The notes under the pieces were generated by a model that was not told the origin of the DNA, searched no databases, and saw only the letters and a list, made by a program, of their open reading frames with translations. From contig NZ_AP022829.1 in assembly GCF_011405655.1 (NCBI RefSeq), forward strand, positions 1,225,001-1,289,000: DNA of 64,000 nt, in the 5' to 3' direction. Both the position numbers and the translations under genes were made by a program. Source of the DNA: Adlercreutzia hattorii (GTDB lineage: Bacteria; Actinomycetota; Coriobacteriia; Coriobacteriales; Eggerthellaceae). Below are positions 1 to 64,000 of this stretch, in pieces (positions within the stretch are counted from its first letter, which is position 1; the number at the start of each line of letters is the position of its first letter).

Positions 1-2
1 AC

Positions 3-698
3 GACCAGCACGGCACGGCCATCGTGGTGCTCTCGGGCATCATCAACGCGCTGCGGCTTGTGGGCAAGGACAAGGAATCGGTGCGCGTGGTCGTCAACGG
101 CGCGGGCTCGGCGGGCATCGCCATCGCGAAGCTTTTGCTCTCCTACGGCTTCGCGAACGTGACCATGTGTGACATCCGCGGCATCTTAAGCTCGTCCTAC
201 GAGGGCATGAACCCGGCCCAGGAGGCCATGCTCGAGGTGACGAACCTGGAGGACAAGTCCGGTACGCTGGCCGACGCCATGGAAGGCGCCGACATCGTCA
301 TCGGCGTTTCGGCCCCCGGGGTCATCACGCCCGACATGGTCGCCTCCATGGCCGACGACGCCATCGTGTTCGCCATGGCCAACCCCACCCCCGAGATCTT
401 CCCCGATGAGGCCCGTGCCGCCGGGGCGCGCGTGGTGGGCACCGGACGGTCGGACTTCCCGAACCAGGTGAACAACGTCATCGCCTTCCCCGGCATCTTC
501 AAGGGGGCGCTGCAGGCCCGGGCCGAGCGCATCACCGAGCCTATGAAGCTGGCTGCCGCCGAGGCTTTGGCCGCGCTCGTCTCCGACGAGGAGCTGACCG
601 AGGAGTTCATCATGCCCGATCCCTTCGATTCGCGCGTGGCCGACGCCGTGGCCGATGCTGTGCGCGCGTGCGCCGCCGCCGAGCGGGAAGGGGCCTAG
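3..698 (+). CDS. NAD(P)-dependent malic enzyme, C-terminal part (5' truncated by window edge)
   Basis: Oxidative decarboxylation of malate to pyruvate and CO2. Only the last 231 codons are present; the frame is open to base 3, so the start lies upstream. The visible part is the malic enzyme NAD-binding domain: a Rossmann turn GAGSAGIAIAK near the 5' end, an acidic residue ending the second strand (MCDIRGI), the segment ANPTPEIFPDEA, and the family signature SDFPNQVNNVIAFPGIFKGAL. It ends just before tmk, six bases ahead of that start, so the two are probably co-transcribed. Cofactor preference (NAD or NADP) cannot be read from this part with confidence. Confidence 0.93.
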   Translation, partial: DQHGTAIVVLSGIINALRLVGKDKESVRVVVNGAGSAGIAIAKLLLSYGFANVTMCDIRGILSSSYEGMNPAQEAMLEVTNLEDKSGTLADAMEGADIVIGVSAPGVITPDMVASMADDAIVFAMANPTPEIFPDEARAAGARVVGTGRSDFPNQVNNVIAFPGIFKGALQARAERITEPMKLAAAEALAALVSDEELTEEFIMPDPFDSRVADAVADAVRACAAAEREGA

Positions 699-703
699 CA
701 GCT

Positions 704-1450
704 GTGGCAGCGCCCGCGAACACGGGCGTCTTCGTCACCTTCGAGGGGGGCGACGGCGCCGGCAAATCGACGCAGATCCGCTTCCTCGCACGGCTTCTGG
801 AAGACGCCGGCCGCGAGGTGGTGCGCCTGCGCGAGCCCGGGGGCACCGCCGTGGGCGAGGCTTTGCGCGCCGTCGTGCTTGACCCGGCCCACGAGGCCAT
901 GAGCGATCGCGCCGAGCTGCTCATCTACGAGGCGGCCCGGGCCCAGATCGTCGACGAGGTCATCCGCCCGGCACTCGGGCGCGGGGCGGTGGTTCTGTGC
1001 GATAGGTTCTACGATTCCACGGTGGCCTACCAGGGCTGCGGCCGGGGGCTCGATGGCGCCTTCATCGACGCGGCGAACCGGTTCGCCTGCGACGGGGTGG
1101 TGCCCGACGCCACGGTGCTTCTGGTGGCCCCCGCCTCGGCTGTGCGCTCGCGCATGGGGCGCCGCGAGGGAACCGACCGTCTGGAATTGGCCGGCGACGC
1201 CTTCCACAGCCGGGTGGCCGTGGGCTTCGAGCAGATCGCCGAGGCCGATCCGGCCCGGGTGAGGACGGTGCTGTCGCGGGTGCACCGCGCCGACACGTTC
1301 CGCGCCGTGCTGGAGGCGGTATCGCCCGTGCTGCCGGAGGCCGCCGCGGCGCTGGCCGGCGGGGCTGATCTGGATGCCCTCGTCACACGGGAAATGGCGG
1401 CCAAGCGCGCCGAGAAGGAAGCGAAGGCGAAGGAGGGCGCCCGTGGCTGA
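704..1450 (+). CDS. tmk: Thymidylate kinase
   Basis: Phosphorylates dTMP to dTDP in DNA precursor synthesis. The P-loop GGDGAGKST lies at residues 15-23, the DR(Y/F) substrate motif appears as CDRFYDSTVAYQG, and a LID-like Arg-rich segment RSRMGRREGTDRLE follows. The GTG at 704 is chosen because it starts just before the first beta strand and has GAAGGGG about ten bases upstream; an in-frame ATG at 668 lies inside the previous gene. At 248 residues it is somewhat longer than the usual 205-215, because of an Ala/Lys-rich C-terminal tail. It overlaps holB by 8 bases, a tmk-holB coupling common in Gram-positive bacteria. Confidence 0.95.
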   Translation: MAAPANTGVFVTFEGGDGAGKSTQIRFLARLLEDAGREVVRLREPGGTAVGEALRAVVLDPAHEAMSDRAELLIYEAARAQIVDEVIRPALGRGAVVLCDRFYDSTVAYQGCGRGLDGAFIDAANRFACDGVVPDATVLLVAPASAVRSRMGRREGTDRLELAGDAFHSRVAVGFEQIAEADPARVRTVLSRVHRADTFRAVLEAVSPVLPEAAAALAGGADLDALVTREMAAKRAEKEAKAKEGARG

Positions 1451-2600
1451 CGCCTTCGAGAACATTCTGGGACAGCCCAAGGTGCGCGAGTTTCTGCGCG
1501 CCTCGGTGGTCTCGGAGCGGGTGACCCAGGCCTACCTGTTCGTGGGGCCGGCCGGCTCCAACAAGACCCAGGCCGCCTATGCGCTCGCCCAGGCGCTTCT
1601 GTGCCCGAAGGGGCCGCGCGGGCCGCGGGGCGGTTCCTGCGGCGCCTGCGACCGCTGCGGGCGCATTTTGCGGCGCAAGCACCCCGACGTGCGCTATTTC
1701 GCCCCGGCCGGCGCGAACGGGTATCTGGTGGAACAGGTGCGCGAGATCGTGGCCGACACGGCGCTCTCTCCCATTCAGGCCGACAAGAAGATCTACATTC
1801 TGGATCGTGTGGACCAGCTGGGCGCGAGCGCCGCCAACGCGTTTCTGAAGACACTGGAGGAGCCGGCCGACGACGTGGTGATGATCCTTCTGGGCCGTAC
1901 CCGCGAGTCGGTGCTGCCCACTATCGTCTCCCGATGCCAGGTGGTGCCCTTCCGCCACATTCCCGCCTCGGAGGCCGCGGGCATCGTGGCCCAGAACACC
2001 GGCGCCGACCCGGCCCAAGCGCGCCAGGCCATCGAGGCCTGCGGCGGCTCCATCACCTCGGCCGTGGCGTTTCTGCGGGCGCCGGGAAGCGAGCGCCTCG
2101 CCTTCCGGACGCGGCTCTTCTCCGACCTGGCACGCCTGGGCGCCGCCGACGACTGGGATGTGGTGGAGATGGCCCGCGCGCTCGTGGAGGCGTCGAAGGC
2201 GCCGCTCGACGAGGTGCGCGCCTCCCAGGAGGCGGAGCTTGCCGAGAACGCCGACTTCCTCGCGAAGTCGGCCATCCGCCAGATAGAGGCGCGCAACAAG
2301 CGCCAGCTGTCGGCGAAGACCTCCGAGTGTCTGCGCCAGACGACGGCCATGGTTCGCTCGTGGCTGCGCGATGGGCTCATGGTAGCCTGCGGGACGCCGG
2401 AGCTGGTCATCAACACCGATGTGCGCGACACGCTCGTCGCGCTGTTCTCCGGCGCCGATGCGGCGGCCATCGCCGCAGCTTGCTCCCAGGTGGACGCCTG
2501 CGAGCGGGCGCTGGCCTATAATGTATCCCCAGAAACGTGCTTGGACACGTTGCTGTTCGACGTAAGAGAGGTTGTTCATGGTTCGGGTCGCACCGATTAA
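1443..2600 (+). CDS. holB: DNA polymerase III delta' subunit
   Basis: Clamp-loader ATPase-like subunit that helps load the beta clamp. From a GTG at 1443 (385 residues) it begins ADAFENILGQPKVREFLRASV, typical of delta'/DnaX proteins. A P-loop-like GPAGSNKTQAAYALA is followed by a four-Cys zinc module (LLCPKG, CGACDRCG) and the DEx-box region IYILDRVDQLGASAANAFLKTLEEP, with the sensor-like SRCQVVPFR. In the DEx position the catalytic Glu is not obvious, as in delta' subunits. It overlaps tmk at its start and the RicT gene at its end. It could be read as a DnaX paralogue, but its length and its place after tmk favour holB. Confidence 0.93.
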   Translation: MADAFENILGQPKVREFLRASVVSERVTQAYLFVGPAGSNKTQAAYALAQALLCPKGPRGPRGGSCGACDRCGRILRRKHPDVRYFAPAGANGYLVEQVREIVADTALSPIQADKKIYILDRVDQLGASAANAFLKTLEEPADDVVMILLGRTRESVLPTIVSRCQVVPFRHIPASEAAGIVAQNTGADPAQARQAIEACGGSITSAVAFLRAPGSERLAFRTRLFSDLARLGAADDWDVVEMARALVEASKAPLDEVRASQEAELAENADFLAKSAIRQIEARNKRQLSAKTSECLRQTTAMVRSWLRDGLMVACGTPELVINTDVRDTLVALFSGADAAAIAAACSQVDACERALAYNVSPETCLDTLLFDVREVVHGSGRTD

Positions 2601-4152
2601 CTTGACCTTCAACCCCCGGACGCTGTGGTTCGATCCGGGCGATTTGGATATAGAGAAAGACATGCCCGTGGTGGTGCGTACCGCCCGGGGCACCGAGTTC
2701 GGCATCGCCGCGAGCGAGGTTATCGAGGTGTCCGAGGAGCAGGTGCGCGCGCTGAAGAGCGCCTTGCGCCCCGTGGAGCGCATCGCGACCGAGGAGGACA
2801 TCGAGCAGGCGGCCGAGATGGAGCGCGCTTCCGCCGAGGCCCTGCCGGTGTTCAAGGAGATGGCCCGGGAGTACCACGAGGACATGCACCCGGTGTCCGT
2901 GGAGTTTCTGCTCGACGGCGACAAGGCTGTCTTCTACTTCGAGGCCGAGGAGCGCATCGACTTCCGCGAGCTGGTGCGCAAGCTGGCGGCCCGCTTCCAC
3001 GTGCGCATCGACATGCGTCAGATCGGCGTGCGCGACGAGGCCCGCATGGTGGGCGGCATCGGGCACTGCGGCCAGGAGCTGTGCTGCAAGCGACTCGGCG
3101 GCGAGTTCTGCCCCGTGTCCATCCGCATGGCCAAGGAGCAGGGGCTCTCGCTGAACCCCCAGAAGATCTCGGGGCTGTGCGGGCGCCTCATGTGCTGTCT
3201 GCGCTACGAGTTCGATGCCTACAAGGACTTCAAGAGCCGCGCTCCCAAGTTGAACGCCACGGTGCAGACGCCGGCCGGGCCTGCCAAGGTGGTCGATCAC
3301 GACGTGCCGCGGGAGATCGTGTCGCTGAAGGTGGAGGGGGAAAAGCCCGTGAAGGTGCCCCTGTCCGACTTCGATTCGGCGCCCGAGGGTGCTACGCGGC
3401 CCAATGCCGTGGGGGAGGAGGCCTGGGAAGAGGCGACGAGCGATCGCGGGCTCATCGGCGGCGAGGCGCTCATCTTCTCGACGAGCCAGTTCACCGGGGC
3501 CGATAAGCTGGCCGAGGGCGCCAAGGTGCGCCATACCGGCGGATCGCGCAAGGGATCGGGCGAGGCGGGGCGCTCGCGCCGCGGCGGCTCCGAGGGCCGC
3601 GGGCGCGGCGGCTCGCGCTCGGCGGGGACGCAGGCGGCGTCTCCGGCACCGGCCGCCCCGCCCCGCAAGCGCCGCCGCTCCACGAAGCTGTCGGCGGCCG
3701 ACGACGGGCGCGGTTTGGAGCGCGTGTCCACCTCCCGCGAGGAGGGCGCGCGCGGCGAGGGGGCCGCATCGCCGAAGCCGCGCCGTCAGCGCTCCGGGAC
3801 GGCCTCGCGGCCCAAGGACGGCGCGCGCCCCAAGGACGGCGGCCGCAACCAGAGCGGCCAGGGCAATCAGGGCGGCCAGGGGAAAGCGCAAAGGGCCAAG
3901 GGCTCCCAGGGCCGCTCTCGCTCCGGCCAGGGCGACGGCAAGCCCAAGGGCGCCTCGCCGCGGCCGGGCCAGAAGTCCTCGGGGCTGCGGGCCGAGCAGG
4001 GCGGCGCGTCCCGCAGCGACGGGGCTAAGGCGGACACGGGCGCTTCCAAGCCTCGGCGCCGGCGCCGCTCCCGCAAGCCCAAGGCCGACGGCGGCTCGGG
4101 TGCGGGCTCGGGCCCGCAGAGCGGCAACGGTGGCAACGGCACCGGAAACTAG
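2578..4152 (+). CDS. PSP1/RicT (YaaT) family protein with a 220-residue basic low-complexity tail
   Basis: RicT is part of the RicAFT Fe-S complex that modulates RNase Y activity and development in Bacillus (family knowledge). The PSP1 core occupies about residues 1-270 with two conserved Cys clusters, HCGQELCC (Cys164, 169, 170) and LCGRLMCC (Cys201, 206, 207), the expected Fe-S ligands. From about residue 300 to the end (524) the protein is Arg/Gly/Ser/Lys-rich and probably disordered, with NQSGQ/GQG-type repeats like those in Rho at 37872. Family members are usually about 270 residues. ATG at 2578 is preferred over TTG at 2572 because AGAGAGG sits at proper distance; the start lies inside holB, so translation is probably coupled. 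Confidence 0.9.
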   Translation: MVRVAPINLTFNPRTLWFDPGDLDIEKDMPVVVRTARGTEFGIAASEVIEVSEEQVRALKSALRPVERIATEEDIEQAAEMERASAEALPVFKEMAREYHEDMHPVSVEFLLDGDKAVFYFEAEERIDFRELVRKLAARFHVRIDMRQIGVRDEARMVGGIGHCGQELCCKRLGGEFCPVSIRMAKEQGLSLNPQKISGLCGRLMCCLRYEFDAYKDFKSRAPKLNATVQTPAGPAKVVDHDVPREIVSLKVEGEKPVKVPLSDFDSAPEGATRPNAVGEEAWEEATSDRGLIGGEALIFSTSQFTGADKLAEGAKVRHTGGSRKGSGEAGRSRRGGSEGRGRGGSRSAGTQAASPAPAAPPRKRRRSTKLSAADDGRGLERVSTSREEGARGEGAASPKPRRQRSGTASRPKDGARPKDGGRNQSGQGNQGGQGKAQRAKGSQGRSRSGQGDGKPKGASPRPGQKSSGLRAEQGGASRSDGAKADTGASKPRRRRRSRKPKADGGSGAGSGPQSGNGGNGTGN

Positions 4153-4167
4153 GGAGGCACCTCACTC

Positions 4168-5622
4168 ATGAACGTGGACTACGCGCTGCTCACCGATCTG
4201 TACCAGATCACCATGGCCCAGGGCTACTGGGACGCCGAGAAAGCGGGCGAGGAGGCCTGCTTCACCATGTACTTCCGCGACTATCCCTTCAAGGGAGGCT
4301 ACGCGGTGGCCTGCGGCATGGCCCAGCTGGCCGACCTGGTGGAGACGTTCCGCTTCAGCGAGGAGGATATCGCCTATTTGGCCTCGCTGGACGCTCCGGC
4401 CGGCGGCCCCTTGTTCGATCCGGCCTTCCTGGAGTATCTGCGCGATCTGCGCCTGTCGGTGGATATCGACGCGGTGCCCGAGGGTACGATCGTGTTCCCC
4501 CACGAGCCGCTCGTGCGGGTCACCGGCCCCATCATGCAGTGCCAGCTTATCGAGACGGCGCTGTTGAACATGGTGAACTTCCAGACGCTCATCGCCACCA
4601 AGGCCGCCCGTGTGTGCCGCGCCGCCAAGGGGCGCCCCGTGGCGGAGTTCGGCCTGCGCCGGGCCCAGGGCCTAGGCGGCGTGTGGACATCGCGCGCGGC
4701 GGTGGTGGGCGGCTGCGCCTCCACCTCGAACGTGCTGGCCGGCAAGCTCTTCGACATCCCGGTCTCGGGCACCCACGCCCATTCCTGGGTCATGTCCTTC
4801 GACGACGAGCTCACCGCCTTCCGCGAGTACGCCCGCATCTTTCCGAACAACTGCATCCTTCTGGTGGATACCTACGATGTGGAGCAGGGCATCAGAAACG
4901 CCATCACCGTGGGCCTGGAAATGCGCGAGCGCGGCGAGCGTCTGGCCGGCATCCGCATCGACTCGGGCGACCTGTCGTGGCTCTCGAAGATGGCCCGGCG
5001 CATGCTGGATGAGGCGGGGCTTACCGATTGCGGCATCGTGCTCTCGAACGATCTGGACGAGTACACCATCCAGTCGATGCTGGAGGAAGGCGCCGACGTC
5101 ATGTCCTTCGGCGTGGGCACGAAGCTCGCGAGCGCCTACGACCAGCCCACCTTGGGCGGCGTCTACAAGCTGGCCGCCGTCCGCGCGGGCGAGGGCGCTC
5201 CCTGGACGGCGCGGCTGAAGATCTCCGAATCGGCCGCCAAGCTCACCACCCCGGGCGTGCTCGACGTGCGGCGGTACTACCAGTCCGACGGCCGCATCGC
5301 CGGCGATATGGTCTTCGACGTGAACGAGACGCCGGATGCGCGGGAGGTCATCGTGGACCCCATGGACGATTTGCGCCAGAAGAACCTCTCGGGCCTGCGC
5401 TTCGAGACGCTGCTGCGCCCGCTGGCCCGCGTCGGCAAGGTGGTGCTCGCGCCGGAGGACCGCAGCGCCATGGCCGCCCGCGCCCGCGCTTGTGTTGGTT
5501 TGGAAACCCTTGATGAAACTCAGTTGCGCATGCTGAACCCCCACACCTATCCTGTTGGTCTGGAGCTGGGCCTCAACGAGCGCCGCCGGGTGCTGGTGGC
5601 CGAGCTGCGACATATTCTATAG
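4168..5622 (+). CDS. pncB: Nicotinate phosphoribosyltransferase
   Basis: Makes nicotinate mononucleotide from nicotinate and PRPP in the Preiss-Handler NAD salvage pathway. It is 484 residues, as expected for the longer Gram-positive type. Recognisable parts: N-terminal YALLTDLYQITMAQGYW, the EFGLRRAQG substrate loop, SGTHAHSWVMSF with the His that is phosphorylated in this family, and IRIDSGDLSWLSK on the barrel. Start ATG follows a GGGAGG site by a normal spacing. It lies 15 bases after the RicT gene and 12 bases before a degV gene, so an operon is likely. Confidence 0.95.
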   Translation: MNVDYALLTDLYQITMAQGYWDAEKAGEEACFTMYFRDYPFKGGYAVACGMAQLADLVETFRFSEEDIAYLASLDAPAGGPLFDPAFLEYLRDLRLSVDIDAVPEGTIVFPHEPLVRVTGPIMQCQLIETALLNMVNFQTLIATKAARVCRAAKGRPVAEFGLRRAQGLGGVWTSRAAVVGGCASTSNVLAGKLFDIPVSGTHAHSWVMSFDDELTAFREYARIFPNNCILLVDTYDVEQGIRNAITVGLEMRERGERLAGIRIDSGDLSWLSKMARRMLDEAGLTDCGIVLSNDLDEYTIQSMLEEGADVMSFGVGTKLASAYDQPTLGGVYKLAAVRAGEGAPWTARLKISESAAKLTTPGVLDVRRYYQSDGRIAGDMVFDVNETPDAREVIVDPMDDLRQKNLSGLRFETLLRPLARVGKVVLAPEDRSAMAARARACVGLETLDETQLRMLNPHTYPVGLELGLNERRRVLVAELRHIL

Positions 5623-5634
5623 AGAGGACGCTCT

Positions 5635-6564
5635 ATGGCGAAATGCCACCTGATCATCGATTCCTGCTGCGATCTGCCCGCCTCGGTGGTGCGGCGCCCA
5701 GGCGTCACGCTCATGAAGTTCCCCTACACCGTCGACGGGGGGGGCACCTTCGAGGACGACCTGTTCGAGTCCGTGTCGGCCGAGGCCTTCTACGGGGCCA
5801 TGCGCAAGGGCGCCGAGCCCTCGACGGCCCAGGTGACGCTGCAGACGCTCACCGACACGTTCACGGCGGCGGCCGAGGAGGGGACGCCGGCGGTGTACCT
5901 GGCGTTCTCCAGCGGTCTGTCCGCCTCTTTCGACGCCGCCTGCGTCGTGCGCGATCAAGTCCTTGCCGAGCACCCGGACTTCGAGCTGCATATCGTGGAC
6001 ACCCATTTGGCCAGCGTGGCCGAGGGTCTGCTCGTCTACGAGGCGCTGGTGCAGCACGAGAAGGGCATGTCGGCCGCCGAGCTGGCCGCTTGGGCCGAGG
6101 AGGCCCGCTGCTTCGTGAACGAGGAGTTCATGGTGGACGATCTGGAGGCCCTGCGCCGCGGCGGCCGCATTCCCGCCTCGGTTGCCGTGGCCGGTGCCGC
6201 CCTGGATGTGAAGCCGCTGCTCGTCATCGCCGAGGACGGGACGCTGTCGCTGGTCGGCGTGGCCCGGGGGCGCAAGAAGGGCATCAAGCAGCTGGCGGAA
6301 TACTACAAGAAGAACGTCGACGACGCCGGTCAGGCCCATGTCGCCATTGTGGGCCACGCCGACTGCCCCAAAGATGCCGCGCGTCTGAAGGAGGCCTTGG
6401 AAAAGGAGGCGCCCGGGCTTTTGTGCCTGGTGTGCAACATCGGTCCGGTCATCGGGTCTCATGTGGGCGCCGATATGCTGGCCGTGGTGTTCTGGGGCCA
6501 CGACAAGCGCGAGAACCTGTCCGTGGCCGATCGCATCGCCCGCAAGGTGAAGGGAGACAAGTAA
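5635..6564 (+). CDS. DegV family fatty-acid-binding protein (first copy)
   Basis: DegV/FakB proteins bind a fatty acid and present it to the FakA kinase for phospholipid synthesis (family knowledge). The 309-residue protein starts AKCHLIIDSCCDLPASVV, the DegV N-terminal signature, and has the AFSSGLSASFDAA and DLEALRRGGRIP motifs that line the lipid pocket. GAGAGGA precedes the ATG. The stop TAA overlaps the ATG of the next gene by one base. A second, divergent copy lies at 8838. No FakA gene is in the window, so the partner kinase must be elsewhere. Confidence 0.9.
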   Translation: MAKCHLIIDSCCDLPASVVRRPGVTLMKFPYTVDGGGTFEDDLFESVSAEAFYGAMRKGAEPSTAQVTLQTLTDTFTAAAEEGTPAVYLAFSSGLSASFDAACVVRDQVLAEHPDFELHIVDTHLASVAEGLLVYEALVQHEKGMSAAELAAWAEEARCFVNEEFMVDDLEALRRGGRIPASVAVAGAALDVKPLLVIAEDGTLSLVGVARGRKKGIKQLAEYYKKNVDDAGQAHVAIVGHADCPKDAARLKEALEKEAPGLLCLVCNIGPVIGSHVGADMLAVVFWGHDKRENLSVADRIARKVKGDK

Positions 6565-7568
6565 TGGCGAAGTCGTACGCCTACGTGGGAGCCCCGTCGT
6601 TCATCGGGGCCGTGGAGGGACGCCTGGCTGACGCCGGCTTCTCCCGAGCCTCCGATGTCGCCTCGGCGGACATCGTGGTGACGTTTACCACCTCCGGCTC
6701 GGCGCTGGAGGACTTGTACTTCGGCGACGAGGGGCTCGTCACGACGGCGGCCCCGGGCTCCACGCTGGTCGATCTGTCGGCCGCCACGCCGAACTTCGCC
6801 CGCGAGATCAACGCCGTGGCGACGGTGAACGACCTGATCATGGTGGAGGCACCGGCGACGGTACGCTCGCTTGTGGCCGCCGATGCATTCGCCCGCGAGA
6901 ACCTTCTGGGGCCGGTGGCCACCGAAGCCGAGCTGACCGACGATGTCCGCCGGCTTCTGGACGCCATCTTCGGAGAAGTGGTGGAAGTGGGGGCACCGGG
7001 CCGCGCGCAGCTTCTGCGCAATACCCACACGCTGCCCTTGGCCGCCGATCTGGTGAGCGCCATCGAGGCCGTGGCCTTGGACGATGCCTCGGCCCGTTCG
7101 GTGGGAGCGCTGGACGCCGACCAGATTCCGCTGTTCAGCCCCGTCTCCGCCGATCCTGTGGTACAGGCCGTGCGCCAGCAGCGCTACACCGGCGACTACA
7201 CGGCCGAGATGCTCCTGGCCGAGCTGTCCGCGGCGCTCATGGCCGCCGACGACGCCGAGGTGATTTTGCCCGGAGTGGAGGCGACCATGCACTTGCTGGA
7301 GCTTCTGGTGGTCATCGGAGGCGCCGATATGGCGCCGGCGGCGCTGTCTCTGGTGTATCAGGACGAGGCGGCCGGAGCCCGGGCCGGGCTCGACTGGACG
7401 CGCGCCGAGCAGGCCTATGGGCACCCTGCCTCCGAGGAGGACGAGGACTGGAGCGCCTACGACGACGAGGACGGTTGCGGCCACGACCACTTCCGCGAGG
7501 ATCACGACTACGACGACTATGACGACTTCGCTCCCTATAACGACGACTTCGACTACTCGAACAACTAG
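6564..7568 (+). CDS. 6-phosphogluconate/3-hydroxyisobutyrate dehydrogenase-like protein with Asp-rich tail
   Basis: Resembles NAD(P)-dependent beta-hydroxyacid dehydrogenases: residues 1-165 contain SADIVVTFTTSGSALEDLYF, GSTLVDLSAATPNFAREI and MVEAPATV at the positions of the family motifs, followed by a helical second domain. The usual dinucleotide turn GxGxxG is replaced by VGAPSFIGA, and the catalytic Lys region is not obvious, so activity is uncertain. The last 45 residues are extremely acidic (runs such as DYDDYDDFAPYNDDFDY). The substrate is unknown. The ATG overlaps the stop of the upstream degV gene, implying translational coupling. Confidence 0.7.
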   Translation: MAKSYAYVGAPSFIGAVEGRLADAGFSRASDVASADIVVTFTTSGSALEDLYFGDEGLVTTAAPGSTLVDLSAATPNFAREINAVATVNDLIMVEAPATVRSLVAADAFARENLLGPVATEAELTDDVRRLLDAIFGEVVEVGAPGRAQLLRNTHTLPLAADLVSAIEAVALDDASARSVGALDADQIPLFSPVSADPVVQAVRQQRYTGDYTAEMLLAELSAALMAADDAEVILPGVEATMHLLELLVVIGGADMAPAALSLVYQDEAAGARAGLDWTRAEQAYGHPASEEDEDWSAYDDEDGCGHDHFREDHDYDDYDDFAPYNDDFDYSNN

Positions 7569-7598
7569 TTGTGACTCGCCGGAATCAGAGCTGCGCGA

Positions 7599-7684
7599 TA
7601 CCTTGATTCGCTCAGACAGTCCTCGCTCGGCGGAAATGCCCACAGGGCATTTCCGTTCGCTACGGAACTCGCTCGGTCAAGGCA
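7599..7684. repeat. Modular hairpin repeat, copy 1
   Basis: Two conserved boxes, 7599-7627 and 7663-7684, flank a variable hairpin. The same 29-base and 22-base boxes occur, inverted, at 31956-31984 and 31875-31896 between hisA and hisF with no mismatch seen by eye, while the middle sequence is unrelated. Here the middle is a perfect 11-bp stem (7631-7641 with 7645-7655, loop ACA). The element occupies most of the gap between the dehydrogenase-like gene and the radical SAM gene. No open frame or transposase accompanies it, so a REP/MITE-like or structured RNA element is inferred. Confidence 0.75.
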
Positions 7685-8643
7685 TCCCGCATCCCCTCTA
7701 CGCGTTGCCGTTGTCGTGCGAGCTGTGCCCCCGGAGGTGTGGCGTTGATCGGGCGGCGGGGGAGCGCGGGGTTTGCGGAGCTGCGGGCGAGGTGCTCGTG
7801 GCCCGGGCGGCGCTGCACTTCTGGGAGGAGCCGCCGATCTCCGGCGAGGACGGCAGCGGCACCATCTTCTTCTCCGGCTGCCCTCTGCGTTGTGTTTATT
7901 GCCAGAACGCCTCTATCGCTCTGGGCGAGGCGGCCCGGGCAATCACTGTCGAGCGCTTGGCCGCCATCATGGGCGAGCTTGAGGCGGCCGGGGCGCTGAA
8001 CATCAACTGCGTGACGCCGACGCACTTCGCGCCGCAGATCCGCGCGGCGGTTGCCTTGGCGCGCGAGCAGGGCATGGCGCTGCCGGTGTTGTGGAACACG
8101 GGCGGCTACGAGACCGTGGAGGCGGTGCGCGGCAACGTCGGCTTCGTGGACGCCTACCTCACCGACTTCAAGTACGCCGATGCGGCGCTGGCGGCTCGCT
8201 ACTCCCATGCTGCCGACTACCCCGAGGTGGCCCTCGCGGCGCTTCAGACCATGGTAGAGGTCGTTGGCGCCCCGTGCTATGACGAGTTCCGCGGCCAGGA
8301 GCGCCTCGTCTCCGGCGTGGTGGTGCGCCATCTCATGCTGCCCGGGGCCCTGGATAACTCCAAGGCCGTGGTGCGGCTTCTGCACGAGCGCTTCGGGAGC
8401 GATGTCCGGCTCTCGCTCATGAACCAGTACACGCCGGTGATCGCTCAGGCCGCTGCAGCCGGCGACAGGCGGGCGGCCGCGGCCCTGGCGGCGAGTCCCG
8501 AGCTTGCGACCACGGTACCCGATTCCGAGTACGAGCAGCTGCTCGATTTCGCCGATGCGCTGGGAGTGGAGGACTACTTCTGGCAAGAAGGGGGAGCCGC
8601 TGAGGAGAGCTTCATCCCGGCCTTCGACTTCACGGGCGTGTAG
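7636..8643 (+). CDS. PflX-like radical SAM protein (COG1313 type)
   Basis: Radical SAM enzyme related to pyruvate formate-lyase activators of the PflX group; its substrate is unknown. The N-terminal Cys cluster LSCELCPRRCGVDR is followed by FFSGCPLRCVYCQN, where CPLRCVYC is the CxxxCxxC motif that holds the SAM-binding 4Fe-4S cluster. The protein then runs as a partial TIM barrel with VLWNTGGYET and VDAYLTDFKYAD. The first in-frame ATG (7636) lies inside the stem of the hairpin repeat; internal TTG codons near 7708 are alternatives with no better ribosome site. The exact start is therefore uncertain. It follows a gene with no obvious functional link. Confidence 0.85.
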   Translation: MPTGHFRSLRNSLGQGIPHPLYALPLSCELCPRRCGVDRAAGERGVCGAAGEVLVARAALHFWEEPPISGEDGSGTIFFSGCPLRCVYCQNASIALGEAARAITVERLAAIMGELEAAGALNINCVTPTHFAPQIRAAVALAREQGMALPVLWNTGGYETVEAVRGNVGFVDAYLTDFKYADAALAARYSHAADYPEVALAALQTMVEVVGAPCYDEFRGQERLVSGVVVRHLMLPGALDNSKAVVRLLHERFGSDVRLSLMNQYTPVIAQAAAAGDRRAAAALAASPELATTVPDSEYEQLLDFADALGVEDYFWQEGGAAEESFIPAFDFTGV

Positions 8644-8837
8644 CGCCTAGCTGCCAGCGGTATGCGAGAGTATTAGCCGACTTTTGGCTCAACGGTCGCA
8701 TGAACTTCTCCTCTGCGCGCGTTTTCGAGCGTGCACATGGTGTACGATAGCAAAAATGCCCATCGCGGCCGCAGCGTCGCGATACGCCGTCGCGTGCGGC
8801 GCGGATGCCTTCGGGTGCCTCGCTGAAAGGAGAAGTC

Positions 8838-9740
8838 GTGGTCAAGATCGTCACCGATTCGGTCGCCTCTATCCCCGCCGAGGTGGTGCGGGAGCGCGAT
8901 ATCGAAGTCGTCTCGCTGTTCGTGAATCGGGATGGTCGTGAGTACCGCGAGGCCGACATGGACGTCGATGCATTCTATGAGGATATCGCCGACATGATCG
9001 ACAATCCGCCTACGTCGAGCCAGCCCTCGCAGCATGCGATGGAGACGATTTTCGAAAAGGCGGCGCAGGCGGCCGATGAGGTGCTCGGGGTTTTCATCTC
9101 GTCGAAGATGTCCGGAACGTTCGAAGGGGCGGTGCGCAGCGCTCGGGCCTGCAAGGAGCGCTACAAGCAGTTCCGCTGCACGCTGATCGACTCGACGTCG
9201 AACTGCGGCGATGAGATGTTCGCGGTGCTCGATGCATGCGATGCGCGCGATGCGGGCGGCGATCTGACGCGGTGCGCGCAGGCGGCGATTGATTCGGTCG
9301 TCTCGTCGCGGTTCATCTTCGCTCCGGAGAGCCTTGCTTTTTTGAAGGCGGGCGGTCGCATTGGAGGTGCGTCGGCGTTGCTCGGCGGTCTGCTGCAAAT
9401 CTCCCCCGTGCTCACGGTGGCCGATTGGGAGACATCCACGTTGGCGAAAGTGCGCACGTGGAAGAAGACGCTTGCTCGCATGGCAGACGTCTTCAAAGAG
9501 GAGATCGAGGCCTTTGGGCTCAAGCGCGTGGTGGTGCACTACATCGGATCGGCGGCCCCCGCCATCAAATGGGCGCGCGAGGCTATCGAGCCGGCGGTGG
9601 GACACGCGGTGGAGGTGCTGCCCGTCAGTCCGGTCATCGGCGTTCACGTGGGGCCGGCCGTAGGGATTGCCTATGAGTGCGAGTGCCCCGTGCCCGGCAA
9701 GCTGACCGCCCCGACCGGCGAGCTGGTATTCAGCTTGTAG
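8838..9740 (+). CDS. DegV family fatty-acid-binding protein (second copy)
   Basis: A 300-residue DegV/FakB protein. It begins VKIVTDSVASIPAEVV, carries VFISSKMSGTFEGAV for fatty acid head-group contacts, and ends in a typical SPVIGVHVGPAVG segment. The GTG at 8838 is chosen because AAAGGAGA ends five bases before it; upstream in-frame codons have no such site. It differs clearly in sequence from the copy at 5635, so the two may select different acyl chains, as FakB paralogues do. It lies alone, with a 194-base upstream gap and a minus-strand gene downstream. Confidence 0.9.
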   Translation: MVKIVTDSVASIPAEVVRERDIEVVSLFVNRDGREYREADMDVDAFYEDIADMIDNPPTSSQPSQHAMETIFEKAAQAADEVLGVFISSKMSGTFEGAVRSARACKERYKQFRCTLIDSTSNCGDEMFAVLDACDARDAGGDLTRCAQAAIDSVVSSRFIFAPESLAFLKAGGRIGGASALLGGLLQISPVLTVADWETSTLAKVRTWKKTLARMADVFKEEIEAFGLKRVVVHYIGSAAPAIKWAREAIEPAVGHAVEVLPVSPVIGVHVGPAVGIAYECECPVPGKLTAPTGELVFSL

Positions 9741-9781
9741 GGCCGTCGTCGCACCGGCGGGGATGTTTGCGCGGCCGCGGC

Positions 9782-10738
9782 TCACCCGCGTTCAGCGTAG
9801 CGCGGGCGCAGGGCGGCAGGGCTTTCCTGCAGCTCGGTGAGGTTCTTCCAGAAGCGCTTGGGCATGAATTGACGGCGCAGCTCCGGGTGGTAGCGGGCGT
9901 CGATGGAGACGCTTTTGTAGAAGGTGCGCCAGGCCTCGCTCATGAGGGCCTCGTCGGCGGTGCGGTCGGGCAGCGCTCGTTCCAAGTCGCCGGCGCCCTC
10001 GGTGTTCACCAGCTGCCAGTCGCCGCCGTCGTAGACGCCGGCGAGATGGTGCACCTCGTCGTAGATGATGAAGGGCTGCACGCCGAGACGTTCCACGAAA
10101 TGATCCATGATAAGCGGCACCACCGAGGCTTTCGGGTTCACGCGGGCGAACCATACATCGGCTCCTTCGCCGGCGAGGTGCTGGAAGCGCACGAACTGGC
10201 GCATATGCTCGCATTCCTGACCGACCGAGCGCGAAATGCGGAAGAGCCGCTCCACGGCCGGATGCGTGATGTCCGAGAAGGCGCGGCCCCGCTGCTTGGG
10301 GCACGGCCCCATGCCGCCGCGGCCTGCGCAGGAGGCGCGCTTGCGACAGTGCTCGCATGCGCGATGCTTTTGCTCGTCGATGGCATAGCGCACGAAGCGG
10401 TAGACCGCCGTGCCCGCACCCGGCTCGTCCGAGCAAGCGGCGCGGGTCACCGCCAGGGCTGCCGCGCGGCCGCACTGGCGGCGCAGGGTGCCCATGACGC
10501 GCAGGGCCCGGTCCTGGTCGGTGGGGATGAGCGACACGCGCTGGCCGAGACGGAGCTGCAGACGCTCTTCCGGCGCGATATCGGTGGGATGCTCGTGGCG
10601 CTCGTAGGCGGCGAAGACAGCCGAGAGCAGCCCTTCCAGGGAGCCGTCGTAGGCGTAGGCCACCTCGTCGTAGATGTCGGGAGGAGGGGAGGGCGTCGCA
10701 GGGGCGTCTTCCGCGGATGCGTTCGGGATATGCTCCAT
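9782..10738 (-). CDS. DUF4130 / TIGR03915-type DNA metabolism protein (partner of the radical SAM repair protein)
   Basis: Function unproven; in other genomes this family is found beside the radical SAM protein encoded just upstream and is sometimes fused to a uracil-DNA glycosylase domain (family knowledge). The sequence starts IYDEVAYAYDGSLEGLLSAVF, the family hallmark, and continues with RYHPELRRQFMPKRFWKNLTEL at the end. A Cys-rich patch near the middle (CEHCRKRASC and GPCPKQRGR) could bind a metal. The ATG at 10738 has AGGTGGG five bases upstream; a GTG at 10747 would add three residues. Its start region abuts the stop of the radical SAM gene, so they form one operon. Confidence 0.85.
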   Translation of the reverse strand: MEHIPNASAEDAPATPSPPPDIYDEVAYAYDGSLEGLLSAVFAAYERHEHPTDIAPEERLQLRLGQRVSLIPTDQDRALRVMGTLRRQCGRAAALAVTRAACSDEPGAGTAVYRFVRYAIDEQKHRACEHCRKRASCAGRGGMGPCPKQRGRAFSDITHPAVERLFRISRSVGQECEHMRQFVRFQHLAGEGADVWFARVNPKASVVPLIMDHFVERLGVQPFIIYDEVHHLAGVYDGGDWQLVNTEGAGDLERALPDRTADEALMSEAWRTFYKSVSIDARYHPELRRQFMPKRFWKNLTELQESPAALRPRYAERG

Positions 10739-10747
10739 GGCGCCCAC

Positions 10748-12265
10748 CTAGGCCACCGAGAGCAGCGGGCTGTCGAGCGTTTTGCGGCCGTCGGCGATCG
10801 AGCGTTCTGTGGCCGATGCCGCCTCGGTTGCGATCGCTTGCCGTCCGTCCGCCGTCCCGGTCGTCTCGAGGGCCCGGCGCTGGGCGGCAAAGGCGACCTC
10901 GCGGGCGGTTGCCGCATCGGGGCTCGTCTCGGGCAGTACGGGCGGTGCCTCCACGGTTTCGAAGAGGCTCATCTGGCCGGCTGGGGCGCGGTCGGCGCGG
11001 CGCCCGTGGCGACCGCCGTCGATAGGGGCCGAAAGCCGCGCGTGCAGGGCCTCGCGGGAGAAGTCGATCCCCGATCCGCCCCAGGCGCCGTTCATGGTGA
11101 TGAAGTAGCGGGCGCGCTTATAGGCGATGCCGAGCTTTCTCAGCTCCGCCTCGCCGAGGGTGGATTGCCGTCGTGCCCGACAGATGAGCTTGGCGCCGCG
11201 CACGCCGATGCCGGGCACGCGCAGAAGCGCCTCCAAAGGCGCGCTGTTCACCTCCACGGGGAAGAAGTCCAGGTGGTTCAGGGCCCAGTTCGCCTTCGGA
11301 TCGACATCGGGGGCGAGGAAGGGATTGTCCTCGTCGATGATCTCGCTCACGTTAAAGCCGTAGAAGCGCAAGAGCCAGTCGGCCTGGTAGAGGCGGTGCT
11401 CGCGGTTCAGCTGCACGGCGTCGGTGGCGGGCAGGAGCGGGTCGGCCACGACGGGGAGGTAGGCGCTGAAGAACACGCGCTTCAGCGACAGGTGGGTGTA
11501 GAGGGCCGCTGACAGATTCAAGATCTGGTAGTCGCTTTCCGGAGTGGCTCCGACGATCATCTGGGTGGACTGGCCCGCCGGCGCGAAGGCCCGTGCCTTC
11601 CGGGCGTTCTTCTTGGTGAGGTACACCGTGGTGCGCTTCTTCGCCAGCGAGCGCGATTCCGCATCGTCGGCGATGGAGTCGCAGATATGCCGCATGGGGG
11701 CCAGGATGGACGCACGCGACTTGTTGGGGGCCAAAAGCCCCAGGCTCTGCCGGCTCGGCAGCTCCAGATTCACCGAGAGGCGGTCGGACAGGCGCCCCAG
11801 CTCGTCGATGAGCTCCACCGAGGTGCCGGGGATGGCCTTGGTGTGGATGTAGCCGCGAAAGCCGTACTCCTCCCGCAGGATGCGCAGAGCCGCTATCATG
11901 AGCTCGGTGGTGCGGTCGGGGCATCCGGCGACGCCCGAGGAGAGGAACAGCCCCTCGATATAGTTGCGACGGTAAAAGCCGATGGTGAGGTCGGCCAACT
12001 CGCGGGGCGTAAATGCGGCTCGGGGTGCCTCGGCGTTGCTCGCGCGGTTCACGCAGTAGCAGCAATCGTAGACGCAGACGTTGGTCATGAGCACCTTAAG
12101 CAGCGTGACGCAGCGCCCGTCCGGCGTGAACGAATGGCAGCATCCCGCCTGGGTGGCCGCGCCCAGCTGCCCGGCCTTGCCCGCGCGCTGAACCCCGGAG
12201 GAGGTGCAAGCTACGTCGTACTTCGCCGCATCGGCCAGAATCTCCAGCTTCTCGATGACGTTCAC
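10748..12265 (-). CDS. Putative DNA modification/repair radical SAM protein (TIGR03916 type)
   Basis: A 505-residue radical SAM protein of the group associated with uracil-DNA glycosylase-like domains. CVYDCCYC at residues 64-71 gives the CxxxCxxC cluster ligands. Further features are KTTVYL- and TQMIVGATPESDYQIL-type barrel motifs and a helix-hairpin-helix LLRVPGIGVRGAKLICRAR near residue 370 that suggests DNA contact. GTG at 12265 fits the conserved start NVIEKLEILADAAKYDVAC and has AAGGGG upstream. The gene is preceded by a strong promoter with two LexA-like boxes, which fits a DNA damage role. Roughly the last 90 residues are low-complexity Ala/Thr-rich. Confidence 0.88.
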   Translation of the reverse strand: MNVIEKLEILADAAKYDVACTSSGVQRAGKAGQLGAATQAGCCHSFTPDGRCVTLLKVLMTNVCVYDCCYCVNRASNAEAPRAAFTPRELADLTIGFYRRNYIEGLFLSSGVAGCPDRTTELMIAALRILREEYGFRGYIHTKAIPGTSVELIDELGRLSDRLSVNLELPSRQSLGLLAPNKSRASILAPMRHICDSIADDAESRSLAKKRTTVYLTKKNARKARAFAPAGQSTQMIVGATPESDYQILNLSAALYTHLSLKRVFFSAYLPVVADPLLPATDAVQLNREHRLYQADWLLRFYGFNVSEIIDEDNPFLAPDVDPKANWALNHLDFFPVEVNSAPLEALLRVPGIGVRGAKLICRARRQSTLGEAELRKLGIAYKRARYFITMNGAWGGSGIDFSREALHARLSAPIDGGRHGRRADRAPAGQMSLFETVEAPPVLPETSPDAATAREVAFAAQRRALETTGTADGRQAIATEAASATERSIADGRKTLDSPLLSVA

Positions 12266-12332
12266 CGCGCAACCCCTTCCCGTCGCCAAGCATCTTCCGG
12301 CCCGCAACTCTTTACGGGCACACTTGTTCGCC

Positions 12333-12370
12333 CGAATGAATGTACGCTATACTACCCGAATAGATGTTCG
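12333..12370. promoter_or_regulatory. Two LexA-like (SOS box) sites
   Basis: Read on the minus strand, CGAACATCTATTCG (12370-12357) sits inside the promoter spacer and CGTACATTCATTCG (12346-12333) just after the -10. Both resemble the Gram-positive LexA consensus CGAACRNRYGTTYG (established), the first with about two mismatches, the second with a few more. Their centres are 24 bases apart. Placement over the promoter suggests SOS repression. Confidence 0.5.
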
Positions 12371-12378
12371 CGTGTCAA
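12349..12378 (-). promoter_or_regulatory. Promoter of the radical SAM repair operon
   Basis: Read on the minus strand: a perfect -35 TTGACA (12378-12373), an 18-base spacer, and -10 TAGTAT (12354-12349). Transcription would start near 12342, about 75 bases before the GTG at 12265. Sequence match is direct; activity is inferred. Confidence 0.7.
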
Positions 12379-12500
12379 TGGGTTGAACATCGCCGGTTTG
12401 CTTGCGGCGTATGCCTTCTGGGGTCGGGAGAGGAGTGTGGCGGCGAGGGGTTTGCGAAGGAGGAGACTTCGTTGTCGTCGGTTCGCGATGGCTCCTGCTT

Positions 12501-13373
12501 TTACGAGTCAAGCTCCTCGAGCAATTCCTCACGGTATTCCGCATCGGTCGCCGCACGGCGGGCGTCCTCGAAGCGACCGGCATCCATAAGCTGAGCTATC
12601 AGCTTTCCAAGTTGGTCGGCTCCTTCCGCCCGTCCCGCGGCCCTACCCTCGGCCCTGCCCTCGGCTCTACCCTCGGCTCTACCCTCGGCAAGCCCCTCCT
12701 CACGGCCCTTCTTCTGCAGGAGGCGGCCTTGGGCGCGCATATCCTCTTCCAGCGTCAGCATGACAAGAGACTCCTCTCTCCATGGGGCGTCCTCGTTGGC
12801 GGCCTCCACGGCGGCCGCGAGGTCGGCGGTAAGGCCGTCGCCTCCGACCTCCTCGGTGGCGACGTACCGAAGTAAACCACGAAGCGGCCCGTCTGGCAAC
12901 ATCTCCCAAGCGGAGGCGTTGAGCACGACCCATCTGAAGCCGTGCCCGAGTACCACGGATCCACTCTCATCGCATATCATGTCGAAGGTGTAGACGGGGA
13001 GCCCCTCCTTGAACTCGTCGTGTAGGCAGATGAAAACGATAAAGCTCTCGGGCAAACTGTCGTAGGTGGCTCCCGGGCGCAGCATCGCAGTGTCCATGGC
13101 GCTCTGGTAGTAGCGCATGCGTCGACCCAGGCCCTCGCGGGAGTAGGTCTGCATCTCCACGTCGTAGAGCGCGTCCGAGGTGCGAACCCAGGCGTCGAGG
13201 CGCACTCCGTGGGAGCCGACGCGGGGCTGCAGGGTGCGCTCGGCGACGACGTTGCGCACCTCGTCCACGGGTACCCCGAGGGCCGTTTCCAGCACTCGGC
13301 GGCACAGATCGGGGCGCTCCTCCATGATTCTGTCAAACATGGGGTACTCGCTGAACAGAAGGTTTCTCGACAT
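12501..13373 (-). CDS. Rpn family recombination-promoting nuclease / PD-(D/E)XK transposase-like protein
   Basis: Belongs to the PF12784-like group of PD-(D/E)XK nucleases related to RpnA, thought to promote RecA-independent recombination (family knowledge). The nuclease core is GVRLDAWVRTSDALYDVEMQTY: Asp and the E-M-Q strand form the active site. The start MSRNLLFSEYPMFDRIMEERP is typical for the family. Residues about 220-255 are a tandem AEGR repeat encoded by a 12-bp DNA repeat (about 12640-12700), a place where length may vary between strains. It stands alone, with no terminal repeats seen next to it, so it is not an intact mobile element. Confidence 0.85.
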   Translation of the reverse strand: MSRNLLFSEYPMFDRIMEERPDLCRRVLETALGVPVDEVRNVVAERTLQPRVGSHGVRLDAWVRTSDALYDVEMQTYSREGLGRRMRYYQSAMDTAMLRPGATYDSLPESFIVFICLHDEFKEGLPVYTFDMICDESGSVVLGHGFRWVVLNASAWEMLPDGPLRGLLRYVATEEVGGDGLTADLAAAVEAANEDAPWREESLVMLTLEEDMRAQGRLLQKKGREEGLAEGRAEGRAEGRAEGRAAGRAEGADQLGKLIAQLMDAGRFEDARRAATDAEYREELLEELDS

Positions 13374-13578
13374 CTAGGCCGTCCTTTCACCGGGGTTTGG
13401 ATCGTGCCATGCTACGCGATCCGAACCGCAGAAATGACGCAGGAATGTCCCGGTTCGTTCCCCGCGCCATCCGTGCTGGAGCCGCACTTTGATCGATTCG
13501 GGGAAACCGACGAGGAAATCGGGTATCATGGTGCCCATAGGAAACATGAGGGAACTCCTCACGGATGAAAGGGCGGCT

Positions 13579-14262
13579 ATGGAGGCTTACAAGCGCGAGT
13601 TCATCGAGTTCATGGTGGAGAGCGATGTGCTGAAGTTCGGCGACTTCACGCTGAAGAGCGGGCGCAAGTCGCCGTTCTTCATGAACGCGGGGGCGTACGT
13701 GACCGGCGAGCAGCTGCATCGGCTGGGGCTGTACTACGCCCAGGCCATCAACGACAACTTCGGGCTCGACTTCGACGTGGTGTTCGGGCCGGCCTACAAG
13801 GGCATCCCCTTAGCGGTGGTCACCGCCATGGCGCTGCAGGAGCTCTACGGCAAGGAAGTGAAGTACTGCTGCAACCGCAAGGAAGTGAAGGACCACGGGG
13901 CCGATGCGGGCAACCTCTTGGGCGCGGAACTTCACGACGGCGACAAGGTCATCATGGTGGAGGACGTCACCACTTCGGGCAAGTCCATCGACGAGACCTA
14001 CCCCATCTTGAAGGCCGCTGCCGATGTGGATGTGCGCGGGCTCATCGTGTCGCTCAACCGCATGGAGGTGGGGAAGGGCGGCGTCACCACGGCCCAGAAG
14101 GAGATCGAGGCGAAGTACGGCTTCCCGGTGGCCTCCATCGTGTCCATGGCCGAGGTGAAGGAGTGCCTGCACAATCATGAAGTGGCCGGGCGCATCGTTA
14201 TCGACGACGATATCGCGGCCGCCATCGACGCCTACTACGAGCAGTGGGGCGCCAAGGAGTAG
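13579..14262 (+). CDS. pyrE: Orotate phosphoribosyltransferase
   Basis: Converts orotate and PRPP to OMP in pyrimidine synthesis. At 227 residues it matches the family. The fold is clear from LKFGDFTLKSGRKSPFFMNAG, FDVVFGPAYKGIPLAV, and the PRPP-binding loop VIMVEDVTTSGKSI. The ATG at 13579 is chosen for the GAAAGGG site six bases upstream; upstream in-frame ATG codons at 13528 and 13546 would add residues not typical of PyrE. No other pyr genes are nearby. It is followed by a tRNA gene about 100 bases downstream. Confidence 0.92.
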   Translation: MEAYKREFIEFMVESDVLKFGDFTLKSGRKSPFFMNAGAYVTGEQLHRLGLYYAQAINDNFGLDFDVVFGPAYKGIPLAVVTAMALQELYGKEVKYCCNRKEVKDHGADAGNLLGAELHDGDKVIMVEDVTTSGKSIDETYPILKAAADVDVRGLIVSLNRMEVGKGGVTTAQKEIEAKYGFPVASIVSMAEVKECLHNHEVAGRIVIDDDIAAAIDAYYEQWGAKE

Positions 14263-14362
14263 AGAATCCGCGGTTGCAACTTCCCTAAACCGGGACGTTG
14301 TCGTACAATGGGCCGACGCGGAACGGCATCGATGGGGAGGGTCGGCCGTTCACGCGCTCGTC

Positions 14363-14437
14363 GCCGGTGTGGCTCAACGGTAGAGCAACTGATTTGTAAT
14401 CAGTGGGTTGCGGGTTCGATTCCTGTCACCGGCTCCA
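14363..14437 (+). tRNA. tRNA-Thr (anticodon TGT)
   Basis: Full cloverleaf: acceptor GCCGGTG with CACCGGC, D arm GCTC/GAGC, anticodon stem ACTGA/TCAGT with loop TTTGTAA (anticodon TGT, decoding ACA/ACG), T loop TTCGATT, and an encoded CCA at the 3' end. Confidence 0.97.
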
Positions 14438-14449
14438 GAACTTTAGCGA

Positions 14450-14487
14450 GGTCATCTCTCGTTTTCGAGCGATGGCCTTTCGCTTTT
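14450..14487 (+). terminator. Probable terminator of tRNA-Thr
   Basis: GGTCATC (14450-14456) can pair with GATGGCC (14471-14477) with one G-U pair, followed by TTTCGCTTTT. A modest but well placed stem and U-rich tail. Confidence 0.5.
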
Positions 14488-14590
14488 CGAGGGCTCGTCT
14501 TGCGCGGACGTGCCAATTGTGCGCCAGCGGCTCGGAGGGCATGGCCTTGGTGTCCTCTGATGCGGGTTTCTGCTAACCGACCTTTTTCCA

Positions 14591-14809
14591 AGCTTGAAGT
14601 GGCTTGGAAATCACGAAACATCGGTTTCTGACCAGAAAATGATGTTTCCAGCTCTTCAAATGGCTTAGAAATAGCGAAACATCGGCGTCAACCGGGCTTC
14701 AGAGGCCTCTTTGTAATACACGACCTGGGAAAATGTCCTCTTCGGTATTACAACATCGCCGAAAAAGGCCTTCTCGTCCGATGTTTCGTGGTTTTCAAGC
14801 CATTCCAGC
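14591..14809. repeat. Three copies of a roughly 32-bp repeat, two direct and one inverted
   Basis: Copies at 14591-14624 (+), 14652-14685 (+) and 14778-14809 (-) share the pattern TGGCTT-(A/G)-(A)AA...CGAAACATCGG with a few mismatches each. They lie in the 580-base gene-free region between tRNA-Thr and the small protein at 15022. Nothing else is recognised in that region. The function is unknown; the spacing and number do not fit a CRISPR array. Confidence 0.65.
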
Positions 14810-15021
14810 CGATCGCTCGACGAAACTCCGTCAAACTCTTGCCACTGCGGGTTCCGACCGTTGTTTTCCCGCAACCTACAAAGAAGAAAGCACTCAAAGG
14901 AGAAGGCGTTCGAGCGGCGTAGGGCGTTTTCTTCGCGCGTCCTGAGGATGGCACGCCGCGCGGATCTGCGCGCTCTGCTATCATGGCTCGGGAACGTTCG
15001 AGAAAGGAAGCACGCGAGTCT

Positions 15022-15318
15022 ATGGCAACCTACATCGCTCACTATCAGTCGCCGAAGGGCTCCTACGACCGTGAGCGCGGGCTCTTCGAGTTCGAGAGCG
15101 ACGCGCGGGCCGGCACTAAGGCCAACGCCCACGACGCACGGATGAAGATGCTGGAGCTGTTCGGCGCGAGCGCGGTGTCGTGGACTATCGAGAAGGTGGA
15201 GCGGGCCGGCGCCGCCCCCGCCGAGAAGCGGGAGAAGACCACCGACGGCCAGCTGGCGCTGGATTTCCGTCCTCCCAAACCCGAGCGCAAGCGAAAGCAT
15301 TCGAAGGGATACTGGTAA
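15022..15318 (+). CDS. Small conserved-looking hypothetical protein
   Basis: A 98-residue soluble protein that I do not recognise. It begins ATYIAHYQSPKGSYDRERGLFEFES, contains ANAHDARMKMLELFG in a likely helix, and ends in a very basic tail PPKPERKRKHSKGYW. Such a tail suggests nucleic acid or ribosome contact, but that is inference only. The ATG at 15022 follows AAGGAAG by about 11 bases; an in-frame ATG at 14983 lacks any ribosome site. Codon use is like that of the surrounding chromosome. It lies 78 bases before the M42 peptidase gene. Confidence 0.6.
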   Translation: MATYIAHYQSPKGSYDRERGLFEFESDARAGTKANAHDARMKMLELFGASAVSWTIEKVERAGAAPAEKREKTTDGQLALDFRPPKPERKRKHSKGYW

Positions 15319-15396
15319 ACGAGGCCCAAGGCGCAAGGTGACGGCGCGAACGCAGCACAACGAGCCTGCTCACCGGTGGATCGAACAGGAGAACCA

Positions 15397-16554
15397 ATGA
15401 AGAAGAAACATCTGAAGTTTTTGAAGCAGTTGGTGGAGACGCCCTCGCCGACGGGCTTCGAGGAGCCGGCGGCCGCGTTGGTGCGCGAGAGGCTCGCTGG
15501 TGTGGCCGACGAGGTGGCCACCGACACCATGGGCTCGGTGCGCGCGGTGCTCGAGGGCCGCGACGCCGGTGCGCCCTCGCTCATGCTGGCGGCCCATATG
15601 GACGAGATCGGCCTCATGGTCACCTACATCTCCGACGAGGGCTTCCTCTCCGTGGCCTCGCTCGGCGGCGTGGACGCGGCTATCTTGCCCGGCATGCGGG
15701 TCGATGTGCACACCGCTTCCGGCACCCTCCGCGGCATCGTGGGCCGCAAGCCCATCCACCTCATCGAGCCGGACGAGCGCAAGACGGTCACCCCGCTCTC
15801 CTCCCTCGTCATCGATTTGGGCATGAAGCCCAAGCGCGTGAAGAAGCTCGTGTCCGTGGGCGACCCCATCACGTTCGGCGTCGGATTCGAGCGGTTCGGC
15901 GACGACATGGCCGTCTCGAAGTGCTTCGATGACAAGTGCGGCGTGTGGATCGCCTGTCGCGTCATGGAGAAGCTGGCTCTCGCCGGTCGCGCCCCGGGCG
16001 ACTTCATCGCGGTGGCCACCACTCAGGAGGAGATCGGCACCCGCGGCGCCATGACAAGCGCCCATGCCGTGAACCCCGACGTGGCGCTCGCCTTCGACGT
16101 CACCCACGCCACGGACTATCCGGGCATCGACAAAACGAAGTACGGCAAAATCGTCTGCGGGGCGGGTCCGGTCATCGCGCGGGGGCCGAACATCAACCCC
16201 GTGGTGTTCGAGCGCCTTGTGGCCGCTGCCGAGGCGGAGGGCGTTCCGTACCAGCTGGAGGCCGAGCCGTCGGTCACCGGCACCGACGCCCGGGCCATCC
16301 AGGTGACGCGCGGAGGCATCCCCACGGGGCTTGTCTCCGTGCCGCTGCGCTACATGCACACTCCCACCGAGGTTGTCTGCCTGCGCGATCTGGAGGCCAC
16401 AGTGCGCCTCATTACCCGCTTCGCGCAGGATCTCGCTCCCGAGACGAGCTTCGTGCCGGGGCTGGGCGGCGCTGTGACCGAGAATGCGGAAGGGAAGGGC
16501 GCCGGCGCCGATGCCGACGCGTCCGACGCTTCCGCCGCACCCGAGGGGGCGTGA
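15397..16554 (+). CDS. M42 family glutamyl aminopeptidase / endoglucanase-like metallopeptidase
   Basis: Binuclear zinc aminopeptidase of the TET/PepA (M42) type that trims peptides in the cytoplasm. The 385-residue protein shows LVETPSPTGFEEPAA at the start, the first metal His-x-Asp in MLAAHMDEIGLMV, the bridging Asp in KCFDDKCGVWIA, the catalytic Glu pair in TTQEEIGTRGA, and later ligands in AFDVTHATDYPG and YMHTPTEVV. ATG at 15397 has ACAGGAG upstream. The C-terminal 25 residues are an Ala/Asp/Gly-rich extension. smpB begins six bases after its stop, suggesting a transcript shared with trans-translation. Confidence 0.92.
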   Translation: MKKKHLKFLKQLVETPSPTGFEEPAAALVRERLAGVADEVATDTMGSVRAVLEGRDAGAPSLMLAAHMDEIGLMVTYISDEGFLSVASLGGVDAAILPGMRVDVHTASGTLRGIVGRKPIHLIEPDERKTVTPLSSLVIDLGMKPKRVKKLVSVGDPITFGVGFERFGDDMAVSKCFDDKCGVWIACRVMEKLALAGRAPGDFIAVATTQEEIGTRGAMTSAHAVNPDVALAFDVTHATDYPGIDKTKYGKIVCGAGPVIARGPNINPVVFERLVAAAEAEGVPYQLEAEPSVTGTDARAIQVTRGGIPTGLVSVPLRYMHTPTEVVCLRDLEATVRLITRFAQDLAPETSFVPGLGGAVTENAEGKGAGADADASDASAAPEGA

Positions 16555-16559
16555 GGGCC

Positions 16560-17027
16560 GTGCCGAAGCGCGAGGAGAAGACCATCGCGAAGAACCGCCG
16601 GGCCTTCCACGACTATGAGATCTTGGAGACCTACGAGGCCGGTATCGAGCTGACGGGCACCGAGGTGCGCTCGCTGCGGGAGAACAACTGCCAGCTCACC
16701 GACTGTTTCGCCCTCATCCGGAGCGGCGAGGTGTGGCTCAACAACGTGCACATCTCGCCGTACTCCAACGGCAGCATCTTCAACCCCGACCCCGACCGGC
16801 GCCGGAAACTTCTGCTGCACAAGAAGCAGATCCGCTACCTGGATGCGAAAGTGGCCGAGAAGGGCCTGGCCATCGTGCCTTTGAAAATGTACTTCAACGA
16901 GGACGGCCGGGTGAAGGTGGAGCTGGCGCTGGCCCGCGGCAAGAAGCTCTACGACAAGCGCGCCTCTATGAAGGAGCGCGACACTAAGCGCGAGATCGAC
17001 CGCGCGCTGAAGGAGCGCGTTCGCTAG
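16560..17027 (+). CDS. smpB: SsrA-binding protein SmpB
   Basis: Binds tmRNA and delivers it to stalled ribosomes. At 155 residues it has the normal length. Signatures are KNRRAFHDYEILETYEAGIELTGTEVRSLR, KLLLHKKQIRYL, IVPLKMYFNEDGRVKVELALARG and the C-terminal helix KKLYDKRASMKERD that enters the mRNA channel. GTG at 16560 is chosen because GAGGGGG lies about 11 bases upstream; a GTG at 16551 would leave only two bases. The tmRNA gene is 2 kb downstream at 19052, separated by two genes. Confidence 0.96.
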   Translation: MPKREEKTIAKNRRAFHDYEILETYEAGIELTGTEVRSLRENNCQLTDCFALIRSGEVWLNNVHISPYSNGSIFNPDPDRRRKLLLHKKQIRYLDAKVAEKGLAIVPLKMYFNEDGRVKVELALARGKKLYDKRASMKERDTKREIDRALKERVR

Positions 17028-17244
17028 GCTAAGGGTCTGCGGGGCCGCGCCGCGCGCCGGTGCCCGGTCGCGCCACCGCCTTCGCTCGGTGCTCGCGGGT
17101 TGCAGGACCGACGTCGCGCCTTGGCACGTTCACGCTCGGTCAACGAAACGGCGCGGGAGGGCCACGGCGCGGGAAGTCGTGGCATCATGGTTTCGGCGGG
17201 CGAGGTCGCCCGCGCACGTACATCACGAGGTTAGGAGTCTGGCA

Positions 17245-17877
17245 ATGGGTCTTGACGAAGAGCTTGAGAGCATGGAAGAGGTCGGCGAGACCGATGCCGA
17301 ATGGACCGACCAGGAAACCGAGCTGGAAGACGCCGAGGACGACGAGGACGCCATCTTCGACGCCGACGGGGAGGACGCCGCCGAAAGCGATCTGGAGCAC
17401 GCCTACGACAGCTTCATGACCGACAACGAGGCCGACTACGACGGCTGGGATCCCGACGAGGTGCCCGAGGCCATCCAGGCAGAGGAGGATGCCGATATCC
17501 TGCACTCCGAAGGCTACCATATCGAAGAGGAGCCCGAGGAGGAGAGCGAAGTCATCGAGATGGAGATTGAGGAAGGCGACATCTACGCGATGATCGTCGA
17601 CGAGCACGACAACGAGATCGGTTTCATCTTGCTCGACGAGGACGGCAACGAGCAGGAGTACTACTACGTCGACGAGGACAACGACGGCGACGGCGTGCGC
17701 GTGGAGCGCACCTCGGACGGCGATGAGTTCGATCTCGGTATCAGTCGCGAGGGCGTGGCGGCCGCCACCAGGGACATGAACGCCATCTACAAGGACGGCG
17801 TCCAGGTCGCCGCCGAGCTGAAGAGCACCTTCGACGAGATCTCCGATTCGCTGAGTTTCCTCAAGAAGAAAAAGTAA
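17245..17877 (+). CDS. Very acidic hypothetical protein
   Basis: A 210-residue protein whose N-terminal 160 residues are dominated by Asp and Glu, then a patch EGDIYAMIVDEHDNEIGFILLDEDGNEQEYYYVDED that looks like a small beta structure (a DUF1292-like pattern, low confidence), and a C-terminal helix ending in KKKK. There is no signal peptide or membrane segment. It might be a chaperone-like or nucleic-acid-mimic protein, but I have no evidence for either. ATG at 17245 follows TAGGAG with good spacing. It is 217 bases after smpB and is followed by a hairpin. Confidence 0.7.
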   Translation: MGLDEELESMEEVGETDAEWTDQETELEDAEDDEDAIFDADGEDAAESDLEHAYDSFMTDNEADYDGWDPDEVPEAIQAEEDADILHSEGYHIEEEPEEESEVIEMEIEEGDIYAMIVDEHDNEIGFILLDEDGNEQEYYYVDEDNDGDGVRVERTSDGDEFDLGISREGVAAATRDMNAIYKDGVQVAAELKSTFDEISDSLSFLKKKK

Positions 17878-17955
17878 CGGCGACAAGGCGCTGTCGAAAC
17901 GACAACGGAGACGGCCCGCGTCGGCGAAAGCCGGTCGTGAGGGCCTACCATGGGC

Positions 17956-17990
17956 GGGAGCGATCGGTTGGGTCGCTCCCGTTTCGTCGT
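17956..17990 (+). terminator. Weak Rho-independent terminator or attenuator
   Basis: GGGAGCGA (17956-17963) pairs with TCGCTCCC (17973-17980), followed by GTTTCGTCGTT. It lies just before the bile salt hydrolase start, so it could end the upstream transcript or act within the leader. Confidence 0.5.
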
Positions 17991-18002
17991 TAGGAGATCA
18001 TC

Positions 18003-18956
18003 ATGTGCACGGGCGTTCGTTTTGCCGATGCAGCCGGCAACTTGTATTTCGGCCGCAACCTCGATTGGTGCGAGAGCTACGGCGAGGGCGTGGTCATCAC
18101 CCCGCGAGGGGCGTCTATTCCCACGCAGTTCCTTGGTTCGCTGAGTCCCGAGCATGCCTGCGTGGGCATGGGTATCGTCGTGGGCGGCGTGCCGTGCTAC
18201 TTCGATTGCGCCAACGAGGCGGGGCTCGCCATCGCCGGCCTGAACTTCCCCGGCTATGCCCAGTTCGCCGAAGCCCCCGAAGAGGGGGCGGTGAACGTGG
18301 CGGCCTACGAGTTCCCTCTGTGGGTGGCGGCGAGCTTCTCCACGGTGGCCGAGGTGCGCGAGGCGCTCAAGGGCGTTGTCATCGTGGCCAAGGCGCCCAG
18401 CGAGGGCTATGGCGTGGCCCAGCTGCACTGGCTGGTAGGCGATGGGAAGGAGTCCATCGTCATCGAGTGCCAAGCCGACGGCATGCACGTGTACGACGAC
18501 GGGCTGGACGTGCTGACCAACCAGCCGCCCTTCCCGTGGCACACCGAGAACGTGCGCAACTATATGCACATCGAGACCGCGCATCCCGAGGCGGTTACCT
18601 GGACGCGCGACACCCTGCGCGCGTTCGGCAGCGGCGCGGGCATGATCGGGTTCCCGGGCGGCTACGACCCGGCCAGCCGCTTCGTGCGGGCCGCCTTCCT
18701 GAACGCGCATTACCCCGCAGAAGAAGGAGAGGCCGCCAACGTGACGCGCCTGTTCCGCACGCTTGAGGGCGCGTCCATGTGCAAGGGCGGGGCGCAGATG
18801 GCCGACGGGCGCTTCGAGTACACCATGTTCTCCGACGGCTATTCGGCGGCCACCAAGACCTATTACTGGTGCACCTACGACGAGCCGGCGCGCCAGAGCG
18901 TGTGCATGGACGATTACGACCTGAACGGCACCGAGCTCATCCGCGTGGCGGCCTAG
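18003..18956 (+). CDS. Bile salt hydrolase (choloylglycine hydrolase family)
   Basis: Ntn-hydrolase that would cleave the amide of glycine- or taurine-conjugated bile acids; it acts in the cytoplasm. At 317 residues it matches the family. The catalytic set reads directly: Cys2 (exposed after Met removal), Arg18 and Asp21 in GRNLDW, Asn81 in GLNFPG, Asn173 in LTNQPPFPWH and Arg226 in YDPASRF. Asn rather than Tyr at 81 favours bile salt hydrolase over penicillin V acylase (known family rule). Substrate preference is not readable. It is a single gene between a hairpin and the tmRNA promoter, with no bile transporter next to it. Confidence 0.88.
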   Translation: MCTGVRFADAAGNLYFGRNLDWCESYGEGVVITPRGASIPTQFLGSLSPEHACVGMGIVVGGVPCYFDCANEAGLAIAGLNFPGYAQFAEAPEEGAVNVAAYEFPLWVAASFSTVAEVREALKGVVIVAKAPSEGYGVAQLHWLVGDGKESIVIECQADGMHVYDDGLDVLTNQPPFPWHTENVRNYMHIETAHPEAVTWTRDTLRAFGSGAGMIGFPGGYDPASRFVRAAFLNAHYPAEEGEAANVTRLFRTLEGASMCKGGAQMADGRFEYTMFSDGYSAATKTYYWCTYDEPARQSVCMDDYDLNGTELIRVAA

Positions 18957-19006
18957 CGCCGCAGCAGCACGGGCGTGCCGCGGTAGCGGGGCCGATGATG
19001 CGGCTC

Positions 19007-19034
19007 TTGACAGGAGCGTCGCGGCCGCTAGAAT
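19007..19034 (+). promoter_or_regulatory. Promoter of tmRNA gene
   Basis: Perfect -35 TTGACA (19007-19012), 16-base spacer, and -10 TAGAAT (19029-19034), 18 bases before the mature 5' end. Confidence 0.75.
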
Positions 19035-19051
19035 AAATCGACAACCCTTAA

Positions 19052-19431
19052 GGGGGCGACTGGTTTCGACATGGTAAGTTCGAAACGAGGAGCAGGCCGT
19101 GGTCTCCTCGCCACGCTAAACAGGGGTACCGTCAAGTTAATTGGCAAAAACACTTCTAAGACCGGCTACTACATGCCGGCCGCCATGGCTGCCTAACAGC
19201 AGTTTTTGGTGATCACCGACCCCGGTGCTTCCCCGAACCGGGCAAGGTGTCATTTCAGGGGAATGCCCCGCGGCACGTAGTCGGTATGGCCGCGGGAAAG
19301 GCCGAACCGACTAGGAGCGGCCACGTTGGTCTGCGAACCGATCCGCTCCGAAGCCCGATCGCTGACTAAGCCTGTAGCGCCTTGTGGACAATTTAGTATG
19401 GACCGGAGTTCGATTCTCCGCGCCTCCACCA
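19052..19431 (+). ncRNA. ssrA: Transfer-messenger RNA (tmRNA)
   Basis: Rescues stalled ribosomes together with SmpB. The 5' end GGGGGCGACTGGTTTCGAC and the 3' end with T arm GGAGTTCGATTCTCC, acceptor CGCCTCC and an encoded ACCA are diagnostic; the acceptor pairs over seven positions. The tag frame starts at GGC 19143 and ends at TAA 19194, giving the 17-residue peptide GKNTSKTGYYMPAAMAA, with the expected C-terminal Ala-Ala degron. The resume codon is Gly rather than the more common Ala. Confidence 0.97.
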
Positions 19432-19439
19432 AGCTTTTC

Positions 19440-19467
19440 GCGGCCGCTCTTCGGGGCGGCCGCTTTT
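19440..19467 (+). terminator. Rho-independent terminator of tmRNA
   Basis: Perfect GCGGCCGC stem (19440-19447 with 19456-19463), then TTTTCTC, nine bases after the tmRNA 3' end. Confidence 0.85.
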
Positions 19468-19719
19468 CTCTCGCGGCATATATCTTACGAAAACGGTCAT
19501 GTTCTGGGGAAACGGGCTGAAAATCCTTTAAGTTCTGTGGGGGAGTCGTGGGGAATGGGATGAAGGGTGGCGCGCAGGGCTCAGACTGTGGGAAAGTAGC
19601 GCCGAACGACGTATCCGCCGGCGGCCGCGGGCTCCTTGGCTTATAATGGGCAAAGGCGCATCCGCCGACGCGCGCGGCGGTCCCGAACAGTAAGTTGAAA
19701 CGCAGCACGGAAGCGCACT

Positions 19720-21414
19720 ATGTCACGACACAGCAAATCTGCCCATAACACTCCCGACGCCGGCGCAAGCGCGACCCGCGGCTTCGTCATGCCCGAGGGC
19801 CGCTTCGGCGCGCCGAGGCCCGTGGGGCCCCAGGCCACGGGCGCGATGCCGCCCCAGGTCGACCAGGGAACCGCCGCGATGCCCCCTCAGCCTTCGCGCC
19901 CCGTAAGCAGCGGCACCGGCGCCATGCCCGTCGTGTCCCCCATGGGCCCGACGTCCGGCGGCTACGTGCCCGGCTACCAGGTGAATGCCCGGCCGCCCAA
20001 GAAGCACCGGGGACTCAAGATCTTCGGCATCGTGATGGCCTCCATTCTAGGCGCCATCGCCCTTGTCTACTTCGCCGGCGTCATCGTGTTCTCCGGGCGC
20101 TTCTTCCCTCAGTCCACTATCATCGGCATGGACATCTCCGGCAAGACGCCCGAAGAGGTCCACCAGATGCTCGACAATGTGCTGGGCGACTACACCTTCA
20201 AAGTGGAAGGCCCGGGTCTTTCCCTCACGCTGGACGCCACGGACATGGGCATGGCGCTCGACAGCCAATCCATCGCCGATGGCCTTCTGGCCGAGATGAA
20301 TCCCTGGGCGTGGCCCTACGAGGTGTTCCAGCGCCACGACGACACCGATGATTTGGTCTCCACCCTGGAGAACTCGAAGCTGGCCGACACGCTGACCGCC
20401 GCCGTAGAGGAGGCCAACGCCCGCGGCACCGCTCCCAAGAACGCCACCGTGGCCTATGACGCCGACGAGGGCGGCTATGTCGTCGTGCCCGAGGAGGAGG
20501 GCAACACCCTCCTGTCCGACGTCGTCATCGACGAGGTGACGCGGGGCACGGTGAACTTCGCGCCGAAGGTGACGCTCTCCGACGCGGTGCTGGCCAAGCC
20601 CACGGTGACGCGCGACGACCCCGCGCTGGCCGAGGCGCGCGATGCGGCCAACAAGTACCTCGGCGGGGCGCTTGCTCTCACCATGGCGGGCGCCGAGAAG
20701 ATGGCCATCACCGCCGACGAGATCGCCGAGCACATCACCTTGGGTGACGACCTCTCCGTGACCTTCGACCCTGAGCCTTTGGTGGCGGCGGTGAAGGAGA
20801 AGGTGAACGCCATGGACACCACGGGCGCTACCCGCACGTTCACGCGTCCCGACGGCAAGGCCGTCACGGTGAAGGGCGGCGACTACGGCTGGATCACCGA
20901 CAGCCAGGCCACCGCCGACGCCGTGCGCGAGGCGCTCACCTCCGGGGCGGGCGGCACGCTGGAGATCATCATGAAGCAGAACGCGGCCCAGGCCCCCGAC
21001 GAGGGCGGCCGCGACTTCGGCACCCGCTACATTGACGTGGATCTCACCGAGCAGCACGCGCGCTTCTACGGCGATGACGGCGCCATTATCTGGGAGAGCG
21101 ACATTGTCAGCGGCAAGCCCGCCGACGGACGCGACACGCCCCAGGGCACCTACTACGTCAAGACCAACGATGGCAAGTCGGTGCTGCGCGGCTACAAGCC
21201 CGACGGCACCAAGGACTACGAGACCGAGGTGGAGTTCTGGATGCCCTTCAAGGACAACTCCGTGGGCTTCCACGACGCGGGCTGGCAGGAGAAGTTCGGC
21301 GGCGACTGGTACGTCGAGCACGGCAGCCACGGCTGCGTCAACCTGCCTCCCGATAAGGCCGAAGAGCTCCACGGGCTTCTGTCGGTGGGCGACGTTGTCG
21401 TCGTGCACGAGTAG
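19720..21414 (+). CDS. L,D-transpeptidase (YkuD) with peptidoglycan-binding domains
   Basis: Forms 3-3 peptide cross-links in peptidoglycan outside the membrane. The 564-residue protein has a Pro/Gly-rich cytoplasmic N-terminus (1-90), one membrane segment near 94-125, two PG-binding-4-like repeats (about 130-420) and the YkuD domain with the catalytic motif HGSHGCVNLPP near the C-terminus. A -10 box TATAAT lies at 19642-19647 without a clear -35. ATG at 19720 has GGAAG nearby. murI begins six bases after its stop, so cell-wall genes are clustered here. Confidence 0.92.
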   Translation: MSRHSKSAHNTPDAGASATRGFVMPEGRFGAPRPVGPQATGAMPPQVDQGTAAMPPQPSRPVSSGTGAMPVVSPMGPTSGGYVPGYQVNARPPKKHRGLKIFGIVMASILGAIALVYFAGVIVFSGRFFPQSTIIGMDISGKTPEEVHQMLDNVLGDYTFKVEGPGLSLTLDATDMGMALDSQSIADGLLAEMNPWAWPYEVFQRHDDTDDLVSTLENSKLADTLTAAVEEANARGTAPKNATVAYDADEGGYVVVPEEEGNTLLSDVVIDEVTRGTVNFAPKVTLSDAVLAKPTVTRDDPALAEARDAANKYLGGALALTMAGAEKMAITADEIAEHITLGDDLSVTFDPEPLVAAVKEKVNAMDTTGATRTFTRPDGKAVTVKGGDYGWITDSQATADAVREALTSGAGGTLEIIMKQNAAQAPDEGGRDFGTRYIDVDLTEQHARFYGDDGAIIWESDIVSGKPADGRDTPQGTYYVKTNDGKSVLRGYKPDGTKDYETEVEFWMPFKDNSVGFHDAGWQEKFGGDWYVEHGSHGCVNLPPDKAEELHGLLSVGDVVVVHE

Positions 21415-21420
21415 GGCGCC

Positions 21421-22296
21421 GTGGATACGGAGCGATTCGACAACCGCCCTATCGGGGTGTTCGATTCCGGCTACGGGGGCCTCACGGTGGCCCGCGCGCT
21501 GCAGAAGCGCCTGCCGGAGGAGTCCATCCTGTACTTCGGCGACTCGGCGCGCTGCCCCTACGGGCCCCGTGATCAGGCCGAGGTGGACGGCTTCGTGCAG
21601 CAGATCTGCACGTGGCTCGTCGGCCGGGACGTGAAGATGATCGTCATCGCCTGCAACACGGCCACGGCCGCCGGTCTCGCCCATGCCCAGGAGAACTTCT
21701 CCGTGCCCGTCGTCGGCGTGGTGGAGCCGGGCGCCCGGGCGGCGGCCCACACGACGCTCAACCGGCGCGTGGGGGTCATCGCCACCAAGGGCACCGTGGA
21801 TTCCAACGCCTACAGCGACGCCATTCGCCACATCGATGCCGGCATCACCGTGTTCTCCACGGCGACGCCCCGGTTCGTGGAGATCGCCGAGATGGGGCTG
21901 AAGCTCTCCGACGGGCCCATCGAGGACTACATGGCCGACACCACCAAGGTCTACATCCGCCCGGAGTTCGAAGACATCGCCCGGCAGTACCTGGAGCCGC
22001 TGCGCCGCTGCGACATCGACACGCTCGTTTTGGGCTGCACCCACTATCCGCTTCTGAAGGCGCTCATCGGGGGCGTGGTGGGGCGCAAGGTCACGCTGGT
22101 GAACTCGGCCGATGAGACGGCCCGCGACGTCGATCACATCCTGCGCCGGCGCCGCGCCCATGCCCGTTCGGGCAACGTGCCCGTCCACTCGTTTTTCACC
22201 ACGGCCGACGACGTGGAGGAGTTCCGGCGCTTCGGCGGCCGCGTGCTCGCCCGCCCCATGGACGTCGTCGCGCATGTGGATCTGCCCGCACTGTAA
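21421..22296 (+). CDS. murI: Glutamate racemase
   Basis: Supplies D-glutamate for peptidoglycan. Both catalytic Cys are present, in VIACNTATAAG and LGCTHYPLLK, with the substrate-binding IGVFDSGYGGLTVA at the start and FGDSARCPYG. It is 291 residues, slightly longer than the common 265 because of an insertion ahead of VHSFFTTADD. The start is a GTG at 21421 with a TAGGG just upstream, overlapping the tail of the previous gene's ribosome site. It is probably co-transcribed with the L,D-transpeptidase. Confidence 0.95.
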   Translation: MDTERFDNRPIGVFDSGYGGLTVARALQKRLPEESILYFGDSARCPYGPRDQAEVDGFVQQICTWLVGRDVKMIVIACNTATAAGLAHAQENFSVPVVGVVEPGARAAAHTTLNRRVGVIATKGTVDSNAYSDAIRHIDAGITVFSTATPRFVEIAEMGLKLSDGPIEDYMADTTKVYIRPEFEDIARQYLEPLRRCDIDTLVLGCTHYPLLKALIGGVVGRKVTLVNSADETARDVDHILRRRRAHARSGNVPVHSFFTTADDVEEFRRFGGRVLARPMDVVAHVDLPAL

Positions 22297-22341
22297 GCAA
22301 CCGCCCGCACCGGCGAGGTGCCCGTCTGCAAGGAGGAACCC

Positions 22342-22968
22342 GTGAAGGAAGTGCTCATCGCCACGAACAACGCCCACAAGGTGGAGGAGATTCGCACGGC
22401 CCTGAACTTCGAGGGCTGGACGTTCACGACGCTGGCCGAGGCGGGGGTGACGTCGGATCCGGCCGAGGACGCCGACAGCTTCGAGGGTAACGCCCGCATC
22501 AAGGCCCGGGCGGCGCGTGCGGCGGCACGGGAGTCGCTGGGACGCTTTGTGGCGGTGCTCGCCGACGACTCCGGTTTGGAGGTGGACGCCCTGGGCGGCG
22601 CGCCGGGGGTCTTCTCGGCACGCTACGCGGGACCCGACGGGGACGACGCAGCCAACAACGCGAAGCTTCTGGCCGAGCTTGCCGCCGTGCCGGACGCCGA
22701 GCGCACGGCGCGGTTCGTGTGCACGCTCGTGTTCATCGACGAGGATGGCACGGAATCGGTGGCCCGCGGCACCATCGAGGGCGCCATCGGGCGCGAGCCC
22801 CGCGGCAGCGAGGGTTTCGGCTACGATCCGCTGTTTTTGCCCGACGAGTACGGCGGCACGCGAGCGCTGGCCGAGGTCTCCCAGGCCGAGAAGAACGGCA
22901 TATCTCATCGGGGAAATGCCTTGCGCGTGCTCAAAAAGGCCCTTTCCCAAAGCGTTGCCGAACGGTAA
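22342..22968 (+). CDS. rdgB: RdgB/HAM1 family XTP/dITP pyrophosphatase
   Basis: Hydrolyses non-canonical purine nucleotides such as dITP and XTP to keep them out of DNA. VLIATNNAHKVEEI at the start, SFEGNARIKA, AVLADDSGLEVDAL with the metal-binding Asp pair, GVFSARYAG, and GYDPLFLPDEYGGTRALAE are all family motifs. GTG at 22342 is chosen because AAGGAGG lies five bases upstream. At 208 residues it has normal length. The murI-rdgB pairing is common in Gram-positive bacteria. Confidence 0.95.
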   Translation: MKEVLIATNNAHKVEEIRTALNFEGWTFTTLAEAGVTSDPAEDADSFEGNARIKARAARAAARESLGRFVAVLADDSGLEVDALGGAPGVFSARYAGPDGDDAANNAKLLAELAAVPDAERTARFVCTLVFIDEDGTESVARGTIEGAIGREPRGSEGFGYDPLFLPDEYGGTRALAEVSQAEKNGISHRGNALRVLKKALSQSVAER

Positions 22969-23015
22969 AAATAGGCTGTGTGCGGGGCTTTTCCATGGGA
23001 TATTATTTTGATCTA

Positions 23016-23046
23016 TTGACTTGTAGCATACTCCATATGGTCTAAT
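23016..23046 (+). promoter_or_regulatory. MerR-type promoter with 19-base spacer
   Basis: -35 TTGACT (23016-23021) and -10 TCTAAT (23041-23046) are separated by 19 bases, the over-long spacer typical of promoters that MerR proteins activate by untwisting DNA. An imperfect dyad (TAGCATA...TATGGTCTA) lies in the spacer. It sits 58 bases before the merR-type gene. Confidence 0.6.
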
Positions 23047-23103
23047 GGGCACGCAGGCTGCGCGAACGTGAGATGCGCAGCGGCGCGTTTCGAAGGGGAC
23101 GGC

Positions 23104-23487
23104 ATGAAGATTGCGGAAGTCAGCAAGCGCTACGGCGTTTCCACCGACACGCTGCGCTATTACGAGCGCATTGGCCTGTTGCGCCATGTGCCTCGCAACA
23201 AGAGCGGCATTCGCGATTACGATGTGGCCAGCTGCAACGCCGTCGAGTTCGTCAAATGCATGCGCGATGCCGGCATGTCCATCGAGTCTTTGGTGGAGTA
23301 CATGGAACTTCTGGAACAGGGCGACGAGACGACGGCGGCCCGCAAGGAGCTGCTCATGCGGCAGAGCGGAGAGATCCGGGAGCGCATCGTCGGTCTGGAG
23401 CGGGCCTTGGCGCGTCTCGAGTACAAGATCGAGCACTACGACGAGGTCATGAAGGCCACCGAGCGGACTCTGCGCGCGGGGGAGTAA
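23104..23487 (+). CDS. MerR family transcriptional regulator
   Basis: A 127-residue regulator with an N-terminal winged helix, KIAEVSKRYGVSTDTLRYYERIGLLRHVPRNKSGIRDYD, and a long dimerisation helix in the second half. The general form is like the YyaN/AdhR/NmlR branch; Cys residues occur at about 43 and 51 (CNAVEFVKCMRDAGMS), and no metal-binding C-terminal Cys loop is seen, so redox or aldehyde sensing is more likely than metal sensing. ATG at 23104 has AAGGGGAC upstream. It is preceded by a promoter with a 19-base spacer and probably regulates itself and possibly larB. Confidence 0.88.
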   Translation: MKIAEVSKRYGVSTDTLRYYERIGLLRHVPRNKSGIRDYDVASCNAVEFVKCMRDAGMSIESLVEYMELLEQGDETTAARKELLMRQSGEIRERIVGLERALARLEYKIEHYDEVMKATERTLRAGE

Positions 23488-23535
23488 CCGCCGCGAATGC
23501 GTTTGTTCCGTGGGCGTTGCCCTCGAGTCTTTTGT

Positions 23536-23549
23536 TGGAGCTGACTCCA
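23536..23549. promoter_or_regulatory. Palindrome upstream of larB
   Basis: Perfect dyad TGGAG-CTGA-CTCCA, followed by the AT-rich TTTATCAT, in the gap between the MerR gene and larB. It could be an operator; no factor can be assigned. Confidence 0.35.
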
Positions 23550-23620
23550 GCATTTATCATGGCTTTCCGAGAAACCAACTGAGAACGAGTGAGGGCGTTC
23601 GTCGGAAAGCGGGGGTGACC

Positions 23621-24346
23621 GTGGCCTTTCACCAGAGCGAGAATTCTGAGAGTCTTTGTGGCGGAGCCGCTTTCGCGCGGCCCGACTACGACCGTGCGAT
23701 GCGACAGGGCGCCGGTGAGGTGATTTACGGCGAGGGAAAGACCGCCGAGCAGATCGCTGCTATCGCGTCATCGCTCATGGAAGCCGGGCAGCCGCGCGTG
23801 CTGGCCACCCGGGTGGATGCGAAGAAGGCCGATGCCGTGGCCGCTCTATGGGGCGACGGCGGCGGGATCGCCCCGTGCGCCTACTACGAGACGGCGCGGC
23901 TCGTCGTGTTCGGCGACATGCCCGCGCCCGACGGGGACGGCGTGGTGGCCGTGGCCTGCGCCGGCACGAGCGATTTGCCCGTGGCCGAGGAGGCGGCGCT
24001 CACCGCGGAGTTCCTCGGCAACGAGGTGCGGCGCTTCTACGATGTGGGCGTGGCCGGCATCCATCGGCTTCTGGACGTGGCCGACGAGCTGCGCGCGGCG
24101 CGGGCCGTGGTGGCGGTGGCCGGCATGGAGGGCGCGCTCGCCTCCGTGGTGGGGGGTCTTGTCGCCGCGCCGGTGATCGCGGTGCCCACCTCGGTGGGCT
24201 ACGGCGCCTCCTTCGGCGGCGTGACCGCGCTGCTCGCCATGCTGAACTCCTGCGCGAGCGGGGTGTCGGTGGTCAACATCGACAACGGCTTCGGCGCCGC
24301 CTTCCAGGCAAGCGCCATCAATCACTTGAATTCCCGACAGGGATAG
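23621..24346 (+). CDS. larB: Nickel pincer cofactor biosynthesis protein LarB
   Basis: LarB carboxylates and hydrolyses nicotinic acid adenine dinucleotide as the first step to the nickel pincer nucleotide of lactate racemase (family knowledge). The 241-residue reading starts FHQSENSESLCGGAAFARPDYDRA and then shows GAGEVIYGEGKTAEQIAAIA, the TSDLPVAEEA motif and a PurE-like C-terminal domain with GGLVAAPVIAVPTSVGYGASFGGVTALLAML. The start is uncertain: GTG codons at 23615 and 23621 follow AAAGCGGGGG; 23621 gives better spacing. larC follows 64 bases downstream. larA and larE are not in the window. Confidence 0.9.
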   Translation: MAFHQSENSESLCGGAAFARPDYDRAMRQGAGEVIYGEGKTAEQIAAIASSLMEAGQPRVLATRVDAKKADAVAALWGDGGGIAPCAYYETARLVVFGDMPAPDGDGVVAVACAGTSDLPVAEEAALTAEFLGNEVRRFYDVGVAGIHRLLDVADELRAARAVVAVAGMEGALASVVGGLVAAPVIAVPTSVGYGASFGGVTALLAMLNSCASGVSVVNIDNGFGAAFQASAINHLNSRQG

Positions 24347-24410
24347 GCCTGCGGCGGTTCCCGCCGAGCGCGGGCGCCTCGAGGGTGGCACCATCATGAA
24401 AGGCGATGCA

Positions 24411-25250
24411 ATGACGAAACTTCTCTACTTGGAATGCACCTCCGGTATCAGCGGCGACATGTGCGCGGCGGCCCTGCTGGATGCAGGCGCGAGCGAGGAG
24501 GCGGTGCGCCGGGCGCTGGAGAGCCTGCCTGTGGAAGGTTTCGCTGTGGAGATATCCCGGGTGAAGAAGTCGGGTTTGGACGTCTGCGACTTCAGCGTCG
24601 TGCTGGATGCCGCCCACGAGAACCACGACCACGATATGGCCTACCTGCACGGGCAGGGGGGCGCAAGCGAGCACGGCCACGGTCACGCCCACGATCACGA
24701 CCATGGTCACGGTGCCCCCGGCGGCCATCATCACCGCGGCCCTGCGGAAATAGCGGAGATCATCGACGGTGCTGCCATGACCGATGGCGCCAAGGCCATT
24801 GCGCACCGTATGTTCGGCTTCGTGGCCGATGCTGAGGCGCGGGCCCACGGCGTGCCCGTGGGGGAAGTCCGCTTCCACGAGGTGGGCGCCGTGGATTCCA
24901 TCGCCGACATCATCGCCATCGCCGTGGCGGCCGACGACTTGGCGCCCGACGGGGTCGTGGTGTCCGATCTGCCCTGCGGGTACGGCACGGTGCGCTGCCA
25001 GCACGGCCTCATCCCCGTGCCCGCCCCGGCCACGGCGTTCATCGCCGAAGCTGCCGGATTGACGCTTTCCCCGGTGGACGTGGAAGGCGAGCTCGTCACC
25101 CCCACGGGCGCCGCCGCGGCCGCCGCTCTGCGCACCGAGTCCGTCCTTCCCGAGCGCTTTTCCATCAAGGCCATCGGCATGGGCGCCGGGAAGCGCGCCT
25201 ACGCCACCCCCGGCATCCTCCGCGCCATGATCATCGAGCCCGTGGAGTAA
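24411..25250 (+). CDS. larC: LarC, N-terminal (LarC1-like) domain only
   Basis: LarC inserts nickel into the pincer nucleotide in a CTP-dependent step. This 279-residue protein starts TKLLYLECTSGISGDMCAAALLDAG, the LarC hallmark, has a His-rich stretch at about residues 65-100 (HGHGHAHDHDHGHG and GGHHHRG), and ends GKRAYATPGILRAMIIEPVE. Full LarC proteins continue with a C-terminal domain (LarC2) of about 120 residues, which is absent, and the 300 bases after the stop do not encode it in any frame that I can see. In Lactobacillus plantarum, LarC1 and LarC2 are joined by a programmed frameshift (known). ATG at 24396 is an alternative start. Confidence 0.85.
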   Translation: MTKLLYLECTSGISGDMCAAALLDAGASEEAVRRALESLPVEGFAVEISRVKKSGLDVCDFSVVLDAAHENHDHDMAYLHGQGGASEHGHGHAHDHDHGHGAPGGHHHRGPAEIAEIIDGAAMTDGAKAIAHRMFGFVADAEARAHGVPVGEVRFHEVGAVDSIADIIAIAVAADDLAPDGVVVSDLPCGYGTVRCQHGLIPVPAPATAFIAEAAGLTLSPVDVEGELVTPTGAAAAAALRTESVLPERFSIKAIGMGAGKRAYATPGILRAMIIEPVE

Positions 25251-25275
25251 TTCCAACCGTAGGTGAAAATTCCCA

Positions 25276-25317
25276 TTGCTTTAGCACTCTACTGTGATAA
25301 AGTACTAGCATCGATGC
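25276..25317 (+). promoter_or_regulatory. Possible his operon promoter and dyads
   Basis: TTGCTT (25276-25281), 16-base spacer, TAAAGT (25298-25303). TAGCACT and AGTACTA flank the spacer as an imperfect inverted repeat, and a perfect GCATCGATGC palindrome follows at 25308-25317. This AT-richer patch stands out from its surroundings; function is inferred. Confidence 0.4.
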
Positions 25318-25406
25318 GAGATCCTCGTGCGTTCTTTGCGTGGGAACTCTGTCGATAATTCGCCGTTTGCCGTCCCGGGGCGTCGGGAGGGGAGAGGGCG
25401 TGTAAC

Positions 25407-25550
25407 ATGACAATCTCGGTAATCGAAGGCGCTTGCGACGAGACGAGCCAGGCGATGGCCTCGGCTGCCTGCGAGCCGGGGCGAAAGCTCCGGCTGCATG
25501 CATGCCGGGCCACGGGTCTTGAGCCGTTCGCGCATCGCTTGCGCCAGTGA
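25407..25550 (+). CDS. Possible 47-residue leader ORF before hisZG
   Basis: An ATG at 25407 preceded by GGAGAGGG opens a 47-codon frame, starting TISVIEGACDETSQAMASAA and stopping ten bases before the hisZG start. It holds only two His codons, so it is not a classic His attenuator peptide. The second half overlaps hairpins such as AGCCGG/CCGGCT (25474-25494). It may be a coupling leader, or just the space occupied by regulatory RNA. No family is recognised. Confidence 0.35.
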   Translation: MTISVIEGACDETSQAMASAACEPGRKLRLHACRATGLEPFAHRLRQ

Positions 25551-25560
25551 GGAATGTGCG

Positions 25561-27282
25561 TTGAACGCTGTGACACCATCGGGCTTCCGCGACGTGCTCT
25601 CCGAGGAGGCGCGCGTCCGCGAGGCCATCACCCGGGCCGTGGCCGACCTGTTCGCCTCTCGCGGCTATGTGCCCATCGAGACGCCCACCCTGGAGGTGAT
25701 GGACGTCCTGCGGGCCGGCGGACGGGTGCCGGCCACCCCCTTCAAGTTCTTCGACTCCCGGGGCGATCTTCTGGCCATGCGCCCGGACGTTACCCTGCAG
25801 ATCGCGCGCATGTGCGCCACGCGTCTGGCCGGCGTCCCCGGCCCCTTGCGCTTCCGCTACACCCAGCGCGTCTTTCGCGAGGCCGAGACGGAGAACCAGG
25901 TGCAGGCCCGCGAGCTCACCCAGTGCGGCGTGGAATGCATCGGGGAAGTGGGACCGGCGGCCGATGCCGAGATCGTCGTGCTGTTCGCCGAGGCGCTGCG
26001 GCTGGCCGGAGCGACGCAGTTCGTGCTCGCCATGGCTACGGTAGGGGTGCTCCGGGCCCTGCTCGAGCGCTCCGGTGCCTCCGAGCCGTGGAAGGCCGCG
26101 GTGCTGGACGCCTACCACAGCTCCGACTTCGTGGCCCTCGACCGCCTGTGCGACGTCGCCATGGGGCGCGCCGTGGAAGGGGAGGCCGTCGATGCGGGGG
26201 CTGCCGCGCCCGCTTACACCGAGGCCATCCGGCAGCTCGCGCGCATCCGGGGCGCCCAGGACGCCATCGACGCGGTGCGCGCGCTCGTGGCCCCGCTCGG
26301 GTGCGTGGCCGATCTGGACGACTTCCAGGCCACCTACGACCTTCTGGGCGAGGCCGGTCTGGCCGACTCCGTGCTCGTCGACTTCTCGGTGGCCAGCTCC
26401 TTCAACTACTACACGGGCCTCGTCTTCGAGGCCTGCTCGCCCTACCTGGGCTCGCCTTTGGGCTCCGGCGGCCGCTACGACCGCATGATAGGCGCCTTCG
26501 GGGCCGATCGTCCCGCCGCGGGCTTCGCCTTCTCGCTGGAGCAGGCCATGGCCGCCGCCTCTGCCGAGGCCGACGCCGCGGCCGCCTCTGGCCGCCCGTT
26601 GCGCATCGCCGTGCCCAAAGGCTCCCTGAACACCGAGGCCATCGCCTGTTTGGAAGAGGCCGGGCTCGACGTGACGGGACTTGCCAATCCGGGCCGCGCA
26701 CTCGTCATTTCCAACCCCGGGGTCGACTACATCATCGTGCGGCCCTCCGACGCGCCCGTCTTCGTGGCCCTGGGCGCCGCCGACTGCGGCATCTGCGGCA
26801 AGGACTCGCTTCTGGAAGTGGGCGCGGCCGTGGAGGAGCTGGTCGATCTGCGCTTCGGCGGCTGCCGCTTCGTCGTGGCGGAGTCGGCCGGCACGAGTGC
26901 GGCCATCGAGGAGCGCTACCGCAAGCTCGGCAGCATCCGCATCGCCACGAAGTACCCCTCCATCACCCGTGCCCATTTCGCGCGCACCGGCACCCAGGTG
27001 GAGATCGTCTACCTGCACGGCAACATCGAGCTGGCGCCCATCACCGGCATGGCCGAGCGCATCGTCGACATCACCGCCACGGGAACCACCCTGCGCGAGA
27101 ACAACCTGGAGATTGTGGAAGAGGTGCTCGCCTCCACGGCCCGCTTCTTCGCCAACGGCTGTGCCCTGCGCACCGACGAGCGCATCGTGGCGCTGGCCCG
27201 CGTGCTCGCCGAGAACGCCCCCAAGCACACTTACGCGCCTATCGCCGGCGCTTCCAACCCTGTCCAACCGAGCCTATCCTAA
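25561..27282 (+). CDS. hisZG: HisZ-HisG fusion: ATP phosphoribosyltransferase regulatory and catalytic subunits
   Basis: First step of histidine synthesis (ATP plus PRPP). Residues 1-340 are HisZ, a catalytically dead HisRS relative: motif 2 FRYTQRVFREAETENQVQARELTQCG and motif 3 GSGGRYDRMIGAFG. Residues 346-560 are a short-form HisG: LRIAVPKGSLNTEA, GAADCGICGKDSLLE and the PRPP loop DITATGTTLRENNLE. In most bacteria these are two proteins that form a hetero-octamer, so a fusion would fix a 1:1 ratio. TTG at 25561 with GAGGA upstream is the preferred start; GTG at 25570 is possible. No stop or frameshift separates the halves. Confidence 0.92.
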   Translation: MNAVTPSGFRDVLSEEARVREAITRAVADLFASRGYVPIETPTLEVMDVLRAGGRVPATPFKFFDSRGDLLAMRPDVTLQIARMCATRLAGVPGPLRFRYTQRVFREAETENQVQARELTQCGVECIGEVGPAADAEIVVLFAEALRLAGATQFVLAMATVGVLRALLERSGASEPWKAAVLDAYHSSDFVALDRLCDVAMGRAVEGEAVDAGAAAPAYTEAIRQLARIRGAQDAIDAVRALVAPLGCVADLDDFQATYDLLGEAGLADSVLVDFSVASSFNYYTGLVFEACSPYLGSPLGSGGRYDRMIGAFGADRPAAGFAFSLEQAMAAASAEADAAAASGRPLRIAVPKGSLNTEAIACLEEAGLDVTGLANPGRALVISNPGVDYIIVRPSDAPVFVALGAADCGICGKDSLLEVGAAVEELVDLRFGGCRFVVAESAGTSAAIEERYRKLGSIRIATKYPSITRAHFARTGTQVEIVYLHGNIELAPITGMAERIVDITATGTTLRENNLEIVEEVLASTARFFANGCALRTDERIVALARVLAENAPKHTYAPIAGASNPVQPSLS

Positions 27283-27294
27283 GGAGTGCGCCCC

Positions 27295-28656
27295 ATGACC
27301 ATGAGACGAATCGACCTGCAACCCCTCGAGCCCTTCACGAGCGACTTCATCGACCGCACCGGCGCCTTCAACCCCGGCGCCCTTGAGGCGGCCACCGCCA
27401 TCATCGAGCAGGTGCGCCAAGAGGGCGACGGTGCCCTGCGCGCGCTTACCGAGAAGTTCGACGGCGTGGCCATCGAGAACTTCCGCGTGCCGGGCGAGGC
27501 CATCGACGCCGCGATGGCGGAAGTGGACCCGGACACCCTCGAGGCCCTGAGGCACGCCGCGGCCCAGATCCGCGACTTCCACGAGCGCCAGAAGCAGCAG
27601 AGCTGGTTCTTCGCCCGCGAGGACGGGGCCATTGTGGGCTCGAAGGTGACGCCGCTCGAATCCGTGGGCATCTACGTGCCCGGGGGACGGGCGCTGTACC
27701 CCTCCACGGTGCTCATGAACGCCCTGCCCGCCCAGGTGGCCGGCGTGGAGCGCATCGTCTGCGTGACGCCGCCCACCAAGGACGGCACGCTGGACGCGGC
27801 CATTCTCGCCGCCTGCAAGATCGCCGGCGTGACCGAGATCTACACCGTCGGCGGCGCCCAGGCCGTGGCGGCGCTCGCCTACGGCACCGAGACCATCCGC
27901 CCGGTGGCCAAGATCACCGGCCCGGGCAACGCCTTCGTGGCCGCGGCCAAGAAGCTCGTCTCGGGCGATGTGGGCATCGACATGATCGCCGGGCCGTCGG
28001 AGGTCTGCGTCGTGGCCGACGAGACGGCCGACCCGCGGCTGGTGGCCATCGATCTCATGGCCCAGGCCGAGCACGATCCCCTGGCGGCCTGCTACCTCGT
28101 CACCTTCTCGGACGCCTACGCCGACGCGGTGGAGGCGGCCATCCAGGTGCACCTGGCCGATTCCACCCGCGCCGACATCACCCGCACCTCCCTTGAAGAT
28201 CACGGGCTCATCGTCGTGTGCACTTCCATGGAGCAGGCCCTGGAGGCAGTGAACGTCATCGCGCCGGAGCACTTGGAGATGCACGTGGAGGGCGCCATGG
28301 AGTATCTGGGCGCCATCCGCAACGCCGGGGCCATCTTCTTGGGCGCGTGGACGCCGGAGGCCGTGGGCGATTACGTGGCCGGCCCCAACCACACGCTGCC
28401 CACCGGCGGCACGGCCCGCTACTCGTCGCCCCTTTCCGTGGACGACTTCGTGAAGAAGTCCTCCATCATCCAGTACAGCCCGGCGGCCCTGAAGAACGAC
28501 GCGCGCGCCGTGGTGCAGATCGCCACCCACGAGGGGCTGTGGGCCCATGCCCGCTCGGTGGCCCTGCGTCTTAAGGCGCTGCTGGACGCCGAGCAGGCGA
28601 GCGTGGCCGGCTCGGCCGCGGCGGGCGTGGAGGACGGCGAGGCGCGCGGTGAATAA
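27295..28656 (+). CDS. hisD: Histidinol dehydrogenase
   Basis: Zinc-dependent, NAD-linked oxidation of L-histidinol to histidine, the last two steps of the pathway. Family motifs include [70 protein letters not shown] with the catalytic Glu-His pair, and [19 protein letters not shown]. Length is 453 residues, slightly above the usual 430. ATG at 27295 has AAGGAG overlapping the hisZG stop. It ends inside the start of hisC. Confidence 0.96.
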
Positions 28657-29743
28657 GGTTCGCGCGTCGGCGCCCCAGCTTGAGGGACTCGTTCCCTACG
28701 ATCCGAAGTACCTGCCGGCCGAGGCGTACCTGTCGGCCAACGAGAATCCGCGCGACGTGGACGCCGAGGTGCGCGCCGCCATTGCGCGTCGCATTGCCCA
28801 GGTGCCTCTGAACCGCTATCCCGATCCTCTGGCCAACCGCCTGCGCGATCTCATCGCCGAGGCCAACGGGCTCGACCGCGCCAATGTCCTTCTGGGCAAC
28901 GGCGGCGACGAGCTTTTGTTCGATGTGGCCCTCGCTTGGGGCGGCCCGGGGCGCAGCTTCCTGAACCTGCCCCCGACCTTCTCGGTGTACGCGGCCAACG
29001 CACGGCTCACGAACACCCGCTGCGTGGATGTGCCGCGTCGGGCCGACTTCTCCATCGACGAAGCGGCGGTGCTTGAGCGCGTGGGGAAGGGCGACATCGA
29101 CTTCGTCATCGTGACGAGTCCGAACAACCCCACGGGCCAGAGGGCGTCCACGGCGTTCATCGAAGAGCTGCTCGACGCCACCGATGCGCTCGTGCTGGTG
29201 GACGAGGCCTACTTCGAGTTCTCGCGCGCCACGGTGCGCCCTTTGCTGGCGACCCACGAGAACCTCGCCATCCTGCGCACGTTCTCGAAGGCGTTCTCGC
29301 TGGCTGGTGCGCGCCTGGGCTACGTTTTGGCGAACGCGCCGGTCATCGAGGAGCTGTGCAAGGTGCGCCAGCCCTATTCCGTGGACGCCATCTCCCAGGC
29401 CATAGGAGAGGTGGTCTTCGAGAACCGCGCCCGCTTCGAGCCGGGCATCCGCGAGATCATCGAGGAGCGGGGCCGCGTCATGGAGGCGCTGCGCACCCTG
29501 CCCGGCGTGACCGCCTACCCGTCGGATTCCAACTGGATTCTGTTCTCAATGGAAGATGCCGGGGCGGCCTGGCAGTACCTGTACGACCGCGGCGTGCTCG
29601 TGCGCGATTTCAGCAGCGCCCCCATGCTCGAGGGCTGTCTGCGGGCGACCATCGGCACGCCGGAACAGAACGACGCGTTCATCCGCGGGCTGCGCGACTT
29701 TCTCGCCGAGAGCCGTGCCCAGCGCGCGCGGGCTATGCAATAG
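28649..29743 (+). CDS. hisC: Histidinol-phosphate aminotransferase
   Basis: PLP-dependent conversion of imidazole acetol phosphate to histidinol phosphate. The 364-residue protein shows YLSANENPRDVDAEV, LLGNGGDELLFDVA, VIVTSPNNPTGQ, LVDEAYFEFS and the PLP-binding Lys in TFSKAFSLAGARLGY. The GTG start at 28649 overlaps the hisD stop by 8 bases, a coupled arrangement. Fold type I aminotransferases are similar among themselves, but the operon position settles the role. Confidence 0.95.
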   Translation: MNKVRASAPQLEGLVPYDPKYLPAEAYLSANENPRDVDAEVRAAIARRIAQVPLNRYPDPLANRLRDLIAEANGLDRANVLLGNGGDELLFDVALAWGGPGRSFLNLPPTFSVYAANARLTNTRCVDVPRRADFSIDEAAVLERVGKGDIDFVIVTSPNNPTGQRASTAFIEELLDATDALVLVDEAYFEFSRATVRPLLATHENLAILRTFSKAFSLAGARLGYVLANAPVIEELCKVRQPYSVDAISQAIGEVVFENRARFEPGIREIIEERGRVMEALRTLPGVTAYPSDSNWILFSMEDAGAAWQYLYDRGVLVRDFSSAPMLEGCLRATIGTPEQNDAFIRGLRDFLAESRAQRARAMQ

Positions 29744-29755
29744 GGAAGGAGAGCA

Positions 29756-30346
29756 ATGACGAGAGAGGCCACCATCCTCCGCGAGACGGCGGAGACGCGC
29801 ATCGAGGTCACGGTGAACCTGGACGGCGCGGGACGTGCGGACGTGGCGTGCGGCATCGGGTTCTTCGACCACATGCTATGCGCTTTTGCACGTCACGGCC
29901 GTTTCGATCTGAAGGTGTCGGTGCGCGGCGACTTGCATGTGGACGGCCACCACACGGTGGAGGACACGGGCATCGTGCTGGGCCGCGCTCTGGCCGAGGC
30001 CTTGGGAGAGAAGGCCGGCATCGAGCGGTTTGGCAGCGCGTTCGTGCCGATGGACGAGGCGCTGGTGCTGGCGGCTCTGGATATCTCCGGACGCGGGCAG
30101 CTGCACTGGGACGTCGAGGCGCCGTTCGGCATGGTGGGCGATTTCGACACTCAGCTCGCCCGGGAGTTCTTCATCGCGCTTGCCGCTAACGCGGGCATCA
30201 CCCTGCACATCCGGCAGCTCGCTGGCGACAACGTGCACCACATCTTCGAGGCCGCCTTCAAGGCGGCAGGCCGCGCCCTGCGCCAGGCCGTGGCCGTCGA
30301 CCCGGCCCTGGGTGGCGCGGTTCCCTCAACTAAAGGCGTGCTATGA
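29756..30346 (+). CDS. hisB: Imidazoleglycerol-phosphate dehydratase
   Basis: Manganese-dependent dehydration of IGP. The 196-residue monofunctional form has both metal-binding repeats: FFDHMLCAFARHG and GDLHVDGHHTVEDTGIVLG, then EFFIALAANAGITLHIRQLAGDNVHHIFEAAFKA. ATG at 29756 follows GGAAGGAG. Its stop overlaps the hisH start (ATGA). Confidence 0.96.
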   Translation: MTREATILRETAETRIEVTVNLDGAGRADVACGIGFFDHMLCAFARHGRFDLKVSVRGDLHVDGHHTVEDTGIVLGRALAEALGEKAGIERFGSAFVPMDEALVLAALDISGRGQLHWDVEAPFGMVGDFDTQLAREFFIALAANAGITLHIRQLAGDNVHHIFEAAFKAAGRALRQAVAVDPALGGAVPSTKGVL

Positions 30347-31047
30347 GCATCGTCATTGTCGACTACCATAAGGGAAACCTGCTCTCGGTGGAGCGGGGAC
30401 TTGTAGGCGCGGGGGCAGACGTCGTCGTGACCGATAAGGCGGATGTCATCCGCGCGGCCGACGCCGTGGTGCTGCCCGGCGTGGGGGCCTTCGCCGATGC
30501 CGCCGCGTCCATGGAGGAGATGGGCCAGATGGAGGCGGTGCGCGCGGCGGTGGCCGGCGGCGCGCCGTTTTTGGGCATCTGCCTTGGGATGCACCTCATG
30601 TTCGAGGCGGGCACCGAGCACGCGCCCGCTGACGGCCCGCTGCCACGCGGCCTCGGCTTCATCGAGGGCGTGGTGGACGCCATGCCCCGCACCGACGCTG
30701 CCGGCCTCGCCTACAAAGTGCCCCATGTGGGATGGAACTCCGTGGAGTTCTCCGAGCCGAATTCGCTGTTCGATGGAATCGCGCCCGGCGAGTTCTTCTA
30801 CTTCACCCACAGCTTCGTGGCGCCGCCGAGCGTGGCCACCATTGCCGAGACCGTGCATTCGGTGACCTTCCCCTGCGCCGTGCAGGTGCCGGGCCGTCCC
30901 GTCTTCGGCGTTCAGTTCCATCCGGAGAAGAGCTCGGATGCGGGCGCGCGCCTGCTTGCCAACTTCGCAACCATTGCACGAGCCGCGCGCGCCGGCAGCG
31001 CGCACGCTGATAAGGTGGCGGAAAACCCCGTCGCGTCAAAGGAGTAG
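30343..31047 (+). CDS. hisH: Imidazole glycerol phosphate synthase, glutaminase subunit
   Basis: Provides ammonia from glutamine to HisF. Class I amidotransferase: oxyanion loop LPGVGAFADAA, nucleophile Cys in FLGICLGMHLMFEAG, and the His-Glu pair in FGVQFHPEKSS. At 234 residues it carries a short Ala-rich C-terminal extension. hisF, its partner, is 970 bases downstream after hisA and a repeat. Confidence 0.95.
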   Translation: MSIVIVDYHKGNLLSVERGLVGAGADVVVTDKADVIRAADAVVLPGVGAFADAAASMEEMGQMEAVRAAVAGGAPFLGICLGMHLMFEAGTEHAPADGPLPRGLGFIEGVVDAMPRTDAAGLAYKVPHVGWNSVEFSEPNSLFDGIAPGEFFYFTHSFVAPPSVATIAETVHSVTFPCAVQVPGRPVFGVQFHPEKSSDAGARLLANFATIARAARAGSAHADKVAENPVASKE

Positions 31048-31049
31048 CC

Positions 31050-31841
31050 ATGTACCTTCTTCCTGCCATCGATCTTTTAGACGGGCGCGCGGTGCGCTTG
31101 GCCAAAGGAGACTACCACGCCGTCACCGTGTACAACGACGACCCGGCGTATCAGGCCCAGCTGTTTGAGGAGGCCGGTGCGACGTGGCTTCATGTGGTCG
31201 ATCTGGATGGCGCGAAGTCCGGCAATCCCGACAACTTGGAAGTGGTGCGCGCGATTTTGGCGCGCACGAGCCTGAAGGTGGAGGTAGGCGGCGGCGTGCG
31301 CTCCCTGGAAGCGGCCGACCGTCTGCTGGATGCTGGCGCGACCCGCGTCATCCTAGGCACCGCACTTGTGCGCGATCCTGATTTCGCCCAGGCGGCCATG
31401 GAGAAGTTCGGCCCCGATGCCCTGGTTGCCGGCATCGACGCGAAGGCCGGCGAAGCCGCTGTGGCCGGCTGGACTGAAGGATCGGGCGTGGCCGCCGCCG
31501 ACCTGGCCCGCCGCATGGCGGCGCTGGGATACGAGCACCTCGTCTACACCGACATCGCCCGCGACGGCATGCAGACCGGCGTGGAGAACGAGGCCTACGC
31601 GAAGATGGCCGCCGCCTTTGGCAATCCGGTCATCGTTTCCGGCGGCATCGCCACCGCAGCTGACATCCGGGCGCTGGCCCCCATCGCCGACGCCGTGGAA
31701 GGCGTCATTACCGGTCGGGCCATCTACGAGGGCACTCTTACCGTGGCCGACGGCGTTGCGGCGTGCGACGGCACCTTCCAGCTGTCCGACCAGCTGGAAG
31801 AGGAGGAGCGTCCCCTGACCATCGAAGAGCTGGAAAGCTAG
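31050..31841 (+). CDS. hisA: ProFAR isomerase HisA
   Basis: Phosphoribosylformimino-AICAR-P isomerase, a (beta/alpha)8 barrel. LPAIDLLDGRAVRLAKGDY at the N-terminus holds the catalytic Asp, VEVGGGVRSLEAADRLLDAGATRVILGT and VSGGIATAADIRAL are phosphate-binding loops, and VYTDIARDGMQTGVE carries the second Asp. At 263 residues it has a C-terminal extension of about 20 residues rich in Glu. In some actinobacteria this enzyme also does the TrpF reaction (PriA); that cannot be decided here. Confidence 0.93.
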   Translation: MYLLPAIDLLDGRAVRLAKGDYHAVTVYNDDPAYQAQLFEEAGATWLHVVDLDGAKSGNPDNLEVVRAILARTSLKVEVGGGVRSLEAADRLLDAGATRVILGTALVRDPDFAQAAMEKFGPDALVAGIDAKAGEAAVAGWTEGSGVAAADLARRMAALGYEHLVYTDIARDGMQTGVENEAYAKMAAAFGNPVIVSGGIATAADIRALAPIADAVEGVITGRAIYEGTLTVADGVAACDGTFQLSDQLEEEERPLTIEELES

Positions 31842-31858
31842 CAAACAAGGAAGAGCAG

Positions 31859-32000
31859 CCCGGGCGCCGCCGGGTGCCTTGACCGAGCGAGTTCCGCAGA
31901 TGGTGTCGAAGGCCAAAAGGGAGGGGGAGCGGTTGGCCCTGACGCCTTCGATACCAGCGAGGACTGTCTGAGCGAATCAAGGTACCCGGCGGCGCCCGGG
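31859..32000. repeat. Modular hairpin repeat, copy 2, between hisA and hisF
   Basis: Three nested features: an outer perfect 17-bp stem (31859-31875 with 31984-32000), the two boxes shared with copy 1 (31875-31896 and 31956-31984), and an inner 13-bp stem with one mismatch (TGGTGTCGAAGGC with GCCTTCGATACCA). It interrupts an otherwise tight operon with a 178-base gap. As RNA it would form a long rod that may affect hisF expression or mRNA stability (inference). Confidence 0.8.
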
Positions 32001-32019
32001 CGGACGGGTTGAAGAGAGT

Positions 32020-32784
32020 ATGTTAACAAAGAGAGTAATCCCCTGCCTGGACGTAAAGGACGGCCGCGTCGTGAAGGGCGTGAATTTCGTGGGCCTGCGC
32101 GATGCGGGGGACCCCATCGAGCTGGCCCGCGCCTACGACGAGCAAAAGGCCGACGAGGTCATCTTCCTGGACATCACCGCCACGAGCGACGATCGCGCCA
32201 CCACGGTGGAGCTCGCGAGTCACGCTTCGGCCGAGCTGCATCTGCCCTATTGCGTGGGCGGCGGCTTCCGCAGCGTGGCCGACATCCGCAAGATGATCGC
32301 CGCCGGCGCCGACAAGGTGTCGGTGAACTCGGCAGCCGTGGCGAACCCCCAGCTCATCACCGATGCAGCTCGGGCCTTCGGCACGCAGGCGATCCTCTGC
32401 GCCATCGACGCGAAAGCGGTGCCCGGCAATCCCAACAAGTGGGAGGTCTACGTGGCCGGCGGTCGCAAGAACACCCATATCGACGCCATCGAATGGGCCC
32501 GCGAGGCGACTCGGCGCGGAGCGGGGGAGATCCTGCTCACCTCCATGGACCGCGACGGCAGCCGCGACGGCTTCGACTGCCACCTGACGCGCTCCGTGGC
32601 CCGGGCCGTGGACATCCCCGTCATCGCCAGCGGCGGCGTGGGCAAGCTCGAGCACTTCGCCGAGGGCATCATCGAGGGCGAGGCCGACGCCGTGCTCGCC
32701 GCCAGCGTCTTCCATTTCGGCGAGCTTACCGTGCGCCAGGTAAAAGAATCCATGCGCGCCGCCGGCATCCCGGTACGGCTTTAG
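32020..32784 (+). CDS. hisF: Imidazole glycerol phosphate synthase, cyclase subunit
   Basis: Forms IGP and AICAR with ammonia from HisH. The 254-residue barrel begins [31 protein letters not shown] with the catalytic Asp, continues [17 protein letters not shown], and has [46 protein letters not shown] with the second Asp, and [15 protein letters not shown]. It is the last gene before the toxin-antitoxin island; hisI lies 1.6 kb further on. Confidence 0.96.
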
Positions 32785-32790
32785 GCGAGC

Positions 32791-33093
32791 TTAGGATTTC
32801 GCATAAAGAAGATTTCTGTCTTTCAGGTAGCGCTGTTGAGCGCGCGGGTGGAAGGAATTGCTGCCGCACACGACATCCACGGAGCGACCGAGGGCAGCCT
32901 CCAGAGCAACGCCGGGTCCTCCCAGGGAGAAGAGCGTGATGGAGTCGCCGCATTCGATGCAAATATCGACGTCTGATTCCTCGTCGGCCTCATTGCGAGC
33001 ATAGGAGTCAAAAAGATAGGCTTCGGTGATGTCGTATCGCGGCATCACCTCATGAACGGCAGAGGAAATGGTATGTTCATCCAGCGTCTTCAT
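32791..33093 (-). CDS. MNT-type nucleotidyltransferase domain protein
   Basis: A 100-residue minimal nucleotidyltransferase. The active-site region reads LFDSYARNEADEESDVDICIEC, where the usual GSxARG is changed to DSYARN but the D-x-D metal site is kept. Related proteins act as antitoxins that AMPylate HEPN toxins (family knowledge), but no HEPN gene lies next to it; downstream it abuts the convergent hisF with a six-base gap. Its start overlaps the end of the preceding small gene by 17 bases, so it belongs to the hicAB operon. The partner may have been lost, or the protein may now work alone. Confidence 0.8.
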   Translation of the reverse strand: MKTLDEHTISSAVHEVMPRYDITEAYLFDSYARNEADEESDVDICIECGDSITLFSLGGPGVALEAALGRSVDVVCGSNSFHPRAQQRYLKDRNLLYAKS

Positions 33094-33322
33094 AGTGCAA
33101 GTTTAGCATAACCAGCCAGGGGATCGTCGATGGGCAGGAAGTCGTTGTGGGATGCGACGAGGTTTCCTCTTTCAGATAGATGCTCGTGTTGTTGAGGTTG
33201 TTGCTATTCGACTTTTGCCGCAGAGCTTCGTGCTTGGAGTGAGAATTCTCCCATGCTTGGATGAACTCGGGATCACGTTTACTTCGCTTCTGCACATAAC
33301 GCTCAATGTCATTAGTCGTCAT
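33077..33322 (-). CDS. Small protein, possible remnant of a HigA/XRE-type antitoxin
   Basis: 81 residues starting TTNDIERYVQKRSKRDPEFIQAWENS. The first 35 residues resemble the N-terminal region that precedes the helix-turn-helix in HigA-like antitoxins; the remainder is Asn/Thr/Ser-rich with no HTH, so it may be a truncated gene read into new sequence. Its ATG overlaps the hicB stop (ATGA) and its end overlaps the nucleotidyltransferase start, which suggests it is translated. The family link is weak and based on reading alone. Confidence 0.5.
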   Translation of the reverse strand: MTTNDIERYVQKRSKRDPEFIQAWENSHSKHEALRQKSNSNNLNNTSIYLKEETSSHPTTTSCPSTIPWLVMLNLHYEDAG

Positions 33323-33762
33323 TCGCGCTTTCCGGCCTTTGGCCTTCCCGCTGGGGCGCGGGAGGCAAGGCGCGCGTCGATGCTGGCTTTGGTCACCCAG
33401 GTGTTGCGGCCGTCTTTCCAACCTTCTAGAAGGCCCGAATGCAGCATAGCCGTCACGCGGCTGCGGCTGACGCCGAGTAGTTCCGCCGCCTGAGCAGCGC
33501 TCACTTTCTCGATGTCGTCCAGTGTGACATCGACGGACACGATGAGTCTCACGCCTCCGTGAGAGGGCTCGTGGTCGAACGTTGCCTTGGGCGGTGTCTC
33601 GCCGCGCATCAGGTATTCCCGAGCGAGCTCCCTCAAAAGGTCGGCCGCCGACTCGCAGACATCTTCCACGTCGACGCCCTGGGTGATGCCCACAAGATCG
33701 AAAGGTGCAGCAATCCACGCGAACTCCCCGCGCCACATTTCGAATTCATAGGTATATTGCAT
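33319..33762 (-). CDS. hicB: HicB-like antitoxin with a helix-turn-helix domain
   Basis: Antitoxin of a HicAB module: neutralises HicA and probably represses the operon. The N-terminal part MQYTYEFEMWRGEFAWIAAPFDLVG looks like the partial RNase H fold of HicB; the C-terminal part SAAQAAELLGVSRSRVTAMLHSGLLEGWKDGRNTWVTKASI is an excisionase-type HTH. ATG at 33762 has AAGGAG six bases upstream; an in-frame ATG at 33780 is an alternative (147 or 153 residues). It follows hicA closely in the same direction and overlaps the next gene. Confidence 0.78.
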   Translation of the reverse strand: MQYTYEFEMWRGEFAWIAAPFDLVGITQGVDVEDVCESAADLLRELAREYLMRGETPPKATFDHEPSHGGVRLIVSVDVTLDDIEKVSAAQAAELLGVSRSRVTAMLHSGLLEGWKDGRNTWVTKASIDARLASRAPAGRPKAGKRE

Positions 33763-33792
33763 CTCTTGCTCCTTGATCATCTGGCTGATCTC

Positions 33793-33966
33793 CTATAAAA
33801 GGCCTGCCTGCTTCTTCAACTCCCTGAATACCTCATCCTCGATTTCTCGGTGTCTCTTGATCATGATGGTTGTGCGGCCGTTGGTGAACTTCTCGTGCTT
33901 CGTGTCGCCGACGGACCAGAACCCGTGATTTTCGAAATACCTTATGACATCCCTTCTCTTTGTCAT
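33793..33966 (-). CDS. hicA: HicA-like mRNA interferase toxin
   Basis: A 57-residue protein, short enough to be missed by gene callers: it starts TKRRDVIRYFENHGFWSVGD, then KHEKFTNGRTTIMIKRHREI, and ends in ELKKQAGLL. HicA toxins have a double-stranded-RNA-binding-like fold with a catalytic His in a GSHxxF-like motif; here KHEKF takes that place. AAGGAGAG lies upstream of the ATG at 33966. It is the first gene of a minus-strand operon whose second gene is hicB. The region is visibly more AT-rich than the chromosome around it, which fits acquisition by transfer. Confidence 0.75.
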   Translation of the reverse strand: MTKRRDVIRYFENHGFWSVGDTKHEKFTNGRTTIMIKRHREIEDEVFRELKKQAGLL

Positions 33967-33986
33967 GCTCTCTCCTTAGTAAGATA

Positions 33987-34014
33987 ATTATGAATTGAAT
34001 TTACAAAAAGTCAA
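33987..34014 (-). promoter_or_regulatory. hicA promoter
   Basis: On the minus strand: -35 TTGACT (34014-34009), 16-base spacer, -10 CATAAT (33992-33987), about 20 bases before the hicA start. Confidence 0.6.
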
Positions 34015-34039
34015 CTGCTAACGTGGTTTCGCAACAAAC

Positions 34040-34068
34040 TTGCGTTTGAATCGTAGTCGAACTATAAT
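34040..34068 (+). promoter_or_regulatory. Promoter of the small regulator gene and possibly hisI
   Basis: -35 TTGCGT (34040-34045), 17-base spacer, perfect -10 TATAAT (34063-34068). It diverges from the hicA promoter. Confidence 0.65.
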
Positions 34069-34106
34069 GCAACCATCACTTTAGCAGATTACGAACTATA
34101 GTGCAA
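34057..34106. promoter_or_regulatory. Twin operator-like repeats
   Basis: TCGAACTATAATGCAA (34057-34072) and ACGAACTATAGTGCAA (34091-34106) are direct repeats 34 bases apart; the second contains the palindrome ACTATAGT. The first covers the -10 box, so binding would repress. The small regulator or HicB is the likely ligand (inference). Confidence 0.6.
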
Positions 34107-34118
34107 TAGGAGATTTGA

Positions 34119-34412
34119 ATGGCTAAGGAGAACAGCGTTATCGATTGGGAGGCCTACGGGACGTTGCTGAAGGCGGCGCGGCTGGCCAACGGGTACTCGC
34201 GAGGCAAGAAGCTCACCGACGCGGTGGAGGAGAAGACGGGCATGAGGATCTCGGAGCGCACGATTTACGCGCTGGAAGACGCCTCGCGCGCACCTTCCGC
34301 CGATATCTTCCTCGCGTTGCAGCAGGTGCTGCCCGAGCTGTGCGATCCGGAATACATGCGCCCGGCCTTCCGCAAGGCCGACATCAAGGTCATGCTCGTC
34401 ACGCTGCCCTAG
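34119..34412 (+). CDS. Small helix-turn-helix (XRE-like) DNA-binding protein
   Basis: 97 residues with an HTH-like core: [60 protein letters not shown]. Recognition-helix residues would be in [15 protein letters not shown] lies upstream of the ATG. Twin operator-like repeats in its promoter suggest autoregulation. It ends eight bases before hisI, so it may share a transcript with hisI. It probably arrived with the hicAB island, although its codon use is closer to that of the host than hicA. Confidence 0.7.
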
Positions 34413-34420
34413 GAGGAGAG

Positions 34421-34744
34421 GTGGATCTTCCCGAGTTGAAGTACAACGAGGCGGGGCTCATCCCCTGCATTGTGCAGGACGCCGACACGGGCGAGGTGCT
34501 TATGATGGCATGGATGAGCGCCGAGTCGCTGGCGCTTACATTGGAGCGCGGCGAAACCGTGTTCTGGAGCCGCAGCCGGCGCGAGCTGTGGCACAAGGGC
34601 GCCACGAGTGGCAACACCCAGAAGCTGGTCGATCTGCGCTACGACTGCGACGGGGACACCCTGCTCGCGCTGGTGCATCCGGCCGGCCCCGCCTGCCATA
34701 CCGGCGAGCGAACCTGCTTCTACCGCTCGATGCTGGAGAGGTAG
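34421..34744 (+). CDS. hisI: Phosphoribosyl-AMP cyclohydrolase
   Basis: Third step of histidine synthesis, zinc and magnesium dependent. The 107-residue stand-alone HisI shows [40 protein letters not shown], the Asp-rich metal site [13 protein letters not shown] and Cys ligands in [18 protein letters not shown] at 34421 sits just after AGGAGGAGAG. It is separated from hisF by the toxin-antitoxin island, so its transcription may now depend on the island promoter. hisE is not found in the window. Confidence 0.93.
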
Positions 34745-34870
34745 CTGGTTGCTCGCGTTTTGCGCTCGTCGAGCAAAGGTGCGAGGGGCGTTTTAGGTGG
34801 ATGAGTCCAAGGATCAATGCTCAGAAGCTGGAAAGCTTGTCCCGCGAGGCTCGGTGATGCCGGGTGAGGC

Positions 34871-35830
34871 CTAGGCCGCGTGGTGCAGGACGCGACGCTG
34901 GGCGCGCACGAGGCGCACGTAGGCGCGGCGCATCCGGCGTCGCTGAGCGGCCGGCAGCTTCGCGCGCGCCTCGCCGACAAGCGCGCCGCCGATGATGCAG
35001 CAGGCGCCGGCGAGCTGCACGGGCGTCATCACCTCGCCGAGCACGAGCGCCCCCAGCACCACGGCCGTGAGCGGCTCGGCGTAGGCGCACACCGACACGG
35101 TCTGCATGGGCAGCTGGTCGATGGCCCGGTAGTAGAGGAAGTAGGCCAGGGCGGTGAACACGGCGCCCAGGGCGATGACGGTGGGCCACGAGCTTGAGGG
35201 GATGCGGCCGATGAAGGCGAAGCCCTCGCCAGCCGCGGCCACGGCGAGGGCCACCGCCACCGCCGTGGCGAGTTGGATGGTGGTGCAGGGGATGCCGGTG
35301 ATGTCGCGGGCGAGCTTGTTGAAGATGACCATGCCAGCGGTGCTGGCGGCCGCGGCGAGTCCCATGAGGATGCCGGGAACCGACAGCGTGCCCTCCAGAG
35401 CGGACGCATTCAGCAAAAGCAGGCCGCCGACCACGATGGCGAATCCGACCATCACGGGAATCCGCAGGCGCTCCTTGAACAGGAGGGGGGACAGCGCCAT
35501 GGTGATGACCGGGGCCGTGGCGGCCAGAACGGCGCCGAGGCCTACGCCGAGCAAGCGGTAGGCAGCGAAAATGGTCATCATGGCGAGGCCGAGACAGGCG
35601 CCGGAGAGGGCCACGAACAGGTACTGGCGACGGCCGACGTGCCGGGGCAGTCGCTGGCGGGTGACGACGAAGATCAGGCCCATGGACAGCGCGCCAATAA
35701 TGAGGCGCATGAGGCAGACCTCGAAGGCCGACAGCGGCAGCGTGCTGGCAACGATGCCCGACGATCCGAACATCATGACGGCTGCAATGAAGCACAGAAG
35801 GTACTTCATCGATGCGATCTTCGTGCGCAT
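34871..35830 (-). CDS. EamA/DMT family permease
   Basis: Ten-helix drug/metabolite exporter of 319 residues; the substrate is unknown. Both EamA halves are visible, for example MKYLLCFIAAVMMFGSSGIVAS, GACLGLAMMTIFAAYRLLGVGLGAVLAATAPVITMALSPLLF, and in the second half TVIALGAVFTALAYFLYYRAIDQLP with AEPLTAVVLGALVLGE. The C-terminal tail is Arg-rich and cytoplasmic. ATG at 35830 has AAGGAGAGG upstream. It diverges from the lysR gene at 36020, which probably controls it. Confidence 0.88.
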   Translation of the reverse strand: MRTKIASMKYLLCFIAAVMMFGSSGIVASTLPLSAFEVCLMRLIIGALSMGLIFVVTRQRLPRHVGRRQYLFVALSGACLGLAMMTIFAAYRLLGVGLGAVLAATAPVITMALSPLLFKERLRIPVMVGFAIVVGGLLLLNASALEGTLSVPGILMGLAAAASTAGMVIFNKLARDITGIPCTTIQLATAVAVALAVAAAGEGFAFIGRIPSSSWPTVIALGAVFTALAYFLYYRAIDQLPMQTVSVCAYAEPLTAVVLGALVLGEVMTPVQLAGACCIIGGALVGEARAKLPAAQRRRMRRAYVRLVRAQRRVLHHAA

Positions 35831-35909
35831 GGTAAGCCTCTCCTTCTCGGTGCAGGGCGCGGGGCTCGCAGGCTCAGCGCGCCGCCTCCTTCCTTTTGAT
35901 GCAGCTGCA

Positions 35910-35938
35910 TTATGGCGCTTGACAAATCCCTTGAAAAG
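35910..35938 (-). promoter_or_regulatory. Promoter of the EamA gene
   Basis: On the minus strand: TTTTCA (35938-35933), 17-base spacer, CATAAT (35915-35910). The weak -35 fits an activator-dependent promoter. Confidence 0.5.
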
Positions 35939-35959
35939 CGAAACTATTTCATAGTTCAC

Positions 35960-35974
35960 ATGAGAAATTCTCAT
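35960..35974. promoter_or_regulatory. LysR-type operator (T-N11-A palindrome)
   Basis: ATGAGAAATTCTCAT is a perfect 7+1+7 palindrome containing T-N11-A, the LysR-family core. It lies 22 bases upstream of the EamA -35 and just before the lysR gene, as expected for activation of one and autorepression of the other. Confidence 0.65.
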
Positions 35975-36019
35975 AATATGAGGCAATGAGGCACGAAGCA
36001 ACGAGGGGAAGAGGGAGCT

Positions 36020-36904
36020 GTGGACGCCAACATTCAGAAGTACCAGGCCTTCGTGGAGGTGGCCGATGCCGGCAGCTTCACCAAGGCGGCCGAGACGCTG
36101 GCCTACTCCCAGTCGGGCATAAGCCACATGGTCTCCGATTTGGAGCGCGACTGGGGCGTGGCGCTGTTCGAGCGGAGCCGCCGGGGCGTGGTGCTGACCG
36201 GCGACGGCGCACGGCTTCTGCCTGAGGCCCGCGCCCTCTGCGAGAGCTTTCGAGCCCTGGAGGCCACCGTGGACGAGGTGCGCGGTCTCGAGACCGGTCT
36301 CATCCGCATCGGCGTGTTCCCGAGCGTGGCCGCCCATTGGATCCCGCGCATCATCAAGCGCTTCAACGCCGACTACCCGGGCATCGACTACAAGCTGCGG
36401 GTGAGCGATTACACCGAGATCGAGGAGTGGATCGCCGCTGGCACCGTGGACTGCGGCTTCGTGATGTTGCCGTTGCGCACCGATGCGCGGCTTGTCGTGC
36501 GGGCCTTGGAGGAGGACGAGTTTCTGGCCGTGCTCCCGCGCGACCATGAGTTGGCGAGCGCGGAGGTGTTTCCCGTGGAGCGCCTGGCCGAGCTGCCGCT
36601 GCTCTCGCCGGCATCGGAGTCCGACGACGAGCTTTTAGAGTTTCTGGAGCGGTGGGGCGTGCGGCAGAACCCGCATTTCACCTCATGGGACGATCGGGCC
36701 ATCCTCTCCATGGTGGAGTACGGCATGGGCGTGAGCGTGCTGTCGCGCCTTATGCTGCGGGGCCTGTCCCAAAACGTGGTCACGCTGCCCTTGTCCGATC
36801 CAGTCTTCCGCACCATCGGCGTGGCCTATCGCAGCGCCGGTCACCTTCCTTTGGCCACCCGCCGCTTCCTCGATTACTTGGAATTTCGCAAAGAAGAGGA
36901 GTGA
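36020..36904 (+). CDS. LysR family transcriptional regulator
   Basis: 294 residues. The N-terminal winged helix reads QKYQAFVEVADAGSFTKAAETLAYSQSGISHMVSDLERDWGVALFERSRRGVVLTGDGARLL; a periplasmic-binding-protein-like effector domain follows (IRIGVFPSVAAHWIP, LLSPASESDDELLEF, YGMGVSVLSRLML). GTG at 36020 has GAGGGAG upstream. The divergent EamA transporter gene and the palindrome between them suggest that it senses the exported compound. The effector cannot be inferred. Confidence 0.93.
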   Translation: MDANIQKYQAFVEVADAGSFTKAAETLAYSQSGISHMVSDLERDWGVALFERSRRGVVLTGDGARLLPEARALCESFRALEATVDEVRGLETGLIRIGVFPSVAAHWIPRIIKRFNADYPGIDYKLRVSDYTEIEEWIAAGTVDCGFVMLPLRTDARLVVRALEEDEFLAVLPRDHELASAEVFPVERLAELPLLSPASESDDELLEFLERWGVRQNPHFTSWDDRAILSMVEYGMGVSVLSRLMLRGLSQNVVTLPLSDPVFRTIGVAYRSAGHLPLATRRFLDYLEFRKEEE

Positions 36905-36991
36905 GCGCGGACGGCCTGAGCGAATTGGAATGCCGTCGGAACGCCGACTGGCTCCCCTCCGAGTTGAGTCGCGGGCAGTCTGTGCTTTTTC

Positions 36992-37020
36992 TTGTGCGGC
37001 GCGGTCGGTTGCGCTACTAT
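36992..37020 (+). promoter_or_regulatory. Promoter upstream of transaldolase-rho
   Basis: TTGTGC (36992-36997), 17-base spacer, TACTAT (37015-37020), about 170 bases before the coding start. Confidence 0.5.
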
Positions 37021-37188
37021 GGTTCCAGCTCTGAATCTTGGGCGCGATGGCGCCCCACTTCCTTCCCATAGTCCCGTATCGCCCATTTTCAACGTTCTCT
37101 CGGTTCGGGTTCGCAGTGCGCTTTACCGCGGTCGATTCGAGCGCCATTCCCATTCCTTTGCCTGTAAACCTCAAGAAGGAGGATGAAC

Positions 37189-37875
37189 GTGAAGTTCTTT
37201 CTGGACACGGCCGACCTCGCCGAGATCGAGGAGGCGGCCAGCTGGGGCGCTTTGGCCGGCGTGACCACCAACCCGACGCTGTACTCGCGCATCGGGGGCA
37301 AGCTGGACGACTTCCACGCGCACATCAAGCGCATCTGCGACATCGTGGGGCCGGATTGCCCGGTGTCCGCCGAGTCGGTGGCCATGACCCGCGACGAGAT
37401 CGTCCGCGACGGCCGGGAGCTCGCCGCCATCGCGCCGAACGTCGTCGTGAAGATCCCCACCATGGTGGAGGGCCTGGCCGCCACGCGTGCGTTGGCCGAC
37501 GAGGGCATCCCGGTGAACATGACCTTGTGCTTCACGGTGCCCCAGGCCATTTTGGCCGCTCGCGCCGGCGCCCGCTACATCTCGCCGTTCGTGGGCCGCT
37601 TCGACGACATCTCCGAGGACGGCCTGGCGCAGCTGGACGACGTCGTGCGCGCCATCGGCAACTACGACTTCTCCGAGGACACCGTGAACGGCGAGCAGAT
37701 CGAGATCATCGCCGCCTCTATCCGCAGCGCCAACCATGTGACCCAGGCCGCTCTCATGGGGGCCGACATCGCCACGGTTCCCTTCGGCATTCTGAAGAAA
37801 TGCGTGCAGCATCCGCTGACCGACCGCGGCCTTGAGTCGTTCCTCAAGGACTGGGAGAAAGTGCAGAACGCATGA
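37189..37875 (+). CDS. Transaldolase / fructose-6-phosphate aldolase (small, MipB/TalC type)
   Basis: Class I aldolase acting on sugar phosphates in the non-oxidative pentose phosphate route. The protein, 228 residues, reads KFFLDTADLAEIEEAASWGALAGVTTNPTLYSR, VVVKIPTMVEGLAA with the Schiff-base Lys, VNMTLCFTVPQAILAARAGARYISPFVGRFDD and GADIATVPFGILKK. GTG at 37189 gives the usual KFFLDTA start and a six-base gap from AAGGAGG; ATG at 37183 would abut that site. Sequence alone does not separate transaldolase from F6P aldolase. Its stop overlaps the rho start. Confidence 0.9.
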   Translation: MKFFLDTADLAEIEEAASWGALAGVTTNPTLYSRIGGKLDDFHAHIKRICDIVGPDCPVSAESVAMTRDEIVRDGRELAAIAPNVVVKIPTMVEGLAATRALADEGIPVNMTLCFTVPQAILAARAGARYISPFVGRFDDISEDGLAQLDDVVRAIGNYDFSEDTVNGEQIEIIAASIRSANHVTQAALMGADIATVPFGILKKCVQHPLTDRGLESFLKDWEKVQNA

Positions 37876-39887
37876 GCGATACCCAAGAGACGATGACGAC
37901 GGAAGCGGCCGCCCCGGAGGCGACCCCCGAGAAGCCGAAGCGCGGCCGTCCCCGCAAGAAGGCAGAAGAGGCCCCGGCGCCGGCACCGGCACCGGCTGCC
38001 GAAGGTGCCGAGGCGTCAGCCGCTCCGGCCAAGAAGACGACGCGCCGCCGTGCTGCGGCCAAGCCCGCCGAGGAGGCCGCGGCTCCCGCAGCCACCGAGG
38101 CGCCGACGGCCGAGGAGGCGCCGAAGCCGCGCCGCACCCGCGCCCGCAAGACGCCCGAGCCGGCGGCGGAGGAGGGGACGGGTGCCGCGACCCACGCAGC
38201 ACCTACGACTTCCGAGACTTCCGAAGAGGCTCCCAAGCCGCGCCGCGCCCGCGCCCGTAAGGCGGCATCCGAGCCGACGGCCGGCGCGGAGGAGAAGGCC
38301 CCGCAGGCCAAGGAGCCCGAGGGCGCCGAGGCGTCCGCAGCGGGCACCGGCACGTCCGAGGCGCCCGCGGCCGCCGATGCCCCCGAGTCCAAGGAGGCTC
38401 CTCGCCGCGAGCGCACCACCACGACGGTGATCCGCCGCCGCGACCGCGAGGAGCGCCGCCAGAACCAGAGCGGCCAGAACCAGAACGGCCAGGGCCAAGG
38501 CAAGAACAGCCAGAACAAGCAGAACGCCCAGAACAGCCAGGGCGGCAAGAAGAACAAGAAGAACCGCCACGAGAATCGCAACCGAGAGCCTCAGCCCTCC
38601 GTCTCCAAGGAGGAGCTGACAGAGCTCAAGGTGGCCGACCTGCGCGCTCGCGCCGCCGAGGCGGGGGTGGATGCCGCGGGCCTGAAGAAGGCCGAGCTGG
38701 TGGACGCCATCTACGAGGCCGTCTGCAAGGCCGAGGGCTTCGCCGAGGTCACCGGCGTGCTGGACATCATGGGCGACGGCTACGGCTTTTTGCGCACTTC
38801 CGGCTACCTGCCCGGCGAGAACGACATCTACGTGGGGCTCGCCACCATCCGTAAGAATGGCCTGCGCAAGGGCGACATGGTCACGGGCACGACGCGCCCG
38901 GCGCGCCCCAACGACAAGTTCGCGGCCCTGCAGAAGGTGTCGGCCGTCAACGGCATGGCCCCCGAGATCATGGCCCTGCGCCCGAAGTTCGCCGACCTGA
39001 CCCCGGTGTTCCCCGACGAGCGCCTGCTCATGGAGCACGGGAAGAACACCACCACGGCCCGCGTCATCGACCTGACGGCCCCTATCGGCAAGGGCCAGCG
39101 CGGCCTCATCGTGTCGCCGCCCAAGGCCGGCAAGACCACCGTGCTCAAGGACATCGCCGCTGCCATCACGGCGAACAACCCGGATGTGCACCTCATGTAC
39201 CTGGGCATCGACGAGCGTCCCGAAGAGGCGACCGACATGGAGCGCTCCATCCGCGGGGAGGTGGTCTCCTCCACCTTCGACATGCCCTCCGAGAACCACA
39301 TCCAGGTGGCCGAGCTCGTCATCGAGCGCGCCAAGCGCCTGGTCGAGCAGGGGAAGGACGTCGTCATCCTGCTGGATTCCATCACGCGCCTGGCCCGCGC
39401 CTACAACTTGGCGCAGCCCGCGAGCGGCCGCATTCTCTCCGGCGGCGTGGATTCCACGGCCCTTTATCCGCCCAAGCGCTTCCTCGGCGCCGCCCGCAAC
39501 ATCGAGAACGGCGGCTCGCTCACCATCCTCGCCTCGGCCCTCATCGAGACCGGGTCGAAGATGGACGAGGTGATCTTCGAGGAGTTCAAGGGCACCGGCA
39601 ACATGGAGCTGAAGCTCGACCGCTACCTGGCCGATCGCCGCATCTTCCCGGCCATCGACCCCATCTCCTCGGGCACGCGCAAGGAGGAGCTGCTCATGGA
39701 TCCGCAGGAGGCCCCGCTCATCTGGGGCGTGCGCCGCATTCTGGCCAACACGAACTCCACCGAGCGCGCCATGGACATGCTCATCAAGTCGCTGAAGCAG
39801 ACCAATTCCAACCAGGAGTTCCTGCTGCGCATGGCGAAGAAGATGCAGGCACAGCAGGGTCGTGCGGACGATGGCATGGAACTGTAA
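37872..39887 (+). CDS. rho: Transcription termination factor Rho with long N-terminal disordered insert
   Basis: Hexameric RNA helicase that ends transcription. About 248 residues of Ala/Pro/Lys/Arg-rich sequence, ending in Asn/Gln/Gly repeats ([15 protein letters not shown]), precede the Rho_N domain ([29 protein letters not shown]). The RNA-binding domain [27 protein letters not shown], Walker [13 protein letters not shown], Walker [18 protein letters not shown] and the Q/R loops follow. Total length is 671 against 420 in E. coli; actinobacterial Rho proteins often have such inserts. ATG overlaps the transaldolase stop. Confidence 0.96.
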
Positions 39888-39920
39888 GCCCGACGAATCC
39901 GGCCCGACGAAAGAGGCATC

Positions 39921-41171
39921 ATGAGCGATCAAAACCAATGGCAGAACGCCGCCTGGGGCGCACCGCAGGAGGGCGCCCCGTCCTCGGGCGGCACGTCGGC
40001 GGGGCAGGGGCAGGGCGCCCCATCGCAGCAGGCCGCTCCCCAGCCTCCCTATCAGGTGGCTCCGCAGCCGCAGGCGCAGGCAAATCCCTACGGCTACGCC
40101 GCTGCCCAGCCGCGCCCGACTGCCGCCTATGCCGCCCAGTCTCAAGCCGCTTACGCCGCGCAGCCCCAGTCGCAGCCGGCTGCCGCCTACGCGGCGCCGG
40201 CCCAGGCTCCCTACGGCACCGCGGCTGGGGCCGTCCCGGCCCAGCAGCCCAAACGGCGCGGTTGGATCGTCGGTCTGGCCGCCGTGCTGACGGTGCTCAT
40301 CTTGGGGGTGGCCACCATCGGGTCGTGCACCTCGGTGTTCACCAGTTCCATGGGGGCCTTCTCCTACGAGTCGCCCTCCTGGGCCGACACGGTTACCGGA
40401 GACACCGTGGGCATCATCAACATCAGCGGCACCATCCAGTACGACGGCACCACCTCAAGCCCCGAGGGGCTTAAAAGCCAGTTGGACGCCGCCGAGCAGA
40501 ACCCGCATATCAAGGCGGTCGTGCTGCGCGTGAACTCCGGCGGAGGCGTGGCCACGGCCGGCGAGGAGATGAGCACCTACATCCGCGACTTCTCCAAGCC
40601 CGTGGTGGTCTCGAGCGCCTCCATCAACGCGAGTGCCGCCTACATGATCTCGTCCCAGGCCGACTACATTTTCACGGACAAGACGACCTCCATCGGCTCC
40701 ATCGGCGTCATCATGTCGGTGACCGACCTGTCGGGGCTCTACGAGAAGCTGGGTATCTCCGCCGAGAACATCACCTCGGCCGACGCCAAGGACTCCGGCG
40801 CCGGCAACCGCCCGCTCACCGAGGAGGAGCGCGCCTGGTACCAGGATCAGGTGGATCAGATCAACGAGGTGTTCATCAACTTCGTCGCCGAGGGCCGCGA
40901 CATGCCGGCGGAAGACGTGCGCGCGCTGGCCACGGGCCTTACGTTCACCGGCATGGACGCCGTGGAAAACGGGCTGGCCGACGAGTTGGGCACCCAAGAG
41001 GCCGCCGTGGCGAAGGCCTGCGAGCTGGCCGGTATCGCCGATGCTGATACCGTGTATCTGCAGTCGTCCACGAGCGATTTGTCGCGCCTTCTGGATATCA
41101 TGGGCACCGAAGATTCGCTGGATGTTTCCGGGACACTGAAGGAGTTGGAGAACCGTGTCGGACTTGAATAG
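39921..41171 (+). CDS. sppA: Signal peptide peptidase SppA-type membrane protease
   Basis: Serine/Lys-dyad protease of the S49 family that removes cleaved signal peptides from the membrane. The 416-residue protein has a Gln/Ala/Pro-rich cytoplasmic N-terminus (1-110), one membrane segment (GWIVGLAAVLTVLILGVATI) and the protease domain: IKAVVLRVNSGGGVATAGEEM, the nucleophile region SINASAAYMISSQAD, and TSIGSIGVIMS. It is the short Gram-positive form. metG starts inside its last codons, so the two genes overlap by 17 bases. Confidence 0.9.
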   Translation: MSDQNQWQNAAWGAPQEGAPSSGGTSAGQGQGAPSQQAAPQPPYQVAPQPQAQANPYGYAAAQPRPTAAYAAQSQAAYAAQPQSQPAAAYAAPAQAPYGTAAGAVPAQQPKRRGWIVGLAAVLTVLILGVATIGSCTSVFTSSMGAFSYESPSWADTVTGDTVGIINISGTIQYDGTTSSPEGLKSQLDAAEQNPHIKAVVLRVNSGGGVATAGEEMSTYIRDFSKPVVVSSASINASAAYMISSQADYIFTDKTTSIGSIGVIMSVTDLSGLYEKLGISAENITSADAKDSGAGNRPLTEEERAWYQDQVDQINEVFINFVAEGRDMPAEDVRALATGLTFTGMDAVENGLADELGTQEAAVAKACELAGIADADTVYLQSSTSDLSRLLDIMGTEDSLDVSGTLKELENRVGLE

Positions 41172-43176
41172 CAGAGAGCGGGTCGAGTGGCCCGCCCGCG
41201 CCGTGGTGACGGCGGGCATGCCCTATGGGAACAAGCCCTTGCACTTTGGCCACATCGGCGGCGTGTTCGTGCCCGCCGACGCCTTCGCGCGCTTTCTGCG
41301 CGACCGCATCGGCGCCGAGAACGTCCGTTTCGTCTCCGGTACCGACTGCTTCGGCAGCCCCATCAACGAGGGCTACCGCAAATTGGTGGAGGCCGGCGAG
41401 TTCGACGGCACCATCGCCGACTACGTGCTCGCCAACCACGAGCGCCAGAAGGCGACCCTCGAGGCCTTCCAGGTGAGCCTGGACATCTACGAGGGCAGCG
41501 GCATCGGGCACGCGGGCGACGTGCACCAGATGATCTCCGACCAGTTCATCGAGCGCCTGCACGAGAGCGGCCACTTGAAGCTGGACTCCACCCTGCAGTT
41601 CTACGACGCTAAGGCCGGCACTTTCCTGAACGGCCGCCAGGTGCAGGGCCACTGCCCCGTGCAGGGCTGCAAGTCGGAGCACGCCTATGCCGACGAGTGC
41701 GATCTGGGACATCAGTACGCTCCGGTGGACCTCATCGCCCCGGTGTCCACGCTCACGGGCACCGTCCCCGAGATGCGGCCCGTGGAGAACTGGTACTTCG
41801 ATCTGCCCGGGTTCGAGGACTTCCTGAAGGGCTACGTGCGCGAGCTTGAGGCCGACGACGAGGTGCGCCCGGTGGTGACCAAGGCCATCGCCGAGTTTCT
41901 GGCGCCGCCCGTGATCTTCGTAAAGAACGAGCACTTGGAAGAGTACGAGGCCATGGCCGCCGAGCTGCCGCCCCACGAGTTCCGTCCCGCCGAGGGCAAC
42001 AAGCAATCCTTCGAGATAGAGTTCGCCTCCATCGGCGAGCGCGATCGGGCCCGCGACGCGCTGGCCGCGGCCGGCCTGCGCTTCCGCACCTCGAAGACGC
42101 TCGTGCCCTTCCGCATCACCGGCAACATCGAATGGGGCGTGCGCGCTCCCGTCATCGACGGCGTGGAGGGGCTCACGGTGTGGTGCTGGCCCGAATCGCT
42201 GTGGGCGCCCATCTCGTTCACCATTACGATCAACGACGAGCAGGGGATGCCGCGCACGAGCTGGCGCGACTTCTGGTGCTCCGACGACGCTCGGGTCTAC
42301 CAGTTCATCGGCCAGGACAACCTGTACTTTTACGGCGTAGCCCAGCCGGCGCTGTGGGAGGCTCTGCGCCCCGGCGGCCTGTTCGCCGAGGGCCCCGACT
42401 CCCAGATGCGCCAGACCACGCTCGTGGCGAACCACCATATGCTCTTCGGGAAGAAGAAGGCCTCCTCGTCGGGCGCGGTGAAGCCGCCCACGGGCGAGGA
42501 GCTGCTGGAGCACTACACGCCCGAGCAGCTGCGCGCCCACTTCCTGGCGCTCGGGCTCGACCAGAAGTCCGTCGGCTTTTCCCCCAAGCCCTTCGACCCG
42601 GACCCGGCCAAGCGCGACGATCCGCGCTACGCCGACCCGGTGCTCAAGGAGGGGGCGCTGCTCACCAACGTGTTCAACCGTCTCGCCCGCAGCTGCTTCT
42701 ACGAGGCGCAGAAGAATTTCGACGGCTGCATGCCTTTGGGCGCCGTGACGCCCGAGGTGCGTCGCCGCGCTTTCGAGGCGCTGCTCGACTACGAGGAGCG
42801 CATGCACAAGGTGGAGCTGCACCGGGTGATGTCGGTGTGCGACGAGTTCATCCGCTGGTCGAACAAGTGGTGGGCCGACGGCATCAAGGCCGCCGAGGCG
42901 TCCGAGGACGCGGATGCGCGCCGCCAGGTGCTTGTGGACTCGTTCTACCTGCTGCGCGTGGCCTGCCTGCTCATGCATCCCGTCGTGCCCGTGGGCTGCG
43001 AGAAGATCTGCGACTACCTGAGCTTCGACTTCGGTGACTTCTTCAGCTGGAACTACGACTTCGATTCCAACGACGAGTTGTGCCCGGCCATCGAGATCGA
43101 TGCCGGCGCCCACCGCATCCACGAGCTCCCTCCGCGCTTCGACTTCTTCCGCAAGCACGAGTCGCAGTACAAGTAA
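41155..43176 (+). CDS. metG: Divergent methionyl-tRNA synthetase
   Basis: Class I synthetase of 673 residues. The HIGH motif is HFGH (NKPLHFGHIGG), the zinc knuckle is CPVQGCKSEHAYADEC, and the tRNA acceptor region shows RPVENWYFDLPGFEDFL. Where KMSKS should be, the sequence is LFGKKKASSSGAV, a poor match. An additional segment of about 90 residues (near 240-330) precedes NIEWGVRAPV. No C-terminal tRNA-binding domain is present. The assignment to Met rests on overall pattern (GMPYGNKPLHFGH, QFIGQDNLYFYG). It may be the sole MetRS or a paralogue; the window cannot tell. Confidence 0.82.
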   Translation: MSDLNSRERVEWPARAVVTAGMPYGNKPLHFGHIGGVFVPADAFARFLRDRIGAENVRFVSGTDCFGSPINEGYRKLVEAGEFDGTIADYVLANHERQKATLEAFQVSLDIYEGSGIGHAGDVHQMISDQFIERLHESGHLKLDSTLQFYDAKAGTFLNGRQVQGHCPVQGCKSEHAYADECDLGHQYAPVDLIAPVSTLTGTVPEMRPVENWYFDLPGFEDFLKGYVRELEADDEVRPVVTKAIAEFLAPPVIFVKNEHLEEYEAMAAELPPHEFRPAEGNKQSFEIEFASIGERDRARDALAAAGLRFRTSKTLVPFRITGNIEWGVRAPVIDGVEGLTVWCWPESLWAPISFTITINDEQGMPRTSWRDFWCSDDARVYQFIGQDNLYFYGVAQPALWEALRPGGLFAEGPDSQMRQTTLVANHHMLFGKKKASSSGAVKPPTGEELLEHYTPEQLRAHFLALGLDQKSVGFSPKPFDPDPAKRDDPRYADPVLKEGALLTNVFNRLARSCFYEAQKNFDGCMPLGAVTPEVRRRAFEALLDYEERMHKVELHRVMSVCDEFIRWSNKWWADGIKAAEASEDADARRQVLVDSFYLLRVACLLMHPVVPVGCEKICDYLSFDFGDFFSWNYDFDSNDELCPAIEIDAGAHRIHELPPRFDFFRKHESQYK

Positions 43177-43203
43177 GGCTAACGTGCCGGACCGATCGTT
43201 CCG

Positions 43204-43231
43204 AGAGCCCGCTTCTGGCGGGCTCTTTTTG
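43204..43231 (+). terminator. Terminator after metG
   Basis: Perfect 9-bp stem AGAGCCCGC/GCGGGCTCT (43204-43212 with 43218-43226) followed by TTTTT. Confidence 0.9.
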
Positions 43232-43552
43232 CTCCTTCGGATGTCCTGGCCGCGAAAGCGAGGATCCGTAAGGGACGAGCGAGAGCGTGCAAATGGAGCT
43301 GCGAGTGCCCAGCATGGCGGATCCGATGCATCGAACCGGAAGTCGCGGTTGCGCGGCTGCGTGGCGGAGGCTGTCGGTCGGAGGTTGCGGCCGCGATGCT
43401 GTTCGTTGAGTGGTGCGGACGAGATAGCGCGGGCTGGGAGCTTTGTAGCGGAAGGGGAATGAGATGGCTACGATTGTCGAGGGCCTTCTTGCTGCGCGGG
43501 GACGCCTCCTCCGGCGCTTGTCTGCCTTGTCGTACTTTCTTTGCGCAATCCC
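43232..43552. other. Gene-free stretch after the metG terminator
   Basis: About 320 bases with open frames but no ribosome sites or recognisable protein. I see no repeat or RNA structure of note in it. Confidence 0.5.
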
Positions 43553-43593
43553 TTGCTTTTGCGGAGGATTGTGCTATTTTAGACAGGCTGTCT
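43553..43593 (+). promoter_or_regulatory. rpsB promoter with palindrome at the start site
   Basis: -35 TTGCTT (43553-43558), 16-base spacer with TGC before the -10 TATTTT (43575-43580), then at once the palindrome AGACAGGCTGTCT (43581-43593). The rpmE promoter at 50844 has the same arrangement. The leader to rpsB is then about 130 bases. Confidence 0.6.
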
Positions 43594-43723
43594 TCGCAGG
43601 CGTGCGATGGGCAGCGGCAACTATCACACATGCTCGGGCGACCGAACTTCGCGAGTGGCCACCGGAAAAAGGCTGCGAAGGGGCGGGATGACCTCGGGCA
43701 GAGGACTAACGAATGGAGTGATC

Positions 43724-44548
43724 ATGACGAAAGTCAGCATTACCACGCTGCTCGACGCCGGCGCGCACTTCGGGCATCAGACCCGCCGCTGGAACCCCAA
43801 GATGAAGCCGTACATCTTCGGCAGCCGCGGCGACATCTACATCATCGACCTGAAGCAGACCCTCTACGGGCTCGACGCCGCCTACACCTTCGTGAGCAAC
43901 CTCACCCGCAAGGGCGGCACCGTGCTGTTCGTGGGCACCAAGAAGCAGGCCCAGGAGGCCGTCGCTGACGCCGCCAACCGCTGCGGCATGCCCTACGTGA
44001 ACGCCCGCTGGCTCGGCGGCATGCTCACCAACTTCGCCACCATCCGCACCCGCGTGAAGCGCATGGAGGAGCTGGAGGCCATGGACGCCGACGGCCGCAT
44101 GGCGCTGCTTCCCAAGAAGGAGCAGATCCTGCTGCACAAGGAGCTCGCGAAGCTGCAGACCAACCTCAACGGCATCCGCAACATGAAGAAGGTGCCCGAC
44201 GCCATCTTCGTGATCGACACCAACCGCGAGGGCATCGCCCTGCACGAGGCCCATCGCCTGGAGATCCCCGTCGTGGGCACGCTCGACACCAACTGCGACC
44301 CGGACGACGTCGATTACGGCATTCCGGCCAACGACGACGCCATCCGCTCCGTGCGCCTGCTCGCCGACTTCATGGCCGACGCCGTCATCGCCGGCACCGG
44401 TGCCGACGTGACCGCCGCCGAGATGGCCGGCGAGGCCGCTGCCGCCGACGCTGTGGCCGAGGTGGCCACCGAGGCCGCCGCTGACGTGGCCGAGGGCGCG
44501 GGCGCCGAGGTCGCTGCCGACGTGGTCGCCGACGCTGTCTCTGAGTAA
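43724..44548 (+). CDS. rpsB: 30S ribosomal protein S2
   Basis: Binds the 30S head-body junction and recruits S1. Signatures: [62 protein letters not shown] and [29 protein letters not shown] at 43724 has GGAG upstream and gives the standard N-terminus; upstream in-frame ATG codons would add an atypical leader. The last 45 residues are an Ala/Glu/Asp-rich extension (274 total). tsf follows at 31 bases, the classic rpsB-tsf operon. Confidence 0.97.
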
Positions 44549-44579
44549 GTAAGACTCTCATTCCCCAAAGGAGGAATTC

Positions 44580-45440
44580 ATGGCTAACATCACCGCTTCC
44601 ATGGTGAAAGAGCTCCGCGAGATGACCGGCGCGGGCATGATGGAGTGCAAGAAGGCCCTGGCCGAGGCCGAGGGCGAGATGGAGAAGGCCGTCGACGTGC
44701 TGCGCACCCGCGGGCTCGCCGCCGTCGCCAAGAAGGCCGGGCGCGCCACCAACGAGGGCACCGTCATGGCCATCGTGAACGATGCGTGCACCACCGGCGC
44801 CGTGGTCGAGCTGAACTGCGAGACTGACTTCGTGGGCATGAACGAGAAGTTCAAGGCCTATGCCGAGAAGATCGCCAAGGCGGCGCTTGCCGCGAAGCCG
44901 GCCGATGTGGACGCGCTGAAGGCCGCCGTCATCGACGGCGAGACCGTCGAGGAGATCGTCACCGACTGCATCCACGTGATGGGCGAGAACACCCAGCTGG
45001 CCCGCGTGGCCGTGGTGGACGCCCAAGCTGTGTCCGCCTACATCCACGGCGGCGGCAAGATCGGCGTTCTGGTGACCTTCAACGTCGAGGGCATCGATCC
45101 GGCCTCCGACGCCTTCCAGAAGTGTGGCCGCGACATCGCCATGCAGGTGGCTGCTCTGAACCCGGTGTCCGCCACCCGCGAGGACGTGCCCGCCGACGTG
45201 GCCGCCCACGAGATGGAGATCTACAAGGCCCAGGCCGCCGAGTCCGGCAAGCCCGAGGCCATCCAGGAGAAGATCGCGCTCGGCCGCATGGACAAGTTCT
45301 ACAAGGAGAACTGCCTTGCCGAGCAGGACTTCGTGAAGAACCCCGACCTCACGGTGGCCCAGTACGCCGACGAGTGCGCCAAGGAGATGGGCGGAAAAAT
45401 CGCCATCACCGGTTTCGTGCGCTTCGCTCTGGGCGAGTAG
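44580..45440 (+). CDS. tsf: Elongation factor Ts
   Basis: Exchanges GDP for GTP on EF-Tu. The 286-residue protein starts ANITASMVKELREMTGAGMMECKKALAEAEGEMEKAVDVLR with the conserved TDxVAxNxxF-like site as CETDFVGMNEKFKAYAEKIA, and ends with two dimerisation repeats. AAAGGAGGAATTC precedes the ATG. Followed by a strong terminator. Confidence 0.97.
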   Translation: MANITASMVKELREMTGAGMMECKKALAEAEGEMEKAVDVLRTRGLAAVAKKAGRATNEGTVMAIVNDACTTGAVVELNCETDFVGMNEKFKAYAEKIAKAALAAKPADVDALKAAVIDGETVEEIVTDCIHVMGENTQLARVAVVDAQAVSAYIHGGGKIGVLVTFNVEGIDPASDAFQKCGRDIAMQVAALNPVSATREDVPADVAAHEMEIYKAQAAESGKPEAIQEKIALGRMDKFYKENCLAEQDFVKNPDLTVAQYADECAKEMGGKIAITGFVRFALGE

Positions 45441-45473
45441 CCGCAACGGGATGGATTTATTTCCAAAAGGAGG

Positions 45474-45502
45474 AAAGCCCGCGCGGGTGCGCGGGCTTTT
45501 TT
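45474..45502 (+). terminator. Terminator after tsf
   Basis: Perfect 11-bp stem AAAGCCCGCGC/GCGCGGGCTTT (45474-45484 with 45489-45499) running into TTTTTT. It is followed at once by a TATAAT box (45504-45509) that may serve murA. Confidence 0.92.
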
Positions 45503-45572
45503 CTATAATAGGGACACTTGTGAATAGTTGCATGACGCGGGGCGCTCGGGCGTCCCGGCAAAAGGACTAGAA

Positions 45573-46853
45573 ATGAACCAGGAAGTCATCATCGTTCGGG
45601 GAAACCATACCCTCAAAGGCGACGTGCGCGTCTCCGGCGCCAAGAACTCGGCCTTGAAGCTCATGGCCGCGTCCATTCTGGGGCAGGGGGAGACGATCCT
45701 GCACAACGTGCCGCTCATTTCCGATATCGAACTTATGAGCGAGGTGCTCGCGCGCCTGGGCGCCACCGTGGTGCGCGAGGGGCATACCCTGCGCATAAAC
45801 ACTGCCGACGTCGACAGCTGCGAGACGCCCTACGAGCTCGTCTCGAAGATGCGCGCCTCCATCTCGGTGCTGGGGCCGCTTATCGGGCGCTTCGGCGAGG
45901 CGCGGGTGGCCATGCCCGGCGGCTGCCAGATCGGCGCCCGCAAGATCGACATGCACCTGGTGGGCTTGGAGGCCCTGGGCGTTGCGTTCGACGTGGATCA
46001 CGGCGTTCTGGCCGCCACGACGCCGAACGGCCTGCGCGGCACCCACGTGTACCTCGAGTTCCCCTCGGTGGGCGCCACGGAGAACATGCTCATGGCCGCC
46101 GTGACCGCCGAGGGCCACACGGCCATCGAGAACGCCGCCTGCGAGCCCGAGATCGAGGATCTGGCGAACATGCTCAACGCCATGGGCGCGCGCGTGTCCG
46201 GCGCCGGCACCTCGCTCATCGAGATCGAGGGCGTGCCGCTCTCGACGCTCCATCCCTGCGAGCACACGACGGTGGGCGACCGCATCGAGGCGGGCACCTT
46301 CCTCGTCGGCGGCGCGCTTTCCGGAGGCCCCCTCACCGTGCACGGCATCGACCCCGCCTTTTTGCGCATGGCCATTATGAAGTTGCGCGCCATGGGCTGC
46401 GATGTCGAAACGGGCGACGACTGGATCACCGTGCGCCGCGAAGGGCCCTTGTCCTCCGTGGACATCCAGACGCTGCCGCACCCCGGCTTTCCCACCGACC
46501 TGCAGGCCCAGTTCATGCTGCTGGCGGCCCTGGCCGACGATGTGTCGGTCATCACGGAGAACGTCTTCGAGAACCGTTTCATGTTCGCCGCCGAGCTCAT
46601 GCGCATGGGGGCCGACGTGACGCTGGACGACCACCATGCCATCGTGCGCGGTGTCGATCATTTGGAAGGGGCGCCCGTGTCCTCCACCGATCTGCGGGCG
46701 GGCGCGGCTCTCGTGCTCGCGGGCATCGTGGCTGACGGCGAGACGAGCGTGCACCACTTGGAGCACATCGACCGCGGCTATGAGGACTACGTGGGCAAGC
46801 TGGCCTCCCTCGGCGCCGATATCCGTCGCGTGTCCGCGGATTCTCTCCGCTAG
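45573..46853 (+). CDS. murA: UDP-N-acetylglucosamine 1-carboxyvinyltransferase
   Basis: First committed step of peptidoglycan synthesis; the target of fosfomycin. Motifs: GDVRVSGAKNSALKLMAASIL at the start, RASISVLGPLIGRFGEARVAMPGGCQIGARKIDMHL with the fosfomycin-sensitive Cys, VGATENMLMAAV, and STDLRAGAALVLAGIVADGET near the end. The Cys predicts fosfomycin sensitivity of the enzyme itself (established). ATG at 45573 follows AAAGGAC. The LCP gene follows at eight bases. Confidence 0.96.
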   Translation: MNQEVIIVRGNHTLKGDVRVSGAKNSALKLMAASILGQGETILHNVPLISDIELMSEVLARLGATVVREGHTLRINTADVDSCETPYELVSKMRASISVLGPLIGRFGEARVAMPGGCQIGARKIDMHLVGLEALGVAFDVDHGVLAATTPNGLRGTHVYLEFPSVGATENMLMAAVTAEGHTAIENAACEPEIEDLANMLNAMGARVSGAGTSLIEIEGVPLSTLHPCEHTTVGDRIEAGTFLVGGALSGGPLTVHGIDPAFLRMAIMKLRAMGCDVETGDDWITVRREGPLSSVDIQTLPHPGFPTDLQAQFMLLAALADDVSVITENVFENRFMFAAELMRMGADVTLDDHHAIVRGVDHLEGAPVSSTDLRAGAALVLAGIVADGETSVHHLEHIDRGYEDYVGKLASLGADIRRVSADSLR

Positions 46854-46861
46854 GGGCGTCC

Positions 46862-48373
46862 ATGGCACTGCACGGCAAAAAGGCCCCTTCGGCCTCCCAG
46901 ACCCGTCGCGTCTCCCGACGCGTGAACGATTCCATGATCGGCTCCCATGTGGAACGCGGCTCCTCCGCTCGGGGGCGCCACGCTGCCGGCGCCGACCGTC
47001 CGGCCCGCGTCGACTTCTCCGATGGACGCCGCAGCCGCCGAGCTGACCGCGGCATGGTGGACCAGGTGGACGTGGGCGCTACGAGCGGCGAGAGCGACTC
47101 CGATTACGCCCGGCGCCGCGCCCGGCGCAGCTACGCCGAGGAGATTCAGGCCAAGGGGCGCCGCCGCAAGATGATCTTCTTCGGGGCGGTTGCCCTGCTC
47201 GTAGTCGTGGTGGCCGCTGTGGCGGGCACGGCGGCGTTCTTCGCCTGGTCCGACTCCCAGCTGTCCTTGGGCGACTCGAACGCCAAAGAGGCGCTGACGG
47301 CTCCCGAGGAGGGAGCGCCCTATTACGCGCTGCTCTCCGCCGATCTCGCCAAGAACACGGCAGCTCCCTCCGCATCTGACGAGGCCTATCTCGCCGTGCG
47401 CATCGACGAGGGCGCCCGCACGCTTACGTTCATCTCGCTGCCGCCCTCGGTGTCCGTGGAGCTTTCCGACGGCGAGCGCCACGCCCTCCGCGACGCCACG
47501 TCGGTTGGCGGCGACGCGGAGCTTCTCCGGGCCGCCGGTTCGCTGCTCGGGGTTCAGTTCGCCCACTTTGCCTCCACCGATGCCGAAGGCCTCGCCTCCC
47601 TGGTTGATCTGGTGGGAGGCGTGCCGGTGGAGCTGTCCGAGGAAGTGGACGACCCCCGGGCCGGCATCCACGTGCTGGCCGCCGGCTCCCAGACGCTTGA
47701 CGGCGCCCAGGCGCTCACGCTTTTGCGAGCGGCCAACTACAGCGATGCAATGGGAATGCAGGCGAAGATGCGGGCCCTGTTCACGGTGAATCTGGCCGAG
47801 CGCGCCACCTCGGGCGAGGGTCTTTCCTTCCCGAGCGTGATAGCCGACGGCGCGCCCTTCGTCTCCACGGACTGGACAAGCGGCCAGCTCATCTCTTTGG
47901 GCGATGCTCTCAGCCCCCTCACCGAGGCGACGGTGTACGCTGCCGTGGTTCCCGGGCGCCTCACGACCTCCGACGAGGGCGAGGAGACCTACGAGGTGTC
48001 CGACGAGGATCTCGCTGCGATGATGGAGACGGTGAACGCGGGGAATTCGCCGGAGAGCTTCGAGGGCAACCTCGCCAATGTCGACCGCAGCCTCGTCACC
48101 GTGGAGGTGCGCAACGGCAGCGGCATCCAGGGCGCGGCGGCCCGTTGCGGCGAGCTTCTGACCTCGGCGGGCTACGACGTGAAATCCGTCGGCAACGTGG
48201 ACGATGGCACGGTGTACCCCGAGACGCTCGTCATCTACAAGGACGAGGCCTTCGAAATCGCCGCCAAGGCCATCGTGAGCGACCTGTCCGCGGGACGGGT
48301 GGTGAACGGCGGTGACTTCTATACCTTCGACACCAACGTTTTGGTGATCATCGGCACCGACTGGATCGGCTAG
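46862..48373 (+). CDS. LytR-CpsA-Psr (LCP) family protein
   Basis: LCP enzymes transfer lipid-linked glycopolymers to peptidoglycan at the outer face of the membrane. The 503-residue protein has an Arg-rich cytoplasmic N-terminus (1-103), a membrane segment near 104-127 (MIFFGAVALLVVVVAAVAGTAAFFAW), an LCP domain with VGGVPVELSEEVDDPRAGIHVLAAGSQTLDGAQALTLLR, and a C-terminal LytR_C domain (VEVRNGSGIQGAAARCGELLTSAGYDV). The phosphate-binding Asp/Arg set is only partly conserved (AANYSDAMG in place of a R-x-D-x-DxxR-type motif), so activity is uncertain. Confidence 0.85.
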   Translation: MALHGKKAPSASQTRRVSRRVNDSMIGSHVERGSSARGRHAAGADRPARVDFSDGRRSRRADRGMVDQVDVGATSGESDSDYARRRARRSYAEEIQAKGRRRKMIFFGAVALLVVVVAAVAGTAAFFAWSDSQLSLGDSNAKEALTAPEEGAPYYALLSADLAKNTAAPSASDEAYLAVRIDEGARTLTFISLPPSVSVELSDGERHALRDATSVGGDAELLRAAGSLLGVQFAHFASTDAEGLASLVDLVGGVPVELSEEVDDPRAGIHVLAAGSQTLDGAQALTLLRAANYSDAMGMQAKMRALFTVNLAERATSGEGLSFPSVIADGAPFVSTDWTSGQLISLGDALSPLTEATVYAAVVPGRLTTSDEGEETYEVSDEDLAAMMETVNAGNSPESFEGNLANVDRSLVTVEVRNGSGIQGAAARCGELLTSAGYDVKSVGNVDDGTVYPETLVIYKDEAFEIAAKAIVSDLSAGRVVNGGDFYTFDTNVLVIIGTDWIG

Positions 48374-48432
48374 GCGCCCTCTGTGTTATGATGCTGGCCG
48401 ATATAGGAAACCTCTCACGATAGGAGTGACTC

Positions 48433-48663
48433 ATGGTTGAGAAGTCCGATGTGGCCGCGGTGCTGGAGCTGATCCGCCCGAGCCTGCAGGCCGACGGCGG
48501 CGACGTGCAGCTGGTGGACGTGTCCGACGACGGCGTCGTCACGGTGGAGCTGCAGGGTGCCTGCAAGGGCTGCCCCATGTCCCAGATGACGCTCGCCAAT
48601 GGCGTCGAGCGCATCCTGAAGGAGCGCGTGCCCGGCGTTACCTCCGTGGTGCCGGCCCAATAG
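48433..48663 (+). CDS. NifU C-terminal domain Fe-S scaffold protein
   Basis: A 76-residue stand-alone NifU-like domain that can carry a cluster to apo-proteins. VLELIRPSLQADGGDVQLVDV and GACKGCPMSQMTLANGVERILKE with the CxxC cluster ligands are the whole family signature. TAGGAG precedes the ATG. It is a single-gene unit followed by a terminator. Confidence 0.95.
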   Translation: MVEKSDVAAVLELIRPSLQADGGDVQLVDVSDDGVVTVELQGACKGCPMSQMTLANGVERILKERVPGVTSVVPAQ

Positions 48664-48687
48664 GCGGCAACGAGTTCGGAAATGCGT

Positions 48688-48713
48688 GCGGGCTCTTCGG
48701 GGCCCGCTTTTTT
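48688..48713 (+). terminator. Terminator after the NifU-like gene
   Basis: GCGGGC/GCCCGC (48688-48693 with 48702-48707) followed by six T. Confidence 0.88.
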
Positions 48714-48730
48714 ACGAGAGAGGCTGGTGT

Positions 48731-49021
48731 ATGGAAGGATGCTGGAGCCGTCGCGGGTGCGATGACGAGATGCAGGGGCGCTGTCCGCACAACGTGCCGG
48801 GGGAGCCGTGCCCGGCGGACTGCCATTACGCGGCGTGCCACCGTCCGACTCATGTGGTGTGCGAGGACTTCGGAGTGCTCTTAAATCCGAACCGCGATTA
48901 CGACGCGGCTGTCAAGCAGGTGTGTCGCTTCTGCGAGCACTTCCTTGTGAATGGGCCGGACATCGACCCGGAAACGTGTACGCGCGACAAATTCAGCGGC
49001 CGCAACCGGTTCCTGCTTTAG
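48731..49021 (+). CDS. Small Cys-rich protein of unknown function
   Basis: 96 residues with ten Cys at 4, 10, 18, 27, 31, 36, 44, 65, 68 and 83. The spacing CPADCHYAAC and CRFCEHF suggests a metal or Fe-S site. No signal peptide, so it should be cytoplasmic. I do not recognise the family. AGAGAGG lies upstream of the ATG at 48731; an in-frame ATG at 48686 lies inside the preceding terminator. Its position beside the NifU-like gene is suggestive of Fe-S chemistry, but this is only context. Confidence 0.65.
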   Translation: MEGCWSRRGCDDEMQGRCPHNVPGEPCPADCHYAACHRPTHVVCEDFGVLLNPNRDYDAAVKQVCRFCEHFLVNGPDIDPETCTRDKFSGRNRFLL

Positions 49022-49126
49022 GACTCGACACAGATTTTGTGACCATTTTCTCTCGACTTTTTGCAAAGACCGAGAAGGCAGTTGGGTGAGAGGGCTTGCT
49101 TTTGCGTGATTGTCGAGGGGCTCTGC

Positions 49127-49132
49127 TACAAT
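49127..49132 (+). promoter_or_regulatory. Extended -10 promoter before the zinc-ribbon gene and lgt
   Basis: TGC-TACAAT, an extended -10, with a loose TTGCGT 19 bases upstream. It sits about 35 bases before the coding start. Confidence 0.4.
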
Positions 49133-49167
49133 GCAGTTCGGCAAAGGTTCAAGCGTGAGCGAAGGCG

Positions 49168-49407
49168 GTGAGAGCAGTGAAAGCGAAGGTGACCTGTCCG
49201 GCCTGCGGGGCCGATGACCTCGACGTGCGCGCTTACGACTCGCTCATGGCCCTGCGCGCCGATCTGGCGCTGTTCACGCTGACCTGTCCCCATTGCGCCG
49301 CCCGCATCTCGGCGCTTCTGACCATTCCGCCCGAGTTGCGGGAGGAAGTTGTATTTGCCGCCATCGAGCTGGGCGCCGGCATGGGCGCCCATGAGGGAAC
49401 ATCGTAA
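49168..49407 (+). CDS. Small zinc-ribbon protein
   Basis: 79 residues with two CxxC knuckles, VTCPACGADDL and LTCPHCAARI, separated by a helix-like stretch; probably a zinc ribbon. Function unknown. GTG at 49168 or 49177 are both possible starts. Its stop overlaps the ATG of lgt by one base (TAATG), so the genes are translationally coupled. Confidence 0.7.
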   Translation: MRAVKAKVTCPACGADDLDVRAYDSLMALRADLALFTLTCPHCAARISALLTIPPELREEVVFAAIELGAGMGAHEGTS

Positions 49408-50258
49408 TGCTGAACGACATTTATCAGGGGCTTGACCCCATTGCCTTCTCGCTGGGGCCTCTGGTGGTGCGCTGGTACGGCCTGGCCTACGTGCTCGGGT
49501 TCGTCTGCGCCGCCGCCATCATCTACTTCGTAGCGAAGCGCTGGAAGCTCGGCATGAGCGAGGACAACCTGCTCACGCTCATGGTCTGCGCCATCGTCGG
49601 CGTGGTGCTGGGTGCGCGCATCGGATACGTGCTGTTCTACGGCGACGGCTACTACCTGTCCCATCCGCTGGAGATCCTTGCGTTCAACCAGGGGGGCATG
49701 AGCTTCCATGGCGGTCTCGTGGGGCTGCTTATCGGCGGCGCCGTAGCTGCCCGTATGACGCGCATTCCGTTTCTCACGTTGGCCGACTTGGGATCCATTG
49801 CGGCGCCGATTGGCCTGTTCTTCGGCCGCTGCGCCAACTTCGTGAACGGCGAGCTGTGGGGCGCGCCCACCGACGGGCCGCTCGGCGTGGTGTTCGGCGG
49901 CGCGGCCGGCATGATGCCGCGGCATCCCAGCCAGCTCTACGAGGCGGTGCTGGAGGGGATCGTCATCTTCTGCGTCCTGTTCGCGCTCTCGCGCAAGCGG
50001 CCACCGAGGCCCCAGGGCACCTTCCTCGGCGCATTTCTGGTGCTCTACGGCATCTTCCGCTTCCTCATCGAGTTCGTGCGCGAGCCCGACGTGCAACTGG
50101 GATACCTGTGGGGCGGTTGGCTCACCATGGGCCAAGTGCTCTCGGCACCGCTCATTGTGGCCGGCATCGCGCTGCTTATCTACGCGGCGAGGACGCGGCA
50201 TCCCCAGGCCGGACCGCAGGAGATTCAGCCGCCGTCTGTCCCTGGCGATGCGGCTTAG
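49407..50258 (+). CDS. lgt: Prolipoprotein diacylglyceryl transferase
   Basis: Transfers diacylglycerol to the lipobox Cys of prolipoproteins in the membrane. The 283-residue polytopic protein contains LVVRWYGLAYVLGF, MSFHGGLVGLLIGGAVAAR with the essential His, the Lgt signature GLFFGRCANFVNGELWGAPT, and HPSQLYEAVLEG. About seven membrane segments are apparent. The N-terminus is standard. Confidence 0.96.
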   Translation: MLNDIYQGLDPIAFSLGPLVVRWYGLAYVLGFVCAAAIIYFVAKRWKLGMSEDNLLTLMVCAIVGVVLGARIGYVLFYGDGYYLSHPLEILAFNQGGMSFHGGLVGLLIGGAVAARMTRIPFLTLADLGSIAAPIGLFFGRCANFVNGELWGAPTDGPLGVVFGGAAGMMPRHPSQLYEAVLEGIVIFCVLFALSRKRPPRPQGTFLGAFLVLYGIFRFLIEFVREPDVQLGYLWGGWLTMGQVLSAPLIVAGIALLIYAARTRHPQAGPQEIQPPSVPGDAA

Positions 50259-50408
50259 GCGCTCCATCGGGTTTTCTTGTAACGACGTGGTGTCACCCGG
50301 CGTTGCGGAAATCGGGGTGGCACTCCTTCCAGTACAATATTTCAAGGCTGCGGACAGCGCGTCTGCGGCTCTTTGTAACGAGCAGCTACAAGAGATATGA
50401 GGTAGAAC

Positions 50409-50789
50409 ATGGACGTGAAATTCTACAAGTGCATGCATTGCGGCAACATTGCCGTTAAGGTCTTCGACGCGGGTGTGCCGCTGGTGTGCTGCGGCGAGAA
50501 GATGGTTGAGCTGGTCGCCGGCTCCCAGGACGCCGCCCTGGAGAAGCACGTGCCCGCCGTCGAGGTCGAGGGCAACAAGGTCGTCGTGAACGTCGGCTCG
50601 GTGGATCATCCCATGCTGGAGGAGCACTGGATCCAGTTCATCTGCCTGGTGACCGACAAGGGCTACCAGATTCACCCGCTCGCCCCGGGCGATGCCCCCC
50701 ACGCCGAGTTCGTCATCGCCGAGGGCGAGACGCCGCTCAAGGTCTACGAGCACTGCAACCTCCACGGCCTGTGGGTGACCGAGATCTAA
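50409..50789 (+). CDS. Superoxide reductase (desulfoferrodoxin type)
   Basis: Reduces superoxide to peroxide without releasing oxygen, typical of anaerobes. The 126-residue protein has the N-terminal desulforedoxin FeS4 site, FYKCMHCGNIA and VCCGEKM, and the C-terminal catalytic site with His ligands in EKHVPAVE, VDHPMLEEHWIQF and Cys/His in YEHCNLHGLW. Thus it is the two-centre form. A TACAAT box lies about 75 bases upstream (near 50334). Single-gene unit with a strong terminator. Confidence 0.95.
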   Translation: MDVKFYKCMHCGNIAVKVFDAGVPLVCCGEKMVELVAGSQDAALEKHVPAVEVEGNKVVVNVGSVDHPMLEEHWIQFICLVTDKGYQIHPLAPGDAPHAEFVIAEGETPLKVYEHCNLHGLWVTEI

Positions 50790-50814
50790 ACGCCCGCTCG
50801 CGGAGCGAAATGAG

Positions 50815-50842
50815 AAAGACCCGTGTTGCGCGGGTCTTTTTT
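50815..50842 (+). terminator. Terminator after the superoxide reductase gene
   Basis: AAAGACCCG/CGGGTCTTT stem (50815-50823 with 50831-50839) and a T run. It lies directly before the rpmE promoter. Confidence 0.9.
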
Positions 50843-50843
50843 C

Positions 50844-50885
50844 TTGCATTCGGGGAAAACGATGCTAATATAGACAAGCTTGTCT
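50844..50885 (+). promoter_or_regulatory. rpmE promoter with palindrome at the start site
   Basis: TTGCAT (50844-50849), 16-base spacer with TGC before TAATAT (50866-50871), then the perfect 14-bp palindrome AGACAAGCTTGTCT (50872-50885). Same layout as at rpsB. Confidence 0.65.
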
Positions 50886-50888
50886 CAG

Positions 50889-50938
50889 GGCTTGGTCGGA
50901 AACCAAGCCGCATTCGGCCCCTTGGTCGGAAACCAAGG
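50889..50938 (+). promoter_or_regulatory. Twin-hairpin leader of rpmE (candidate L31 ribosomal leader)
   Basis: Hairpin 1: GGCTTGGT/ACCAAGCC (50889-50896 with 50902-50909). Hairpin 2: CCTTGGT/ACCAAGG (50920-50926 with 50932-50938). Both carry the loop CGGAA and stand 17 bases before the rpmE start. L31 leaders are known in several phyla, and I recall a coriobacterial class; whether this is that class needs a covariance-model match. Confidence 0.7.
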
Positions 50939-50954
50939 AAGTTAGGAGAACCCA

Positions 50955-51437
50955 ATGAAGCAAGGTATTCATCCGGAGTACGTGGACTGCGTCGTGAAGT
51001 GCAGCTGCGGCAACACCTTCACCACCCGCTCCACCAAGCCCGAGCTGAAGATCGACATCTGCAACGCCTGTCATCCGTTCTACACCGGCACCCAGAAGCT
51101 CATCGACACCGGTGGACGCGTCCAGCGCTTCGCCGACCGCTTCGGCGCCGCTAAGGACGTCGTGGCCGAGCGCGAGGCCGCCAAGAAGGCCGAGCGCGCC
51201 GCTCAGATCGCCGAGCGCGAGGCCGCCAAGAAGGCCGAGCGCGAGGCCAAGGCCGCCGCTAAGGCCGAGCGCGCCGCCGCCTATGCCGCCAAGGCCGCCG
51301 AGGAGGCCGCCCGCGCCGAGGCTCAGGCCGACGTTGACGCCATGGAAGACGCCGCTGCCGCCGGCACCGCCGAGGAGGCTCCCGGCGTGGAGCTGACCGA
51401 CGCCGAGGTGACCGAGGCCGTGGAGGCCGCCGAGTAG
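50955..51437 (+). CDS. rpmE: 50S ribosomal protein L31 with a 90-residue charged extension
   Basis: Zinc-binding (C+) form: Cys16 and Cys18 in KCSCGNTF, Cys36 and Cys39 in [10 protein letters not shown]. The L31 core is residues 1-70. The remaining 90 residues are a likely helical coiled coil of Ala/Glu/Lys/Arg repeats ([20 protein letters not shown]) ending in an acidic segment. The usual length is about 70-90. ATG has AGTTAGGAG upstream. The leader carries twin hairpins, so autoregulation by L31 is likely. Confidence 0.95.
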
Positions 51438-51461
51438 CTCGTCGTCGCATTCGGTGAACGC

Positions 51462-51500
51462 AAGGCCCGCTCGCACTCCGGTGCGGCGGGCCTTTTCTTT
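51462..51500 (+). terminator. Terminator after rpmE
   Basis: AAGGCCCGC/GCGGGCCTT (51462-51470 with 51486-51494), then TTTTCTTTT. Confidence 0.88.
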
Positions 51501-51587
51501 TGCCGTCCTGTGAATTCCCGCAAAGGGGAGCGGGCGCGGTTTTATAATGCTAGGGAGTTGAACGCAACGCGACCGATGGGAGTAGAT

Positions 51588-52931
51588 ATGGTTGCGAATC
51601 CGGAGCAGGACTTCGTCCTGAAAACGGTTGAGAGCAGGGATGTTCACTTCGTTCGCTTCTGGTTCACCGACGTCTTGGGCAACATGAAGTCCTTCGCGGT
51701 GGTGCCCGGCGAGCTGGAGAGCGCCTTCGAGGAGGGCATGGGCTTCGACGCCAGCTGCATCGAGGGCTTCTCGGCGGCGCAGGAGTCGGACATGCTGGCC
51801 TTTCCCGACCCTTCCACCTTCGAGATCTTGCCCTGGCGTCCCCAGGCCAACGCCGTGGCCCGCATGATCTGCGACATCCGCACGCCGGAGGGGGAGCCCT
51901 ACGCGGGAGATTCGCGCCATGTGCTGGAGCGGGTGGTGCGCCGCGCCGCCGAGGACGGCTACTCGTTTATCGTAGGGCCCGAGCTGGAGTACTTCTACTT
52001 CAAGGACGCCGAGGGCACCGACGTGCTCGATCATGGCAGCTACTTCGACCTGACGTCGCTCGATTCCGCCTCCGACTTGCGCCGCGACACGGTGCTCACT
52101 TTGGAGAAGATGGGCATTCCCGTGGAGTACTCCCACCACGAGAAGGGCCCTTCCCAGCACGAGATCGACTTGCGCTACGCCGATGCGCTCTCCATGGCCG
52201 ACGCCGTTATGACCTACAAGCAGGTGGTGAAGGAAATCGCCATGAAGCACGGGGTGTACGCCTCGTTCATGCCCAAGCCCATGGCGGATGCTCCCGGCAA
52301 CGGCATGCACGTGCACCAGAGTCTCATGGATCGCTCCGGCAACAACGTGTTCTTCGACCCGGACGATCCGTCCGGGTACAACCTGTCGGCCACGGCGAAG
52401 AGCTACATCGCCGGCCTTCTGAAGTACGCGCCGGAGTACACGCTGGTCACGAACCAGTACGTGAACTCCTACAAGCGCCTGCAGCCGGGAGGGGAGGCGC
52501 CCACCTGCATCAGCTGGGGCGCGCGAAACCGCTCGACCTTGGTGCGCATCCCGGGCTATCGCCCGAACAGCGAGTCGGCCTGCCGGGTGGAGCTGCGCAG
52601 CCCCGACCCGGCGGCGAACCCCTATCTCGCCTTCGCCGTCATGCTGGCCGCGGGGCTGGCGGGCATCGAGGAGGGGCTTGAGCTGATGCCCCCGGCCGAC
52701 GAGGCCGCGCCCATCGGCTGCACCCGCTACGAGCATCGCGCCCGGGGCATCGAGACGCTGCCGGAATCCCTCGGCGAGGCCGTGGAGCGCTTCGCGGAGA
52801 GCAAGCTGATGCGCGAGACCTTGGGCGAGCACATCCACGATTACCTCGTGCGCACCAAGCGCGAGGAATGGGAGGCCTACCAGGGTATCGTGACCGCGTG
52901 GGAGCTCGAGCGCAATTTGGCGGTGTTGTAG
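51588..52931 (+). CDS. glnA: Glutamine synthetase type I
   Basis: Assimilates ammonia into glutamine. The 447-residue protein has VRFWFTDVLGNMKSFAV, GFDASCIEGF, VGPELEYFYF (metal-binding Glu pair), GPSQHEIDLRYADALSMAD, NGMHVHQSL and the C-terminal RSPDPAANPYLAFAVMLAAGLAGI. There is no clear adenylylation Tyr motif, as in the short GSI-alpha group. ATG at 51588 has GGGAG at six bases; ATG at 51576 has no site. A TATAAT lies at 51543-51548. The next gene is a GlnR-like regulator, one base after the stop. Confidence 0.95.
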   Translation: MVANPEQDFVLKTVESRDVHFVRFWFTDVLGNMKSFAVVPGELESAFEEGMGFDASCIEGFSAAQESDMLAFPDPSTFEILPWRPQANAVARMICDIRTPEGEPYAGDSRHVLERVVRRAAEDGYSFIVGPELEYFYFKDAEGTDVLDHGSYFDLTSLDSASDLRRDTVLTLEKMGIPVEYSHHEKGPSQHEIDLRYADALSMADAVMTYKQVVKEIAMKHGVYASFMPKPMADAPGNGMHVHQSLMDRSGNNVFFDPDDPSGYNLSATAKSYIAGLLKYAPEYTLVTNQYVNSYKRLQPGGEAPTCISWGARNRSTLVRIPGYRPNSESACRVELRSPDPAANPYLAFAVMLAAGLAGIEEGLELMPPADEAAPIGCTRYEHRARGIETLPESLGEAVERFAESKLMRETLGEHIHDYLVRTKREEWEAYQGIVTAWELERNLAVL

Positions 52932-52932
52932 C

Positions 52933-53607
52933 ATGCAGCGCAAAACGATTATCTTCATCGCCGACAGCCTCGACAACGCCCACAAGTTCCAGCAGGTGCT
53001 CTCGAAGCTGGACGTGGACGTGGCCGCGGGCTCATCGGTGCAGTTCAAGAAGCTGCTCGCGGCGCACCCGAGCCACGATCTGGTCATCTACGAGGCCCGG
53101 GGCGACGCTCTGGGCACGGTGGCCTCGGTAGAGGCGGCGCTTGCCGAGGAAGGCGCCACTGCCATGCTCGTCATTGTGAACGAGGACCAGCTGGCCCAGT
53201 TCCGTCTGCCGGTGTCCTGCAAGGCCGACTTCGTCGTGCACGGGGCGAGCGCCGCCGAGTGCGCCACCCGCATCCGTCAGCTGCTGTGGCCCGGCAACGA
53301 GGGCAGTTCGGCCGACTACATCACCGTGGACAACATGACGGTGAACCTTGCCACCTACCAGGTGAAGGTCGGCGGGGAGCCGGTGGACCTCACCTATTTG
53401 GAATACGCCCTGCTCGCCTTCCTCGTCACCCATCCGGGCCGCACCTACTCCCGAGACGCGCTGCTGCGCCGCGTGTGGGGCTTCGACTACTACGGCGGCA
53501 GCCGCACCGTGGACGTCCACGTGCGCCGCGTTCGCGCCAAGCTCGGCCCGGAGCTCGCTCAGCGCCTGGAGACGGTGCGCGGCGTCGGCTATTTGTGGAA
53601 CGCCTAA
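52933..53607 (+). CDS. GlnR-like orphan response regulator
   Basis: A 224-residue OmpR-family protein. Residues 1-115 form a degenerate receiver: the phospho-acceptor position is occupied by YEARGD in DLVIYEARGDALG, as in actinobacterial GlnR, which lacks a phosphorylation site. Residues 125-224 are a winged helix with LTYLEYALLAFLVTHPGRTYSRDALLRRVWGFDYYGGSRTVDVHVRRVRAKLG, very close to GlnR. It starts one base after the glnA stop, so control of nitrogen metabolism is a strong inference. No histidine kinase is nearby. Confidence 0.82.
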   Translation: MQRKTIIFIADSLDNAHKFQQVLSKLDVDVAAGSSVQFKKLLAAHPSHDLVIYEARGDALGTVASVEAALAEEGATAMLVIVNEDQLAQFRLPVSCKADFVVHGASAAECATRIRQLLWPGNEGSSADYITVDNMTVNLATYQVKVGGEPVDLTYLEYALLAFLVTHPGRTYSRDALLRRVWGFDYYGGSRTVDVHVRRVRAKLGPELAQRLETVRGVGYLWNA

Positions 53608-53624
53608 GACCCGAAAGGCTCGAA

Positions 53625-56252
53625 ATGTCAAAAAAGATTGCCGTTATCGACGGAAACTCGCTCATGCATCGTGCCTACCATGCGGTGCAGACGCCCATGA
53701 CCGCCAAGGACGGCACCCCCACCAACGCCGTCTTCGGCTTCCTCACCATGCTCTGCAAGTTCATCGAAATGGCCTCGCCGGACGCGGTGGTGTGCGCCTT
53801 CGACGCCGGCAAGCCGGTGCACCGCATCGAGGCCATGGCCCAGTACAAGGCACAGCGGCCGCCCATGGACGAGGAGCTGCACGTGCAGTTTCCCGTCATT
53901 CAGGAGCTGCTCGAGTCCATGGCCATCCCCGTGGTGAAGGTGCCCGGCTGGGAGGGCGACGACATTCTGGGCACCATTGCCGCCCGCGACGAGGCGCTGG
54001 GATACGAGACCCTGCTCGTCACCGGCGACAAGGACGCCTACCAGCTGGCGAGCGAGCTGACGCGCATCGTGACCACGAAGAAGGGCATCACGGACGTGAC
54101 CATCAACGGGCCGGCCGAGGTGGAGGAGCGCTACGGCGTGACGCCCGCCCAGTTCATCGACTACCTGGGGCTTATGGGCGACAGCTCCGACAACATCCCC
54201 GGCGTGCCCGGCATCGGGCCCAAGACCGCCACGAAGCTTCTGCAGACCTACGGGTCGATGGAGGGCATCTACGAGCACGTGGGGGAGCTCAAGGGCAAGC
54301 AGAAGGAGAACATCGAGAACAACCGCGAGACGGCGTTTCTGTCCCGAGAGATCGCGACCATCGTGACCGATCTGGACTTCCCCCTCGACTTGGAGGCGGT
54401 GAGCTTTCCCGCCTTCGACGCGGCGGACGTGGAGGAGGCGTTCGGCAAGTACCAGCTGGCGAGCCCCTTGGCCCGGGTGCTGGCCATGATCGATGCCGAG
54501 CCGCCCTCGCGCGAGGCGAAGTTGGAAGTGGCGCCGGTGCTCGAGGGGGACGCCGGCGCGGCCGAGGTCGCCCGGGCCGTGAAGGCGGGGGAGACCATCG
54601 GCGTCGCCTTCGTCGATCCGGAGCAGGTGTCGCTGTTCGACGAGGGGGCGACCGGCGCGTTCGCCACCGACGAGGCAACGGTCGTCGCGGTGGGAGACGA
54701 CGCGCTGGCGCTGCTCGCCCAGGTGGTTCGGGAAGGCTCGTTCGTGGCCCTGGATGTGAAGGCGGAGCTGCACCGGGTGTACCCGGCCGACACCGCCGAG
54801 CCGGCTCTCGTGAGCGATGGGGAGGTGCTCTCTGCCGACGGCTTCGACCTGTCCGTGGCGGGCTACGTGCTGAACTCGTCGCTTTCCGCCTACACCTACG
54901 ACTCGCTCATGGAGGCCCTGGCCGCCTCCACGCTGCCCGAGGCCGAAACCGACGCCGAGCGGGCGACCATCCGCGCCACGGCGGCCCGACTGCTGAAGGG
55001 GCTCTTGGAGGAGGCGCTGAAGAAGGACGGCAGCTGGGACGCCTACGCCGACATCGACTTGCCGCTCGTGGGGGTGCTCGCCGTCATGGAGCGCGTGGGC
55101 GCCGCCATCGACGCGGAGCGCCTGGAGGCGCTGGGGCGCGAGGCCCAGGCCGAGGTGGACGGTCTCACGGCCCAGATTTACGAGCTGGCCGGCGAGCCCT
55201 TCAACTTGAGTTCCCCCAAGCAGCTGGCCCACATCCTCTTCGAGGTGCTGGAACTGCCCCCGGTGAAGAAGAACCAGCGCGGGTACTCCACCGACGCCAA
55301 GGTGCTCACGGAGCTGTCGGCCATCCATCCGTTGCCCGACCTCATCCTGCGCTACCGCGAGTTCTCGAAGATCAAGAACACCTACATTGACGCCCTGCCC
55401 CGTATGCGGGCCGCCGACGGCCGCGTGCACACCCAGTTCAACGAGACGGTCACCACGACCGGGCGCCTGTCGTCATCCGACCCGAACCTGCAGAACATTC
55501 CCGTGCGCACCGAGTTCGGCCGCCAGATCCGCAGTTGCTTCGTGCCGCTGCGGACGGGCGAGCTGTTCCTGTCGGCGGACTACTCGCAGATCGAGCTGCG
55601 CCTGCTCGCGCATCTGTCCGGCGACGAGCACTTGGTAGCGGCGTTCAACTCCGGGGCGGATTTCCACGCCTCCACGGCCTCTCGCGTCTTCGGTCTGCCG
55701 GTGGAGGCGGTGACACCGGAGCTGCGCAGCCGCGCCAAGGCGGTGAACTTCGGCATCGTCTACGGCCAGCAGGCCTTCGGACTCTCCCAGACGCTGGACA
55801 TCCCCGTGGCCGAGGCCCGCGAGATGATCGACCGCTACTTCGAGGCGTACCCCGGCGTGCGCACTTACTTGGACGAGACCGTCGCCGAGGCCCGCGAGCG
55901 CGGCTTCGCCGAGACCATGCTCGGCCGCAAGCGCCACATTCCCGAGCTGAAGAGCTCCAACGGCCAGCAGCGGGCCTTCGGCGAGCGCACGGCCATGAAC
56001 CATCCCATGCAGGGGAGCGCCGCCGACATCATCAAGATGGCCATGAACGAGGTGCAGCGCCGTCTTCTGGCCGAGGACTTTGAGGCCCAGCTCATGATCC
56101 AGGTGCACGACGAGCTGGACTTCTCGGTGCCGGCTGGGGAAGTGGAGCGGCTGGCCGCCATGGTGAAAGAGGTCATGGAAGGCGTCGTCAGCCTGAAGGT
56201 GCCCCTCATCGCCGACGTCAGCTGGGGTCCCACCTGGGCCGAAGCGCACTAG
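53625..56252 (+). CDS. polA: DNA polymerase I
   Basis: 875 residues in three parts. 5'-nuclease (1-290): KIAVIDGNSLMHRAYHAV, GWEGDDILGTIA, LVTGDKDAYQL, LMGDSSDNIPGVPGIGPKTA. Middle domain (300-480): the proofreading DxE site is not present (GVAFVDPEQVSLFDEG), so it is probably inactive, as in other actinobacterial Pol I. Polymerase domain: TTGRLSSSDPNLQNIPVRTE, LSADYSQIELRLLAHLSGD, RAKAVNFGIVYGQ and IQVHDELDF. ATG at 53625; a CGAAAGG lies 9 bases upstream. Confidence 0.96.
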   Translation: MSKKIAVIDGNSLMHRAYHAVQTPMTAKDGTPTNAVFGFLTMLCKFIEMASPDAVVCAFDAGKPVHRIEAMAQYKAQRPPMDEELHVQFPVIQELLESMAIPVVKVPGWEGDDILGTIAARDEALGYETLLVTGDKDAYQLASELTRIVTTKKGITDVTINGPAEVEERYGVTPAQFIDYLGLMGDSSDNIPGVPGIGPKTATKLLQTYGSMEGIYEHVGELKGKQKENIENNRETAFLSREIATIVTDLDFPLDLEAVSFPAFDAADVEEAFGKYQLASPLARVLAMIDAEPPSREAKLEVAPVLEGDAGAAEVARAVKAGETIGVAFVDPEQVSLFDEGATGAFATDEATVVAVGDDALALLAQVVREGSFVALDVKAELHRVYPADTAEPALVSDGEVLSADGFDLSVAGYVLNSSLSAYTYDSLMEALAASTLPEAETDAERATIRATAARLLKGLLEEALKKDGSWDAYADIDLPLVGVLAVMERVGAAIDAERLEALGREAQAEVDGLTAQIYELAGEPFNLSSPKQLAHILFEVLELPPVKKNQRGYSTDAKVLTELSAIHPLPDLILRYREFSKIKNTYIDALPRMRAADGRVHTQFNETVTTTGRLSSSDPNLQNIPVRTEFGRQIRSCFVPLRTGELFLSADYSQIELRLLAHLSGDEHLVAAFNSGADFHASTASRVFGLPVEAVTPELRSRAKAVNFGIVYGQQAFGLSQTLDIPVAEAREMIDRYFEAYPGVRTYLDETVAEARERGFAETMLGRKRHIPELKSSNGQQRAFGERTAMNHPMQGSAADIIKMAMNEVQRRLLAEDFEAQLMIQVHDELDFSVPAGEVERLAAMVKEVMEGVVSLKVPLIADVSWGPTWAEAH

Positions 56253-56287
56253 CGAGTCGATCGAGTCAGCCGAGTAAGCCATGCGCC

Positions 56288-56483
56288 GGGAGGTCGGGAG
56301 GAGGTATCCCCAGACCTCTGCGCGCCCCCTGGAGAACGCGGCCGTTAAGAAATAGCTTCCACTTCAGCAGCAGCGATGCGGGGATGGTACCGGCCTATGT
56401 GCGTTCCTTCCGCTATTTCTTTTGCCGCGTTCGCAGGGGGATAAAGCGCGCAGCGGGCTGGGGATACCTCCTCCCGACCTCCC
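56288..56483. repeat. 196-bp inverted-repeat element
   Basis: Left arm 56288-56356 and right arm 56412-56483 are inverted copies. The outer 26 bases (56288-56313, GGGAGGTCGGGAGGAGGTAT then CCCCAG) are perfectly complementary to 56458-56483; the rest pairs with gaps and mismatches. The 55-base centre codes for nothing visible. It sits between convergent polA and the luxR-type gene, so it may be a MITE-like remnant or a bidirectional terminator. No transposase and no clear target-site duplication were seen. Confidence 0.75.
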
Positions 56484-56498
56484 AGTCAGAGGAGTCCC

Positions 56499-57464
56499 TT
56501 ACACCGTCTTCCAGAAATCCTGGATGAGCTCCTGGCGGTTGGTATGCCCCGTCTTTTGCAAGATGTTGTGCACGTGCACCTTCACGGTGGAAGGGGAGAG
56601 CGACATCGCCGAAGCGATGTTCTGGTTGTCCTGATCGCGCAGGATGTAGTCGAGCACCTCCTGCTCGCGGGCCGTCAGCTGGTGGCGCTTGGCGTAGACG
56701 AGCAGATCCTCGGCGGTCTGGCGGTAGCGCAGGGTGTCGTCCACCACGGGCGACGTGTTCGAGTGAATGTTCAGCTGGCGCAGGGCGAACCAGCAGGTCA
56801 TAGCCGCGCAGACCATCATGAGCACGTTCTCGGCGTAGTTGCGCTCCGCTGACAGCGTGATTGGCCCCAAGGTGATTGTGTCGGTGGACAGCACGAGGAA
56901 GAACAGCGCGTCCTCGGCCACCATGACCATTCCGAGCAGGGCGAGAGCGACGCAATGGTTCTTGTAGCGCCCAAGTCGTTGCCGCTCGACCTGGTCTTTC
57001 GTACGCAGGTAGTGAACGGCGCCATAGGCCAGGATCCAGAACATGAAGGCGGCGCGGCAGCTGTAATAGCAGAGCCTCAGCACCTTGCTCTCGCCGGAGA
57101 TGGCGAGCAGGATCAGCGAAAGGGCGGCATAAACGACGATGGGCGTGATGCGGATGCTGCGACGGCACTCGCCGATGTACTCGCAGACCATGAACCAGAA
57201 GGCGCCGAGAAAGCCGGCTCCGGTGACCATCGTGTAGAGCGAGCGGATGAAATAGTACTCCTGGGTCAGCCCCGAGGCCAGCTCGCGCGCCGCATAGTCG
57301 TCCTGCAGGATGGAGGCCACGTCGAAGAAGTAGAACATGAACGCGATGCAGGCGAACAGCATCGTTTTCCGCTTCGTCACCAAATACGAGGAAAGACACA
57401 CTGCCGCCGTCAGTGTCGAGACGAGAATAACCAAGAGCGTCTCGTAGAAAATCGCCAGTCCCAT
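56499..57464 (-). CDS. Membrane-anchored LuxR family regulator
   Basis: 321 residues: an N-terminal membrane domain with six or seven hydrophobic segments (for example IFYETLLVILVSTLTAAVCLSSYLV and VVYAALSLILLAIS), then a LuxR-type HTH: LTAREQEVLDYILRDQDNQNIASAMSLSPSTVKVHVHNILQKTGHTNRQELI. Similar proteins are abundant in Eggerthellaceae, usually beside a transporter or reductase gene (recalled knowledge). It is divergent from arginine deiminase, 480 bases away, so it may sense a signal for that locus. The ligand is unknown. Confidence 0.9.
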   Translation of the reverse strand: MGLAIFYETLLVILVSTLTAAVCLSSYLVTKRKTMLFACIAFMFYFFDVASILQDDYAARELASGLTQEYYFIRSLYTMVTGAGFLGAFWFMVCEYIGECRRSIRITPIVVYAALSLILLAISGESKVLRLCYYSCRAAFMFWILAYGAVHYLRTKDQVERQRLGRYKNHCVALALLGMVMVAEDALFFLVLSTDTITLGPITLSAERNYAENVLMMVCAAMTCWFALRQLNIHSNTSPVVDDTLRYRQTAEDLLVYAKRHQLTAREQEVLDYILRDQDNQNIASAMSLSPSTVKVHVHNILQKTGHTNRQELIQDFWKTV

Positions 57465-57946
57465 AGACCCCTTCGTTCCAGCCAGCCTGCATCAAACCCT
57501 CTTTTTAAGCTCATTATATCGCTTCGCGGGGAATTTCGAGGGTCGGGGGAAGCCGTCGAGAGCGATGGGGGCCTGGATGGCGCTCTGCGTTCCCCGAATG
57601 CGTCGCTCGAAGGAGAGTTGTGGAGACGCGCCCGGGCGAAAACTCTTGAGCAGAAAGCTTACGAAACGGTAACAGCGCTTAATTACCTGACGAAAAGTCA
57701 ATAATCAGAGTTTTTAAAAAGCGTAAGTGACCTGCGGTTTAGATTGGTTGTAGAAGAAACCCGTAGGAAAGCGTTTGGCTGATGGGGCCGAGCTACAACT
57801 GGTTTAGACCTTTCGCAAACTTCATAGTTCCTGCACATTGGATTCATGAAATCGCGAGCCAGTTCCTTCGGGACTCGCGTGGCCGTGGAGGGAAACCGCG
57901 GCAGCCGGCAATCGAGTGGCGCGGACGCGCCAGATCGGAGAGTCAC
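57465..57946. other. Regulatory region between the membrane LuxR gene and arcA
   Basis: A 482-base gene-free, AT-richer region. Visible items: an inverted repeat TGAC-GAAAA-GTCA (57688-57700) in the AT-rich part, and a hairpin CGCGAG/CTCGCG (57853-57858 with 57874-57879) within the presumed arcA leader. Promoters are not clear by eye. Confidence 0.5.
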
Positions 57947-59170
57947 ATGCAAGGAGTAAACGTCAAGAGCGAGATCGGCAACCTCAAGAAGGTTATCCTT
58001 CATCGCCCGGGGAACGAGCTTTTGAATCTCACCCCGAACACGCTGGAGGAGCTGCTGTTCGACGACATCCCGTTTTTGGAGGTCGCCCAGGCCGAGCACG
58101 ACGCCTTCGCCGGAATTCTGCGCGAGGAGGGCGTCGAGGTCGTGTACCTGGAAGACCTCATGGCCGAGGCCCTGGACACCGATCCGGCCCTGCGCGAGAA
58201 GTTCCTCGACCAGTGGATCTACGAGGCGGGCATCCGCACCGATCTGTACACCCAGATCATCAAGGACTACATCAATAGCGAGTACGCCGGCACCAAGGAC
58301 ATGGTCATGAAGACCATGGCCGGTATCAACCTGCAGGAGCTGCCGCAGCAGCACACCAACCTGCTCGTGGACATGGTGTCCGACCGCACGAAGCTCGTGT
58401 GCGCCCCGATGCCGAACCTGTACTTCACCCGCGATCCGTTCAACATGATCGGCAACGGCGTGGGCATCAACCGCATGTACAGCCAGACGCGCAACCGCGA
58501 GACCATCTACGGCTCCTACATCTTCAACTATCATCCGGATTTCAAGGACGTGCCGCAGTACTACAGCCGCGAGAACACCTTCCACATCGAGGGCGGCGAC
58601 GTGCTGAACATCAACGAGCACGTGCTCGCCATCGGCATCTCGCAGCGCACCGAGCCCGACGCCATCGACCAGCTGGCCCACAACGTGTTCGGCGACGAGA
58701 CGTCCACCATCGACACCATCCTGGCCTTCAACATCCCGGTGTCCCGCGCCTTCATGCACCTGGACACCGTGTTCACCCAGATCGACTACGACAAGTTCAC
58801 CATCCATCCCGGCATCATGGGACCTTTGACCGTCTTCGAGATCACCCCGGACGGCAACGGCGGCACCAAGATCCGCGAGCGCGACGAGGATCTGGAGTCC
58901 ATCCTGACCGAGTACGTCGGCCAGCCCGTGAAGCTCATTCCCTGCGGCGGCGGCGACCGCATCGCGGCCGAGCGCGAGCAGTGGAACGACGGCTCCAACA
59001 CGCTGTGCGTGCGCCCCGGCACGGTCGTGGTGTACCAGCGCAACAACGTCACCAACGACGTGCTGTACAAGAACGGCATCAACTGCCTGGTCATGCCGTC
59101 CGCGGAGCTTAGCCGCGGCCGTGGCGGCCCGCGCTGCATGTCCATGCCGGCCTGGCGCGAGGCCATCTAG
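57947..59170 (+). CDS. arcA: Arginine deiminase
   Basis: Hydrolyses arginine to citrulline and ammonia, the first step of the energy-yielding ADI pathway. The 407-residue protein shows NLKKVILHRPGNELLNLTPN, NLYFTRDPFNMIGNGVGINRM, FHIEGGDVLNINEHVLAIGISQRT, MHLDTVFTQIDYDKF with the catalytic His/Glu/Asp set, and the nucleophilic Cys in SRGRGGPRCMSMP. ATG at 57947 has CGGAGAG upstream. arcB and arcC are not in the window. A YfcC transporter follows, likely for arginine/ornithine. Confidence 0.96.
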   Translation: MQGVNVKSEIGNLKKVILHRPGNELLNLTPNTLEELLFDDIPFLEVAQAEHDAFAGILREEGVEVVYLEDLMAEALDTDPALREKFLDQWIYEAGIRTDLYTQIIKDYINSEYAGTKDMVMKTMAGINLQELPQQHTNLLVDMVSDRTKLVCAPMPNLYFTRDPFNMIGNGVGINRMYSQTRNRETIYGSYIFNYHPDFKDVPQYYSRENTFHIEGGDVLNINEHVLAIGISQRTEPDAIDQLAHNVFGDETSTIDTILAFNIPVSRAFMHLDTVFTQIDYDKFTIHPGIMGPLTVFEITPDGNGGTKIRERDEDLESILTEYVGQPVKLIPCGGGDRIAAEREQWNDGSNTLCVRPGTVVVYQRNNVTNDVLYKNGINCLVMPSAELSRGRGGPRCMSMPAWREAI

Positions 59171-59190
59171 GCTCTCTTCCCATCCATTGC

Positions 59191-59217
59191 GGCGGCCGAT
59201 CTCCCTTATCGGCCGCC
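59191..59217 (+). promoter_or_regulatory. Intercistronic hairpin between arcA and the transporter
   Basis: Perfect 10-bp stem GGCGGCCGAT/ATCGGCCGCC with a 7-base loop and no T tract. It may stabilise the arcA message or tune the transporter (inference). Confidence 0.6.
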
Positions 59218-59239
59218 TCTCCCTTAAGGAGAAACTCCC

Positions 59240-60841
59240 ATGGCTGATACTAAAAAGAAGAAGCGCGCGAGCCTCTCTTCGTTCACCATCTTGCTGATCA
59301 TCCTCGTGGTTCTCGCCGTCGTGACCGTCATCATGGCCGCTTGCGGCGTGGAGGGCATCGAGGGCGCCACGCTCTCCGGCGTGCTCACCGCGCCGGTGTT
59401 CGGCTTCCAAGACGCCATCGGCGTGTGCCTGTTCGTCATGATCTTGGGCGGCTTCCTCGGCATCATTACCGAGACCGGCGCGCTTGACGCCGGCATCGCC
59501 GCGCTGGTTCACAAGCTCAAGGGCAACGAGCTCGTGCTCATTCCTATTTTGATGTTCATCTTCTCCATCGGCGGCACCACCTACGGCATGTGCGAGGAAA
59601 CCGTGCCCTTCTACCTGCTGCTCGCCGCCACCATGGTGGCCGCCGGCTTCGACAGCCTGACCGGCGCGGCCGTGGTGCTGCTCGGCGCCGGCTGCGGCGT
59701 TCTGGGCTCCACGGTGAACCCGTTCGCCGTCGGCGTGGCCGTCGACGCGCTCTCCGGCGTGGGCATTGCTGTGAACCAGGCCATCATCATCGCGCTTGGC
59801 GCCATTTTGTGGCTCGTCACCATCACCATCTCCATCATCTTCGTGATGCGCTACGCCAAGAAGGTGAAGGCCGACAAGGGCTCCACCTTCCTGTCGTTGC
59901 AGGAGCAGCAGGACATGATGAACGAGTGGGGCATGAAGGAGTCCGAGGTCGAGGCCGGCGACGGCCAGGCCGCCGCCCCCGCCAAGATGACCGGCCGCCA
60001 GAAGTGGTCGCTCATCGTCTTCGGCCTGACCTTCGTCATCATGATCGTCTCGTTCATCCCCTGGACCGATCTCGGCGTGGACATCTTCGAGGCCGGTCAG
60101 GTGACCGAAGAGGTCACGACCACAATCAGCGGCGATGAACTCATTACGGCCTACGACGAGGCTAACGGCACCACCACCGAGCTGGCCGCTCCTGTGGAGG
60201 CCACCTCGGTTTCCGAGGAGACCGTGCAGCCCGCTTGGTCCTCGTTCCTGACCGGCGTGCCCCTGGGCGGCTGGTACTTCGACGAGGCCTCCACCTGGTT
60301 CCTGCTCATGGCGCTTGTCATCGGCCTTATCGGCGGGGTGTCCGAGGCTCGCTTCGTGAAGGCCTTCATCAACGGCGCCGCCGACATGATGTCGGTCGTG
60401 CTCATCATCGCGCTGGCCCGCTCCATCACCGTGCTCATGGCCTCCACGGGCCTGGACATGTGGATCCTGGAGAACGCCGCCAACGCACTCGCGGGCATGT
60501 CGGCGATCATCTTCGCGCCGCTGTCCTTCCTGCTCTACATCGTCCTGTCCTTCCTGATCCCGTCCTCCTCCGGCATGGCGACGGTCTCCATCCCGATTCT
60601 GGGCGGCCTGGCCCACCAGCTGAACTTCTCGGTCGAGACCATGGTCATGATCTACTCCGCCGGCAACGGCCTCGTGAACCTGTTCACCCCGACCTCCGGC
60701 GCTATCATGGGCGGTTTGGCCCTGGCCAAGATCGAGTACTCGACCTGGCTCAAGTTCGGAGCCAAGCTGTTCGTCGTGCTCGGGGTGGTTTGCATGGTGA
60801 TTCTTACCGCCGCCATGCTCATCCTGCCCGGCGCGGCCTAA
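59240..60841 (+). CDS. YfcC family (DcuC-like) basic amino acid transporter
   Basis: A 533-residue polytopic protein with about twelve membrane segments; family motifs are IFSIGGTTYGMCEETVPFY, GAGCGVLGSTVNPFAVGVA and FLIPSSSGMATVSIPILGGLAH with FTPTSGAIMGGLALAKIEY. The family exports or exchanges amino acids; beside arcA, arginine/ornithine antiport is the natural inference. A loop of about 100 residues in the middle (near 225-350) is an acidic extramembrane region. ATG follows TTAAGGAG. It is followed by a strong terminator. Confidence 0.9.
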   Translation: MADTKKKKRASLSSFTILLIILVVLAVVTVIMAACGVEGIEGATLSGVLTAPVFGFQDAIGVCLFVMILGGFLGIITETGALDAGIAALVHKLKGNELVLIPILMFIFSIGGTTYGMCEETVPFYLLLAATMVAAGFDSLTGAAVVLLGAGCGVLGSTVNPFAVGVAVDALSGVGIAVNQAIIIALGAILWLVTITISIIFVMRYAKKVKADKGSTFLSLQEQQDMMNEWGMKESEVEAGDGQAAAPAKMTGRQKWSLIVFGLTFVIMIVSFIPWTDLGVDIFEAGQVTEEVTTTISGDELITAYDEANGTTTELAAPVEATSVSEETVQPAWSSFLTGVPLGGWYFDEASTWFLLMALVIGLIGGVSEARFVKAFINGAADMMSVVLIIALARSITVLMASTGLDMWILENAANALAGMSAIIFAPLSFLLYIVLSFLIPSSSGMATVSIPILGGLAHQLNFSVETMVMIYSAGNGLVNLFTPTSGAIMGGLALAKIEYSTWLKFGAKLFVVLGVVCMVILTAAMLILPGAA

Positions 60842-60880
60842 GATTCGTTGATAACAGCCTGCCGGCTGTCATCCTTCCGG

Positions 60881-60915
60881 GAGGGCGTCCTTTAGCGGGA
60901 CGCCCTCCTCGTTTT
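60881..60915 (+). terminator. Terminator after the YfcC gene
   Basis: Perfect 10-bp stem GAGGGCGTCC/GGACGCCCTC (60881-60890 with 60898-60907), then CTCGTTTT. Confidence 0.85.
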
Positions 60916-60939
60916 GCTCCGCTTGACTTCTCCTCGTTT

Positions 60940-61070
60940 CGGAAAACGTGCTATTTTGGCTCGCGAAATTTGGAAAACGTGCTTTTTTGTTTTCAGGAAA
61001 CACCTAGTTTGACCTGGTATAACTCCAGATTTCCCAGGTCAGAGGCCTGAACAAAAAAGCACATTTTCCA
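60940..61070. repeat. Three copies of a 19-bp repeat around a nested palindrome
   Basis: TGGAAAACGTGCTTTTTTG-type copies at 60940-60958 (+), 60971-60989 (+) and 61052-61070 (-, one mismatch). Copies 2 and 3 face each other and extend by TTCAGG/CCTGAA; between them lies a further stem TGACCTGG/CCAGGTCA (61010-61017 with 61034-61041). The rest of the 60916-61157 gap holds an extended -10 (TGC-TATGAT, 61123-61131). Confidence 0.7.
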
Positions 61071-61157
61071 GATAGCTGACAGCGTATTGAAAGACTACGT
61101 ATAGCGGGTTGTTTGATGCTTGTGCTATGATGAAAATCTCTTCGAAAGGAGCGGGCC

Positions 61158-61382
61158 GTGAGCGAGAAAACGAGGGACGAGATCGCCTTTAGCGTGTTCC
61201 TTCTGCACGCTCTTGCTGACGCATGGTGCATATCGGTCCCTGATGCCTTCCGCCTGCTTCAGGAATCGGAGATCATGCAGGGCTATATCATTCCTTGCTA
61301 CGACGCACTGCATTGCCTTGGCAAAGAATACCTTGTCGACGATATAACGACCTTCGCTCGCGAAAAGGGCTATGCGGTATGA
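61158..61382 (+). CDS. DUF3791 domain protein (small partner of the DUF3990 gene)
   Basis: 74 residues: EIAFSVFLLHALADAWCISVPDAFRLLQESEIMQGYIIPCYDALHCLGKEYLVDDITTFAREKG. DUF3791 proteins are nearly always encoded immediately before a DUF3990 gene (recalled pattern), which makes an antitoxin-like role plausible but unproven. GTG at 61158 follows AAAGGAG. Its stop overlaps the ATG of the next gene (ATGA). Base composition is lower in GC than the flanking core genes. Confidence 0.75.
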   Translation: MSEKTRDEIAFSVFLLHALADAWCISVPDAFRLLQESEIMQGYIIPCYDALHCLGKEYLVDDITTFAREKGYAV

Positions 61383-61861
61383 AGCTCTTTCATGGATCGA
61401 ATACCGTGGTCGATCGCCCCGATGTTGCGCGATCCCGCGATCGTCTCGACTTCGGCCGGGGTTTCTATCTGACGTCGGTGAAGAAGCAAGCAGAGTTGTG
61501 GGCGCGCCGGAAGGCGATGCGTGCAGGTGGGAGGCCTCTGGTAAACGTCTACGATTTTACAGAGGGGGACGTTAGCGGCAACGTTCTCGTCTTCGAACAA
61601 AATGATCGCGAGTGGGTGGAGTTCGTTTGTTCGTGCCGTCGCGGCGAGTCGCAGGACGAGGGTTTCGATCTAATTGCCGGTGGTGTGGCTGACGATCAGG
61701 TGTATCGGGCCGTCGATCTCTATTACAAAGGGCTCTGGACGCTGGATCGCACCATCGAGGAACTGAGCTTCTACGATCGCAACGATCAGTACTGTTTCAA
61801 ATCTCAGCCCTTCTTGGATCGAACCTTAGTATTCGAAGAGGCCTATGAGGTGACGCAATGA
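61379..61861 (+). CDS. DUF3990 domain protein, ADP-ribosyltransferase-like
   Basis: 160 residues starting KLFHGSNTVVDRPD and LDFGRGFYLTSVKKQAELWA. The order HGS ... GFYLT resembles the NAD-binding H-x-x/Y motif of the ART superfamily, and DUF3990 has been placed in that clan (recalled). A later acidic motif, near EAYE at the end or WVEF in the middle, could supply the catalytic Glu. If active it would modify a protein or nucleic acid target, which fits a toxin. It is translationally coupled to genes on both sides. Confidence 0.78.
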   Translation: MKLFHGSNTVVDRPDVARSRDRLDFGRGFYLTSVKKQAELWARRKAMRAGGRPLVNVYDFTEGDVSGNVLVFEQNDREWVEFVCSCRRGESQDEGFDLIAGGVADDQVYRAVDLYYKGLWTLDRTIEELSFYDRNDQYCFKSQPFLDRTLVFEEAYEVTQ

Positions 61862-62106
61862 TTGACGCGCCAATAAGTCCGGATATTTTGGAAGAAACGC
61901 TGAAGCGCAATCAGGACACGGAAATCGTGACGCTTTTGGCGGAACGCCTCAACATTGATGCCGAGGAAGCCCTCCGCATCTATTACTCGAGCCGATTGGC
62001 CGAGCAGATTAACGAGGGCGCTTACGGCATCCAGTACATGGATCCCGTCTATCTCGTCGAAGATCTACTGGAAAACGAGCCGGAAGTTGCAGCTCGCCCC
62101 ATGTAA
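61858..62106 (+). CDS. Third small protein of the DUF3791/DUF3990 operon
   Basis: 82 residues: DILEETLKRNQDTEIVTLLAERLNIDAEEALRIYYSSRLAEQINEGAYGIQYMDPVYLVEDLL. The helical core ALRIYYSSRLAEQI resembles DUF3791-type small proteins, so it may be a second antitoxin-like subunit; not certain. ATG overlaps the DUF3990 stop (ATGA). It ends two bases before the end of the convergent nuclease gene. Confidence 0.65.
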   Translation: MIDAPISPDILEETLKRNQDTEIVTLLAERLNIDAEEALRIYYSSRLAEQINEGAYGIQYMDPVYLVEDLLENEPEVAARPM

Positions 62107-62108
62107 AA

Positions 62109-63632
62109 TCACGAGGAGAATATGTCCTGCGCGTGGCTTTGGAGCCATGACACGAGATAAGGCCGATCGTTATTCGCGGGCGATTCGTACCAATCGTTGC
62201 AGAGTTTGTAGGCGATGCCCCTAATGAAAAGGGGGGTAGCGTAATATCGCGCGCGGTCGTGGGGGCTTGATGCGGGAACGAGCAACGGGTAGTTGATTCC
62301 GAAAACGCGTTTACTGTATTCTCTGGTTTCCATAAGTTGGATTTCTTCAGGAGATACGTTTCCTCTCTCTAGCATGGCCCTCAGGTGGTCGTTCGCAATT
62401 TGGCCGACCTTTTTGCCTCGAAAGAGGGAGGGTTCTTCTGTGGGGGAGTAAGATGACTCTCTGTTGGTGTGCTCCTCGCGAGCCGATGTTTGGCCGAGCG
62501 GGGAATTGTTCGACCGAGGTTGATTTTCCCATTTGATATCGAGACCATCGAGTGCTTGAGAGACAACCTCCTGGGGATACTCCTTTTGGAGGTAAATTCG
62601 GAGGGCGTCGTGAATGACGTCTTTGGCGGCCTCAGAATGGAAAAAATCAGTAAGCGTTTCGTTGACCAGCGTAGCCCCTTGCTCCGAAAGAAGCCGGGAC
62701 CTCAAGTACTGCACCTGGGTTAAGGTGGTTTGCTGCGAGAGAGTTTCCGCGATATAAGCATTGAGGCTCGATTTAGCGAAGCCGTCTTTCATAAGGAGAT
62801 CGAACAAGATCGGCCCCTCTTCGCAGTCGCTCCTTGCAGGGATGCTCTCGACGAGGCGCGGATTGTCTGCATTCGAGGGGTCATCATAGTAGAGTTGGAC
62901 GACGTCGGAGATCAGCAGGCCCACATTGAGCTTGAGGAGGCGCATGTAGGAGAACAGTTGATCGGCGTTTCGCGGGGTTGCTCCAGATGACGGCTTTTTG
63001 AGCTCGACGACAAAGATCGGCGTGCCTTCTTTGGCGATGATGAGATCGGGGCGCACTGAATGGGCTGAGCCTACGGGGATAGTGTATTGGGCGATCACCT
63101 CTCCAAGCCTTCGGGACCACCCCAATTTCTCGAAGGCGTTCTCCATTTCGATCTGAAATTCGCGTTCGGGGGCGCCGTCTTTGCGATACTTGTCTATGAT
63201 GAAAGCTATCTCCTCCCAAATTCGTCGAGTGTTCGCATTCGATGAATTCTGAACATGATAATCTTGCTGGCAGGCTGCCGATTCGTTCGCCTGTGACGCC
63301 GAATAGCTTCCGCAAGAGGAGGAAGCATTCAGAATTTTGGCAGCGTAGTAGATCGAGAGAACGGCAGACTTTTTCGAATAGCCGCTTCGCGCAACATCGT
63401 CGACGATATGGGCGTACTCCGGAAGCAGGAGATAAGCGCGCTCGCGAAAGAGAGTGTCGGAGATGATGTTCTTTCCGGCCTTACCTGTATCTGACCCCGT
63501 CTTTTCTGCTGCTTCTTTTGACGCCAAGGAAATCATGTTAATGAAGCGCTGGTTGCGACAGAGCGAGCTTAGCTGCTCTTCGTAACGATCAAGGAAGGAA
63601 CTGCCTCCAAGAAGCTCTCGTTGATAATCCAT
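62109..63632 (-). CDS. PD-(D/E)XK nuclease-domain protein (HsdR N-terminal-like), possible defence gene
   Basis: 507 residues. The middle (about 190-260) has the restriction-endonuclease fold: VRPDLIIAKEGTPIFVVELKKPS, where Asp and E-x-K form the active site, as in the type I HsdR N-terminal domain. The C-terminal part (EYSKRVFGINYPLLVPAS, RARYYATPLF) resembles a module seen in defence-related proteins (recalled). The N-terminal 150 residues are not recognised. No methylase or helicase partner is next to it. AT-richer than the core, with different codon use, so probably transferred. ATG at 63632; another start is possible. Confidence 0.75.
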   Translation of the reverse strand: MDYQRELLGGSSFLDRYEEQLSSLCRNQRFINMISLASKEAAEKTGSDTGKAGKNIISDTLFRERAYLLLPEYAHIVDDVARSGYSKKSAVLSIYYAAKILNASSSCGSYSASQANESAACQQDYHVQNSSNANTRRIWEEIAFIIDKYRKDGAPEREFQIEMENAFEKLGWSRRLGEVIAQYTIPVGSAHSVRPDLIIAKEGTPIFVVELKKPSSGATPRNADQLFSYMRLLKLNVGLLISDVVQLYYDDPSNADNPRLVESIPARSDCEEGPILFDLLMKDGFAKSSLNAYIAETLSQQTTLTQVQYLRSRLLSEQGATLVNETLTDFFHSEAAKDVIHDALRIYLQKEYPQEVVSQALDGLDIKWENQPRSNNSPLGQTSAREEHTNRESSYSPTEEPSLFRGKKVGQIANDHLRAMLERGNVSPEEIQLMETREYSKRVFGINYPLLVPASSPHDRARYYATPLFIRGIAYKLCNDWYESPANNDRPYLVSWLQSHAQDIFSS

Positions 63633-63801
63633 CGCGCCATCCTATCTCATGCCAACCTATGACCTAGATGCTATTGTATAGTTTCAGTCTTGAAAATGGA
63701 TGACTTGCCTGTTCTCCGGGCTCGAACTCAGGGAAGTGCCCTCCTCGTCTCTTATATATGTAGATGCTCGGTGAACGGCGGGTTTTTGCGGGAGAAAATC
63801 A

Positions 63802-63830
63802 TTGACTCGCGCGGGGGTGTCGGGTAAGAT
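63802..63830 (+). promoter_or_regulatory. rplU promoter
   Basis: TTGACT (63802-63807), 17-base spacer, TAAGAT (63825-63830), 38 bases before the rplU ATG. Confidence 0.75.
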
Positions 63831-63868
63831 ATCGCCTTGCGTTTAGTCACATTCAAGGAGAAACTTAC

Positions 63869-64000
63869 ATGTACGCAATCGTGAAAACGGGCGGCAAGCA
63901 GTACAAAGTCGCCCCCGGAGACAAGATCAACATCGAGAAGCTCAACGTCGAGCCTGGCGACAAGGTGGAACTTGAGGCCATCTGCGTGGTGGACGGCGAC
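63869..64000 (+). CDS. rplU: 50S ribosomal protein L21, N-terminal part (cut by window end)
   Basis: The first 44 codons: [19 protein letters not shown], then [22 protein letters not shown], the standard L21 N-terminus. CAAGGAG lies upstream of the ATG at 63869. rpmA and an obg gene usually follow, beyond the window. Confidence 0.95.

Follow-up and report, generated by a model that had tools for sequence, protein, structure and literature searches.

The systems closest to the repeat described here are the Rickettsia palindromic elements (RPE) and the other protein-coding palindromes (Wolbachia, Methanocaldococcus). These are palindromes of ~150 bp that lie between genes and also in frame within unrelated housekeeping genes, where they give a recurrent peptide in tolerant regions (PMC10969869, PMC2996958). 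The PARCEL palindromic amphipathic coding repeats are arranged in tandem, form protein domains and are spread across distant microbes (PMC2996958). REP and REPIN repeats are defined by a hairpin with GTAG or CGTC as a tag at its foot (PMC3733652).

The repeat of Adlercreutzia hattorii resembles RPE in that it is a ~150-bp palindrome, intergenic as well as in frame in unrelated genes, with a recurrent peptide, a likeness that is one of description. It differs in its Actinomycetota host, in the swapping of modules in place, and in the occurrence of its loop in other phyla, and it may also differ in having a conserved loop with exchangeable stems. Like the REP, BIME and REPIN repeats that go with RAYT, it is a short dispersed intergenic palindrome with a strand-specific hairpin, but it is longer, is also found in genes, has no GTAG or CGTC tag, and is abundant in congeners that have no RAYT. 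It shares with the MITEs (ERIC, Correia/NEMIS, RUP) a small non-autonomous form, dozens of copies and possible fusion to open reading frames, yet it is conserved in the middle loop rather than in terminal repeats, and neither a duplication nor a partner transposon has been recognized. PARCEL is similar as palindromic DNA read as protein in distant microbes, whereas the Adlercreutzia repeat is found as single insertions that are mostly intergenic.

We consider it probable (about 0.6) that this is a genus-amplified, non-autonomous and presumably mobilized selfish palindromic repeat of the protein-coding-palindrome type. It appears to extend protein-invading palindromes to gut Actinomycetota; they have so far been described mainly from intracellular Rickettsiales.

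Two copies of a long hairpin

The window is the complete stretch of 64,000 nucleotides that was analyzed (G000:C1:1225001-1289000), taken from a genome (G000) that is a single contig of 2.9 Mb. A first-pass annotation had pointed to two identical boxes in inverted orientation at 7.6 and 31.9 kb, separated by unrelated sequences that are each self-complementary. Both observations are borne out. There are zero mismatches between the boxes at 7599-7684 (minus strand) and those at 31875-31984, the common sequences being TGCCTTGACCGAGCGAGTTCCG (22 nt) and GCGAGGACTGTCTGAGCGAATCAAGGTA, and the centers are of 35 nt (element 1) and 59 nt (element 2). The 3' box has two matches in the window, compared with none expected from shuffled sequences. 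Relative to dinucleotide shuffles the folds have z values of -4.5 for element 1 and -9.9 for element 2. The annotation had missed a 20-bp outer stem. As this stem encloses the boxes, each box is one strand of the same internal loop, within a single long hairpin.

Element 1 lies on the minus strand. Its approximate full extent, judged from the per-position information profile of 74 copies, is 7564..7718, with conserved ends CTCAAC..../....CAAC. The hairpin core at 7581..7701 scores 126.8 bits (E 8e-27) with our covariance model R1, this copy being in the training set. Pair counts over the 74 copies place the 5' arm of the outer stem at 7677..7696 and the 3' arm at 7587..7606. Between the arms are conserved strand A (CCGAGCGAGTTCCGTAG, 7660..7676), assigned by sequence match and copy alignment, the exchangeable center of the short type (7625..7659), for which pair counts and folding give an 11-bp stem and a TGT loop, and conserved strand B (GAGGACTGTCTGAGCGAA, 7607..7624), assigned by box search and copy alignment.

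Element 2 lies on the plus strand, and with its surroundings makes up the entire gap (31842..32019) between hisA (stop at 31841) and hisF (start at 32020). Its hairpin core (31858..32002) is outside the training set and scores 84.1 bits (E 5e-17) with R1. The 5' arm of the outer stem at 31863..31882 extends outward to 31858 according to pair counts and folding, and pair counts put the 3' arm at 31977..31996. By the same means as for element 1, strand A (CCGAGCGAGTTCCGCAG) is found at 31883..31899 and strand B (GAGGACTGTCTGAGCGAA) at 31959..31976; the center at 31900..31958 is of the long type, ATGGTGTCGAAGGC...GCCTTCGATACCA. The orthologous hisA-hisF gap of the congener G001 contains a copy with other stems and a short center (L002/L266).

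No Rfam 15 family matched the elements under strict or permissive conditions in the window and nine loci searched. Elsewhere in the window (50919-50948) there is an L31-Coriobacteria ribosomal protein leader that is barely over the Rfam gathering score.

A constant internal loop within variable stems

We aligned 74 copies from G000, G001 and G004. Conservation begins about 45 nt ahead of strand A (AGCGAG) and continues to about 60 nt past the start of strand B (GAGGACTG), with little or none outside. The common architecture is an outer stem of ~20 bp, an asymmetric internal loop formed by strands A and B, and then the exchangeable inner stem. Strand A has the form CCGAGCGAGTTCCGCAG or CCAAGCGAGTTCCGCAG, and strand B is GAGGACTGTYTGAGCGA followed by A or C. 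These loop strands of about 17-20 nt are nearly letter-for-letter constant among copies and across phyla. In the stems the sequence varies while the pairing does not. Pairing is possible in 96.5% of cells, compared with 74.4% in shuffled alignments and 37-45% when the partners are slid. Double changes number 325 cells against 88 in the control, and are seen in 25 of 27 pairs.

Two positions of the outer stem have a character of their own: 64 of the 74 copies have a G.U pair at position 6, and 35 have an A.G mismatch at position 15. Elsewhere in the outer stem there are 53 G.U against 13 A.C juxtapositions (p 7e-7). This excess of G.U over A.C in the stems indicates that folding is a property of the strand running from A to B, whether as RNA or as single-stranded DNA. 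Together the conserved loop and the strand asymmetry suggest that the element is recognized as a folded single strand. Constraint on the loop far exceeds that on the ends, a pattern not usual in an ordinary MITE, which might reflect a function for the host. The two-strand loop is a defined, testable candidate for a recognition site, and the conserved part (loop) can be told apart from the variable part (both stems). We have considered it as a kink-turn-like candidate, with tandem G.A pairs beside a bulge.

A number of copies depart from this plan. Three in G001 (L268, L269, L279) have another outer variant, CGCGCAGTTCCGCAG...GAGGACTGTCTGAGCA, in which the internal loop is reduced. Stand-alone 5' half-elements that end exactly at TTCCGCAG occur in L165 (about 2800-3100, minus strand) and L167 (8320-8400). 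The 5' half-elements are in tandem in a 4Fe-4S gene and single in trmD, adjoining full copies. Near position 1500 of L015 there is a strand B without strand A, and other long inverted repeats (of the GGGGCTGACCTTGGTCAGCCC type) take the place of the 5' half.

Distribution within the genus

It would have been a simple explanation of the two window copies that they are the only ones, derived by a single duplication. This is not the case, as the genome has 32 copies of the 3' box (≤2 mismatches; 0 in the reversed control) and 47 matches to R1, a model trained on 53 short-center copies from three species. In eight congeners there are 7-48 copies of the box per genome at the same threshold, and 23-77 matches to the model in each. 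The sampled genomes of other Eggerthellaceae genera have up to 21 model matches, and other families of the order have a few. The family is a dispersed, many-copy palindromic repeat within the range of about 100-150 bp, roughly 150 bases long as a rule, that lies mostly between genes and sometimes inside essential genes.

No match was found that would indicate carriage by plasmids, phages or viral contigs. The box sequences were not found in the literature searched, and a literature search on Eggerthella and palindromic repeats gave nothing relevant. An identity with sRNA-Xcc1 was dropped; its founding paper reports a narrow distribution, and there is no Rfam match.

Modules are exchanged at fixed sites

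The outer part occurs in two variants, GACCG...AATC and CACCA...ACTG, and the center in two types, short (35-37 nt) and long (58-59 nt); all four combinations are present. Among the genomes searched, the long center is confined to this species, and there to elements. G000 and G001 have about half of the sites in common, with the orientation kept and the contents differing. At L164/L254 the flanks are 93/88% identical and the outer stem is nearly unchanged, with the center replaced. The outer variant has been exchanged at L168/L259, and both the outer variant and the center at L166/L264; L014/L261 shows almost no change. Since position and orientation are kept while the modules differ, the position has been inherited and the content overwritten. 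With as many as about half of the sites in common between species, jumping is not frequent. The combinations of modules and the swaps at orthologous sites support the earlier proposal of a mobile or gene-converted family that has conserved ends and exchangeable self-complementary centers. In an Omnitrophota genome one element lies within the center of another, in the opposite orientation, and this shows one route by which a center can be acquired.

Position relative to genes

We examined the gene context of the copies using a codon model seeded with known genes. Between co-directional genes 27 copies are in the sense orientation and 24 antisense, and a further 15 lie between divergent or convergent genes. 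The remaining eight are within genes, all of them sense and all in one open frame. They occupy five gene sites. Two are in rsmA (PF00398) and trmD (PF01746), two others in a radical-SAM/DUF512 and a 4Fe-4S gene, and the fifth in a gene that has no match in Pfam, so that unrelated genes carry in-frame insertions with the frame kept. This frame is not the one most often open. Over the 74 copies two antisense frames are open in 64 and 60, and the frame used in genes in 45. By our own arithmetic, the probability of all five sites using that frame would be about 4 in 10,000 if insertion just tracked open frames, for what are few sites (five).

A recurrent same-frame peptide, DRASSAA...SEDCLSES, is present in most in-gene copies, and in the B variant its second half is in another frame (RGLSERL). 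In-gene copies would be translated as a peptide within the host protein. The lengths of the in-gene centers are 35, 36 or 59, never 37. The two in-gene B-variant copies of G000 have a 36-nt center, with one extra base that avoids TGA. That length is found in 1 of 66 copies outside genes, a weak difference (p 0.03) with eight in-gene copies that are not all independent. The 37-nt center, which leads to a stop, is absent from the eight in-gene copies and present in 20 of the 66 others (p 0.10, small numbers).

Orthologous sites are variously filled, scarred, decayed and empty, so the process can be ordered in time. In trmD the insertion is at one length-variable segment. It is present there in G012 and in eight genomes of the genus, and absent in G006 and several more distant relatives. 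The rsmA site is filled in G000 and G006, has a decayed in-frame remnant (L213) in G007, and is without the hairpin in G001, G002, G004 and G005. In the spacer at the cupin-gene site there is an element in G000, none in G005, and flank remnants without a hairpin in G001 and G004. No clear target-site duplication was seen, and the empty sites are too diverged for one to be read. The cupin-gene spacer of G002 (L329) contains another long hairpin, GTTCCGACAGGCACCTGGC...GCCAGGCACCTGTCGGAAC, perhaps a second palindromic family at the same kind of site.

Origin of the repeat

For the selfish repeat that we favor, the following course may be envisaged. Copies would enter mostly intergenic spacers, and occasionally the variable loops of proteins. 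Within genes only in-frame insertions would survive, then to be read as peptide. Later, other members of the family would overwrite copies in place, or another copy would invade their centers; the outcomes are seen at the orthologous sites, and the means may be gene conversion or nested insertion. What is recognized would be one strand in its hairpin form, either RNA or single-stranded DNA, with the conserved internal loop as the recognition site of a putative host or helper enzyme.

It had been suggested that the repeat is an RNA with fixed protein-binding ends. This may still be so: the stems tolerate G.U far more than A.C, which points to one folding strand, but intergenic copies are found in both orientations relative to genes. 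In a fuller form, the repeat would be a functional structured RNA under host selection, such as a hairpin in operon mRNAs that serves in processing or protein binding, with a loop that binds a conserved RNA-binding protein or nuclease. Such an RNA would account for the strong RNA-type covariation, the excess of G.U over A.C together with the near-fixed G.U (64/74) and the frequent A.G (35/74) at set positions of the outer stem, the recurrence of the loop in other phyla, and the many sites common to several species. However, it would not be expected to be sense and antisense about equally (27 and 24) between co-directional genes, to lie between divergent and convergent genes, to have its contents exchanged in place, to be found within coding sequence, or to differ more than threefold in copy number between species. 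We therefore regard it as rather unlikely; both orientations, tolerance of one frame within genes, variable copy number, scars and swaps all fit better with a selfish repeat. The paired changes in the stems might alternatively be the mutational product of quasipalindrome correction, by template switching between the arms, and not of selection, the repeat being a passive relic and the loop merely old. Arm-templated correction is an established mechanism, which would give the very fast, near-perfect co-evolution of the arms at the orthologous L002/L266, and it could speed the paired stem changes. Yet it leaves unexplained the ~17-20-nt loop strands kept among copies and phyla, the G.U over A.C asymmetry and the swaps of whole modules, and as a complete account it is improbable.

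Removal of the in-gene copies from mRNA, or their skipping by the ribosome, would make the frame incidental, and long stable hairpins within essential genes such as trmD might seem to call for an intron-like or bypass element. Against this, every in-gene copy is open in frame with a compatible length (35, 36 or 59, never 37), and the decayed remnant L213 is still in frame, so that we give this explanation very little weight. A REP/REPIN-type element moved by a RAYT tyrosine transposase is largely refuted and has next to no probability. The repeat is palindromic and mostly intergenic, with a strand-specific hairpin, as such an element would be. Nevertheless the helper transposase of REP-associated type that the first-pass annotation had envisaged is not supported. 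The six Y1 genes of G000 are multi-copy and IS200-like, with no boxes nearby, and no Y1 gene was found in G001 and G004, which have 58 and 45 model matches. No RAYT-type transposase or other helper enzyme for the repeat was found, the conserved strands have neither a GTAG nor a CGTC tag (compare PMC3733652), and none of the retrieved loci contains a gene-bearing version of the repeat. We have rejected RAYT or Y1 transposases as the helper on these grounds. Of the six Y1 genes of G000 (L155/L156 and L157-L160), none of them related to the repeat, two are arranged in tandem at a distance of 786 bp.

The internal loop in other phyla

Among the matches listed, MAGs of several phyla have an exact strand B and, within 5-117 nt of it, a strand A that is exact or nearly so. 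The strand order is the same in Lachnospiraceae and Omnitrophota MAGs, and opposite in Campylobacteraceae, Gammaproteobacteria, Parcubacteria and Atopobiaceae MAGs. With the order reversed, the inner stem of Adlercreutzia becomes the outer stem of the permuted forms. As a control for chance, strand A (≤2 mismatches) occurs in about 2% of random 400-nt windows. R1 recognizes the same-order copies of Omnitrophota (E 2e-14) and Lachnospiraceae (E 2e-7), but not the permuted ones. Several of these genomes have many box copies, with 21 in G060 and 44 in G063. The box is a rarity in Pseudomonadota at large (2 genomes among 398 sampled), so that its occurrence across phyla is patchy. The organism labels of these MAGs need the usual caution, although stems and base composition unlike those of Adlercreutzia argue against simple contamination. 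In odd phyla among the matches listed, L075 and L110 have a single box with no strand A nearby, and lone matches of this type may be due to chance.

We suggest, tentatively and as a less likely reading, that the loop GAGGACTGTYTGAGCGA / GCGAGTTCCGCAG is a nucleic-acid module shared across phyla, either the recognition fold of a widespread enzyme or a catalytic RNA. It would be built in either strand order into the hairpins of repeats in Actinomycetota, Bacillota, Omnitrophota, Campylobacterota, Pseudomonadota and Parcubacteria, which would spread, nest and overwrite through the loop without a dedicated transposase. The presence of the same loop in distant phyla makes the way in which such palindromes move an experimentally accessible question.

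In Campylobacteraceae and Gammaproteobacteria (L078, L081, L079, L093, L242) the permuted loop belongs to a larger repeat, which has a similar hairpin, CTTTCTTT...AAAGAAAG, at its end as well, and the two phyla appear to share one composite repeat. In G063 (Porticoccaceae; L122, L230, L241, L248) the box copies lie within a larger multi-stem repeat with flanks CCGACAGGGGAGGTTTGTCC. Many of the 44 box copies are at contig ends, and this high-copy repeat seems to break the assembly.
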